Shown here: positions 1 through 64,000 of the stretch, piece by piece | How positions within the stretch are numbered: the first letter of the stretch is position 1 | How the letters are laid out: the number at the start of each line of letters is the position of its first letter | From: Daucus carota subsp. sativus | Lineage: Eukaryota > Streptophyta > Magnoliopsida > Apiales > Apiaceae | Reading direction: 5' to 3' | NCBI RefSeq assembly: GCF_001625215.2 | Contig: NC_030385.2 | Coordinates: 42,061,598-42,125,597 of the forward strand | DNA length: 64,000 nt | Translations under genes and position numbers: made by a program | Notes under the pieces: model-generated | What the model was told of the DNA's origin: nothing | Databases searched by the model: none | What the model saw: the letters and a program-made list of their open reading frames with translations, nothing else

Positions 1-1535
1 AACTCCATATAAGGAGTCCCTCTCTCGAATGTTTGACCTAGTTATATTTCTGTAAGAAGTTTTAGTAAATCTGTATCTTGTATTTTTCTAAATCAGAAAG
101 ATCCACTTTAAATATGTGTGAATGAATATGAACATACAAAGAGCATGTTTATCTCTCTTTTTTAGCGGACTTATTTCAGGAAAATTTTCATACAGTATTT
201 ATTCAATAATTTTTAATAATAAGTATGACACATATTTAATATTTTTATTTGTATAAGTAAGTTATTTATTTCCAGAAAAAATACATATTTACATACTATT
301 TTCAAAAATAATTGATATATTTCAGGGAAATAAGATAAATAAAACGGAATTAAACAAACAGTGCTGCCTTAATTTTATACACAATAGCTTATACCGTAAG
401 CGCTGGTTATTATTCTATCAAGTTTGACATTTGACACTTCATCACTTAGTTGTCTCTTTCTCCCTCCACAACCGCCATATCATATGCATGCAGCAATTAC
501 AGAAGCATTGTCATCATACCAACTCAAGTACTCAGCTTTCTAATCTTTTTGTGTGCGGCGTTTATTACATTCCACGGTCGGCCGCTCAATCTCATAGACA
601 TGGTCTATGTAAGTCGATTTCGATCTAAAGCAGAAAAAAGTTTGATTCCTCAATTTCTTGACGATTGGAGTGGGTGGCCAGAAAATGGGTGGAAAAAATC
701 GGATCAGTCATGTCTCGGTTATTCATTGTGTTGACATTATATCAAATTGATCGGAGATGCGACGAGGCAATATCCCTACAACATATTAACAGGTGTGATC
801 TTTCCAAAACATAAAATTACATGATTATAATAATTTTTGATTTATAATATATATTATTGTGGTGCTGTTTATATTCCATTTTTTTCATGGTTAGGGTTCA
901 TTTTTTTCATGATTAGGTATAATTGTGTGCTTGAATCTATGATGTTATGGGTTGTTTTGTATCCTACTTTGTCCATTTTTTAAATATATTTTTTTATCAT
1001 AATTAGAGGAAATTGAATTTGTGGTATCAATCTTATAGTGCATGATTAATTAGATCTTATTTGTTATTTATCCTTATTTTGATTCTTAGTTTCTCGTTAG
1101 TGTTCTTGACAAATGTTTGCGGTTCTTGGGCGATGGCGGTGGAGATAATGTAGCGGTGACTCAATTAGTGCGCGTAGATTATTCTGATCATTTAATTTTA
1201 TTGCATGATTTCGTTTTAATTTTGTAATTTTGAATATTGTTTGTTTTAAATAGAAGTAAGTGTAGGCCTTAATTTTAGTTACTTTTTAAATGATAAGTTG
1301 ACTATTTTTAAATTTGTTTATCTTTGGTATTTGACTTTCCTCTACGTGCTTAAATTTGAATTCTTGTGTTTTAATTAGGTGATTAATTGATAAACTCTTT
1401 ATTGCTGATTATTGTGCCTGAATCCCATAATTCATGGGGGCTATATATGGGGCTATATATATTCTATATGATTTTATTCTCATATTTAATTATATTTTGC
1501 ACTGATTTGGATATTTATTTAATATATTTTCATGT
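1..1535. other. AT-rich intergenic stretch, no supportable gene
   Basis: I see no gene here. Two overlapping short frames (about 431-734) resemble no family I know and lack splice or domain support. The rest is AT-rich spacer with short A and T runs. It probably contains decayed repeat sequence, since the adjoining segment is repeat-derived. Confidence 0.5.
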
Positions 1536-1846
1536 TTTATTGTAGGAAATAAAGAATTCCAAGTTGAGAAGGATTTGGAGATAAATTAGCTATTTTGGAG
1601 CTAATTTCTACTAAAATTCGGATTTATTGGGTTCAACCCGATTTGTGCACTGTTTGGGCCATATCTTGAGTTCCGGGTGTCGGAATTGGACGATCTTACA
1701 GCCCACGCGAAGCCCTTGAGATTTTCTTTAATTTAGAAGTGGCCCAGCAAGAAAAGTCCAACTGGAAAAGCCCGAAAACTGGACAGAACAGAATGCTACG
1801 AATTTTGAGACTAAATCCTACTTGGTTTTGGAATTTTATTTGTATA

Positions 1847-2504
1847 CTAGCCTTTAAACCCGTGCAAAGCACGGGCGGGTATATGATTCGGAATTTATTA
1901 ATTATAATTTAATTCTTAACACCATTTTATTAGTATTTTAGTATTAATGAATTGGATTTTAGTTAAATTATATTAAGCAACTCGTTATATCTTCTAACGG
2001 AAATTTAGCTTTCACAATTTATTATCTATCTATAAATATTTTTCTGTATTAATATGTGACAGTTTATTATTCAATTTAAATCAAATTTTTTATATTTCAT
2101 ATATCTTCATATGTTACGTAATGGCTCGTGTTTGTAATGAAATAGAATACGTAAGTGTTAAATTTCGAGTAGAATACGTTATAATTAAAAAGTAGCGTCT
2201 TTAATTATTTATATGTACTTTAGACAGAAGATATTCAAAATTGTATATTTATAATTAGTTATACGTTTATTTATAAGTAATTTTTAATATTAATATATGT
2301 TATTAACAATAGTTTCACCTTTTTGTTAACTAATTATAAATTATATTTAAAAAGATATTAATATACATAAGGACTGTTTTTAGTATATGAAACTGTTTAA
2401 TAGATATCTACTTGTAGACTTTTAGTTTTAGAGGAGAGTACCAAACCAAAATTTTGTACGACTACAAATTATACCTATGTTGGCTTATTATAGTATAGTA
2501 TAGA
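1847..2504 (-). mobile_element. Non-autonomous Helitron (copy A)
   Basis: Read on the minus strand, the element starts with TC (TCTATACTATACTATAATAAG at 2504) and ends with a GC-rich hairpin (gcccgtgctttgcacggg) followed by CTAG (1847-1850). It is flanked by A at its 5' end and T at its 3' end. These are the hallmarks of Helitrons: 5'-TC, 3' hairpin plus CTRR, and insertion between A and T with no target duplication. The inside is about 650 bp of AT-rich DNA with no helicase or Rep coding sequence, so movement would depend on an autonomous relative. Confidence 0.82.
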
Positions 2505-2563
2505 TTAGTTTTAAATATTAAAAGACTTTATATTATTAGAGATAGTTGTTAGTTTTATCAATA

Positions 2564-3304
2564 CTAGCCTTTAGCCCGTGCGAAGCACGGGCGGAGATAT
2601 GTAGTTCTTAATTTATTATTTATAATTTAAATTTTAACATCATTTTATTAGTATTTTAATATTAATAAATTGAATTTAATTAAATTATATTATTCAACTG
2701 ACTATATTTTCTCTCGATTACTTGAAAATTGACAAACCCTAACAAATATATATATATATATATCATATATATATATATATATATATAATACATTTAATTC
2801 GAATTTAGTACATGTAGATTTAAAAATCAAAAAAATCAAAAAATTCATATCTTTTCCAAACATAGACGATCTTGTAATACATTTGAAAGATTCAGTAATC
2901 TAATCAATCGAATTTCAACATAATTCTGCAATCTTGATTTTTTTTGACAACAGAAACTTTTAAGATTAGAATTAGAAAGAGTTATGTAATGTGTGGTGTT
3001 TATATTGATATAGAACACGTTAAAATTAAAAAGAGTTATATAAAATTTTTTGTTATAAAAAGATATTCAAAATTATTATTTATAATTTTATTTATAACAT
3101 CATTATAATTTTTTAATGAAATATTCTATGATAAGTTATTGTTTGGAGTGTTTTTAGTATTTGAAACTGTTTAACAATGTAAGACTAATAGACTCCACAT
3201 TTGTAGACTTGTAGTACCAAAAGGAGAGTACCAAACCAAAAAAAATAACTTAAACATAGGACTACAAATTATACCCATGTTGGCTTATTATAGTATAGTA
3301 TAGA
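2564..3304 (-). mobile_element. Non-autonomous Helitron (copy B)
   Basis: This is a second member of the same family, 60 bp from copy A and in the same orientation. On the minus strand it begins TCTATACTATACTATAATAAG at 3304 and ends with hairpin gcccgtgcttcgcacgggc and CTAG at 2564-2567. The A and T flanks are intact. Body similarity to copy A is clear in both terminal regions, for example the shared stretch near 2440-2500 and 3225-3300. The middle is AT-rich, with a (TA)n tract near 2745-2790. No coding capacity is seen. Confidence 0.82.
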
Positions 3305-4112
3305 TATACTATTAGATTAGAATTAGGGTTAGTGACTTATGAGGAGGCCGTGACTTCCATGGATGTGACAACAATGGAGGTTAAGGGTTTTAATCTATAG
3401 TTTTCTTCTCTACTCTTATTAGTTTATTATGTTTCTTTATTGTCCTAGTTGTTTTACTTGTTTAGTTATTATTGAGTAGTGCGTTCTAGGGCTTAAGGGG
3501 AAGCCATGTTTGCACTATGATATTGGCATGATTTTATAGTGATTTGTTTGATTGGTTAATTCTAATTGATATGTTTAAATATTGATTTGTGTAATCGGCC
3601 GATATCATGAATTGATTCTATGCGAATAGGAGTATGATCGAGAGATATACTACTAGAGGCACACATACAATTAGCAGAATTGAATTTGAGTGCGAGAGCA
3701 TCATTGGATTTCTGAAAGCGTTAATACTCGAGAGTGATTAACCTTGCTTTAATTACCTGATTAATCGAATTACTAAAAGTGATTATTTGTGTAAGCATGT
3801 TTCGAGAGTGTTGATACTTGAGAGAGATTAACAAACTCTAGTTGCATGACCGCTTTAATTGCTTTAGCTTAGAGCCAATCATTGTATGAGCATGGTGGAC
3901 CTGATTGCCCTAGACTTTAATATATTATTTTAGTGTCTTTTTAGTTAGTGTAATTTAGTTATTTAAAATATATTTAATAATCGTTTTGTTCTGGAAACAA
4001 TTGAATATAACTGAATAAAATTGATAGCATCTGTCTCCTTGAGGATACAACCCGCATTTGCCAGTCTGCACTACGATAGACACCGTGCGCTTGCGGTTAG
4101 TTATAAAATAAC

Positions 4113-5080
4113 ACATCACTTAATGAGGTATTATTGCAACATTAATGGTTGATTTGTTGATTGGTGTATACCAAATTTGTATAGTTCAAGTTTGTTTTGT
4201 ATTTGAGTGGATATATCTTAGTTATGGTTTCAATTTTCAGTTATATTTTTCTATTTATATTTAAAATATTTATTGATAGCAATAGTCAGTTGTATTCTGT
4301 TGGATTTAAATTTTATAAGGTATCTAACCAAAGAGATTTCACTATCTCTTTGGTGTAGATTTTTTTATGATTTGTTTCGCATTAGTTTTATTTTACTTTC
4401 CTTATTCTTTATATTCATATTTTTTGAATGAGTTTGTTGGCTTTCCTCTTTCGTTTTTCGATAGTTTTTATTATTATTCTATTGTGTGTGTGAACTTATT
4501 ATGTTCTATTTTTTTGTATTTTATTTTTTCAGGATACGCAAGTAGAAGAAAAAATGATAGTGAGACCTCCTATGGGTGTTTTCTTATCGAACATTAAAGC
4601 TTTATTGTCTAAGTGTTCCCGGTCATCTCTGCATGTCCGAGGATTAGATGGTAAACTTTCTTGAACGAAAGGAACTCCTGACAGCTGCTATTGTATTCTG
4701 ATACAATTTATTATACGTGAAAGTATCTTGTGACAAAAAAAAAAAAAATATACACAATAAAGGTTAAATATTTTGGAAGAGTAACACAAACGGTTTAAAA
4801 TGCATAAACTACACCATCATTCCTGCAAAAAAAGATGAGGTGCCGAGGCAGTAGGATCATACAGTTTTTGTACGAGATGGTCAGCTAATCCAAGGCTTGG
4901 CATTTCAGGCTGAAGACAATCTCGAATAATGAGAAGTTACAAGTAGAGATCTTCACTCTTCAGCAATAAGCATATGTTTGCTCAAACTTATCTTTTACAA
5001 GAGTGATATTCACACAAAATGGACAATGAAACAATTCTCAAAGATCTTGGTTGTTTCACCATCTAGCTGTCTTGGTTAGC
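4113..5080. other. Spacer downstream of the AP2 gene, nothing clear
   Basis: No gene is supported. A 76-codon frame at 4367-4597 is low-complexity and hydrophobic with no recognisable family. An A-run near 4735-4749 could be the tail of an old insertion. The part from about 4750 to 5209 probably includes the 3' UTR of the minus-strand AP2 gene. Confidence 0.45.
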
Positions 5081-5209
5081 TAATCATTGAAGAAATATAA
5101 GCACGCTATGGCCTTCCCGAAGAAGTTAATTTGCTTCTGTTTTTCTGGCGTGGTATAAGGTAATCTCGATGAATTGTGTTGGCAAAACCGAGTTTCTTGA
5201 TTTGATTGT

Positions 5210-7569
5210 TCAGCGATAGGAGGGAGGCTGAAATGTCCGGGAAGTACAAGGGAATCCTGATGATGCTGCTGTAGAAAACAATGGCAAGGTGTCGACGACT
5301 TGCCTGTTTGCTTGCCATACCCTGTTGGAGTTTCCTCGTGATGGAACAACTTGGACTTCCATTTCCTTATATGATGTTACCTGTTGACAAAAAGTTATGC
5401 TCGCTGTTTATGATCATTGATGATATATTGATGTATGAGGTTTGGTCATATTAGAAATACAGGAGGTATTGAAATCACAAAAATAAGCCAACAGATATTG
5501 CGTTCATAGTTTCAAATTCAAACTCCACCTCATAGTTTGGTGCCAAGCCGGGATGATTGCCAGGCCAGGAAGAAAAGTAGTAGGGACTTTTTCTACCAGC
5601 AGGAGCATATCTCTCATCCTATGAAATACAAGAAAGATAGATAAGGGGCATAAGCTTAACCATTATACTGAACTTGTTAATCTACATAGACAATGACATG
5701 GAAAGAGAGGGTTCGTCATGATCACCCAAAGCTCAAATGTCCACAGAGGTAAAAGAACCATATCTACCTTGCTTCCTTTTACACCAGACAAGTGAGAGGC
5801 TGCATCATGGCTATGGGAGGGAGGAGAAATCCAGAGGTTGAGGTCCAGATTATGGTGTGTCTCAGCAGAATCTGCTAACATAATTCAGGTTTAGATTGTA
5901 GAACATTCTTTTACAGAAACATAACATAAATAGAAAAATTTAACTTCTAATTTACTGTACCTAGATTTTTGTTTGCCAGGCTAACATTGTTGTGACAAGT
6001 CCTGGGCACAAACTTCGTCTCTGCTACAGGTCCATCACCTTTATTAGAATCCCTGGATCAGATGTTGGAATATTAGATACATAGAACAAGCTAAAAATTC
6101 AGTCAGATGCAGTATGAACATATGATGGCAAGATGTTTTGTACAGTTGCAGCTCCTATTTGGTTAACGATCTAATCCAATATATACATATATGATATACC
6201 TGCAAACAGGCATTGTAATCCTCTACACAACAATAAAAGGAAGAGGCAACAAGAATACGAAACAGATGGTTATATTTTTAGTTGCAGCGAATCTTACTTC
6301 TTCCCCAGAAAGTTATCCAGTTGAGTTCCCCATTGAACATTATTATGCAAAGTTACCCCTCTGTATTTTGAGCTACTTCGAGATAATACACTACTCTGAC
6401 GACGAATTATGTGAACAAATTCTTCTTTCGTCAAGTCCTTGGTCTACAACAGAAATTTTCATCAATAATTTACACAATTGAAATTAATGACAAATAAAAA
6501 ATCTAAAAGAAGTTGGAGCAATCTCAATCCACACCTGTTTAAGATCATCTTCATAGTCACTTGCAGTAAAATTGATATCAGCATCTGGCCCCCGGAACTT
6601 GACAGCAGCACGATCATAAGCCCTACATCAACAAATTCAAATTAGCCAAACCGAGAGCAAAACTACAGCAACTGAAACATAGTAATTGAGATCAGAAACT
6701 AGATGATCGAAAAAACTCAAACCTAGCAGCGGCATGAGCAGTATCGAATCCACCTAAAACAATTGAGGCAAACAATAGACCATCAACATTCCCTCAATAG
6801 AAACTAATTGCAGTAAAAATTAATCACATTCTAATCCGAATATTTACCTAAATAAACCTGTCTTCCGCAATCCCTGTAAAACAAAATTCAGAACACACAT
6901 TCGTAATCAATTCAACAAATATCAGTATAATTTAGCTTGCAAAATATTACTCAGATACCTGATGTATATTTAATTATTTATTGTACATTTCTACTTATAG
7001 ATAAAAATTCAAATTTAGAAGTTCTGTATATAGCTCATTATCATCATCAACTACCTATATATTGGCAGTCGACTATAAAAAGATTATATGTACGGTAAAA
7101 CCTCGATAAATAAATTAATAATCTCGATAAATTAATTCATAGGAGTATTTTATATCACGAAATAACAGAAACGAATATTTTTACTCTCGATAAAATAATA
7201 CCAGATATGAGATTCCCAGCGACCAGTTCTGCGATAAAACGTAACACCACGAAACTGAGAGCTCCGAGACCTCGGTCCTCTCCGGCTCTTCTTCGCCTTC
7301 ATCAACGGCGGCGTGGCCGACATTATCGCCTTCTCATCCACCAAACCTCCCGTATAAGCACCGGCTCGCGGCACCGATAAGTTCAGCCACTGCGACTCCG
7401 CCTCGGTTCCGTGACTCGTCTTCTCGGCCTCGAGTCCACTCACCGGAAAGAGCTGCCTCGTTATCAGAGCATTATCGGCGGGAATAGCCGGAGATCCGTT
7501 GACTACGGAGGAGATAGAAGTGTCGGAGGATGAAGTTTGAGCTGTATCGTTGATATTCAGATCCAACAT
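5210..7569 (-). CDS. euAP2 transcription factor of TOE/SMZ/SNZ type with shortened second AP2 domain
   Basis: Nine exons in frame, 383 aa: 7202-7569, 6848-6873 (26-nt microexon), 6723-6753 (31 nt), 6535-6622, 6298-6443, 5961-6052, 5768-5871, 5493-5618, 5210-5380. The N-terminus MLDLNIND carries a DLN motif, and a basic stretch ([13 protein letters not shown], residues 93-105) leads into a complete first AP2 domain (about 105-163). That domain includes [18 protein letters not shown], the [19 protein letters not shown] core and [11 protein letters not shown]. The second domain starts normally ([10 protein letters not shown], about 195-204), then diverges and stops at NFLGKK, lacking the YLG/AARAYD half. 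An EAR-type repression motif (NLDLNLW, about 258-264) and a miR172 site in the last exon follow. The family represses flowering and controls phase change. The exon 8 donor (GTTGGC) is the weakest junction. SMZ/SNZ-like identity is inferred. Confidence 0.88.
5251..5271 (-). promoter_or_regulatory. miR172 target site in the last coding exon of the AP2 gene
   Basis: On the mRNA strand the site reads CAGCAGCATCATCAGGATTCC. Against the canonical miR172 sequence the central 18 positions pair, one as a G:U wobble. Mismatches are only at the two positions paired to the miRNA 3' end and at the very 5' base of the miRNA. This site is a family hallmark of AP2, TOE1-3, SMZ and SNZ genes and mediates cleavage and translational repression. 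It lies in frame within the C-terminal AASSGF segment. Confidence 0.9.
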
Positions 7570-7690
7570 CTTTAGATGAAGAAAACACAGAGCTGTGAGA
7601 GAGTGGGGATGGGAAAGATGTGATTGGGAGAGGAGAGGGAGAGAGAGAGATTACATGTGATTGGGAGAGAGTTGAGGAGAGTATCTAAAA
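7570..7690 (-). promoter_or_regulatory. GA/CT-rich leader of the AP2 gene
   Basis: Upstream of the AP2 start codon the minus strand carries a CT-rich tract (GA repeats on + at about 7625-7680), typical of plant 5' UTRs and pyrimidine patches near transcription starts. I cannot place the start site exactly. Confidence 0.4.
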
Positions 7691-8005
7691 AGTAGAGTGG
7701 TTTGATATTACAGGAGTTGGTTGCTTGCTTTGTTTATATTCCCAGCTTCATTATAATATTTCCATTTCTGTGTGTGTAATGTAAGTATAGTTAAACGTAG
7801 ATATGACTTACTTCTGCTTCAAGACAAATGCTGCGGGTCTTGTCAAGGACAGCTCATAATAATGCACCACATCCCACTAACATTTCTATATCTCTCACCG
7901 GTCAAAGATATTTCCACTGCTCTTTCTCTAACTTTTTATCTCGTATCGCCCGGAAAATTTGTACTTTTTTTTTTCTCTATCATATTAATAGGGTTATAAA
8001 ATATA

Positions 8006-8264
8006 CTCCCTATGTACCAAAAAACATTTCCTGTTTTGACTTTTTGCACTGTTTATTGTAAGCAATTGACTACTAATTTATACATAATTTATAAGATAAA
8101 ATATAATCATGAGTGATCTTGTTTGATTCGTATTTATGAGTACTTTAATACAGTAAAATTTTTATATTTAATACTAATACGAAATTAAAAATATTAAAGA
8201 TAAGAAATGTGTGTTGGCAAACGCGCACATGATTAACAGAAAAAGTATTAAGAGACGGAGGGAG
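8006..8264. mobile_element. Stowaway-type MITE (Tc1/mariner) in the AP2 upstream region
   Basis: 259 bp, flanked by TA on both sides (8004-8005, 8265-8266). The ends are inverted: CTCCCTatgTaCCAAA on the left and AGAGACGGAGGGAG on the right. CTCCCTCCGT-type termini plus TA target duplication define Stowaway elements. There is no coding capacity. It lies about 440 bp upstream of the AP2 start codon. Confidence 0.8.
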
Positions 8265-8266
8265 TA

Positions 8267-8974
8267 CTAGTTGTTAATTAATTTTTAAAAAACTTTTATG
8301 AACATAAAATAACTGATACATACATACTACTCACGGAGACGAGAGATTATTATACAAAAAGCTTCTTTGGTTTTTGATTTTGTGATCCAGTTATGAATTA
8401 ATATTTTAATGAATATATACGCACTTGTAATACATGTTGCGGTTTGACATATTATAATTTTATTAATTATTATATAAAATTATACTATGACACGTTATTT
8501 ATAATTATGATAGCTGTTAAACCTTTTGAGATAATTTGAAATAATTAGTTCAATATAAAAAGAACTAGAATTATTATCATACTTGATTTTTACAAATGAA
8601 TCTCATATATATATAATATATTTCTTAATATATATTATTATCGTATTGACATTTTAGTTTATATTTTTATTGTCACATATTTAAAATTATACTCGTATTT
8701 CTGTCTAAAAATAATAATTTTTAAATATATAAATCGCATAACTCATATCAAATCACATACTATGTGTTATATAGCATTATATTATAAATATTACGATTTG
8801 AAAGATTGACCAAATCACATACCTTAATTGAGCCGGGACAATCCTGAAGAGATCTAATTTTATCATATCCAAACACAATTTTTAACAATGATTTTATCAA
8901 ACAAGATCTCCTATATATATTATTGTATGTAGTACCCAGGTCCAACTTCATCGTATAATTTTTATCGTTAAAAT
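8267..8974. other. AT-rich spacer, nothing seen
   Basis: No coding or RNA feature is supported. A 63-codon minus-strand frame at 8760-8951 is of chance character. Confidence 0.4.
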
Positions 8975-9331
8975 CAGTGTTACAGAAATCGAGAATCGGA
9001 CCTAATCGGTTGACCGATTCAGGGATTAATCGGAAATCGGGGATTAATCCGAAGGATTAATCGATGTGAAAATCGGATTTATTTTAATATTAAAATATTA
9101 TTTAACATTTAGTTATTATAATATTAGCTATTTAGTAACTAATATATTTATTATATTCATAAATTTTATAATTACTCATATTTAAAGTAATATAGTATTT
9201 TAATTCTAATAATTTATCATATATACTTCAATTAAGAAATATATATAAGGATTAATCGGATTTCAAAATTCAGATCGGTGGCCGATCATGCAGGGGATTA
9301 ATCGGTTAAATCGGGAATTTTTAGAACAGCG
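8975..9331. mobile_element. hAT-type MITE with iterated ATTAATCGG motifs
   Basis: 357 bp bounded by a perfect 8-bp target duplication GTTAAAAT (8967-8974 and 9332-9339), the size used by hAT transposases. The termini CAGTGTTACAGAAATC and, inverted, CGCTGTTCTAAAAATTC are imperfect inverted repeats. Both subterminal regions contain several copies of (G)ATTAATCGG, as expected of transposase binding arrays. The middle is about 170 bp of pure AT-rich DNA. A truncated copy in opposite orientation sits at about 18646-18845. Confidence 0.82.
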
Positions 9332-9339
9332 GTTAAAAT

Positions 9340-10161
9340 AAGTTATCACAAACGATGATAAAGCTGATTAATCGTATAATAATAATACAAGAAAACTCCT
9401 CGTATTAATTAATTCCAGCCCAGACACACCAAGATTTAGTACTGGTATTTCTATATAATCTGCTACAGCCAGCCTTTGACCTGAAGGCAGCGAATGAGAG
9501 AGCGACAAGTGGACAGACAAATCACAGCACGGAGATATTGTAGCTAGAAGTAGATAAGGTACTCGTGTGGGAAGAAGGGATATAGGAAAAACATAGTAAG
9601 CTCCCACTTGCCTCTTTTAATCATGTGACCACGTTGTTGTAGTTCTATATATGTACAGCCTACACACATCCTACTGCAGCCCTCCAACGTCGTACACATG
9701 ATCTTATTCATGTGTCTCTCTCCATCTCTTTCAATCAGTGGCTGGGATTGCTCCTCCCGCCTTTCTTTTCACTTCCTTTTTCATACACTCCTCACTCACA
9801 AGTCAGAAGAAGTTCTCACCACCTCCTAAATCAAACTTTTCCTGTTCCCTAATCCCCATGTTATTTACGTCGGGATAATAATCATGCGGCAATATTATAA
9901 TCCCACCAAAACAGAGAAGTATTACAATATAATTAAACAATGATTATCTAAAATACTGGCAATAACAAAATTAATTGAAATATATCTAAATGGGGCCAGG
10001 TCCCTCTCGCATATGTATGACAGGGACCTCTTAATCAACACACTTTTCATGATTATCAGATGAATATTCAGCAACGTAGGATTATATCAAAATTTTAATA
10101 TATCCAGCGCTTTTTAATTGTTGGACGGGATTAAATAAACCCCCTAGCGGTTAAAAAGCGT
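9340..10161. other. Spacer without supportable gene
   Basis: No open frame here has family features. 9640-9850 is pyrimidine-rich and looks leader-like, but no coding region follows it on either strand. A short inverted repeat (aggtccct...agggacct, about 9989-10029) is present, too small to interpret. Confidence 0.4.
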
Positions 10162-10169
10162 AAGACAGA

Positions 10170-10594
10170 CAGTGTTGTAAAAAGCGCATTAAGCGGACAC
10201 CTAAGCGGAATCGGCCTTAAAACGCTTCGATTTTGAACTAAGCGAGTGATTAAGCGTTTTTGAAGATTAAGCGGATTATTAAGCGGATTAAGCGGTCAAA
10301 ATGATGTTGCCTTGCAAATTTTTTTATTTTAAAATATTAATTTTTTTATATTATAACAATAATTATATTAAAATATTCAAAATATATATTTTATTACAAA
10401 TATTTTTAATTTAAATTCTTACCACAACATAATATTATTTTTGAATATATTAATATTATAACTAAATATTTAATTATATATAATTAATCCGCTTATTGAC
10501 CCGCTTTAAATTCCGCTTAAGTGTCCGCTTTACCGCTTAAGTGCTAGAAGGTCCTTTCACCGCTTAGAACCGATTTACGCTTTTCACAACATTG
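10170..10594. mobile_element. hAT-type MITE with iterated AAGCGG motifs
   Basis: 425 bp. Inverted termini: CAGTGTTGTAAAAAGCG on the left and CGCTTTTCACAACATTG on the right. Flanking 8-bp duplication aagacaga / aagacagg (10162-10169 and 10595-10602, one difference). Subterminal regions are packed with AAGCGG/CCGCTT hexamers (at least ten), flanking an AT-only core. Its architecture matches the element at 8975-9331 with a different hexamer, so it is a separate family. No coding capacity. Confidence 0.83.
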
Positions 10595-10602
10595 AAGACA
10601 GG

Positions 10603-12861
10603 TCCGTCCCGCACTTAAAAAACACTAAACATATGTTATATTGTTATAATCTTACCTGCTGAATATTCATATAACGGTTAACGAGTTGTAGGCTAGTTAA
10701 ACAATATCCATTCCCCGCTACCCTATCTAAATTGATTCCCTATATATTCAAAATAATGTTTGATTATTAAAAATAGAAGATGGGCTGTGTAATATACAGT
10801 CATACAGTATTTAGTAAAATAAGAAGGTTGAAGGCAGTGGGAGATGATGCGGGGGAGTGGAGATGCTTTTATGATACATGTAAATAATAATAATGATAAT
10901 AATTGTTATGATTATTATATTTCTGAAATAGAGGAAGTAGTTTGAACTTTGATCTCTTCTTAAACTGTTTTCTCATGTAATATAAAGCAGTTAACTATCT
11001 AAAATTTACACAAAAACACTTACTAAAATTATATTATATTGTTTAACTAATTTAAGAAGAAAAATTTGATTTACTAACAGAATATATGTGATTTTGTTAC
11101 AAATTGTCTTTACAGAAATATAATGATGAGAAAACATCACACGTGAGTGAGATATTTACCTATTTTTGGGGCCAATAATAATAACAATAGTGGGAAACAT
11201 AGTCATGGAATATATTAATATTATAATCATAAGTGATAAAGTATGTATAATAATGAATTAATGATTAGTTGGATGATGAATGAATGGTAGTAGTTGCCAA
11301 GACACCTAGCCGGGAATGAGCTTTGTCTTGTGCTGGGAGACGTGGTTTCATCCTATTCTTTCCTTTTTCCCTATAATAAAAACATTAAATTAAACACAAT
11401 TCCTTTAAAAAAAAATTAAATTAAACACAATTGAAAATCAGGTGTTTGTAGTGTAGATTGTGTAAAACAGGAACCATGTTTAACGTTTTCATGTTTTTGT
11501 AAATAGACTTACCCTGTATTACCTGTGCAATATACTTTTCTTATATTAAGAAAAATGCAGGAGTATATACTTTTCTGAAATTAGCAAAAATAATCAAATA
11601 AGAAATAAAATTAACTAAAATAAAAGAATCATTTCCTTGCTAAGGATTCACTTGGGTATGTTATAAGTTCATAGCTACAGAAACAAACACATCCTTTTCA
11701 TCCAATTAATAGAGGCCCTCAAGCCTCGACCAGAATAAAACTTGTGCTATATACAAGAGTCAACGGCTATTTTAAAAGAATTTTTCAAACCAATGATACA
11801 CAGCTTTTAATTTTAATAGACAACAGACCAGAGAGGAATAAATACCAGAGGTGGTTGAGGAGATCCAACTGCTTCAAAAGGGACATATTTGGTTGCCAGT
11901 GGCCTCTAGGAAGGACGCCTGGCTCAGCAGTGGCAGAACCAAGTTTCAATTGTTGTTCGAAGGTCAGTCGAGGCTGGAGCACCCCGCCGCTGATACCACC
12001 AGTGTCGAGCATTTCATAAGTGGACTACAACTACTTAACACAGAGAGTGACTTTTAGATAGGAAAAACAGACTTCTACCGTTGTTCTTCCCAAACTTGTC
12101 AACAAGCTACATTCAAAGACAGTGAAGGATCATTGACTTCAGCCAATGTACAATATCTTTCTTCAGTCTCTCCCATGAATAAATTCTTCCAGTCCCAATT
12201 CAAGCTCCAAAGTTTGAATAGCAAATTCAAAAGAATAAGACAACATTCCACCGTGACAGCTATCAGCGTAGAATAAATCTTGCGATCAGTTGATTACAGC
12301 TAAAATCGGTCAGGCTAAATAGAAACATAAATATTTTGTAACGGACAGAAGGAAGATAAAGAATCTTATATGCAAATACTCACCAAAACATTGGTTAACA
12401 TATATTGTATATCCACATATACATTGAGGATCCAAATTATTCTGATAGGGTAGTCGTAGATCGCTGGAAAGCTGCTCTCACTACAGTAGCGATTCACCTA
12501 TAAACTGAAAGAAAATCTGTCCTTTGTTGATCAAATAAGATATACCATATTCTTATACTTGGTAAAATTTTCTCTCAAAATAATATTAACCAATGAGGAT
12601 TCATTTAACATTTCAGCTATCCCCACTTCATCATGGCTAACTAGCTCATCTATACATCTATACCTTTGTTTGTACATCGCACTTCAGCATTTCTTTATAT
12701 ATACGATGCTTCCAAATGATTCAAGTTTCATATTTGAGAAAGAATTAAAGATGTGCCTCTATCGAGGACCAAACGAACAAAATTTTAACAAGTGAGTCAC
12801 TTACAACTGTTGGCAAGCTGTCATTCTGTTTCTCTGACAACTGGATATCAGGTGCCAATAG
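10603..12861. other. Spacer downstream of the PPR gene; may include its 3' UTR
   Basis: No gene is firmly supported. The part from about 11690 to 12860 has more balanced composition and, on the minus strand, continues downstream from the PPR stop codon, so it may be 3' UTR. A 75-codon minus-strand frame at 11785-12012 (contains LTFEQQLKLGSATAEPG) looks protein-like, but I do not recognise it and found no exon partners. Confidence 0.4.
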
Positions 12862-14892
12862 CTACCAATAGTCACCACAGGAACACGAACCATCACGGAA
12901 ATGGTGGAAACGATTAGTGTCTCTCAGTATGATTTCTCTATCCACCAACTTCGATACAAATTTGAATGCTGAATGGCAATCACCGCACACTCTAATGTTC
13001 TTTTTAATCCGAATGGCAGATCCATCAGGAGTGTTAAGTAGTGCAAATGCTAGCGCCAACTTCTCGCTATGGTATTGCAATTTGGCCTCACGCTCTTGCT
13101 GGTCCACGAACAAAAGGACATGACTCGGGTCTGGTACATACCCAATTTTCTTAATTTCAAAAGTAATCTTTTCCCACATCTTGAAGACTTCTTCTCTTTG
13201 TGGGTGGGTATCATCATTTGCCACGAACATATGGACAGCATTCTCAATCTCTACCCAACTACAGGCAGGTTCTTTCTTAACCCCCCTCTCTCTCATTGCT
13301 TTTCTTGCTTTAGCAGCTTCTTTCCATCTGCCAGCAGAGGCGTAGATATTGTACAGGATTATATGAGGTCCTGAATCGTTGGGATCAAGCTTAAAAACTT
13401 GTTCAGCAGCATAAGCACCCAACTCAGCATTCTTATGCATCCTACAGGCCCCAAGTAGTGCTTTCCAGACTGCTGCCTCTGGTTTGATTGGCATATGTTC
13501 TATAACCATTACAGCACGATCAAAGTCACCTGCGCGGCCAATTAGATCAACAACAGTCACATAGTGAGAGGTGTCTGGTTCAATGTCGTACTTCTTCATC
13601 AAATTAAAGTAATGCTCCCCCTGCTCCAGAAGACCAGCATGGCTGCAAGCAGTGAGAAGACAAAGGAAAGTAATAGCATTAGGTTTGATTCCAATTTTAA
13701 GCATTTTCTCGAAGTATCTAATAGTGTCACTTCCGCGCCCATGCTGTGCACATGCAGTTAGCAGAGAATTCCAAGAAACAACGTCCCGTTTCACTAGTCT
13801 ATCAAAAACTTTTATAGCATCCATAATACTACCCGATTTTGCATACATATCAAGAAGCGTGTTGCCAACAAAAGCAACAGGCTTTAACCCCGACTTTATC
13901 ATATGTCCATGAACCCACTTACCCTGTTCAAAAGCTCCGATGCTCGCACACGCACTAAAAACACTAGAATAAGTAAAATGTGTCGCCCTAAAATCTTCCT
14001 TCTGCATCTGCTTAAAAACCCGAAGTGCATCCTCCCCCTCTCCTCTCCTCGCATGCCCCGCAATCAAAGCATTCCACGAAACATCATTCTTACTCGACAA
14101 CCCACGAAACACCCCTCCCCCCTCTTCCATCAACCCACACCTCACATACATATCAACAAGTGCACTCCCCACATACACATTCCCATCACACCCATACTTC
14201 AAACAAAACCCATGAATCTGCCTCCCTTCTTTCCCACTCCCCATCCCCCCAGCAGCCTTAAGCAAACTCGAAAACGTAAATTGGTTCGGCTCCAACCCCA
14301 CTCTCAACAACCCCAAAAACAATCCCAACGCCTCCTCATACCTCTCATGCTGCGAAAACCCCGTGATCAACGCAGTCCAGGACACAACATCTCTCACCGG
14401 CATTTCATCAAACACCTTCCGCGCGTCCTCCAAACACCCACATTTCGCATACATATTCACCACAGAATTCAACACCACCTGATAATCCCTAAACCTCGAC
14501 CTCAACAAATGCTGATGCACGTCTTTCCCCTCTCTAATCCTCCCCAATTTAGCACTCTCATTCAATAACTTATTATAAAGACTCGCCTCTAACTGAATCG
14601 ACCCAGAATCAATTAGCTCAAGAATCCTAAGCCCACCATTCTGGGTCTTGTGTAAAAGATCTTTATCTCGAATTACACATGAAGAATCAAGATTTGATTC
14701 TTGTTCTTCATTTTCTGATGAATATGCATTGGCTAAATGAGCAGCTGAAGCTGTGAAAAATCTTGAAGCCAATGGAAAAAGTGACTGAGCATTGTGTAAT
14801 ATGGGATTGATATGTGTTTGTCCTTGTTTGTATATATTCATGCGGGCAAGAAGAGACTCAGCCGAGGTGACACTGTTAGCAGTTAGCACCAC
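12862..14892 (-). CDS. PLS-class DYW pentatricopeptide repeat protein, At3g24000-like
   Basis: A single exon of 676 aa. The N-terminal ~60 residues look like a mitochondrial presequence. A tandem PPR tract (about 110-550) shows repeat signatures such as NSVVNMYAKCGCLEDARKVF, ARRDVVSW-type ends and GNTLLDMYAKSGSIMDAIKVF. An E/E+ region (KKEPACSWVEIENAVHMFVA) leads into a complete DYW domain. That domain has HSEKLALAF, the CGDCH zinc/deaminase motif and the terminal CGDYW. From memory it closely resembles Arabidopsis At3g24000. The DYW class carries out C-to-U RNA editing in organelles; the target here is unknown. ATG at 14892 gives the full frame. Met18 (14841) would start directly at a cleaner presequence and is an equally plausible start. 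A Helitron array begins 61 bp upstream of the first ATG. Confidence 0.93.
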   Translation of the reverse strand: MVLTANSVTSAESLLARMNIYKQGQTHINPILHNAQSLFPLASRFFTASAAHLANAYSSENEEQESNLDSSCVIRDKDLLHKTQNGGLRILELIDSGSIQLEASLYNKLLNESAKLGRIREGKDVHQHLLRSRFRDYQVVLNSVVNMYAKCGCLEDARKVFDEMPVRDVVSWTALITGFSQHERYEEALGLFLGLLRVGLEPNQFTFSSLLKAAGGMGSGKEGRQIHGFCLKYGCDGNVYVGSALVDMYVRCGLMEEGGGVFRGLSSKNDVSWNALIAGHARRGEGEDALRVFKQMQKEDFRATHFTYSSVFSACASIGAFEQGKWVHGHMIKSGLKPVAFVGNTLLDMYAKSGSIMDAIKVFDRLVKRDVVSWNSLLTACAQHGRGSDTIRYFEKMLKIGIKPNAITFLCLLTACSHAGLLEQGEHYFNLMKKYDIEPDTSHYVTVVDLIGRAGDFDRAVMVIEHMPIKPEAAVWKALLGACRMHKNAELGAYAAEQVFKLDPNDSGPHIILYNIYASAGRWKEAAKARKAMRERGVKKEPACSWVEIENAVHMFVANDDTHPQREEVFKMWEKITFEIKKIGYVPDPSHVLLFVDQQEREAKLQYHSEKLALAFALLNTPDGSAIRIKKNIRVCGDCHSAFKFVSKLVDREIILRDTNRFHHFRDGSCSCGDYW

Positions 14893-17020
14893 CTCAAATC
14901 CACGAGTATTTATATTTCGGTCAGGTGGTTTATATAACAGTATTCGAGAATCATCAATATATATATATAAAGGAGGATGCGGGCGTCTCTAGAATTGTTC
15001 GATTCAGTCTTCTGATTTTTCTTGAATTTCGGATAAAAAATATAATTATAATTCGAAAATTCATGTTTAAGAATTCTAAAGGTACAATTCTTTTTCTATT
15101 GAGTTCCAAAAATAATACAATTCTTCTTCTTATTTAGGAATCATAAAAGTAATACAATTCTTATTGTTAATTATATATTAATATATGAATTATTAAAATC
15201 TTAAAGTCCTAAACAAATGTTTATACTAATTATAATATTTTTTATTAATGATATGTTTAACGGAAACATGACTCAAAATAATTTTTATGCAATTATAATA
15301 TTAATTCGTATTAAAATTTATAAAAAAAATATTCTTAATTAGTATTGTGTTTGAGGGGAGGGCGGCCCAAATTAATTTTTATCTAAATAATAAAAAAATT
15401 ATTAGTATTATGTTTGACGGGAAAACGGTTAAAACAATTTTTTACCTAAGTTATAATGTATTTTTTTTTATTAAAACGGGATCATGACTTAAATTAATTT
15501 TTATCCAATTATATCTTTAACTTTATCATAATTATAATAATTTTTTATTTGTATTGTATTTGACGGTAGGGCGACTAAAACTAATTTTTTATTAGTATTG
15601 TGTCTGATAGGAGGGCCACTTAAACAAATTTTTATACTAATCACAAATTTTTATACTAATCATAATATTTTTTATTAGTGATATGTTTAACCGGAACATG
15701 ACTCAAAATAATTTTTATGCCATTATAATATTAATTCGTATCAGAATTTTTACAGAATTTATAACGCCGCCGCAAGGCGTCTCTAGAATTGTTCGATTCA
15801 GTCTTCTAATTTTTTTTTAAATTTCGGAGAGAAAATATAATTATAATTCAAAAATATGGTTCAAGAATTCTAAAAGTAATACAACTCTTTTCTTATTGAA
15901 TTTTAAAGATGATACAATTCTTTTTCTTTTTTATTTACTACTTCTTATTGAATTCTAAAGATGATACAATTCTTTTCACTTTGGATTTTAAAGGTGATAC
16001 AATTTTTTTCTTACTTAAGAATCCTAAAAGGAGTAGGATTATATTTATTTAATAATCATAGATAAAATACAATTTATATTTAGGATTTGTAGGGTAATAC
16101 GTACGATTTTTCTTTTCGATTTAGCCTTAAAATTTTATTTTTAATTTCGTATAGAAAATTAAGGATTGTAAAGATATTAATCATTAAAAAAACTAATAGT
16201 AAAAAAATTGGGTACATAAAAGAATAATAATTTTTAACTAATAAATAGGAATCATAAAATAAAAATAATTAACAAAAAAATAGGATATATAAAATAAGAA
16301 TCATATATTAATTTTATAGTAATGTAAATGATTCGTGATTAGTATTGTGTTTGACGGGCACGGAAGACGGCCCAAACTAATTTTTATCTAAATAATAATA
16401 ATTTTTGTATTAGTATTATGTTTGACGAGAAAGTGGCTAATATAATTTTTATCTATGTTATAATTTTTTTTTTGTTAAAACGACGGTTCCAAATAATTAC
16501 AAAAAAATAGGATATATGAAATAGGAATCATATATTGATTCTATAATAATGTAAATGATTCTTGATTAGTATTGTGTTTGATGGGCACGGGAGGCGGCCC
16601 AAATTAATTTTTATCTAAATAATAATAATTTTTCTATTAGTATTATGTTTGACGGGAAAATGGCTAATATAATTTTTATCTATGTTATAATATTTTTTTT
16701 GTTAAAACGGCGGCTCAAAATAATTTTTATCCAATTATAATTTTTGATTTTATCATAATTAGAATAATTTTTATTAGTATCGTGTTTGACAGTATGGTGA
16801 CTCAAACTAATATCTAAATTATAATATTTTGTTATTAGTATTGTGTTTGACAAGAGAGCGGCTCAAAATAATTTTGATTTAAATTATAATATTTAATTTT
16901 ATCATAAAAATAATAATTATGAATTAATATTGTCTTTCATGAGAGACCGGTTCAAACTAATTTTATTATTAGTATTGTGTTTGACAAGATTGCCACTTAA
17001 ACAAATTTCTTTACTAATTA

Positions 17021-18133
17021 GGGAAATTATGAATGGTACCATTGTGTAATTGGCTTCTCTAAATGGTACCATTTCGTATTTTTGACTTACAAGTGGTACC
17101 ACTCAGTTTATGATCCGTTAACGATACTACCATTCCGTCCATTAAAATGTTAAAAACGTTAGTTGACCATAGTTGACCTTATTTATTTCGTATTTTTCCT
17201 TTAAAAAACACATAAAATACAACTGATATCCGTATTTTTTCGTTGTGTTTTTGAGTTCTTGAAGATTAAACAACTTTTTGATCATGTTGCCGGTATCCGT
17301 TTTAAGAGTATGAGTAACCAAATCGAAGCTTGAGACGAGCTCTATCTATTTTGATCATCAATTTCACGATACAACATCATTTGAAAAAGTTGGTTTTGCT
17401 ATGGTTTTCATACTCACACTCATACTCTTAAAACAACATTACAGCAACCTCATAAACTAGCATAGCCTAGACAAAGCAAATAAACACACCCGACTCAGTG
17501 ACTCGGCGAAACTCAGCCATCGAAACAAAACTAGCAAGCGAACTCAGAACTCAGCTAAACACGAGGCTATGACAATTGTGACTCGGACAAACACGCTGCA
17601 AATCAGTTTACGAAACTCAAGCAAAACTCAACAGATTCTACAACTCGGACGACGTAACTCGACAAAAAGAACAGATAAAGCGACTCGGAAACGAAACACA
17701 GAAAGAATCCATCTCGATTGTGACTTAGTGGACAGACTCTGTGCCTAGACATCAAAATAGATACAACGTGCTCTGGTTTTCGAAGGATGTTGTATCGTGA
17801 AATTGATGATCAAAATAGATAGAGCTCATCTCAAGTTTCGATTTGGTTACTCATGCTCTAGAAACGGACACCGGCAACATGATCAACAAGTTGTTTAATC
17901 TTCAAGAACTCAAGAACACGAAGAAAAAATACGGATATCAGTTGTATTTTATGTGTTTTTTAAAGGAAAAATACGAAACAAATACGGCCAACTAACGTTT
18001 TTAACGTTTTGATGGACGGAATGGCAGTATCGTTAACGGATCATAAACTGAGTGGTACCACCAGTAAGTCAAAAACACGAAATGGTACCATTTAGAGAAG
18101 CCAATTGCACAATGGTACCATTCATAATTTCCC
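17021..18133. mobile_element. Mutator-like foldback element nested in the Helitron array
   Basis: 1113 bp flanked by a perfect 9-bp duplication TACTAATTA (17012-17020, 18134-18142), the size made by Mutator-like transposases. The inverted repeats begin GGGAAATTATGAATGGTACC and extend inwards roughly 350 bp per arm with scattered differences, for example the matched stretches at about 17225-17390 and 17775-17940. The repeats contain several GGTACC sites. The unique centre (about 17400-17770) is richer in C and G and has no convincing protein. It interrupts the middle Helitron unit, so it is younger than that unit. Confidence 0.88.
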
Positions 18134-18645
18134 TACTAATTATAATATTTTTTTTATTAGTGATATGTTTAACGGAAAGATGACTCAAATTTTTATGTTA
18201 TTATAATATTAATTCGTATCAAAATTTATAACGCCGCCGCGAAGCGCGGCTTTATTCACTATATATATATATAAAGGAGGATGCGGGCGGCTCTAGAATC
18301 GCTCGATTCAGTCTTCTAATTTTTCTTAAATTTCGGAGAAAAATATTCAAAAAATCATGTTTAAGAATTCTAAATTGGTAATACAATTCTTTTCTTATTG
18401 GATTCTAAAGGTATTATACTAGAATCGAGAAAAAGAATTCTAAAAATATTACAATTCTTTTTCTTATTTAGAATTCTAAAAGTAATACAATTCTTTTCTT
18501 ATTGGATTCTAAAGTTATTATACTAGAATCGAGAAAAAAGATTCTAAAAGTATTATAATTCTTTTTCTTATTTAGGAATTATAAAAGTAATACAATTCTT
18601 ATTTTTTATTTATACATCAATATACAAATTATTAAATTATTAAAT

Positions 18646-18845
18646 CATCGAGCTTATGAATATTGGTAAATATATTAGTTACTAAATAGCTAATATAATA
18701 ATAACTAAGTATTAAATAATATTTAAATATTTAAATAAATTCGATTTTCACCCCGATTAATCATTCTGATTAATCCCCGATTTCCGATTAATCCTGAATC
18801 GGTAGCTCAACGGATTAGGTCCGATTCCCGATTTCTGTAACACTG
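18646..18845 (-). mobile_element. Truncated hAT MITE copy inside the Helitron array
   Basis: Reverse-oriented partial copy of the 8975-9331 element. It ends with the terminus CAGTGTTACAGAAATCGGGAATCGG (read on minus from 18845) and shares the GATTAATCGG-rich subterminal zone and part of the AT core, but the other terminus is missing. The left limit is approximate. It shows that this MITE family was present when the third Helitron unit formed, or inserted into it later. Confidence 0.65.
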
Positions 18846-20310
18846 GATCTTAGAGGTAATACAATTTTTTTATTGGATTCTAAAAATAATAAAATTCTTT
18901 TCTTATAATTTATATATCTAACAAATAATTTTCTAAAATTTCTAATAGAAAATAAAGTATTTATAATTTTCCTATATAATTTTCCTATAAAAATAGAAAA
19001 TTATTTTCGATTTAGTCTTATAATTTTCTTAAATTTCGAATTGAAAATAAAGGATTGTAAAGATAATAATCAGTAAAAAAAACTCATAGCAAAAAAGTTA
19101 GAAACATAAATAATAATAATTTTTAACTAATAAATAGGAATCATAAAATAAAAATAAATAACAAATAAAATAGAATATATAAAATAGGAATCATATATTG
19201 ATTTTATTATAATGTAAATGATTCTTGATTATTATTGTGTTTGACGGGCACGGGAGGCGGCCCAAACCAATTTTTATCTAAATAATAATAATTTTTCTAT
19301 TAGTATTATGTTTGACGGGACAGTGGCTAAAAATTATATTTAAGAATTGTACTGTAATATGTACATACAATTTTTATTTTCGATTTAGTCTTATAATTTT
19401 CTTAAATTTTGGATAGAAAATATAATTATAATTTAAAAAATCAGGTTCAAAAAATCCAAAAGATAATTTAATTCTTTTCTTTTTGGATTCCAAGGATAAT
19501 ACGATTCTTTTCTTATTTAGGAATCCTAACCGGAAGAGGATTATATTTATTTAAATAAACAATCATAGATAAAATACAATTTGTATTTAAGATTTGTAAG
19601 ATAATACGTACTATTTTTATTTTCGGTTTAGTCTTATAATTTTCTTAAATTTTGAATTGAAAATAAAAGATTGTATAGATAATAATCATTAAGAAAAACT
19701 CATAGACTAAAAGTTAGAAACATAATAGAATGATAATTTTTAACTAATAAATAGGAATCATAAAATAAAAATAGTTAACAAATAAAATAGGATACATAAA
19801 ATAGGAATCATATATTGATTTTATGATAATATAAATGATTCGTGATTAGTATTGTGTTTGACGGGCACGGGAGGCGGCCCAAACTAATTTTTATCTAAAT
19901 AATTATTATTTTTCTATTAGTATTATGTTTGAGGAGAAAGTGGCTAAAATAATTTTTTATTTATGTTAGAATATATCTTTTTTGTTAAAACGGGACAACT
20001 ATTCAAAATAATTTTTATCCAATTATAATCGTTAATTTTATCATAATTAGAATAAGTTTTATTAGTATTGCGTTTGACAGTAAGGCGACTCAAACTAATA
20101 TCTAAATTATAATGTTTTGTTATTAGTATTGTGTTTGACAAGAAAGCGGCTCAGACTAATTTTGATCTAAATTATAATATTTAATTTTATCATAAAAATA
20201 ATAATTATGGATTAATATTTTGTTTGACGGGAGGGCGGTTCGAACTAATTTTATTATTAGTATTGTGTTTGACAGGATGACCACTTAAACAAATTTTTAC
20301 ACTAATTATA

Positions 20311-20591
20311 CTCCCTCCGTCCCACCAGGTTCTTTACAGTTACCTCTTTTGGACGTCCCATCCATTTCTTTACATTACAAAACTTTCCCAAAATAGTTAA
20401 TGGGTCCCACCACTTTATCACTTTTCCTTCCTTTTCACACTACTTTTACTCCACTATCTCTCTTTTATATATTAAAAATCGATGGGTCCCACCACTTCAC
20501 CCACTTTTCTTCCTCTTTTTCACTACTTTATATATATTTCTTAACCTCCGTGCCCAAACCCAATGTAAACAATTGGGTGGGACGGAGGGAG
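20311..20591. mobile_element. Stowaway MITE inside the Helitron array
   Basis: 281 bp with termini CTCCCTCCGTCCCACC and GGTGGGACGGAGGGAG as near-perfect inverted repeats, flanked by TA (20309-20310, 20592-20593). Non-coding. It is inserted about 120 bp before the Helitron 3' end. The well-matched termini suggest a fairly recent insertion. Confidence 0.9.
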
Positions 20592-20714
20592 TAATATTTT
20601 TTTATTATTGGTATATTTGATGGGAAGATGACTTAAAATAATTTTTATGCTATTATAATATTAATTCGTATCAAAATTTATAACGCCGCCGCGAAGCGCG
20701 GCTTTATTCACTAG

Positions 20715-21320
20715 TTTTATAAAATATAATTTGATAATATTTTTTGATTTTTTATATATTTTGAATAACAGTTTAAACATCAAAATTTTATTAAAAAAAT
20801 TAATTTAAAAATATTACAGTACTATATTTTAAAAAATCTTAAAAAGCTTGTTAAAGAAATAATGTGTGCAATTGAATGAGACAGAAGAAGTATATGACTT
20901 TTTCTAATTTTTTGAAATAATTCATAATTCGGTTATATCTTAAATTATTATGAATAATATTTTAAAATTGCAGAGTTAATTTTCTCACCCCAAACAAGTA
21001 CCAATTTAAATCAACAGGGAGGAAAAGGAAATAGAAATACATTTAAAAAAATGGAGAAATAATAACTTCGGAAATTAGGCCTAATACAAATATACTATTC
21101 AGATTTCCTTGGATATCGCAGAACTCTTGTTAACCATATCAGGAGGGGACTGAATTTCCACAGGACCGCCAAAATCCGGCCAGCAGATTGACCAGCAAAA
21201 TAAATACGGGTCAGAGTTCGGATCAGTTTCAGATTGATGCTGAAAAATAGAATCATTTTCGAGTCAAATTTGGATTATCCAAGTCTGAACTGAAATTATG
21301 TATAATATAAAATTAGAACA
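20715..21320. other. AT-rich spacer, nothing seen
   Basis: No coding frame, RNA or terminal repeat is supported here. Confidence 0.4.
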
Positions 21321-21738
21321 AAGTTCCATGTAGTCCACATATTTACCGTAGTACCGTAGACCACGTATGTTCTGCAATTATAGAATGACATAAAAATATT
21401 GCAAAATGTGTTATTTTGCAAATCATGTTCTATAAACATCATTATTTTGTTAAAAATTTTGACAATTCTAAACATTCGACAAGTTAAATAGTGAAAAACA
21501 CATTATTCTGCAAAACATGTTAAGTTTGCAGAACATATTTACATATTACAGAACATACGTGTTCTACTTGTCGAACGTAAATGATTTTCAATATTTTTCA
21601 TAAAATAGTGATATTTATAAAATGTATTTCACAAAATAACAAGTTTCATACATTTTGCAATGTTTTTATGTCATTCTATAGTTGCAAAACATACGTGGTC
21701 TACGGTACTACAGTAAATATGTGGACTACATGGAACTT
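21321..21738. mobile_element. Palindromic (foldback) DNA element, class unresolved
   Basis: About 418 bp forming a near-complete inverted repeat. AAGTTCCATGTAGTCCACAT at the left end is mirrored by ATGTGGACTACATGGAACTT at the right. The arms stay similar for well over 90 bp, including the pair gtagaccacgtatgtt / aacatacgtggtctac. I do not see a convincing target duplication, so the superfamily is open (Mutator-like or hAT). No coding capacity. Confidence 0.7.
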
Positions 21739-22465
21739 AACTCTTATAAAATTATATGTATCTGTAGAATATATATACTTTATATATTATATATGTGTTT
21801 TAAACTAAATATTTTATTTTAGACTAATAAAAATTAAAAATTAAACTAAAATTCATTTATTTTTTATTTAAATTGGGTGAAACATTCTTGCCCATATTAT
21901 AATTTTGGGTTGGGATTCAGATTGGATCAAATTTCTGATCCAAGTATGTCAACCAGACCCTGGAATTGCCACCTCTACCACGGAGGCTCTAGCAAATGTG
22001 AGCAAGTCTATTCCATAGCATTTGCAATATGCCATAAGGTTGAAAATACATTGGTATTCATATCATAGCTGGTTTGAAGCTTAGCTACAGTAAATAATCT
22101 TATTGGTAAAAGACTATCCAAAAATAGAACATAACCTCAGTAATTCTGTTTGAAGGAGGTTCCATCCAAAATATTCTCAAGTTTAATTATAAAGATTGAT
22201 GAGAAATCCAACAATACACATTTACTACAGGAAACACTTAAAACACAAGTACCACTTGACACTAGAAAGCACTGATGGCAAAAATGGGCTCAAATTCTGG
22301 GTTCTGCCTCATGCCGAAAAAATATGCAATGACTCGAGTAAAACCCCAAGCTGCAATAACCCAATTCTTGATCAGATAGACTCTTCTAATTCAAGTGTCA
22401 ACCCTCTTCTTCCAACTGTAGTTTAAATCAGCACTTGGCAGAAGAGAAATTCTATTACCTATTTT
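21739..22465. other. Spacer and probable 3' UTR of the CCCH gene
   Basis: No gene is supported. The part next to 22466 likely belongs to the minus-strand CCCH zinc-finger transcript. Confidence 0.4.
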
Positions 22466-23960
22466 TCAAGACACAGCCTGCTGACCAGGCTCTCGGATTT
22501 GAAGAGATGTTCTAGACAAACTAGCTTCGAGTTCATTCAACTCATCCAGGTCAAGCTCATCGTCATCATCATCAATATCAGAAATCACTTCTTCAGACTT
22601 CGTGGCTACACTTGAAGTGCTTGGTTGAGATGAAGATGCATTGTTTGGAGCCTGAAGAAAATAACATTGTACACATACGGTATTATGGTTCTATATCTTG
22701 ACAGCAAAGCACTTGCATAAATATACACGCGGCTTCCCTAATTTTTATAGTAATAAAATGGATAATTCAAAAAATTCAATATAAACACAATCAGGACTAG
22801 TTGACTTGCAAAGCTACAACCTGAGGAAGTATTGTAAATATTATTGAACAAGTTAAATAAGCATAGCATATTACAAAATTGATCTTGCATAACTAGTGGT
22901 TTAAAAGATTAATTTTACTAGAAGCTGCAACACTATTGTAATGGTAAAATTACCTGACAGCTTTTTAAGCACATGTTAAAATGTAACAAGTGCTTGCAGA
23001 AAGCAATGCGAAGAGATTATACATATGCATAATTGCATATATATAATTATGTAGTATGTTATTAATTATTATATAAAGGTAAAAAAGGTAACTAATGATA
23101 TACATAACTTCATACTGTGACATTGCACCACACGCAAAATGGCTTAAAACCTACAACAGTGAATTATATATATATTTCTGACAAATTTAAGTATTCTTAG
23201 TAAATCTAATTTTATGTTAGTATAAAAGATGTCATTGTCTTTGCCTGTCAGAATGATATTATTCTTTGTATATATAACAACGAGAAAGAGAGGATCATAT
23301 CTTATCCGTTAAGTTTGGTTCATTGGTCAGTCTTTTCTTTTTTGATTAAAATTACTTTTGAAGTGGAAGTAAGAAGCTATACTATAAATTCAGGCAAACT
23401 TTTAGAACTAGACCCAGAAGCCAAACAATCAAATTGCTGTGATTTCATTTATTTCTGGAAACACAACGCAACTAGGTAAAACAGTCTGCCACTAAAACCA
23501 ATTCACAAGCTTTTTAAAAATCAGGTGTATATGAAAAGTAACCCATAATGTAGCAAACAAGGATACCTTCTGTTCAGGAATATTAGGTTCTTCCCTTTCA
23601 AATTTCTCATATTCAGCAGCATCTTCATCATCCACAAACAAGCTAGCATGTGCAAGAAATAACTCACGACCACTGGATAAAAAATGACCATATAAACTTG
23701 TTAGACACTGAAACTATAAATAAAATACTAAAAAGTGGATTTGAAGGTCATTACCTCATACGGTCATTCTTTGCTCTCTCTGCTTGCTGTGCAGCCAATC
23801 CAGCTTCTTTTGCATCCACCTTTTTCTTTTTCCACTGAAAGAAGATCTCGGTAGTAATCGGAGTTGTGGTGGTTACTTTTGCACGCTGAAAGAATTTTTG
23901 GCCAATTCATAAAAAGTTAATAAGGTGAAAAAAAGAACAAAAGAGTAGCAACATATTACA

Positions 23961-23996
<36 letters not shown>

Positions 23997-26756
23997 CAAA
24001 ACAAAAAATATGATTCTAAGGTAGAGTACTATGATATACAAACTTCTTTTTAAATTTAACCCTTAAAACTTGAATTTGATTTTGAATTTGGTTCTACAGT
24101 AGAATAATGCTGGATAATTTTTGCTCTACTGTAGAATCATTTTATAATATTTTATAATTTTCATCGATTTCTGAAGGAAAAAAAATTATATAGTTTCATT
24201 TTTGATTCATTAATTGAAATTTATGATTATATTTTAATAAAAAAATAATAAATATATGTATTATGTGATTTTATATAATGGTGCACTATATACGAGGGTT
24301 CACTCTAAAGTCTATAGTGGAACCCTGAATATATACTGAAACTAGTACAGTGAAAGTTGGCATACGAATAAATCAGGAACTGATGCTGATGCCAGGCTAT
24401 AGTAATGCAGAGTATATATTAATGAAACTGGGTGTTCAGAGATGTAATAAGCTGATGACCTGATTTTCAATTTCATCCTCAATAGCAAGTTTATTAGACT
24501 CCTCCTCGAGAAGTGCCTTCATCTGAGACTTCAGCACATATCCTGGAGGAAGGGCATGTCTATACATACACTCTTTTCCCCCATTGGGGCAAGACCAGAA
24601 CCAACCATATTGTTTCTTTTCAACTGCATCCAGAAAATGCTTGCAAACCTGTAGGAGTACATGTAAGCTCACTATTCTTTAAAGTATATACTCATGAAAA
24701 TAGATATAGAGTGTACGATACATGTATACAAAAATGCGATTGTACACATGCGCACAGGAACAAAAATATTGCATGTTACTCTCTCTCTTTCAAATTACAT
24801 GTCCACTTGAAAAGAAAAAAAGTTTCAAATTAGTTGTCCACTTCAACCTTCAATATAGTGTACTTCATTATTTGTATTTTAAAGATCAATTTTAAGCCAC
24901 AAAATTCTAATTTATATTTCCAAGATCAACTACATTCCACATATTATATTTGGTCAATGCAATAAATATGACTATTAATGGAACTTTGTTACAAAAGTTA
25001 AATTTCTTACTATGCGTAATTTTTTAGAAAGTGGACAAGTAATTTGAAACGGAGTGAGTACATTTATGCTGAAAAATACATTTGACTATGAACTAATCAA
25101 CAAAGCAACAACTTCACTCCATCAAATTTTGACCAGCACTTCAAAGTAAATAAGACTATACACACTGACAGAGCAAAAAATACACTGTGGGGCTCAAATT
25201 AAAAAAAAAACATTCAGATACTCAACACAATTTATCATATATGAAACTTGGGAATGGATCAGTAGCACAAATAAAGACTCAGTATAACTAAACGTTTGTA
25301 GGTACATGTATATTTCAGCAGAAAATCAGCAAGTATGCATGAGTATGGTGAATTTTTTTTAACCAAATACAACAGAGTGTAATGTGCTGTATAATGAGAT
25401 TGCAATGGATTTATGGAAGTTGCATTTGTCAGGAAATTGTGAGATATATAAAAGGACCAGAAGCCGACTCCACCCAAGTAAATGTGATGATAAACTTCAT
25501 AAATGAACATGTTAGTTGCACGGTATTTAAAATCATACAATGTCAGTGGGTTTATTCTGGTTGTACTCTTTTCCTTTGGATTCAACAACTTTCTCGAGTT
25601 TCTCTTGATCCCATTCATCCATGGTGTCTAACACAATCAACACAAAATAAAATTCCATTGTTTGTTAATAGAGAATATAGATGAATTAATAGTAGGAATA
25701 AGCATGTTATATTAATTACCTTCATCGCGCTTGTCACTATATATGTCAATTTTCTCACCCTTCCGCTGTATATTTAAATCATGCGAAAATTTGCACTTGT
25801 AACCCTTTCCACACTGACCAGCTTTAAAAAACTCGCAGAGAATCGACTTTGGATCAACCCCTGTCAAAAACCATATATGAAACATCAAAACTTAGCCCAC
25901 TTATAAAATATTGAAGACCTAAAAATACATTGCCACGTCACAGCGACTTGAGAAACCACAGAAACATGAACAGAATCGCATCATAGTAAATTGCACACGG
26001 AAACATATCAAACAAGTTCATAATTAAATAAAAATATCAGAAAGGTTATATGCATTTGTCAGCAATCAAAAAGTTTTGCAACAAAGATTTGCCACCTAGG
26101 GAGGTAGTGATTGATTTCAACTTCTTTAATTGGTAGAAGAATGTAAAGTTCAGTCTTTTTGTATTGCTTCTTATTCTCTCGTCGTGTTCCATTTATCATT
26201 ATATTGTCTACATATTCTATATTTAACCAAACAATAAGCTTTTGCTTTCAGACCAGATCCCAATGTCAGTCAAAACTTTATTAATTAATCAATACACCCC
26301 CATCGAATCGAAAAACATAGAGAACAGAAATATACCAACTGGCACTTTCGGTTGAACAACAGCAATCTTGAACAAATCATTCAACTCCTTCTCTCTCGCC
26401 TTCTCCTCATCTTTCTTTTTCTGCACACCCAAAAGCCATCATAATCAATTCCCAACACAATGACACACACATATAAATTCAAACAAATTTAACACCTTTA
26501 TAGATAATCAAACAAATATAAGCACACACAAACACATACACGCAAAAATACAGAAAACTTTCAATAAAGATTGCACCTTTGCAGCGAGTTTAGAAGGATC
26601 AGGCTTGGGAATAGCAGAAGCTTCAATGGATTTAACATATTTTTGAACATTTTTGCTCTTATTCTTGTTCTTAAGCCCAAACGTCTTGTCTTCCACTGAT
26701 TTTTGCTTCTTCGCAATCTCTGTTTTCGATGCTTTGGGCGCTGCTTTCGGAGGCAT
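22466..26756 (-). CDS. CCCH zinc-finger protein, ZC3H15/DFRP1 type (DRG-family regulatory protein)
   Basis: Eight exons in frame, 368 aa: 26577-26756, 26336-26420, 25720-25860, 25539-25627, 24460-24648, 23755-23885, 23567-23672, 22466-22651. The N-terminus [11 protein letters not shown] with [20 protein letters not shown] is the family's hallmark. Exon 3 encodes the first CCCH finger ([14 protein letters not shown]). Exon 5 encodes the second ([28 protein letters not shown]), followed by [19 protein letters not shown]. Exons 6-7 give the DFRP segment ([15 protein letters not shown]). The C-terminus is acidic ([21 protein letters not shown]). In other eukaryotes the family binds and stabilises the translational GTPase DRG1. 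It matches plant C3H11/C3H21 from memory. All introns have GT-AG ends. Confidence 0.93.
23963..23991. repeat. (GT)n microsatellite in an intron of the CCCH gene
   Basis: About 14 uninterrupted GT units on the + strand, within the intron between the fifth and sixth coding exons. Confidence 0.9.
24779..25058. mobile_element. Stowaway-type MITE in an intron of the CCCH gene
   Basis: 280 bp with TA on both flanks (24777-24778, 25059-25060). Inverted termini: CTCTCTCTCTTTCAAATTAC on the left and GTAATTTGAAACGGAGTGAG on the right, with further internal matching (catgtccactt / aagtggacaagt). It lies wholly within the intron between coding exons 4 and 5. Confidence 0.82.
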
Positions 26757-27828
26757 TTTCGAACTTCGATTCGAGCTTAATTGACAAAAATCGAAGGGCA
26801 GAAAATTAGGGTTTAGTCAAGTGTGTTTCTACTGTGTGTATTGATTGTATCTATTTAATCTATAATTTGGGGGATATATGAGAGAGAGTGATGAGTTGTG
26901 TTGTATGTGGATTCATTGGTGGACGGGTTGGAGTAGGCCTGTTTTTTGTTGGTGGGCTTATTCGTTGTAATCATCCATTTCTCAGCCCAGCTCTGTGTAC
27001 TTTTTTTTTTTTTTGCTATTCCTGTATTTATCTTTTTTTTTACCTTCTCTCTATTTTACTATTTTATTTTGACCAACACAGATGCATTACTCAAAATATA
27101 TGGTTAGAATATTTCACATGAATTAATTTTATTTAATTTCATTTATAGAAATTTACTTTTATATCTAATCATTTATAAGTTAGCAATGGTTTTATTAACC
27201 TTATTTAATTTGTGTTCCCTAATTAAAGATATATCGTCCAGTTGGATATTCTTGTTCCGCGAGTAATTTTGAAAATATTCTTGAAAAGATTTATTTCAGT
27301 TGAAATTTCTCAAGTAAATTTTCGTAAAAAATCCAAAAAACTTATTCAAAATATTTTCCTAAAAAATTGTTTTACAATTTCTCTCTTACAAAGTTTTGAT
27401 AAGATTTGTGAAAACTATTTTTATAATTTTTTGATCTTAAATTATTTTGTTTTTGTTTCAATAGAAAAGTATGTTTAGAAAATATTTAAACATAAATTTT
27501 CTACAGAAAATAGATTACGCTAAAAATATATTTTAAAAAACTATTTATCGTAACAAAAAATCCATGAAATAGACGAAAGACCTTATATCACAAAAACAAA
27601 TAATACTTTTAAATTCAGTGCAAGTGCGTTTATATAAAATCCTGAGATTCGAAACAATAATTCAAAATACTAACAGATCGAATACTAAAGAATATGATGA
27701 TTCTGGCAAAAAAGAAGAAAAAAAGAATACGATGATTATTCAATTTGAATCCATTTCAGTAAATATTAAATTCACACGGATTACTCGAATCCCGTCCAAA
27801 CTCATACCCCCAAGCCCTAGTCCCTCCG
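26757..27828. other. Spacer between the CCCH gene and the TAF1 retrocopy
   Basis: The first ~100 bp should hold the promoter and leader of the minus-strand CCCH gene. The rest is AT-rich with poly-T runs (about 27000-27015) and no supportable gene. Confidence 0.4.
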
Positions 27829-27830
27829 AT

Positions 27831-27842
27831 CTCTATATATAC
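27831..27842 (+). promoter_or_regulatory. TATA-like box before the TAF1 retrocopy
   Basis: CTCTATATATAC lies about 40 bp before a CT-rich leader (about 27869-27925) that runs into the start codon at 28045. The arrangement resembles a plant core promoter. Whether it drives transcription cannot be judged from sequence. Confidence 0.4.
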
Positions 27843-28044
27843 CCTGTACGCTGTATATATATTCTCCACTTCTGTCCAATCTCTCTCTCGCTTCTCTCTC
27901 TCCCCCCTCCCTCTCTCTCTGAAATCTGAAACTTCTTGATTCTCCTCTAATCAATAAACACCCACCAATTCTTGAATTACTGTCTTGAAATTAGGTCACT
28001 TCATCGTAATTCTCACAAAATCAAGGCTTCTTAATTAAAAAAGC

Positions 28045-31000
28045 ATGGGGTTAGAGCAAGATAGTTGTAAAGAAGGTCTTGATGAAGAAGCTGAAGAGGG
28101 TAACCCTATTTTAGGATTCATGTTTGGAAATGTGGACAATGCTGGTCATCTCGATATCGATTATCTTGACAAGGAAGCAAAGGAGCATCTGGGTGCCTTG
28201 GCTCACAAGCATGCTTCCTTCACATATATATATTTGTCTGTAAAGAATTCTGATGATGCAACTGAACAAGATTACTGTGGCAAGACTGAATATGCTGTGG
28301 ACTACCAAGATATCGCGGAACGATACGAAAGACCTGAGGTGAATGACATGACAGAGGAGGACTTTTTATTGCCAGAAAGGGATTATATTTCTCATGATGG
28401 ATTAGTGCATGTTAAGGCCACAACTTCTGTGTTTGATGATGAGGATTACGATGAGGTCAAAACTGAGGCGGATGAAAACTATGCTCAAGAGTTAGTTGAT
28501 GATCAGAAGTTGACTCCACTTCCGGTCTTATACATAGAGGATGGAGCAGTAATTCTACGTTTTTCTGAGATTTTTGGTATCCACAGGTCGAAGAAGAAAT
28601 CCGAAAAGAGGGGTTGTAGGTATTCTGTTTCTAAAGATTGGTTCATGTCAATGGGTGCTGCTGATGTTGTTGAAGATGATGATGAGGAATTTCTCAGAGG
28701 ATTATGCCAAGGCTTTACTTGGAAGTGTCAGACACGTGTGAACGATGATATTTTACCCATTAAAGATGATGAATCAGATTTGGAAACATCAGGAGCTTCT
28801 GTAGTTGAAGAGAACTGGAGAGACACTTGTCTTGGTGATGAACCTATGAAAGAAGATATAGCAATTGATCCATTTTCAGAGAAGATTACACCTCTCTCCC
28901 CTGAATTTTACCTTCTTGAACAGCAGGACTGGGAAGATGGAATCGTTTGGGACAATTCCCCAAGTGACCGTTCTGCAGAGATTTTAGAGATCTCTGGTGC
29001 TTTAGTTGTTGAAAGTTTAGATTCTGATATTGAGGAGCAACACGATCATCAAGAGCTGCAGATTGAAACTGAGGAGACGACAGATGATGTAAGTTTCCAG
29101 CGTAGCTATCTTGTTTCCTTGGAGCCCTTTGGCTCTAGAAAAGTTTCGGGTTCAATTTCATCCGAAAGAGGAAACCATCCCCAACTTCTGAGGCTAGAGT
29201 CTAGGATTAAAACAGGTTTAGATAATAGAAAGAGTAGCAGCACTTTTGAAGAGGTAGGGCAGCATGATGCAATAAGGTCTTATAACAAGATTTCTCTGCT
29301 TAATAAAGACTTATTGGAAGGGTCTTGGTTAGACAATGTAATTTGGGAACCACCTCAATTAATGACAAAGGCAAAACTTATCCTTGATCTTCAGGATGAG
29401 CATATGCTTTTTGAGATTTTGAATGACAAGGACAGCAAGCATCTTAAGCACCACGCAGGGGCTATGATCATAACCCGCTGTGAGAAGTTCACTGGTGATT
29501 TGGTAGAGATGAATGGTTATTGAGTGTTCATGGGGGAGTTGATTAATATTTCTAATGACAAATTCTACTCAAATGGGAAATTTTCTCAGCAGCTAAAATC
29601 ACATTCTAAGAAGCGAACTGCTCATGGTGTCAAAGTTTTGCATTCAATACCTGGACTTAAGCTGCAGACAATGAAAGCAAAGCTAACCAATAAAGATATG
29701 GCCAATTTTCACCGACCAAAAGCTTTATGGTATCCACAGGACAATGAGGTGTTACTCAAAGAACAAGAAAAATTATGTAAGCAAGGTTCAATGAATATTA
29801 TACTGAAGAGCTTGGGTGGTAAAGGCATTAAACTTCATGTTTATGCCGAGGAGACCATTTCTTCTGTCAAGGCAAAAGCCTCCAGAAAGCTGGATTTCAA
29901 ACCATCGGAGGCAGTGAAGATATTTTATTGTGGAGTGGAACTTGATGACCATAAATCTCTTGCCCTGCAGAATGTTAGACCCAACTCTTTGTTTCATCTT
30001 GTTCGTACAAAAATACATATGTTGCCAAGGGCACAGAAGGTTCCTGGTGAGAACAAGTCACTGCGCCCCCCTGGAGCATTCAGGAGAAAAGCCGACCTAT
30101 CAGTAAGAGATGGCCGTGTTTTTCTAATGAAGTACTGTGAAGAAAGACCCCTACTATTAGGAAATGTTGGGATGGGTGCTAGACTATGCACTTACTATCA
30201 GAAATCATCCACGGGTGATCAAACTGAAAGTTCTGATTTAGGAAATCTTGTCACCCTTGATAAATCTCCTATTCTTGGAGATATAAAAGCTAGTTGCAGC
30301 CAATCATGTATAGAAACTAACATGTACAGGGCTCCCATTTTTCCTCATAAAGTATCATCAACCGACTTTCTACTGGTTCGATCTCCAAAGGGGAAGCTTT
30401 CCATAAGACGAATTGACAGAATTGATGTTGTTGGGCAACAGGAACCACATATGCGGGTAATGTCTCCTTCATCCAAGGATGTTCAGAGATATAGTATGAA
30501 CAGGTTATTGGTTTATCTGTATCGTGAATTTCTTGCTGCTGGAAAACGTGGTTTGCACCCTTCAATCAAAGTGAATGAGCTCTCCGCCCAATTTCCTGAT
30601 ATGAATAAAGCCTCTCTTCGCAAAAGGTTAAAGCATTGTGCTGACTTGCAGAAGCAATCGAATGGTCTGTTTTTGGTGATGAAACGCAATTTTTGCATTC
30701 CGCTGGAGGAGCAGCTGAGAAGGATGGTAACACCAGAAGATGTTTGTTCCTATGAAAGTATGCAAGCTGGCTTGTACAGGCTCCAACATTTAGGAATCAC
30801 ACAGCTGACATCTTTTAGAGGCCTTTCTTCAGCTATGAATCAGCTTCCAGTTGAAGCTATTGCTTTGGCAGCTGCATCTCATATTGAGAGAGAACTACAG
30901 AGAACTCCATGGAACTTGAGTAACAATTTCGTTGCTTGTACAAATCAGGACAGAGAAATTATAGAGCATCTGGAAATCACTGGTGTCGGTGATCCTTCTG

Positions 31001-32536
31001 GGCGGGGCCTAGGTTTTAGTTATGTTTGTACTGCTCCAAAGGCATGCAGGCAGCCTATGTCATTTCTGCAGCTTCAACAACAGAAGAGGAAGAAGTGTCA
31101 GGAAATTTGGGATAGACAAGTCAAAAGTCTTTCTGCTGTTGATGATGGAGAAAACGAGAGTGACACTGAAGCAAATTGTGATCTGGATTCTTTTGCCGGG
31201 GACCTGGAAAATCTGTTGGATGCAGAAGGCTTCAAAGATGGTAAGGGGGTAATTACAAGTCCAAGAATGATAATTCTGATGATGTTATGGGCCTTAAAAT
31301 GAAAAGGCATCCTTCCGAAGCTCAAGCAAAAGAGGAATTTGAAGACGAGGCTGCTGAAGCAGCAGAATCGTGTAAAATGCTTATGGACGTCGATGAGGAG
31401 AGAGTCAAGAAGACCAGTGCAGGTTTTAAACAACATACCCCTCATGTTCAGCCTCGAATAGTAGCAAAGGATAATTTTAATATTGATATGAAGCATGATG
31501 AAAGGTTTCCTGATAAAAAGAACTTCTCCATGAATCCGGAAAAGGTGAAAATATTCGGAGAAGGAATCAAGAATCTGAAGGAAAGGAAATCAGCAAGAGA
31601 TAGTTTTGTATGTGGAGCTTGCGGTCAGCTTGGTCACATGAGGACGAACAAGAATTGCCCTAAATACGGGAAAGAACCAGAAACCCAGCCTGAAAGCAGA
31701 GATACGGAAAAGGCATCAGGAGAACTTACTTATTCTTTGGATAAAGTAGCTGTTGCGCAGCAGAAACCTCTATCGAAAAAGAGCACACCAAAAAGCGTGG
31801 CAAAGAATTTAAAGGTCAAATGTAGCTCAACTGACAAGCTTCTGCATAAAGCAGCTCCAGCGACCTCCCCGATACGGTCCATACGGATAGCACAAGTAGA
31901 CCTATAGTTAAAGTCAAGAAAATAATTTTTGCCAACAAGACCAGACCCGAAGACACCCAGGTAGAACAGAACAAGCCATCAGTTGTGATAAAACCACCTG
32001 TGGTAATGGATAGAGAGCATTCATGTAAGAAGCTCACAATTAAACGACCAAGAGAACACATTGATAGTGATCGGATTCCAGGAAGGGAGCAAACTGCAAA
32101 GAGGCGTTCGTTTGAGTCAGTAAGACATGGTGCTGAACATGCCCCGCCTACAAAGCATCGTAGAGGCGGAGGGGGAGAGGTGGGCTTGGCAAATATCTTA
32201 GAGAACATTGTAGAGAATCTCAAGCAGAAAATAGAAATTTCATACCTGTTTCTAAAACCAGTACTGAGGAAGGAAGCCCCTGACTACCATAGAATTGTGA
32301 AGAGACCGATTGATCTTTGTACAATCAAGGAGAAAGCAAGAAACTTGGAATACAAGAGTCGCAGGGAATTTAGGCATGATGTGTGGCAAATCACGTACAA
32401 TGCTCACCTTTACAATGATAAGCGGAACCCTGGTATTCCACCACTTGCAGATCAGCTTCTGGAGCTTTGTGACCACTTATTGACTGAAAATGACGCAAGC
32501 TTGACGGATGCTGAAGCTAGCATTGAAAATGGTTAG
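28045..32536 (+). pseudogene. Intronless retrocopy of TFIID subunit TAF1 (HAF-type), broken but nearly full length
   Basis: Plant TAF1 genes have many introns. Here about 4.5 kb shows none, so this is most simply a reverse-transcribed mRNA copy. The domains are in parental order: acidic N-terminus with LLGFMFGNVD-like start (28045 on), the NFHRPKALWYP motif (about 29700), a ubiquitin-like domain (29800-30010), and the DUF3591/HAT-like core up to GVGDPSGRGLGFSY (31020). These are followed by the SFVCGACGQLGHMRTNKNCP zinc knuckle (31605-31660) and a bromodomain (about 32190-32480) retaining the HLYND loop. Breaks: an in-frame TGA at 29521-29523, a frame change near a G-run at about 31247, another near 31870, and an in-frame gap of very roughly 70-100 codons at 31040. 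The first 492 codons stay open. Confidence 0.9.
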
Positions 32537-34911
32537 GGTCATAAATGCGCAGTAAGATGAAAAGTTGAAGAATACAACAGAAGATAAAGAAATGCATTTC
32601 AGAACATACTGCAGTCTCGTTGGTGCTACAAGAACGTCAGGTTGTTTGATTGCATCTGATACAACCTACCAAGCAGGTAAGCTTTAGCTATGAAACTATG
32701 TCTGAGGTTCTGCAGTTGGCATTGTTCCAACTGCATAATTATGTATCGAGTTTGTATTAGATTTTTCAGTAAACTACTCTACATATACTGCCTAAGTAAC
32801 TGTGGCCTTTTAACTTCAGTAAGTAAACATGAGTTCCTCCTTCGCATGTCAGCATCAGCATTACATGAGTTATAGTTGTTTGACTGAGTTCAAAATTGTA
32901 ACGTATGATTTAACGTGACTTTTTAAAGTGATAAGCAGCGAGTTTAAAATATCTGTTTGGATAATTTTGACTTATTAATGACTTGTGGATATAAAAAATA
33001 ATAATAATAATAATAAAAGTGATTTAGGGTAATTTATGACTTATGAGTAATTTTTATAATTTATTTTTAAAAGATTAAGTCACTGCTCAAACCAACTTCT
33101 GGCTTTAAGTCAGTTTCCGGTTTCTGGCTTTTACATAAATATACATTTTTCGGCTTGAAATTGAAAACAGCTTTAAGTTCGGCTTTAAGCCGAGACATAC
33201 AGGCTCTTAGTTGATACATATGATAGAGACCTGTACTGTACATAACACTTTGCACGCAAACAGAATCTAGCAGTTTGTTGGATAGCTTTCTGCCATGGCC
33301 AACAATCAGGTAGAATCTGAAAAGTTAAACTACTGCTAGTAGTGCACCTCAATTCCACCTGCGAGCCAAGTGCAAAGGTAACATCGACTCAATTGGAAAT
33401 AACTGAGAGAAAACGCAGCTCCAAACACTAATCAGTTTCTTTGCAGCCTGGATAGGCTTGGCTGAATTTCAGGTAAGTCTCTAATATATTGCTAAAAGCA
33501 TACCTAAGAATGGTTTTCAGCTCTCTGGAAGTAAGAAACATTCATCTTAAGAGCAGTTGCCAAACTAGCATCATTGAAAGCATCACACAGTAAGCAAAAG
33601 CAAGGAATCAAGAGACATGCAGATTTTCTGATTTACTTCTTCTAGCACAGGTATCACAAGGCATTTTGGCACTAGGTGCCTCCAGTTCTTCAGCATAAGA
33701 AATATTTAATATATCAGCATCTCTATCATCGAAAGAACCTTGAAATTAAGCTGATATAAACCTAAACAGAGATACAGAGCCATATCATGGTAACATAATA
33801 AGTTTATACTTTCACGAAGACCAGCCCTACAACCTGAACAAGGTAACTAGAAGTATTAATTGATTTACACTATAGGAAAGAGTTCAGTAACAATAGAAGT
33901 ATTAATTGATTTACATAACAGGAACAGCAAATGGGTTATGCTAGTGGTCCAGAATTGAGGCCCTTTTCTAATGTGAAACACAAAATACCACAAGCCTAAC
34001 TTGGACTAGGAACAATGACTTACATTAGGTTCCTTCAGTCTCTCCATATTATTTTCATCGACAGAATTCTTAATAAAGATATAATGAGTCTGATAACGGA
34101 GACTTCCTTCAGAAAATTTCTTGCGTTATATAATTTTAATAGATAATACAAAAGTCTCACAGGTTAGTTATCTGAGTATAGGAATGGCTCTGGCACTATG
34201 TATATATTTATTCAGCCACATTTTCTGGTCTAAGTTATGGACTTCAAAAAAACTCAATTTTAAGGGTAAAAAAAAACTAAACAGAAAAATATAACCCATA
34301 ACATAGAATATTATACTAGCCCAACTTATGGACATTAAAATAAACTCAAACTTAAGGTGTTACTAAACTAAACACAACCCCTATATCATATAAATATCAA
34401 ACAGAATAGCCAAGTAACGTTTTTCTTGAAGACTAGTCCCTCTGACAGCAAGAAAAGCAGAGGTATCATCCGCGAAGAAAAAATCACCAGCATGATATAT
34501 TCTAGCACATCAAATATCTTTGTATTTATATTGGTTCATTCATTGCATATGATGTCATAATACAGCACAACCCTTGTTGATTATTTTCTAATATGTACAA
34601 CACCAACAGTTCAAATTAGAAGCTTCACATTTTGCCCAACGACGTAAACAACTAATCTTAAGATAAAGCATCTGACCTTTATTTCACACTGTGCGGATGA
34701 GGAAAAGGTTTGGTAATACCACAAGTATTACGGATGTCCATCCAATACGACTTCTTTCCATTACAAGTCACCATGTTACAAAGTGTCTAGAGACTAAGAA
34801 CTACACAAGGAAATTGTTGATCACTGCCAATTATTTTGCAGTAAAGAGCAAAACAAAATTTGCAAACGAGGAATATATCAAGTAAAACAAAGTAATTAAA
34901 TGTCAGTATAG
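32537..34911. other. Retrocopy 3' flank and spacer, no gene
   Basis: 32537-32880 probably derives from the parental 3' UTR. An A-rich stretch with (TAA)n at 32993-33018 might be a decayed poly(A) tail, but I see no clear flanking duplication. From 33050 to 34911 there is no supportable gene. 33830-33910 holds a short imperfect direct repeat (agaagtattaattgatttaca, twice). Confidence 0.45.
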
Positions 34912-35110
34912 TAGGCTAGTAGCCAAGTGGATATCACTATTCTCTTGGTTAAGGAGACCAAGGTTCGAGGGAGTGTGAGTGTGAGTATTCATATTTCTGC
35001 ATCCCACAAATACAAAACACATACACAAGCTTAGAAATAGAACTTCTATATCTAATCCATAAGTATATATTATTGAATTGTTGTAACAAATAATTAGATT
35101 AGAAGACCGC
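34912..35110 (+). mobile_element. tRNA-derived SINE fragment
   Basis: A good polymerase III A box (TAGCCAAGTGG, 34920-34930) is followed 31 bases later by a B box (GGTTCGAGG, 34962-34970). This is the arrangement of the 5' tRNA-like head of plant SINEs. The rest does not fold as a tRNA: there is no matching acceptor stem and no CCA-proximal pairing. The right end is approximate; no clear poly(A/T) tail or target duplication is seen. Confidence 0.5.
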
Positions 35111-35257
35111 AAGAACGCATTTCAGCAAATATATAAACAACATTGCATTGCATTTCATTGAACAAAACAAGTAGTTATACAAACAATTATACCCTCAAAC
35201 TAAAATCCATTTTAACATACACTTACAATTCACTTATCCGAATGCCACTCATCCCAC

Positions 35258-35932
35258 CTACTGTCCCCCACTCTCCTCCTCCAATTTCTTGACATACGCC
35301 TGCAAAACCATAACCAAATCTCTAGCAGGTGCCTGCAATGTGGCAACCACAGCCGAAGCCGGACTCTTCAATGCTCCCAGCACCTTCCCGTAAACCTCAG
35401 CTCTCGTCGGCATTGTCTCCAACGCCTTAAACTCCTCGGGCTTATAAAAATTCCCTTCAAACACCGCCCCCGCAAAGTCATTCTCCAGCTTCTTCTCCTT
35501 CTGAAACACCCTATACGGCTTAATCGCCCCCTGAATCTCCTCACTATGCACAAACATCCACGCATTCATCCCCTTCATACACGGCTTCAGCGCCTCCCAC
35601 TCGGTATTCTCAATCGCCTTCAGGACCAACGTGTTCTTGGCAACAATTAGTGAGGTGTCCTCAGGCAATGTGGCACGCAGCTGCTGAAATTGCTGCACAG
35701 TGAAGCCCTTGTACTTGATTCCGGCCAGCAAGTGGCAATTCTCGAGCTGCTGCTTTACGGTTTCGACAGTCTCTTCTTTCTTGGTGCGGCTGATGGCTGA
35801 GCGGATTGAGGAGGGCTTGAAAGGGGTTTGAGGCTTGACGGGGAGGGAGTAGAAGGGGTTCTTGAAATGGGTTTGTGAGGAAAGTGTGTGGGGAGAAGAG
35901 GGAAATGGTGTGGACAAAAGGGTTGTCTCCAT
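35258..35932 (-). CDS. RPL10: Chloroplast 50S ribosomal protein L10 (uL10c)
   Basis: A single exon of 224 aa from METTLLST at 35932. An upstream in-frame ATG (36172) would add 80 unlikely residues rich in Phe and Ile, so the downstream start is preferred. Residues 1-45, rich in Ser, Pro and Thr, look like a plastid transit peptide. The mature part is a bacterial-type L10: KKEETVETVKQQLENCHLL, GIKYKGFTVQQFQQLR, VAKNTLVLKAIENTEW, and a C-terminal helix (VMVLQAYVKKLEEESG). L10 anchors the L7/L12 stalk that recruits translation factors, here in plastid ribosomes. It is divergent from TON1, with 527 bp between start codons. Confidence 0.93.
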   Translation of the reverse strand: METTLLSTPFPSSPHTLSSQTHFKNPFYSLPVKPQTPFKPSSIRSAISRTKKEETVETVKQQLENCHLLAGIKYKGFTVQQFQQLRATLPEDTSLIVAKNTLVLKAIENTEWEALKPCMKGMNAWMFVHSEEIQGAIKPYRVFQKEKKLENDFAGAVFEGNFYKPEEFKALETMPTRAEVYGKVLGALKSPASAVVATLQAPARDLVMVLQAYVKKLEEESGGQ

Positions 35933-36459
35933 TTTTGAGATAGAGAGATGAACAAGAAGAAGAAGATGAAGATTGGGTTGGGTTGAGTTGGGGCTTGAGT
36001 TCCTGTTTTGCCTTATCCTGTGTTTCTCTATCTCTGTCTCTCTGTACAAGTATGTTGAAACAAAAAATGAGAATGTAAAAAAAATAATCAAAATTATGGT
36101 TATAAATTTTGTCAAAAAAAAATTATGGTTATAAAATTTAGAAATATTATTAGAATTTTTTTGATGAATCAAAATTTTTAATTAAATTATGATATAATAG
36201 ACAAAATGTATTTAAAGTGAAATCGATTTTTTTAATGTATTAAAATTTTTAAAACAAAGAGTAAAAGGATTTAATAGGGGACTCGAAGATTTAAAGAAAA
36301 ATCTGTCGATAATAAAATTTACAGAATGATGTCGAACAAATAATTCAAAAGAAAAAAAAGTTACACGACATACACACACTACTATCATTACACCCAAAAA
36401 AAAGAAGAGCAGAAAGCAAGCAAAGCAAAGGGGGCAGAAGAGGAGCAGAGGTGTGAGAC
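35933..36459. promoter_or_regulatory. Divergent promoter region, RPL10 / TON1
   Basis: These 527 bp separate the two start codons and must hold both promoters and leaders. The middle (about 36070-36260) is very AT-rich. The TON1-side leader (36400-36459) is purine-rich. No clear TATA box can be assigned to either gene. Confidence 0.5.
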
Positions 36460-39400
36460 ATGGACGATTACACTCGAGAAATGATGGAGTTGAAGACCCT
36501 CGTCACCAAAACCCTTGAGAAGAAAGGGGTCCTCGCCAAGATTCGAGTTTGCCCCTCTTTTCCTTTTATTCACACCATTTATGCTCACATACATCATTTT
36601 ATCTTTGAGTTTCACCATTATTTTAGTCAAGATTTGCTTTTTTTTAAGTGAGAAAGATCTAGTCTTTAATTACTTTATTGCTCTCCATTCTCCAAGTTAT
36701 GTGGTTTGTTGTTATGCTGATTCTGTAATGTTGTTGGAGGTGTGCTGAAATCGACCCTTTTGGGAGTTTAATGTGACAATTACCTATGTGGAATTTGAAC
36801 ATTTTGAATCTCCAAGTTTCGTTTTTTTAATGGTAAACCCGTGGATGATAATTTAGCAAAAGAAAAAAAAAACTAGTGTGTAAGAAACAGTAACGGAGGA
36901 TAAAGTGTAACCTTGTTGTTTCCTTTATTATATATTTTTTGGTCACTTTGGTTCAATGAGTAATCATAATTATTGGGATATAATAGAATATATGTATGTT
37001 ATGTATGGTTGTATGCAATGGCTTGTGTGTTCCCATAGACCTGCTTAATCATGTTAAAGTGGGTGACTCATTGATTTTCTAAAGGCTGAGCTGAGGGCTA
37101 GCGTATTTGAGGCTATCGAGGAAGAGGACAGGGTAGTTGAAGAGGAAGAAGGTCTGCCTCCTGCACTGTTGGGCAGCTGCAATGATCGTGCAAAAAAACT
37201 TCATTCGTCTCCTTCAGGTTTACTATCCAAATCCAAATATATGTTTCAAACTATAATTTTCTGATTATCTGCCATTATATGGTGCTGTAACCAATTCAAT
37301 GTTTAATAAGTGATTTTTAGTACATTTCACTCCTACATGAAGAAAAGTTTCTTGTAATTGAGATCTTCAACTTTCAATAATCGAATGACAAATCCTTTAA
37401 TTTATATGGAACCAATGTTCATTAATATTCTTGTTGACATTGTCAGAGTTCAATGTTTTAGGTACCATATATGCTTAAAATGAAAATTCATGCCCTATCC
37501 ACCACATGGAACCTGTTTCTTTTAACAAGCAAATACCTGTATATGATATATTTTTATCAGCACTAGAGTCATATTGATTAAGGTCATTGATTAAGGTCTG
37601 CGATTAATGAAATGTTTGTAGTATTTGGTAATTGTTCTTATTTATTTCTTCAACATCCAGTATCTAGCAACTATTATGAAAGTAAGAAATGTTTTGTATG
37701 AAATTTTAAAATTTTATCAAGATTTACATAATCTTCAGCTTAGAAATGTTTGATGTAATATGTTTTCTGGGTAATAATGGGGATTAAAGATACTTGACTG
37801 TGGCCCTTTAATGATTATTAGATAGTTTGGGAACATTTTTAAAGGTACTAATATATATCCTTATTTTTCAAGTAAGCTCAGTTTCATTAGCTTATATACT
37901 CATGTAATTCCCTTGTATTTGACGAACTGATAGTGGATTTTTTATTTTTAAGTCATTGATTGTTTTAGATATTTGTCCTTTCTCATATTTCACATACATG
38001 TGTAAATAGGTTGGGTACATTACAAACGTGCGTGCATAGCTTTTTTTTCTTATTTACTATACAGCAATGTCTTTTCTCCCTCCCTACACATGTTCTGATT
38101 AAATGACAAAATGCATTTCCACTTGTCTGCAGGGAGGCTTTTAACTGCACTAATATGTGAATATCTGGACTGGGCACAACTCAACCACACCCATAAAGTT
38201 TACCTGCCAGAGTGCAATATGGTAATCCCAAACTGCTTTTATTAATCAATGTGGTGTAGGCCCATTAGGTCAATTTTATGAATTTGTTGAGATTTTTATT
38301 CCTACTAGTATGTATATCTCGAAGATCTTGACCTATTTCCTTTTAAAGAGTTATCAGCCATAGCAAGAAGGGTGTATGATGCAAGAATTTATTTCACGAA
38401 TGTATGTGTGTAGCTTTATATGCATGCCTCTGCATATATTATAATGTTTCAGTCACAATTCCAATATGTAGGTGTTTATCATGCATAGATGTATGTGTGA
38501 AAGTTGTGCAACCCATGCTCAGCAAGACATAGCTTTTGAATTATATTCTTTAACCATCAAAATTTTGATAGGTGTGTTATATTTATATTGTTGGGATAAT
38601 TTTTCATTTGATCACGGTTCTTACCAAATAATAATTTGAATATATCAATATGTTTTTATTAGAAGATATCAGACTCTTATTATATTGCTGTTGAACAATA
38701 TGTGTAAAAGTATTTACTCGTAATTACTTTGTTAAACACTATAAAACATACTTGTTTGAGCACTATACAACACTATACACTTTACTTGGTTGAACGCTAT
38801 ACAACACATGTTAAATTTAAGTAAGTTGATTGCAGGAGAACTAGGTTATAATAGTGTTCAGAACCTGATATTGCAATAATATTACTATTCTCAACATCAT
38901 AGTCTTTCGCTCTTCCCTATATAAAAACAGAAGTATGATTTATGTATATAACTTGAACTATCATAGTTAGAGATGTATAAAGTGACTTGTTGCTTCCTCT
39001 CATTTTAATTTAGGACAATTATACCATTATTTAATCTACAATACCTTATCATTAGAATAATTTCTTTTCCCTTTTTAACTTGTTCATTTAAGCATTTAAG
39101 CTATTTATCTATATTGATTAAATCTAAAGTTCTATTAACAAATCAGCAACAGTGTTAAGGGGACTCAATAATCGATGCTTTTTCTTCCGAACTTATATTA
39201 TTACCCTATTAGCAAGCCTGAAATTTGATAATAATGTGATCAAGAAAATAAGATATCAAGACTGTTATATTTCCAATATCAATTTCCTTCTTTTGTAATG
39301 TTTAAACTAAATAACAGAATCCAAAAATATCAATGGATTGGTCCCATTTTTAACAGCCTGCCTATTACACATTAGTTTAGCAAGTGAACAAAAAAAAGAA

Positions 39401-41732
39401 TGAAGAATATTCTGAAGAAACAGAACTTCATGGGATCTCCACCAATATGGTTTATGTATAGATATATTCTTTACTATGTATGTGCAAGTGTGTATCGTAT
39501 ATGACTCCAGGCTCCTTGATGTTAAGATGACTGTGATTGATGTGTAGCGATTGGGATAAGAACTTAGATTTTTGTTTCCTCTTTCTTTAAATTATGATGA
39601 ACTCTTCAGCATTTTGTCTTGAACTAAGGTTGTCTAGTACAGAACATATGATAATAATAGTAACATTTTTTATGTGTTGCAAAGTAAATTTGCTTACAGC
39701 CTTCCACTGACCTCGTCTGGTTAAGCACTTGATTCAGTAGTGTAGAGACCAAAACATGGTAACTTTCATTTTATTTAACAGAGAGATTTGTCTTTGATTG
39801 GATGACTTTATCTAGATAAGTTACTCTTCGAATGTGGAACACAACAACCAGATTTGGGTAAACCATAGCTTGCAGATGCATAATTATTGATAATATTGGA
39901 AAAATTTACACTAAAATCATTGATCCATGAGAATCTAGTCCAGTTAAACATTAATTAAATCCTAAATAACTATTTCCAAAAGCAAGTAAAACCCAATAAT
40001 TATGTGGAGATACTAGGTTGAGCGATGTACCCAACTAATAAGCGAATTGATTGGGGAACTGAGTAATTGAGTAAAGTAAATTGCTTTATATTTAGTATTT
40101 AGCTTATTTAAAAGGTGATGATTTACATTTTGTTGCAAATATTTGCAGCAAAAGGACTCATGGAAATCCGAGTTAAAAGACTTCAGTAACAAGAATGGAT
40201 ATGATCTTAACAGAAACGGCGATAGTGGCCCTCTGCTTTTGGATGTTCTTGAAGGATTCCTGAAATATGAGGTTTCTATGCTTATACCACTCTTCTCAAG
40301 TTTCGTTTTTTTATTTTCTAGTTTTGTAAGACTTTTGGCAATCCTACTACGCGTGTTATACAAGTACATTTCTTTGTTTATTTTGACACCTTACGAACTG
40401 AATAGGTGTTCATGATGGGAAACCGAAGTGAAATAATAAAGAGTTTCTTTGTATGTCTAATTATTTAGTTTATTTATAAAGTATTGAGAGAATTAATATA
40501 TACTCCCTCCATCCTATAATTTTTAAATAAAAGAAAATTGTACACGGAATTTTTAGAACTTTCTTTCTTTCCTCTTTTTTTTTTGTATAAAAATTTGAAT
40601 CTTTAACTTCCGTACAGGAAAAGAAGTTCTAAAAATATAGCAAGCATGTTTTTTATGTCTTAAAATGCATAAAAAAGTTGACTGTGACAAAAATTATGGG
40701 ACGAAGCCACAGGGGGAGTGTATAATATGCATGTAGGCTCTGGTTAAATATTTTGTTTATAGTAAGCCCAAGTGATTATGGGCCTTAAGGGTCACTGGGT
40801 CAGTTATCTGATAGAGGCATGGTGCAGGGTAGTAGACTAGAACTGCATAAATTTTGATACCAAGTATAGTTGACTTGAACATAGCCTTCTAACTGACGGG
40901 GTGGTTATTTATTTGTAGAATTTAACACAAGCAATGAATACTGGTAGGAGATCCACTCCTGATACAGAGTCATACTCCAGCATAGAATCCAGAAATAGTC
41001 GAAGACCGCCTTCATCAACTGTTGCTGGGGGCTTAGCTCCCTTAGGAAGGTGCTTGACCTACAGTACAGAGTTAATCCCTATTTTACTTCTCTTTTGAAA
41101 AAAATAATAATTAATGTTTACTGTTTGGCTTGTGGATATGAAGGCCGGGTCCTGTTTCTCAGTCATCTGGTATGTAGCAAAGATTTTATTACATCTTGTC
41201 CCTTTCACATCTTGCAACTTCCAGCAATATGATATTATATCTGTCAGACAGGAGAGGCGGATCATCCATGTCGGGCTACAGGAAAGATGAATACAACTGG
41301 AGATATGACAGCAATGAACATCCAGATGAGGTAGATGGTGCGTCATCTGCTTTGGAAAACCTTCACTTGGATAGAAAGGCGCGGAATTTGACAAACTCTT
41401 GGTGGTGTGTATCTCATCACTCAGAATTACTTTAATCCCTATCTTTTCCTTCTTTGGCGTCTTAGTGATAGTTGGAAGGAATATTATTAAAAATTGTTAT
41501 CAGCTTGACTAGTATCCAGTAGGATTAGGAAAACTGAAGTGTTCAGAAGCGGTCATTATCATAAATAAATTGATAAATTTAGATGCTGTGTTTTTTTTCA
41601 TATATACAGTCAGTCTGATCAAATTTATTGCATTCTTCAGTCTGTTAAACTTTTGTTTTATCTGCTGAATCTGGTTACAGGCACAGTAGGGATGGAGTAA
41701 CCGAAGATGATGGTAGGCCAGACCATATGTAG
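36460..41732 (+). CDS. TON1: TONNEAU1 (TON1), microtubule-array organising protein
   Basis: Eight exons in frame, 264 aa: 36460-36546, 37085-37217, 38133-38221, 40149-40271, 40919-41049, 41144-41169, 41248-41401, 41681-41732. The start MDDYTREMMELKTLVT is diagnostic. ALLGSCNDRAKKLH and a LisH-type segment (GRLLTALICEYLDWAQLNH) follow, then DSWKSELKDF and PLLLDVLEGFLKYE. A Ser/Arg-rich tail ends with LENLHLDRKARNLTNSW. TON1 is related to animal FOP/OFD1 and works with TRM proteins and a PP2A (FASS) in the TTP complex that sets the preprophase band and cortical arrays. The exon 7 donor could also be three bases later (41404), changing one residue. Intron 3 is large (about 1.9 kb). Confidence 0.95.
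40503..40720. mobile_element. Stowaway-type MITE in a TON1 intron
   Basis: 218 bp between TA dinucleotides (40501-40502, 40721-40722). Termini CTCCCTCCATCCTATAATTTTT and AAAAATTATGGGACGAAGCCACAGGGGGAG are inverted with some decay on the right side. It lies in the intron between coding exons 4 and 5. Confidence 0.78.
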
Positions 41733-42476
41733 TTCACGTGAAATCCTCAAAAGTACTCTGCATGCAATGTTTGCTGTATCATATAATCTTTGAGTTATGC
41801 TGCCAGACTTGGGTAGTAAGATGTTCATGATATGTTATATAACTAAGTAGATCTGGATCATGGATTTTTGTATGAACCTTTTCCTTTTATGCTCTGTGAA
41901 CTGATGTTCCTTATCTCAAGGAAAATGTGTACAGTGTAATGGTAGATCTATATACCATTGCATGATAACTATCTCTATCTGATATTAGATTCCGGGGGCA
42001 ATTATGTTGAAAATCATGTAAGAATATACAAGTATAAATTCTCAAGTCACATAAACATGGCATGTTCTTGATTATGAAGCTGGGTAGCTGATATGAATCG
42101 GAATTTTTATTGTAGAGGATCATGGTTGTGACATTCTTGGAGGATGACAGGAGTAGAGTGCCTGACAGAATATATTTACAGTATTTTTGTTGCATTACTA
42201 AAATAAGCGTCGCCAGTGTTGAGTGTGAGGGAATAACCGATTAGTAAATTTAGACATTAGGAAATTATATTTACTTTGCAGTATAATTACATTTTTGAGT
42301 TCTCTTGCAATTCATTCCACTAGGAAAACTGCAAACACCACTCTAGGTTCTTATTCTGATTATGTCCAGAGTCGAGAAGAAGCGCCAAAAGTTCAAATCT
42401 GAACCTGCACAAGCAACAACATTGGTAAATAAGTTCACCTGCATAATATGTTAGAATGAAGGATTTATGATTCGAA
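41733..42476. other. Convergent 3' region of TON1 and the GSTL gene
   Basis: No gene is supported. It should contain the 3' UTRs of TON1 (+) and of the minus-strand GST lambda gene. Confidence 0.45.
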
Positions 42477-45357
42477 TCATTGCTGTACCGAGAAACGCTT
42501 TTTGTAGCTTTCAACATGTTCCTTTGGATCACGTCTGGTTTGTGTGTATCCTTCAATTTTGTTTAGTTCCTACATAAAGGGATTGCACATTAGCACTACA
42601 TTAAGAAAAACCATGGTATTCAAGCAAACTTGAAGTAAGTGCTATGGATTGGATGTAGTCGCATGATCAAGGGTAAGCAGAAACGGGAAAGGACTCTATG
42701 AATTTGCCTTGCCTGGTTCAATCAAGGCGATAATGTTTTACCTTATCTCTTGATTACTCAAGAGATTAATCATACATTTGACCACAATGATGTTATGTAA
42801 ACTGGATAATACCAGAATAGTGTTAATCTAATATTATGTGCAAGTAAAATGCCAAAATACATGAACTGTCTATTGTCTCCCCCTCTTAAGTCTCCCATTA
42901 GCCTCGCCAACAGTTGGCTTTGTCCATTTTACCCCATCAAATATATCCAAATCCACATTTTGGTAAATTGGATTTGGATTTTTCTTATCTTTACTCCTCA
43001 TTAACACTTGATTCGCTGCCCTATACTTGGCCTGTATAATATTTAAGGAGAACTATGATATATGAGCTTCGATAAGTCTCTCCATCTCAATCTTTTTCAT
43101 AAATTATAAAAACATATGTCTATAATATGCACAAGGAGTTTCAGTATATATTACACAAGTATGTTTCGAAGTAAATTTACCTCAATCCATGCTGCCAGTT
43201 TCGATCTTTGTTTGGTAATATCATACTGCCTAAACTCCAGCAGGAAGGGCTGGAATCTTTCAATAAATGGAGCATAAGCTATGTCCACCTAGAAAGTATC
43301 ATATAGAGATGTGGATAAGATATACTAAGAATAGGGTAAGAGAAACAATACCAAGCTCGAAATATACCTAGTTGGAATTTAACACGACAACTTGTTCTTA
43401 AGGTATAAAATCCCAGTTACGAATTTATAGGTATAGTCCAAGTTGGAATAGGATTACATTTCATCCCAAAATTATATACTTACCAGACTGAACTGGCCAA
43501 GGAAAAATGGCCCATCATCATATGTAGCGAGAGAAGTTTCAATGTAATCGAAGGCAGCAGCTGATATAAGAAAACACGTTGTCATATACTTAAATCTTTG
43601 TAGTTAGGTATCCAAAATTAAAGCCTGTGTTTCACTCACCGGCTTCACTCATTTCATCCGCCTTAAAAAATGTTATTACAGCTTTACGGAAAGAGTCAAT
43701 GTAGTTTAGTAGTTCTTCTGCAAACTCCTTCTTAACAGGATCCTACATTCACCATCAATTAAGCACTAAAGAACAAAGAATTATTTATTTTATAACAAAA
43801 AGCTACAAATCTTACGTCTGGGAAAAGTGGAGGCCCTTCAAAGTTGTTATCAATATATCTTATCAAATTAAGACTTTCTCCCTTGACCTCATTGTTGTGT
43901 TCCAAAGCAGGAACCTAAATTAAATATTACAGCATAACAGTTATTCGAATTTCAAATCAAGAAGTTGTACCTTTAAACAAATATCTATAACCTCTTCCCG
44001 AAGCTTTACTTCACAAACCAAACAACTATTCAGCATGTTTCACTTGAAAAACTCAAGTTAGTTTGAGATTATATTAAGACACAATCATCATATTATGCTT
44101 ATTATTATGACATTTTATAAAGCATATTGTCCAAAGAACTTCACCTTGTTTGGGGGGTAAACTTTCTCCTTATACCAAACTGGCCTGTTTTGTAGGTCAA
44201 TAGGAACCAACTCGATCTTGTCTTGCAATCCCTGCTCCAAAGAAAAGTAAATAATGTCTTATAACTGAATTTTTAATGTCAGCCGACTAGTCATATTAAC
44301 ACAAAAGGTAAGAAAATTGAAGTAATAATGAAAAACAATTAATTCTTGCCTAGTGGAACAACCTTACAGTTACGCGTAATCCATGTGCGTTGTGCATACG
44401 GGCAAGTGTAAGATATGTATAGCCTTCAACCAATAAAGTTCAATAAGCAGATGGACATAAGGAAATCCCAACATTGCACATCTTAATAAAAGAAATACAA
44501 CTATGAGCATTAATTAAAAACACTGGCCACTGTAAGCCGCTAACTTTATCAGAAGAATGAGACTTTTTAAGGATTTGGTGGTACCGCAGATGACACTGAA
44601 CCCCATAGTTCATATTAGATGGCCGCAGTAATTCCCTAAATAAATCTTGAATTTTTATCAATTAAAGGTGTATGAAATTTGAAATTATGTTAGATAGCTG
44701 CTATAAAAGTTACTAAATGAATCACTTATGTTTATCAACCAAAAGGTGACCGCAATTTGATAATGCAATATATCTATTCAGTCTGAGCTCTGATACCATG
44801 TCAAACGATCACACTTCAATGAAAACTTAAGGGTTTGGTTTTTCTAACAGTTTCCATCAAAATTTATACAGCAACCGAATGCGCCTAACCTTGTGGTTCC
44901 ATCAAATATTGCAGGTGGTTCTGAAGTAGAATCAAGAGCAGGTGGAAGAACCTCCTGCACACTTTTGCCAAAAAACATAAACACAACAATGTGTTCAACA
45001 ACCAATGACCTCTAGACAAATGATATCTCACTCCCCCTTTTTACCCGAGTCCGAGGGTTCGAATCTTGTCAAAAAAAACAAAACAAAACAAAACAACAGG
45101 AAAATCAGGACATACCTATTTGCTGCAACTGCTGAAACTACAGCTCTACGAGGAGCATAATTACTGAAAAGGGTATGTTGTGAACTAGGAAAAGATTGAA
45201 TCTTTAGATTGTTTTGATAGAATCTTGACGATGGTTTCAAAGAAGAGGGAGAGACAGAGTCAATACATACATTTCTTGAAGTTGCAGAAACGAGTGCAGT
45301 GTGTTGATAGATACTTAGGGCTGCCATTCTTTCTGGATTGATTAAAAATGCTTCCAA
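42477..45357 (-). CDS. Glutathione S-transferase lambda (GSTL), probably plastid-targeted
   Basis: Nine exons in frame, 313 aa: 45116-45357, 44890-44961, 44363-44423, 44145-44231, 43816-43914, 43640-43742, 43484-43560, 43181-43288, 42477-42569. Exon 1 encodes an ~80-residue Ser-rich N-terminus resembling a plastid transit peptide. LYISYTCPYAQRTWITRNC carries the lambda-class catalytic Cys (about residue 112) in place of the usual Ser or Tyr. The glutathione site (NKVPALEHNNEVKGESLNLIRYID) and the helical C-terminal domain (FFLGQFSLVDIAYAPFIERF) follow. Lambda enzymes act as thiol transferases and deglutathionylate small molecules such as oxidised flavonols. A second start codon, at Met11 (45327), is possible. 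Intron 8 is 611 bp. Confidence 0.94.
45000..45096 (+). mobile_element. Short tRNA-derived SINE-like remnant in GSTL intron 1
   Basis: The stretch ends with a B-box (GGTTCGAATC, 45057-45066) followed by an A-rich tail (aaaaaaaacaaaacaaaac). Upstream is a pyrimidine-rich body (atctcactccccctttttacccgagtccgag) of the kind seen in Au-like plant SINEs. The A box is poorly preserved. It lies in the intron between the first two coding exons of the GSTL gene. Confidence 0.45.
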
Positions 45358-45754
45358 CCCAATTAACTGTATATCTCATGTCTGCCTATATGTGGTACTC
45401 ACGTGTTTGTTTTTTTTTTTAATTTACATTTTTAATTTATTCTTTTTTTTTTTAACAAATGTGTTAATCTAATAATAAAAAACCATACGGCATCTACACC
45501 AATGATCGAGTCGAACAAACAATCGCATGTTCTCGTAAATAGACAGTTAAACGATATTTTGAAGAAAATGTATATACAAATACAAGTACCCGTTTCATGC
45601 ATCCTCGTTGAATTACTGGTTAACTGAGCTATCGTTTGAGCTATCGACCAAAACGACGATTCCATACATACTCTCATCACCAAATCAAAACTCCGCTTAC
45701 AATTAAGAAGCGAAAAACAAAACTCTCACTAGGATAGAAAACAACCTTAGATCT

Positions 45755-45965
45755 GAAGCAAAAGCACAGAAACAAGAGAAATCGGACTGAAAATCCACCC
45801 GCTTGAAACATAGAAGAAAGACAACGAAATCTCCGATAGTTTTAGATCTAAGAATTCTCACGAGAACAGATCCGGAGCAGAACCACAAAAACAAGAGAAA
45901 TCGGGCTAAAACTCACCCGCTTGGAAGAGAGACAGCGAAATCTCCAATGGTTTTAAATCAAATTT
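45755..45965 (+). repeat. Two-copy tandem repeat, unit about 120 bp
   Basis: The phrase acaagagaaatcggactgaaaatccacccgcttgaa, with agacaacgaaatctccgatagttttagatc after it, recurs from about 45890 with modest changes (aatcgggctaaaactcacccgcttggaa ... agacagcgaaatctccaatggttttaaatc). The copies are about 120 bp apart. Function unknown. Confidence 0.75.
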
Positions 45966-46404
45966 TCCCGGGAAGATGTATTATTCAAAAACTAGGAAGA
46001 AAAACAAAGCAATCAAGTGATTCGGGGCTTTTCACCGGTGAAAATCGATGGAAGCCCCAGGCGGCTACGGCAAAAGAAAGGCTAGGCTAGAGAGAATTAG
46101 GGCTAGGAGAGAGGATGCTACTTTTTTTTTTTATACGAACTATACAAGCGTCCCGAAACTTTTCGGTAAATGAAGAGATTATAAATGAAGGTCTTCCCGC
46201 ATATTATGTTTTTCAGGGTTCAGGTTCTGTTAATGTATTATTGATATTGATATTTTATTGTCAACAATTAATTGTTGGTAATCATTTCCTATTTTAAAAT
46301 ATCATATGCAATTTAAATGTTTTTAATTAAATGAAATAAATTATTCCATAACATGATGGGAGAAATGATGAGGAAGCGACTTATCGATTTAGGATTTACA
46401 ATGT

Positions 46405-46442
46405 ATTTATCAAAAGAATTTTGATAAATTCTTTTGATAAAT
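46405..46442. repeat. Perfect 17-bp inverted repeat with 4-base loop
   Basis: Arms atttatcaaaagaattt (46405-46421) and aaattcttttgataaat (46426-46442) are exact reverse complements around TGAT. It lies in spacer about 600 bp beyond the PP2C stop codon. It could be a remnant of a small inverted-repeat element or a transcript hairpin; there is no further support. Confidence 0.7.
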
Positions 46443-47035
46443 CAGAAATTTATCTAAATCCGAAATTTAGATTTTTAGAACTGTGTATAACTGCATTGCT
46501 TAAAAGTAAGGAATCTAATTAACATGTCCAAGATATTTAGAATCCTATACTGCCTCAAGTGTACGTTGAGTTAGGACTAATCTAATCTTTCGCGACTTCA
46601 TTCACTACATTGGAAATCGCTATGCAATAAAATTTTAAAGACATATCATATGAAAACTGAACGAGTACACTTGAAAGTGCATACTACACATTTGCAAAAT
46701 TATAAACATGCATTTCTAAATAACCAATCTCAAATATAGGTCTCACATCACATCCAGTACAAAATGTCTACTTGAGATATAACATGACCATAGGAATTTC
46801 AACTCTTGATCAGATGGCCGCTTTTAGTGTCTCATATGCCAGAGATTTCCCACACAATTTACGATAAGCTTCGTCTTCACATAATCATCAACTCCACCAT
46901 CTCGCTTGAAATTCCATCTACTAGAGGAAACTACAGGTGTTTTATCATCCATCTATTTCATAGCGTATTAAAACTCATTTAATGAAAGAAATTCAGTAAC
47001 AGGCATCTAGGTCTTCGTACAAGCAACTGAAACTT

Positions 47036-49637
47036 TTAAATTAGGTTATTCACACCATTAGGTATACCTCCCCCTCCTCGGACCGAAAGCATTGGTCCAT
47101 TGCAGGGGCTCTGACTAATCAGATTACTGTCAAGAAACAAAACTATCACGGTGATATCATCATGAAAATGTCTTCTCACCCCTCTTTCAATCTGTTTCAG
47201 GTCACTGTATCTCATTTCTCTTTTCTTTGCTGCTTCCCTAAGTGCAGCTTTGATGAGTTTCCTAGCACTACCCTGCAGTAAAAAATGAAAATGTCAGTGA
47301 AGATGATGAATTTATCATATTATAACAAGCTAACTTTATGTATGGCTTATGTTTAGCTTCCCCTGATATACAAAAACGGTGGATGCTAGTTTTCTTGGAA
47401 TACATCAATTTACTGTAGCAAATGGAAACTACAAAAGAAGATAAAAGGGAACTAGCAGTCACTCTTTACTGAGACTATTTTTATTCAACCATATTATTTG
47501 CAACTAAAAAAATCAAAGGAACTAAGAAATTACATTGCGTGGGCTGTTGTTGACAATATCAACTGCCTCTTGATTGCTAAGATGCTCCCACAGGCCATCT
47601 GATGCAAATATTAGAAACTGGTCTTCAGGGTAGAGTTTTTGAACAACAATTGATGGCTCAGCTTTTAGGATAGGTTTGTGGAAGGGTTCCCGTACTCTAA
47701 ACTTCTGCAGTAGTGGCGCTCTGTTAAACTCTGATCTCTTCAGATAGGCGTCACCTATGGACCTAGATACCTGCAAGTGCATAAATCTTCCATTAGTACA
47801 AGAATTAAGAGTTTAATCCAGTATCTGTCATCTAAGTTTTTGAGTCAATAAAGGGTACGAACTTTCTTAAACCAGAAACACAGTTTGCACCCATAAAGCG
47901 TTGCTGATTGGTTCACAATTAACAATCAAAAACTTCGGATCCTGTAGCAGTTCTAGCAACTTATTACCATATGCTAGTTAGTACTTAATGCTTGGAGACG
48001 CTGATTGAAAAGATTTTAGGCATAACACTTAAGCAGCCTAAGTAGGGTAATGAAAAATCACCTGAATAATACCCTTTACACGCCAAACCATATGCTTCAA
48101 AACTACAATCTGTGAATCATCTGGATGCAGTGAGTGCAATTCATCTCTAACTGACTCGTAACTTGCATTGTGCTCAGCAGATAATTGAACAGCTTTGACC
48201 TCATTAAAGGTGTTATCTAATTTGCCTAACACAACCCGAGAATCACCAGCATTTGCGATATATAGCAATCCGTCACATATTAAACCCACCAAACAGCATG
48301 ACCCTACAGAAGCAATTTGTGGCTGGATTGCCCACTGCTGTCTCACAAGAGACAGGAATTCCTCTTCAGTTGCCAGAAAAGCTCTGTTAATAACATCAGC
48401 TGACATTCCTTCATTCTGTGATGTGAATTCTGCACCATGAATAGCTGAAACGTCAGTTTACACATAAATTAGAAAACTTTAAAGACTATATTACCAGTAG
48501 TCCAGTACAATAGAGAAAATTATGAAGTTTTGGTATCTAATCAAAGTCAAACCATGTTCCTTATTATAAGGTGTTTTGATCACTTTCAGTATTCAAGACG
48601 ATAAGCTTATACTATATTTAATTAAAATGCTAAAGAGGATGATACATATAGGTCGTCTCTTCTGATGTCTCCTGCAGTGGAGTTGGACCCTTTTGTTCTA
48701 CAGATAATATTTTTGGTGGAAGTACGAGTAAAAGTTCTTGTTTAAATCTTTTAGTCAATGTTTCTGCTCTGGCATCAACAATGAGTGATGGATGGATTAA
48801 CAATTTAACATACGAGAATCGAGACGTGCTGGTATCATTCAACAGGCATAGACATACGCATACGACTTTGTATATTTGTGCATTAACAATCTAAAATATT
48901 AACATATTACAGTATTATTTTGAACAATTATTTGCAACACCCAGCCTTGATTTATCCAATTATTGCAACACCCAGCGTTAATTTACTAGACTAGTTATGT
49001 CATTCCCCTCATCTTCTAATGTCCTGTACGGGGAATGATATAACTATTGCACTCTGTTCCTTTACTTATCACCGCATGTATTAATCCTTCTAAACGAAGA
49101 ATATAAAATGAAGATCGACATACTTGAGAGACTAAATCACAAGTGAACCTGATCTGCCAAATTCCCCCCACAAAGGATCTGGCAATCAACTAGCACAAAG
49201 AATGACAGTAAACTAGTTATATGCATCACAATGTCAGTAAGCATGAAGTAAAAATAAGAAGCCATTGGGGAAGGGGACAAATATATGTACAAAAAGAAAA
49301 CCATACTCTTGATATTATCAAACAGGTGATTATTTATGAAACGCGCTGCTTCTGGACCTCCATGACCATCATATACTCCAACAAATGTCCCTTGCGGACC
49401 ACAATCAACTGAACTCATCGACCCAGATACAAGCTGGCTTTGATCTTCCACTATATTATTAGCTTGAACTACCGCCATAGAGAAATCACCATAAACATGA
49501 CGCCCATAGTCCTTATACCACAACAACCCCTCACTCCTTCCATAATCATCCGCAAAGCTATTACTAAATAGGCCATCACCTTCCGTAGAAGGCCTCCAAC
49601 AGGGATACACAATTTTCCTCCATGTCGTCGTCACCAT
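47036..49637 (-). CDS. Protein phosphatase 2C, clade D (PP2C.D)
   Basis: Four exons in frame, 390 aa: 49307-49637, 48062-48429, 47534-47770, 47036-47272. The N-terminus contains WRPSTEGDG and [24 protein letters not shown], typical of clade D. Metal-binding and catalytic motifs are present: GVYDGHGG (Asp90), [47 protein letters not shown] (Asp291) and [11 protein letters not shown]. Clade D enzymes (for example At3g51370 and At5g66080) dephosphorylate plasma-membrane H+-ATPases and are inhibited by SAUR proteins in acid growth. That role is carried over by homology. The leader may contain an intron: a CACAAG|GTGTGT donor lies at about 50121 on the minus strand beside a CT-rich tract. Confidence 0.95.
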
Positions 49638-51370
49638 TTTTCACATAACAGAATATACCCAAATTACCCGATTACCAAATTTTGCTCAAAAGCTACCACA
49701 AGAAGACTAAACACAGCCCGTAAACTCGCCTTATCATCCAAATTCACAGACACCAACAATCTGTCCATACTCAAGAATCAAAATCAATATAAAAACCACT
49801 ATCAACAACAAATCAAACAGATACTTATATCAATGTTTATTACACATAACAAAACAACTAATAACGAAAGCGAAATTAAACAACACAACAATACCAGCAA
49901 CTCAATTAATAGCTATTTAGAACACAAACACACACACACACCAACAACAAAATCAATACATGGGCATGCTTAAATTTGTGTATAAGATAAAACCCAGAAG
50001 TTAAAAACAATACTAACAATTTGCATAGTAGAACAGGGGGTTTCTACAACAAAGCACCATACTAAAAACCAAAAGCTGAAATATAAAATTAGGCAGCCGA
50101 AAATCACAACTTAGATACACACCTTGTGTAGATAACAACTGGAAGAGATCGAGAGAGAGAGAGAGGGAGCGAGAGAGATATTTGGGTGGATTCGTTTTGT
50201 AAACATGGAAGTTGAAGTTTATATAATTTTTATTCTAATTTTCTTTCTTTATTTTTCCGGCAGAACTTTTTTTTTTTTTATCATCATTTTTTTTTTTTGT
50301 TTCCGAGAATTAGAGTGTGCCTTTAGTGATTGAGAGTTGAGATGCGTGCAGTAAAATCAACCGGGTTTTAAGAATTTTAATTTGATTCCTAAATATGGAT
50401 TTAGATAAATGTTTTTTCTATTTTGAATGTGTGCCGAATTAAAATTGATTAAGAAAAATTAAATAATTTTTAGATTAATTTCACACTAATTGATGATTAT
50501 TCCAATTTGTATATATAATATAAATTATTAGTTTCAAATATTAGTTATGTAAGTTGGTAAATGTGTTATTTTAATATAATATAAATTAATTTATATAGTA
50601 AATAATTTATTTATATTAATATATAGTTTATATTTAAATTAATTTTTTAAGTGAGTTCAATTATTCACAAATATTTCATGTAGAATATTTTTAACAATAA
50701 ATAATAATATGAAATATGAAATAAAGATAACGATTAAATCTTGACTCTAGTGTAAGCCAGGTGATTCCAAAATTACATTTAGAAATCAGTAATATTTCTG
50801 TATAAAAAAATTTATGCAATTTTGATTCGCATGAAATTCATATTTTATGATAACTATTAAACATAACTTTCTCCATTTTGATTACTCGTATAAAATTTAT
50901 CCAACAAATATTGTGGTGCTTATTGGCACCTTTTAGGTGTTTTGACTTGGGACAAATAAAGAACCATATTTGTACAGTCAGATATCTCCATCATACAGTA
51001 ATTTCAAACTATTTGTTTCGGCTGATGCCGATGGGCCAACGACCTGATCATATATTTCTAAACTAATTTCAATCCCTATTAGTTTAAAAGGTAGATGTTG
51101 GATTGCTGGTTTGTTTTGAGCAAAATTTAGAGATGACTGCTAATTGACAAAATGCACCCATACCGAATGTGAAACCGAATATGGTATGAGAATACAACCA
51201 CTTCCTGACTAAAACCAAATTAAGGTTCATGCTCACTACACCGACCAACATGATTCTTGTATGATCTGATGAATCAAGAGAAATGCAGCTCACTGGTTTA
51301 GACCAACACCCTCCATTCTATTCTAACGTTTGAAGGGAAAAAATACCCCGTCTGCAGCAACATACGTATG
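49638..51370. other. PP2C leader/promoter and AT-rich spacer
   Basis: 49638-50200 is probably the PP2C 5' UTR with a leader intron; the GA repeat at 50150-50178 is CT-rich on the sense strand. 50200-51370 is AT-rich spacer with no supportable gene. Confidence 0.4.
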
Positions 51371-51629
51371 CAGTGGCGGAGGCACATTGTGCCTTCCGGG
51401 GTCTTAAAAAAAATTATATTTTTATTAAAAACATATAACTGTAGCTCTCATGTACCTCCTAGTTCTAAGATTTGATATCATAATTTTATTATTTGTTAAT
51501 ACTTTTTTCTCGTATTGTTTTCAGAAAAATCAGAAGGTAAAATGAGAGTTTATCGTAAAATTCATTCGCTCGTTACGGTTATAAAATTTAATGTGCCCCT
51601 ACCACTGTTAAGTTCGGGCTCCGCCACTG
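51371..51629. mobile_element. Small TIR element (CAGTGGCGGAG ends), hAT-like
   Basis: 259 bp starting CAGTGGCGGAGGCACA and ending GGGCTCCGCCACTG, an 11-bp perfect inverted repeat. The flanks tacgtatg and tacgtccc share only five of eight bases, so a target duplication is uncertain. CAGTGGCGGAG termini are common among plant non-autonomous hAT-like elements. No coding capacity. Confidence 0.6.
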
Positions 51630-52340
51630 TACGTCCCGGGTACCGCGTTTATCATGAAATGATGAAAAACCTGATTTTTCACTCAAAGCGCATGAAACAG
51701 AGGCAGCCCTAACCTAATAAAATGAAGGCGTTCATCTTCTCTGCAAATAATAAACATAAAGGCATGTTGCAAGAATCATATGCCAAGGTTCGGACCATAG
51801 GTTACACAAAATATTTATACATGCGTGGTCAATACTTTCTGAAAGTTTTTAATGGTACAACTACTCAATTCCTACCTGTCAACTTCTTAGTTCCTATTCT
51901 GTTTAAACAAGGATAATCCTTTAGGCAAGTGGTGATTTCTCGGCTCACGTAGTGCTAGGTTTGACTTTCTTAAATTGTCTCATGTAAAGATTGGGATCAT
52001 TGTCTGGTGACCGAAAAGAATTGCCCGCATTCACACGCGAAACTTTAAAAGAAACATTTTACACAGATTAGCATCCTTTACGAGAATAAGTATCATATAT
52101 ATCCTGGTACACATGTTATGCACCACCTTTTTTTGGTGACAAATGTAACGAGGAATTCTGTATCCTTACAACTTTATATATAGGCGATATTTTATCATTC
52201 GTCCTATCAACTTAGCAAAAGAATAATTACAGAGTGCAACTGATTCTTGCATATATACATGCAGGCAAACTAATCTTAAACCAACAACAAACTGAAAGCA
52301 TGTGTCATGATTCGACAGTTCTGACTTGAACATGTTAAGC
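51630..52340. other. Spacer downstream of the MAEA gene
   Basis: No gene is supported. The region next to 52340 is probably the MAEA 3' UTR. Confidence 0.4.
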
Positions 52341-55300
52341 TTACGAAATAAATGCCTTCACAACTTGGGAATAGTCACATACTTCTCCTGTCCTTGGGCA
52401 AGTAATGCTGCCGTTGTTTTTGCTGGCCATTTCTTCAAGAGCCTAGCATTGTAGCAGAAAAATTATCAAAAACAAAATCCTCCCTCAGATGATATATTAG
52501 AAGGAATTTGTTATTCAAATGCAAAAGTACTTCATAAGCTTGGAAACATAATTTTTATAAGAACCTTAGTGCTGTAAACATAGCCATTAGGTAACACCAG
52601 AGGCGGGTTTTCTGTGTCCATTATCTCTTTAGTTATATAGCAAACAAGCTTTGAATGGTGTTGCTTTGAGAATGGTAAAGGAGATGCCAATTTACGAAAG
52701 CCCTCCTGCGACAAAGGGTCCTCTTTTGGACAATCATCTTCATAGCAGAATCTAAACAAAGGTTAAGGTAAAAATAACAATGGCATGGATATAGGACAAG
52801 GCAGAACCACATGTGAACAAAAGATAGATGGAGCTATAACTGCCATGTCATCAAAAAGTGAAGAACAATATATATTTGTAAGTAGGAAACTGAATCAGCC
52901 AATCTGCCAAAGTCTTATCACTAAGAACTTTTAAACAAAAGAATACTTTTATCAAAAAGTGAAGATTTTTAACACCACTAAATGTTTTGGTGGGGGATAT
53001 ATGTGTCAACATTGAGGACAATCTGATGCATAAAGATATATACATACTACTTGCTAGTAAATCAACTATAAAGGATACGGTGTTTTCAAAGCCGACAAGC
53101 CTGCTTGCAGATATATATTCAACAAAGGCTCAAGTGTCATCCCGTATATCCTACAGAACTCCTGCTTGAATTGATCCATTAGGAAATCCCATTGCTTTGG
53201 TTCAAATAAAGCCTGTATTAAACCATAATAAACAAACATATGCAATTATATTACAAGTACCCTTAGGTGGTCATAAAACACCATACCAATTGCAATCTTG
53301 CCTCTACAAAATCTTGCAATGAAGGGAAACCATACTTTTATAATTAACGTCTGTCCATAAATTAATGTTATAAATACGCGTGCAGATGCGCGATATAGTC
53401 AGATATGTATATATTTAGAAAAGTGAGGGTTGAGCCACAAACTTTTTACAAAAAATTCTCAATTGCTGGCTAGGAACTGTAAGTAAACCTACAACATAGC
53501 ATACCATATTTTTTATCAACGATAAAGATAGCATATTATTGAAAAATATTGGCCAATCACCTTTTCTTATTATGAACATAATAGCACTTTAAAGTTAATA
53601 AGGATGATTTTAATGAACATAATAGCACTTTAAAGTTAATAGTTGGTTTAATTTAATAATAAATCTTATTATGTGAAAGGATGTTTTAAAATTATCTCTC
53701 TTCACAGGTGGCTGAGCATTAATAACGTGATATACAGTATTCAGGTATATTAAAAAGCTTATACCTGATAAGATGGCAAATTCTAAGGTTAATCACACAC
53801 ACACACATGAAAGTAATTAGCCTTCAGATGAGGAAACTATGCATAATTTTGTTTGCAGGACGGAGTAATTTAACTCTAATTGTTACTATCTGTGATGAGG
53901 GTATTGTCATTGCAGTAAATGAAAATGCACAATTAAAGTAAATAATGATCTTGCTCACCTTGTATTGTAAGCATTCGGTATTGCTCCTAAAAGCCAGTGT
54001 TGCAAAAACCCGCTGCAACTCTTTCAGATGTGTAGCTCCCCATGGTGCAAGATATTTTCTGGTATAGGTGATAGCCCGCATGTTGTTTCCATCTCGAACC
54101 AATTCAATGAACTCTTGAAGTCTCAATTGAAATTCAAATTTGCTCTGTCATCAAATATTTTAAGCGTTATTTATTTTTTGCAAAATTCTTATTAGACTTC
54201 TGAAACAGCAATTCAAATTATATTAGTAATGAGGCAACATTGTCCTTTTAGATATAATAACTCAGCTAGATATCCAGAGTAAAATACTCAAGGGAAAAAG
54301 TATTGGGTTTTATTAAATGGCCAAAACAGAAAGACCTTTACGAGTACAAAGCCTCTCCATCACACAAAACATTTCATAACTTACGGTCCCAACTCCCAGG
54401 TAAACAAATAAACGGGGTTGAGGAATTTCACTATAAGCGGTTCAGTCACCTTCGGAAGGGTCTGCCACTAACCAAAGACGCTTTATTGTTTGATTTCGCG
54501 ACGTCTTGTTAAAGCAATTTTTTCACTTCACAGTAATCTATGTTCATCATGAATCGACACCAGCTTGGATTTGTTCACATATCATATAGGAGTGATTGAT
54601 GGGATGGCTAGTTGCAAAATTTCTCTCTTCTACCACTTTGTTCCAGTTGGGAAAGAATTTGGATAGGTAAACAACTACATATGCATGCGTCAATGTTTCT
54701 GTTGACCCTCTTGAGATGAGTTTAGAAAACTTTTAAGGTCTGCATTAAGGGTTTCTTTGGCTTATACGAAAGATATTAGCGTTTGTGACAATTTAGGCGC
54801 TTCTAATCAGAAACTTCACAAGTCAAGGAAGCAAAAGGTTTTTGGGCTTGAAGGTGAGTTTCAAACAGAATCTCTCACACTGCATTCATGCGGGACAAAG
54901 ACTGTTCAGGACCAGGGCAGATAACTAGGCATAAACACCTTAAAAGATAGCCATTGCTAGTTAAGTCATTCTGTAATAAAAAAGGGGACTCTATGTATAA
55001 GAGCATGCAAACTTGACTAAATAAGAATATAATACCTACTATATAGGAAGGGGGTGTTGGTTTATAATTTGAAACTACTTTTCTCATAGGATGGACGAGT
55101 TGCAAATAAACCTACAACTACAAACAACAAAATCAATTTACATGCTCAATACAACTCTGCTTAGGAGGCATAGGCACAGATTATAAAATAGTAAAACTAC
55201 TTCCGATACTGTCGTCATATTTCAAAGTCGAAAAATAACATCTCGGAGAATCAATATTAAAGTTACATGTCAATTCTTGCATGTCATATAGAACATAGTA

Positions 55301-56936
55301 TATACCTTGGATCTCTTTAATCTGGACTTGTTCTCCGCACACCAGGCCAAAGCAGGAGCAACCTCTTTATTACGAAGAGCATCAATAACCTTTTTTGCTT
55401 CTTGAAATACCTCGATGTCAACAAGATCCTGGTACCAAGGAGACATAATAATATGATATCGAATCTCATGAAATTTTAGCAGCCTTAACGCGAAAAATAG
55501 TAATTTGGCAACTAATGTGCAGTTTACACATCAGAGTGAGGACCTAATGGCTTACATTTGGACTTCCAGAAAAAACATCTAAGAGCATCTCCAAGAGTAT
55601 CCTACTGGGTTCCCTAAATATATAATAAACAATTCAATTTCTAGTAAGTTAATAAATTATATTAAATGATAACTCTAACAACTATCCCTATTCGCATTTT
55701 CTGATCGAATTATTTGTGATCCCTAGCTATAACGTTCTCCCATATAAACTATAAGGTTAGTTTTGTATCAAACAATTGAATTCTGAATTTACAAATACAG
55801 CCTTATTCTTTTACATGTAAAAACCCTTAACCTTAGGATGGTTGCCTGAGGCTGTCCTCACTGAGGGTGACCTACCTTGAGGTTATAACATTCTCCCATA
55901 TAAACTATAAGGTTAAATTGAAATTAAACAACTGAACTGTAAATTTACAAATAATATCTTATTCTTTTAATAGTATAATCCTTTTAAACTCTGCAAGGCC
56001 AAAAACTTGGCAAGATATTCATTCCGCAAGGTACCTACCCCTGGGATGTATGACTTGACTTCCTCCACATTCAAAGGGACCAAGCAAAACAAGCCCCAGA
56101 AATACAAGCAAACACTAAATGCATAATACTCATTCGTAAGCAGGTAAACTTTACCTCTATATTACTGTTCTGTGCCAGCTTCGTAGCAGTCTCATAGTAA
56201 GACATCCTTAACATGTAGTCCACAAGTATCCGTTTCACACGCATATTATTCCACTCTGCTACGTTCTCCAAGTCCACAGATTCCAAGTGGTCAATTCTTG
56301 CCCTGCATCTATGTTCTTGCAAGTGTTCTGCTAAATTCCCCTCTTCCAACTATTTACAAACCATCACACCAAAATCTCAGTATAATTCAACTCTTTCTAT
56401 AAATTCATATCACACACGCACTACAAAATAAAAATTCTGGAAAAAATCAACTTACTAATTTAATTAACAAATCGAAGCAAAACACATAGCGCCGATTACA
56501 ATGTATAGATGTTTTTACTGTTTCTATATCACAATGATCTAAATGTATTACACAATCGATATTATCAACTAATCAAGTATTAATTCATCGATGTTTAACT
56601 GTATGTATGCATATATACCTTTCTTTTGAGGCCTTGTAATCTAGATACGAGTGAATTGAGTTGGGAAACGGCGTCGTCTCGCGACAAATCGCCGTCTGCA
56701 GCCTGCGAAACGCCGGATATGACCGACGACATTTCCTTCTCGACGACGCGATGATTCGCTCGGATCGTCTTTTTGTAGTGTTCGAACGGGACTCTGAGGA
56801 ACTGATGCTCTAGTTTTAAAGATTCGGATAATTGACCGGCTCTGGAAACCGGAACTGCACCGGCGGGAGTTGTCGCCGGCAACGGAGTTGTTGTGGCGGC
56901 CGGGGAGTTGCCGTTGGGAAGCGCGTCGATTTCCAT
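52341..56936 (-). CDS. MAEA / GID9 homologue, CTLH (GID) ubiquitin-ligase RING-like subunit
   Basis: Seven exons in frame, 414 aa: 56619-56936, 56155-56349, 55306-55428, 53959-54144, 53079-53212, 52565-52751, 52341-52442. The N-terminal helix region (LKLEHQFLRVPFEHYKKTIRA) is followed by a LisH motif (NMRVKRILVDYMLRMSYYETA, about 142-162) and a CTLH segment (VDIEVFQEAKKVIDALRN ... LRLQEFIELVRDGN). A CRA-type region (RKYLAPWGATHLKELQRVFATL) and a degenerate Gid-type RING (KLVCYITKEIMD ... LPNGYVYSTKALEEM ... ITCPRTGEVCDYSQV) complete it. The family pairs with RMND5/GID2 to form the catalytic core of the CTLH E3 ligase. It resembles Arabidopsis At3g55070. The first exon is GC-rich; 5' of it is a CT-rich leader. 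Confidence 0.95.
53572..53641. repeat. Short direct repeat in a MAEA intron
   Basis: atgaacataatagcactttaaagttaata occurs at 53572-53600 and again at 53613-53641, exact over about 29 bp. It lies in the intron between coding exons 4 and 5 and looks like a recent local duplication. Confidence 0.8.
55732..55976. repeat. Diverged direct repeat of about 90 bp in a MAEA intron
   Basis: The stretch beginning acgttctcccatataaactataaggttag (55732) recurs at about 55886 (acattctcccatataaactataaggttaa). Both run on into similar AT-rich sequence ending ttattctttta. The unit spacing is about 154 bp. It is located in the intron between exons 2 and 3. Possibly two fragments of one mobile element. Confidence 0.65.
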
Positions 56937-57377
56937 GGAGAGAGGGAGAGAGATGAGAGGAGAGAGAGTCGAGAGAGGAGAGAGAGAGGGAGAGAGGTGT
57001 GATGTTTGGGATATATTGGTGTCTTTTCTGAAATTTGTTTTTGTTTGTTTACTTTTTACGGTAAAAATAAAACATGTAGAAAATATTTAAAACAAACTAA
57101 ATTTAAAATCTAGAAAATATACAAATATTTTTATGATTTTAATATATGATTTCATAGATTTATTATAATTCCAAAAATCATTTTTTTACACGTGAATGTG
57201 GAGTTAAATTCCACTCTTTATCTCTATTAGATAATGAATAATTTGTTTTTATAAATATTCTCAATTTTGTAAATATAATAAATAATTGTAACGTAAAATT
57301 AATCAAAAATCACTAAAATATATAATTCATATTTAAACCAATTCCTTTCTATTTTTTTAATCGGTTTATTTCTCCAA
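56937..57377 (-). promoter_or_regulatory. MAEA leader and promoter region
   Basis: 56937-57000 is a dense GA tract on + (CT on the sense strand), a typical plant 5' UTR pyrimidine patch directly before the ATG at 56936. Further upstream is AT-rich DNA up to a hAT-type MITE at 57378. Confidence 0.45.
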
Positions 57378-57721
57378 TAAGGGTGATCATCAAACCACAA
57401 GAACCGCAAAAACCGCCCGCACCGCATCAAACCGCACCGTAAGAATTATTCATCATTTAGTTACTAAATTTCTCATTTGTAATTTCATATTTTATTTCCT
57501 TCAAAAGATATTTGATTATTGACAAAATTCGTAATTTGATTTTAACAAATTATTTAAATGTATAAAGTGCATAAACCGCCCCGCAACCGCACCGCCTTTT
57601 CGTGGTGTGGTTCATGTGATTTTAACTCTTCACGGTGCGGTTGCGGTTTGAGAAATTGACAAAACCGCACCTGCGGTTTGGTTTGCGGTTTTAGCCGAAA
57701 ACCGCACTGCGATCACCCCTG
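57378..57721. mobile_element. hAT-type MITE with iterated AACCGC motifs
   Basis: 344 bp with inverted ends (taaGGGTGATCATCAAACC and CACTGCGATCACCCCTG) and a near-perfect 8-bp flank duplication ttctccaa / ttctccac (57370-57377, 57722-57729). The subterminal zones repeat (A)ACCGC/GCGGTT at least fifteen times around an AT-rich core. It lies about 440 bp upstream of the MAEA start codon. Confidence 0.8.
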
Positions 57722-58800
57722 TTCTCCACCATCTACACTATCTTACATGTATTTCTCCTCTAAAATTATTAAGTTCAGGCTAATGAAGTATCCAAGAAAT
57801 TTGATTTACTGGTTTGTAATAAGAGATCACACCATCTATTTACGCCAAACAGTATAGCCTGTATTATTCAATCAAATTCATTAGTTTAATAATTCCAGGC
57901 TCATGTATTCGTGTCTGACTAATTGTTTTATTGTTCCATTCTGAGCTCCTCAAGATGTTCTGAGCTAAGATCTGCAAAAATTAAGATGTCAGTACGCAAA
58001 AATTTTAAACTTGCAGCTTTATTAAGTTGCAAGCAAGCCTGTTAGAACTTAGAAGAGTTAAAGAGTTCCATAGGGAGAATAGGGTGAGTTTTTGACTTTT
58101 TGTATTATAATGGACTGGCTAGGGTGAGCTGAAGCAAATAAGAAGGCAGAATTTCATCTAATTGACATTTTTCAATATAATACTAGTTATCAAGCAACTT
58201 ATGCGTTCATCATCATTCCTAAAACAAATTTTTTGATGTGGTTAATGAAGTATCCAAGTAATATCCTACATTGTTTATAACAAGATTGTCGATTTTAGTA
58301 TAAGTGTATAACTAGTACCAAGCAGAAGAAGCCACAATGTTCTGCTAAATATTAATATACTTTCTAAATTATAGGGATGTGATGAAATGTGGATGTGTTT
58401 AGCTATTACGAATTTTTCTGTCAAGTGTGATGTATTCTTCAATGCAGTTTCTATGGTAAGTTGATTTCTTTTCGTCTTCATGCCAGCGATGCTGCAATGC
58501 AGGTATATAACATCCTACAGACCAAACTGCGCTTCCGACTGATATTGCAGATTCATTGACAGTTTGATTAATAATAACAAAAGTTCCATTAGCTAAAATA
58601 TATGTACTGTAAATGTAAAATACATTCAAATTCAGATACAATCAATATGGTTCTGAGAAAAAAAAAACTCTTACATCAAGCAGATTGAGCAAAAGGTACC
58701 AACAGTGTCGTTTATTCACTATGTAAGAAGAAACTACGTTGTCTGGCAAACAACAGTTTCCTTCTCTTTTATTTAAAAAAAACAAACAGTTTTCTTCTCT
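57722..58800. other. Spacer downstream of the first malectin-like gene
   Basis: No gene is supported. An 80-codon minus-strand frame (58399-58641) has no recognisable family. The part near 58800 is likely the 3' UTR of the malectin-like gene. Confidence 0.4.
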
Positions 58801-60353
58801 TTATGCCACCAATAGAAGCATGAAAAGAATTATTAGTGAATGTGCAGAGGAGAAATGCTTCGGTGCTGCTGCAGATTTATGTGTAGGCCATTTTGTGAAC
58901 ACCTCCATTGCAGAGATCATTGGAGGCAAGCTCGCCTTATCAGCAGGTGACAATGTTATATTAACACTTGGGCCCGATACCATCACAGGGTACTTAGTTA
59001 TCACTGTGGTTTCACCAAAATGTAATGCTTCAACCGTCCCTTGATCCTGATTGTCAATTTTAATTTTGACTGTTGCGGATGTGTTAGGATTGAAAAGGTC
59101 GCCCAGGTTTGTTATGTACAAAACAATGTAAGCTGATTGCGGGGTTGATTGTGGAAGATCAATGGTCAGAGTCATCGGATCAGATGCATTGAACATAATG
59201 GCATCTGTCAACACAGAAACAGGAGGGTAATTATCGGGTGAGGGAAAAGAACCTGTGAAACCAGAAACGCTGGCATAAGGCATAGCTTTTTTGCTCCATA
59301 TCCGGTTGTATATCTCCCCTGACCCTATGCCATACCTGAAATATTTGCAGAGTACAAAGAAAAAAAGCCATATAGACATCGGTTCTGGTTTCAAATAATA
59401 ATTAATCACAGAAAATTTATAACTATGAATGATGGAAAACATTTGTGTGTGTGGTATATGAAAGGTTAGAAACCACTGAGATTCATGACAAAACTTTACG
59501 TACCTGACTTCTTGGCCACCAAGGTTGATCCTAGTGACAAGATTATATGTTGCATTAGTATCCATCTCTGGATATAAATCATATATAACCACGGTTTCAA
59601 TTGAACTGATAAATGGAATTCCACCATCTAAAATTTGTACAAAGCAAATTTTGAAGAACCCTGACTCTTGGTCTTGATGTATGATTTCTTCGTAAAATGG
59701 CTCACCATTGTTTATTGACGTGTTAACAGTTGTCCAAATTCTGTCGTTGATGAAGAGATTGAATGTTGGCGGTTTAGAGAGACCATCGTAGTTACCATAG
59801 TAGAATCCCACCCTGATTATGTACCGGAGCTTTTGTTTCTCAGTAGGCAAAGTGTAACAATTATTTCTAGTATTGTTGGGGAAAGCGCGAAGGGTGTTAA
59901 ATTCATCCTTGCTTGCTTCTTCACGAACTCGTTTATTTGATCCTACTTGAATGTAATCAGAATCGGTGTCCCACAAGAGCAGGTTTTGAAAGCTTATTTG
60001 GTCGTTGCCACAATCAATACTCAGCCACTTCGAGGCATCTGCAGAAACGAAGATGTGTGAGATAACGTATAAATAGCTCCACCAACGATCTTGAACTTTT
60101 GTTAGAATATAATATGATCCTGGTAAGCCCTCCTCCCTGTAACAATCCAGGGTTCGGACTCAAAAATCAGGCTGAGCACAGGGTGAAGCTAACTTGGACT
60201 ACTGACAACAATGAAAGTTGCTAAAATTGAAGATTATATTTTTAAAAACGAACATAATATTGAACGGAAGAGCAAAAACAAAGTACCTTGGGAAGAAAAT
60301 GAAAGCAACTGTAAGGCTAAGAAAGTAAAAATCATCCATCCAGCTTTCGCCAT
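58801..60353 (-). CDS. Secreted malectin-like domain protein, no LRR or kinase, GPI-anchor-like tail (copy 1)
   Basis: Three exons in frame, 378 aa: 60287-60353, 59504-60038, 58801-59335. Exon 1 is a signal peptide (MAKAGWMIFTFLALQLLSFS). A malectin-like (di-malectin) region then follows: KWLSIDCGND, DEFNTLRAFPN, RYIIRVGFYYGNYDGLSKPP, GEPFYEEII, NATYNLVTRINLGG, IYNRIWSKK, and a second lobe with DPMTLTIDLPQSTPQSAYIV and PPMISAMEVFTKW. This is the ectodomain of LRR-I malectin-like receptor kinases. But instead of LRRs, membrane span and kinase, the frame stops right after KSAAAPKHFSSAHSLIILF plus five more hydrophobic residues. That small-residue patch, short spacer and uncharged hydrophobic end look like a GPI-attachment signal. 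Role unknown; a decoy or co-receptor for cell-wall sensing is speculation. Confidence 0.87.
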
Positions 60354-60809
60354 TGGTACCAGTATAAGGAGTCAAGTAAAGAGATCAGTAAATCACAACT
60401 TGCAGTCTAAAGAGAATGAGGTTAAAGCTGTAAATTTATAGTGCAGCAAACTGAAGATCTGAAGCCAACAAGAAGAAACAATTTACTTTGCTAATTTACA
60501 TGTTTCTAGTATTCATCGACCATCTTTCATACATAGTCTGCAATCAACAAACTTTTTTTAATGAAGGATCTGACAAATTTAACAAGTTTTATATAAAATG
60601 TATAACGCGGTTATCTTTACTGGTTTACTGCAAGAGAACACACCAAATCTATAGTACAATCGATAGGTACGATAACAGACAGTGATAGCATAGATATCTA
60701 GAAAATTTCAGAATATAATTTAAAAGGCAGGTAAAATGGATATCATATATAAAAGAGCTTACATCTGGTACATATTACAAGATGTATCAAAACAACTGTC
60801 TCGACCTCC
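60354..60809. other. Spacer between malectin-like copies 1 and 2
   Basis: It should contain the copy 1 promoter and the copy 2 3' UTR. The 456 bp are AT-rich with no other gene. Confidence 0.45.
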
Positions 60810-62479
60810 TTAGGCCACCGATAAAAGCATAAAAAGAAGTATCAATGAACATGCAAAGGAAAAATATTCTGGTGCTGCTGCTGATACATTCATATCCAAT
60901 TTTGTGAACACCTCCATCGCGGCAATCATTGGTGGCAAACTCGACTCATTAACACGTGACAATGTTATGTTAATAGTTGGGCCTGATACTGTCACAGGGT
61001 ACTTGGTTACCACTGTGTTTTCATTATAACCTATAGTGTCCGCGGTCCCTTGATCCTTACCATCAATTTCAATCTTTAATGATCTGGTTTGGTTAGGCTT
61101 ATTAGTGTAAACTAGTTGTGGTATATACAGAACAATGAAGGCTGATTGCGGGGTAAATTGTGGAAGATCAATGGTCAAGGTGATTGGATCAGATGCATTA
61201 GATTCAATAGCATCTGCCATTACAGATTCTGGAGGGTAATTGCTGGATGTGGCAGCATAAATTGTAGGTAAACCAGAAACATTGGCGTAAGTCGTATATC
61301 CCTTGCTCCATATCCGGTTAAATCTCTCATCAGTCAGTGGGTGATACCTGAAATATTAAACGAAGTGCAAGGAAAAAAAATCTAGTTAGTACAATATAAT
61401 ATGATCCTGGTAAGCCCTCCTCCTAACACCTTGAGGTCGACCAAAAATGGGTTTTTGTGTGAGGGGGGGTGTTAAAATATAATATGATCCTGGTAAGCCC
61501 TCCTTCTAACGCCTTGAGATTTTAGAGCAATTGGTCACTTAACACAAATCCATATGCAGACTAATCTTCCGGATTACCAAATCTATGATTGATACTGAGT
61601 ACCAAGTTAACATGTGAGGAGAAATAAATGTGTGCATATGTTGAAGGCTAGGAAATTTGAGATTTATAACAAAGAAGACTTCATGTACCTGACTTCTGGC
61701 CCCCCAAAGTTGATCCTAGTGACAAGATTATATGTGGCATTAGTATCCATCTCATAATACAATGTATGAAATATTCCCACAGTTTCGATTGAGTTAATAA
61801 ATGGAATCCCTCCATCCTGAATTTGCACCAGGCAAATCTTGAAGAACTCTGATCCTTTGTTAGGATATATGATCTCTTCATAAAACGGTTCACCTTCATT
61901 TAGTGACGTGTTAATAGTGGTCCATTTTTTGTTGTTAATGAAGAGATCGAATGTTGGAGGTTTAGAGAGGCCATCATAGTTGCCATAATAGAATCCCACT
62001 CGGATAATATATCTGACCATATCTGCATCAATAGGCACATTGTAACAATCATCTTTTGATCCATTGGGGAAAGCCCGAAGGGTGTTAAATTCATCCCTGG
62101 TTGTATTTGTGCCAACTAGTTTGTTCCATCCAGTCTGAGAGTAATCATAATCACTTCTCCATGTGAGCAGCCTGTCCTCCCAGCTTCTTTCGCTGCCACA
62201 ATCAATACTCTGCCACCTTGATGTATCTGGACCTGCAGACTTCGAATTCATGAGATACAAAATTACTGATGAAGATGAAAAGCAAACTTTGTGCATGCCC
62301 ACTTAAATTTGAGTACAATATGGACATTATCTACTTTCCTATAGTAAAATTCAACTGCTAAAATAAATATACTGTATCAGATAACTCTAGATTCTGATGG
62401 ATTGATGTACACCTCGTGAAGAAGATGAAAGCAACTGCAAAGCCAAGGATACCAAAAATATCCATCCAATTTTCTTCAT
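60810..62479 (-). CDS. Secreted malectin-like domain protein, no LRR or kinase, GPI-anchor-like tail (copy 2)
   Basis: Three exons in frame, 382 aa: 62413-62479, 61689-62232, 60810-61347. Exon 1 again has exactly 67 nt and encodes a signal peptide (MKKIGWIFLVSLALQLLSSS). The malectin-like region has RWQSIDCGSERSWEDR, DEFNTLRAFPNGS, RYIIRVGFYYGNYDGLSKPP, NATYNLVTRINFGG, FNRIWSKGYTTYANVSG and PPMIAAMEVFTKL. The C-terminus NVSAAAPEYFSFACSLILLF plus six residues matches copy 1's tail in position and character. Exon number, phases and lengths are the same as copy 1 within a few codons, so they are tandem duplicates. The 61348-61688 intron carries two copies of a short LTR-like repeat. Confidence 0.87.
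61390..61530 (+). repeat. Two short LTR-like fragments in the malectin-like copy 2 intron
   Basis: aatataatatgatcctggtaagccctcct occurs at about 61393-61422 and about 61476-61505. A third instance is in copy 1's first intron (about 60106-60135). Each starts at or near TGTTA and continues into tccttctaacgccttgag-type sequence, like the first tens of bases of a copia-type LTR. These are fossil fragments only; family is inferred. Confidence 0.5.
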
Positions 62480-63846
62480 TTTTGAATGGATGACAAGATG
62501 TATACGAAAGAGAATGAGGCGAAGGCTGTAATTTATAGTCAGATAAATCGACAACTTGAAGCTAACAAGGGGACACAATTAGTTTTTATGACACATGTTT
62601 CTTGCAGACATTCCAACTTAAATATATGTAAAGATTGTATGTGCCAGTTCAATAATTCCAAGCAGTATAAGACACATTCATCTTCTGCGGAAGTATTCAA
62701 GACATTTTCGTACAAGGTTTTAGTACTAAGATTCTATCCCAGCTCTGAATATACCAAGAATAAAAAGATTCATTCATCTTATATAGAAGAAAGAGGAAGC
62801 TACATAGAAGTGTTTAATTCTCATTAACTTAATAAATAGGTATATACCGAGAATATTAACATATTCTTGGACATAGATCTATATAATATTGATTTCTGAC
62901 AAATACAAAATGCAGTCCTGCACACAAAGATAACATACTAATCTTTCAATGAGTAAAGTTCAGAGTTAAAAGACAAAAGGAAGTTGCATAAGTTCTCCGA
63001 AACATTAATGTGGGATAAGAAATTAAACAAATTGTTCAATGATAAATCTATTGTAAAACTGTTTGTTCTTTCTGATATACCGCAGATTCAACAAGAAGTT
63101 CAGAATGTAAATTTAAACACAAATTAGATAAAAGCAGTCAGAATTGTTTTAAAATAAAAAATTTACCTGCATCAGGTAGATTTTTACAAAATGTGTCAAC
63201 GTTGCCTTTTCTTGTGTCAAATTAACTGTTTTCTACCCCTTCATGCCGCTCAGGAACAAGTTAAATAAGTTAAAAAAATTCCTCTTTCTTTTTTCTTTTC
63301 TATCATAAAAAATTCTGGAACTCAGTGCAAATGATCATAAAGATGTTTAGTATATAATATGGTTACTAACTATATAATGCAGAGAGCTCTAGAGTCTGAA
63401 CTTGATGAGGTTCTGAAGTTTAACATTAACAAAAATAATTTGCAACAAGAAAACCAGGGGTATGAGCTGAAATTTGAATCTAAAGTTCATCTTTCATTAT
63501 TAGTATGATCTTTCGGATCTTATAAAATTTTAATCAACAATGTGATGCATAAGTGTGGGATATGTAATCTTAAAATTGATATCTGATGCCCTGTAATTTT
63601 TAAAGAAACAGATCATTGCTTCAAGAAGTGTGTATTCCTTGTGATATTCTTTAGATTCTTTTACTATTTGTTCTATATTGATAAAAAATTCCGTTATACT
63701 GATATAAAAAGACAATAGAAACTGAAAAACAATCAGGATTGTTCTAAAATTAATATCTGCCTACATCAAGTAAGTTTTCGAAATGTTACATTGCTGTTCC
63801 TTTTCTGCATGTTGTGGCAAATGGCAATCTATTATTTTTCCTCACT
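62480..63846. other. Spacer between malectin-like copies 2 and 3
   Basis: It should hold the copy 2 promoter and the copy 3 3' UTR. A 113-codon frame on + (62486-62827) antisense to the promoter has no family features. Nothing else is supported. Confidence 0.4.
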
Positions 63847-64000
63847 TCATACCACCAATACAAGCATACAAAGTAATATCAGTGAATATGCAAAGGAGAA
63901 AAATTCTGCTGCTGCTGTGGATTTGCTAGGACCAGTATCCCATTTGGTGAACACCTCCATTGCAGAGATCATTGGTGGCAAGCTGAACTCATCAGCAAGT
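63847..64000 (-). CDS. Malectin-like protein (copy 3), C-terminal end only, cut by the window edge
   Basis: The last 51 codons of a third copy. SLPPMISAMEVFTKWDTG is followed by KSTAAAEFFSFAYSLILLCM plus five residues, then TGA at 63847-63849. This reproduces the ending of copies 1 and 2: malectin-like end, small-residue patch, short spacer, uncharged hydrophobic terminus. The gene continues beyond 64000 on the minus strand, so its N-terminus cannot be judged. The array is therefore at least three genes long. Confidence 0.85.
   Translation of the reverse strand, partial: LADEFSLPPMISAMEVFTKWDTGPSKSTAAAEFFSFAYSLILLCMLVLVV

Follow-up and report, generated by a model that had tools for sequence, protein, structure and literature searches.

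Two tandem arrays of kinase-free malectin-like genes with predicted GPI-type C-terminal tails in the carrot genome

The stretch of DNA analysed here, referred to as the window, comprises 64,000 nucleotides of the carrot (Daucus carota subsp. sativus) genome (C5:42061598-42125597; a window position is the C5 position minus 42061597). It holds a tandem trio of genes on the minus strand, of which A (window 60353..58801, 378 aa) and B (window 62479..60810, 382 aa) are complete and C crosses the window edge (Table 1). A first, sequence-only reading of this DNA had reported a pair of complete malectin-like genes and the last part of another, and the gene models of A and B confirm it; gene C, with its stop at window 63847 and its remaining exons running past the edge to C5:42127170, is complete in the genome and encodes 383 aa. 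Each of the three genes has three exons, with GT..AG introns and agreeing exon phases at every splice site checked. Their plan is common: a 67-nt signal-peptide exon ending in phase 1 is followed by two exons, separated by a phase 2 intron, which together encode one malectin-like domain (MLD, PF12819), and the last exon closes with small residues followed by an uncharged hydrophobic tail.

Table 1. Exons of the three malectin-like genes on C5 (window positions unless C5 is given).
Feature	Position	Strand	Evidence
Gene A exon 1, signal peptide MAKAGWMIFTFLALQLLSFSSQ	60287..60353, 67 nt	-	gene model, donor GTACTT; hydrophobic core KD 2.29
Gene A exon 2, N-terminal half of malectin-like domain	59504..60038	-	acceptor CTGCAG, donor GTACGT; PF12819 match, gene model
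Gene A exon 3, C-terminal half of malectin-like domain and GPI-type tail (KSAAAPKHFSSAHSLIILFMLLLVA*)	58801..59335	-	PF12819 match, gene model, tail rule
Gene B exon 1, signal peptide MKKIGWIFLVSLALQLLSSSSR	62413..62479, 67 nt	-	gene model, hydropathy
Gene B exon 2, N-terminal half of malectin-like domain	61689..62232	-	PF12819 match, gene model
Gene B exon 3, C-terminal half of malectin-like domain and GPI-type tail (SAAAPEYFSFACSLILLFMLLSVA*)	60810..61347	-	PF12819 match, gene model, tail rule, fold model
Gene C exon 3, in-window part, tail SKSTAAAEFFSFAYSLILLCMLVLVV*	63847..64000 (whole exon C5:42125981-42125444)	-	gene model
Gene C exons 2 and 1, beyond window	C5:42126698-42126152 and C5:42127170-42127104	-	gene model

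The reading frames had also been called intact. This is true of the spliced genes, since all copies are open once the introns are removed, but not of the genomic DNA, where two introns per gene interrupt the frame. In gene A, intron 2 (59336-59503) is 168 nt long, a multiple of three, and free of in-frame stops, which accounts for the single 452-codon open reading frame seen at this gene; an intron-retaining transcript would therefore still give an open protein. Three copies of a 46-nt sequence (ATATAATATGATCCTGGTAAGCCCTCC...) lie in the introns, at 60103-60148 (intron 1 of gene A) and at 61390-61435 and 61473-61518 (intron 2 of gene B), and look like the remains of a mobile element.

A search for further copies, which the first reading had recommended for the flanking genome, was run with one member against the whole of this genome (441 Mb in 11 contigs). 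It revealed four more genes (D-G), arranged in tandem on one strand at C4:30,011,425-30,030,157 and sharing the exon plan and the kind of tail of the C5 trio. All seven array genes, three on C5 and four on C4, are intact, with open frames, GT..AG introns, a 67-nt first exon, the domain and the tail. Members of the C5 trio are 62-63% identical to one another and those of the C4 quartet 63-76%; across the two arrays, identity is 52-60%. The remaining strong matches of this clade are short fragments at C4:38.31 Mb, C3:30.97 Mb and C7:35.08 Mb. The C3 fragment (L041:1181-1582) comprises 402 bases (404 alignment columns), matches the 3' end of gene F at 92% identity and sits 134 bases upstream of an ATG; the first 16 or so codons from this ATG resemble the start or a piece of a MYB gene. 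A similar fragment is found at C7:35077473, and a mobile element may have carried such a piece of gene. For the domain at large, a PF12819 search of the genome gave at least 104 exon-level matches.

In gene A, PF12819 (Malectin_like) matches residues 30-348 over profile positions 1-330 of 331 (E 8.8e-56), that is, over nearly the full length of the profile, as in a malectin-like domain protein. The profile was found in all six proteins scanned (A-F), and both domain exons of gene G, which stood outside that scan, match in the genome search. The intron-bearing MLD genes of this genome have the domain split at a common place, at about profile positions 173-180. Each of the seven proteins carries 5-10 N-glycosylation sequons. 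From a structural perspective, the AlphaFold2 model of gene B exon 3 (mean pLDDT 68.8) predicts a beta-sandwich that extends to residue 149 or so, followed by a linker of low confidence and by a helix at residues 158-177 of 178. In Foldseek, this second half of the MLD gave weak matches to CBM35/36 modules and to the FERONIA ectodomain (E about 8e-4); the phage tail fibres that ranked best are unrelated (rmsd 13-17) and were given no weight. The first half was modelled with low confidence (mean pLDDT 50.7), and its Foldseek matches are weak, none of them at E<=0.001. When the PDB was searched by sequence, the alignment of A-F gave no match at E<=0.01, and gene B gave three at E<=1, which is chance level.

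The N-terminal signal peptide seen in the first reading, and expected of a GPI-anchored protein, is predicted in all seven genes from a 10-residue core with a Kyte-Doolittle (KD) value of 1.65-2.54, judged by hydropathy only. The hydrophobic tail with no charge after it is equally general: the last 14 residues are free of D, E, K and R in 7/7 genes (mean KD 2.52-2.96), the hydrophobic run reaches the last or last-but-one residue, and small-residue triplets stand upstream of it in every case. A home-made GPI rule was applied, requiring small residues at the cleavage site and two after it, followed by a hydrophobic uncharged end (threshold 1.5; the part of the tail scored comprises 13-16 residues). 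All seven tails pass, with their small-residue site, spacer and uncharged hydrophobic end, in line with the GPI-transamidase-type pattern proposed before; among the other frames that end in a stop and have 60 aa or more, 19 of 709 pass, or 18 of 669 when L009, which repeats window sequence, is left out. As positive controls we took two plastocyanin-like proteins (PF02298) from this genome, which we assume from their family to be GPI-anchored; both pass, one of them barely (1.57 against 1.5). When the last 34 residues of each gene were shuffled, 49-270 of 2000 versions still passed, so the rule is met partly by composition, though composition does not suffice. Moreover, in a simulation of neutral drift, the stop, the absence of charge and a KD of at least 2.4 were kept together in 17.7% (gene B) and 24.1% (gene E) of cases at 0.15 substitutions per site, in 4.8% and 7.4% at 0.3, and in 1.2% and 1.8% at 0.5. 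The character of the tail has thus been retained despite a divergence that, if neutral, would usually spoil it. From these features of sequence, the tail is quite likely to be a GPI attachment signal.

The tail could also have been kept as a transmembrane anchor, in a short type-I membrane receptor-like protein that signals via a lateral partner or acts as rice OsCBM1 does at the ER and plasma membrane. A paper devoted to transmembrane receptors does include At1g24485 of Arabidopsis as a malectin receptor-like protein, as far as its accessible text goes (PMC9603095), and the MLD-only OsCBM1, located at the ER and plasma membrane, is described in the available part of another source as interacting with OsRbohA (PMC8651890). 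Furthermore, the 18-27 residues at the C-terminus that contain no D, E, K or R and the predicted tail helix of 20 residues are long enough to span a membrane. A transmembrane anchor without a following charged residue is, however, unusual, and here the run ends at or next to the last residue in all seven proteins, with small-residue triplets before it. Because of this position at the very end and of the small residues upstream, the GPI signal is favoured, and a transmembrane anchor appears fairly unlikely.

With regard to the receptor kinases, 13 LRR and kinase exons from three MLD-LRR-kinase-type genes of the same genome, used as probes, found nothing at E<=1e-3 either in the 88 kb surrounding the C5 array (the window plus L009-L012, C5:42,061,598-42,149,599) or in 50 kb around the C4 array (L015-L019); a very divergent kinase could escape such probes. 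As a control, the 13 probes match across genes in all three source loci, and the LRR probes also in five other MLD loci. The claim that LRRs and kinase are lacking at a common position in every copy is therefore borne out within these 88 kb, and the full-length LRR-I kinase neighbour that was to be looked for around the C5 array was not matched there. Splicing past the stop into kinase exons was considered and rejected, as the 58.8 kb that follow gene A within the window contain no such match (E<=1e-3). The seven genes show neither the LRRs and kinase that follow the MLD in LRR-I receptor kinases nor the LRR that follows it in RLP4-type proteins, the stop coming after the tail within the MLD exon with no LRR match nearby; nor do they have the MLD-TM-kinase, typically intronless, form of CrRLK1L genes, since they contain two introns and gave no kinase match. 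Elsewhere, at C4:25.989-25.999 Mb (L013, L014), three tandem MLD genes were noted, one or more of them with an LRR exon of GDPC type, and with transmembrane-plus-basic segments; no kinase match was found in C4:25,972,000-26,011,999, and the trio looks like an MLD-LRR receptor-like-protein cluster.

Beyond the seven and their fragments, the best-scoring match, at C3:63.825 Mb, is 35% identical and the next, at C3:56.258 Mb, 39%; each belongs to a gene with downstream LRR and kinase exons. A tree was built from the first MLD exon in 23 rows (the seven array genes and 16 other MLD genes, CrRLK1L rows not among them), and there the seven form one group with support 99/99 and a stem of 0.86 changes per column. 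The C3:63.825 kinase gene, on a long branch, lies near the seven in this tree, and such joins may be false. Among the 16 other genes, the three labelled as kinase do have kinase exons, and no kinase match was obtained for the three C4:25.99 genes and for L025, L026 and L028 within the stretches probed. The long stem apart from the 16 others, together with the lack of a kinase or LRR match nearby, led us to reject a recent truncation of a neighbouring receptor kinase. The ectodomain of the seven genes is under purifying selection, with an MLD dN/dS of 0.21-0.41 in 21/21 pairs at dS 0.31-1.37 (pairwise Nei-Gojobori); the tail, with few sites per pair, gives 0.28-1.04, looser than the domain. Seven intact copies in one group, purifying selection, a kept tail and no kinase or LRR nearby bear out the view of a maintained short form, as opposed to a random truncation.

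Such a bare ectodomain might act as a surface or secreted decoy, or as a dominant-negative form, competing with full-length LRR-I or CrRLK1L proteins for a ligand or partner. The missing signalling domain and the tandem expansion would suit this role, and the C5 trio shows, near the start of the second MLD half, two overlapping 30-codon windows (alignment columns 216-257) with dN/dS of 1.19 and 1.55 at low dS, a hint rather than a test of positive selection. On the other hand, 30-codon windows over the domain gave no dN/dS >1 in the C4 quartet, and the low identity to the two best outside MLDs, both with kinase exons, and the long stem are far for a mimic; this explanation is distinctly unlikely. 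That the seven are functionless, decaying truncated LRR-I receptor genes is very improbable: receptor clusters often contain such remnants and family fragments do lie on C3, C7 and C4, but all seven array copies keep open frames, GT..AG introns and a constrained MLD at the dS given above, and LRR and kinase matches are absent nearby.

It is on balance probable that the seven genes encode GPI-anchored, ligand-binding receptor-like proteins that would require a partner kinase, as the LYM proteins do. A cleaved signal peptide would direct the protein into the ER, where it would be N-glycosylated; secretion and glycosylation are suggested by the signal peptide and the sequons. GPI transamidase would then remove the hydrophobic C-terminal peptide, leaving the bare malectin-like ectodomain on the outer leaflet of the plasma membrane, a surface location that is predicted with good confidence. 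There, the ectodomain may bind a cell-wall carbohydrate, a peptide ligand or another ectodomain and present it to a receptor kinase; lacking a cytosolic part, the protein would need a partner to act. Roles as co-receptor, decoy or chaperone, put forward in the first reading, are inferences. The closest working model would be that of the LysM proteins LYM1 and LYM3 acting with CERK1, and by this analogy a co-receptor role can be tentatively proposed. The ligands of malectin-like receptor kinases are largely unsettled; a malectin-like protein tethered to the surface and devoid of a kinase could serve as a convenient bait in looking for them, and would be a candidate shared co-receptor. It appears rather doubtful that the genes represent an undescribed class of GPI-anchored malectin-like receptor proteins, an old clade in two tandem arrays acting as kinase-free ligand-binding co-receptor for LRR-I or CrRLK1L kinases; if true, such a class would do for malectin ectodomains what LYM and CEBiP do for LysM. 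In the model case, according to the accessible text of Bellande et al., the GPI-anchored proteins LYM1 and LYM3 bind peptidoglycan, and their mutants show defects also seen in cerk1 mutants (PMC5485988).

The novelty implied by the first reading was overstated, because a rice paper, in its accessible parts, already records MLD proteins that lack a kinase in Arabidopsis, rice and strawberry and gives, of 69 such proteins in Arabidopsis, nine with LRRs and no kinase and one with the MLD only, and 17 kinase-less members in rice (PMC8651890). For poplar, the available text of a second paper lists kinase-less MLD-LRR proteins and explains the members without LRR by unequal crossing over, through which the domain was probably lost (PMC7783096). 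For Arabidopsis, Bellande et al. assign four soluble-type malectin proteins to the LRR-linked group; in the main text, as far as it is accessible, predicted GPI anchors are mentioned for L-type and LysM proteins and no such statement was found for malectin proteins (PMC5485988). The same text reports several soluble-type lectins, members not named, in GPI-anchored proteomes, so that a malectin member may already be on record. In the accessible portions of five further papers, no GPI-type malectin protein is described (PMC7783096, PMC8651890, PMC9603095, PMC9319948, PMC8121149). Within the main texts covered, mostly of open-access papers, no published description of a GPI-type malectin protein was found, for carrot or for Arabidopsis. 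Kinase-less MLD proteins are therefore a known kind (Arabidopsis At1g24485, rice OsCBM1), and the new part, within the literature searched, is the GPI reading in an LRR-free tandem clade kept in two arrays.

Among known systems, At1g24485 and At3g46240 of Arabidopsis and OsCBM1/OsMRLP15 of rice share with the seven a malectin-like domain without a kinase, and OsCBM1 is described with the MLD only and at the ER and plasma membrane (PMC8651890, PMC9603095). The accessible parts of these sources hold no statement on a GPI signal for them, and these proteins, compared by description only, may belong to the same family as the seven. The MLD-LRR receptor-like proteins (RLP4, At1g28340) are likewise malectin-like and kinase-free; unlike the seven, they retain LRRs after the MLD, according to the available texts (PMC9319948, PMC7783096). 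As regards the LRR-I receptor kinases, the intron-bearing MLD genes of this genome have the MLD split at the same place as the seven, and the two best-scoring outside matches carry LRR and kinase exons. LRR-I kinases have an MLD-LRR-TM-kinase architecture (e.g., IOS1 and SIRK1), whereas the seven have no LRR, no transmembrane-plus-cytosolic part and no kinase, and form a separate group in the tree. The CrRLK1L proteins FERONIA and ANXUR, together with LORELEI/LLG, recall the seven through the malectin-like ectodomain of FER and the GPI-anchored partner LLG; the LLG proteins themselves are not known to be malectin-like. CrRLK1L genes carry a kinase and are typically intronless, in the text available to us (PMC7783096), whereas the seven have two introns and no kinase match. 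Finally, LYM1, LYM2 and LYM3, with rice CEBiP, resemble the predicted proteins in their signal peptide, carbohydrate-binding-type ectodomain, GPI anchor (in the LYM proteins) and lack of a kinase; they differ in having LysM in place of a malectin-like domain, and the ligand and the link to CERK1, which are reported for them, are inferred by analogy for the seven.
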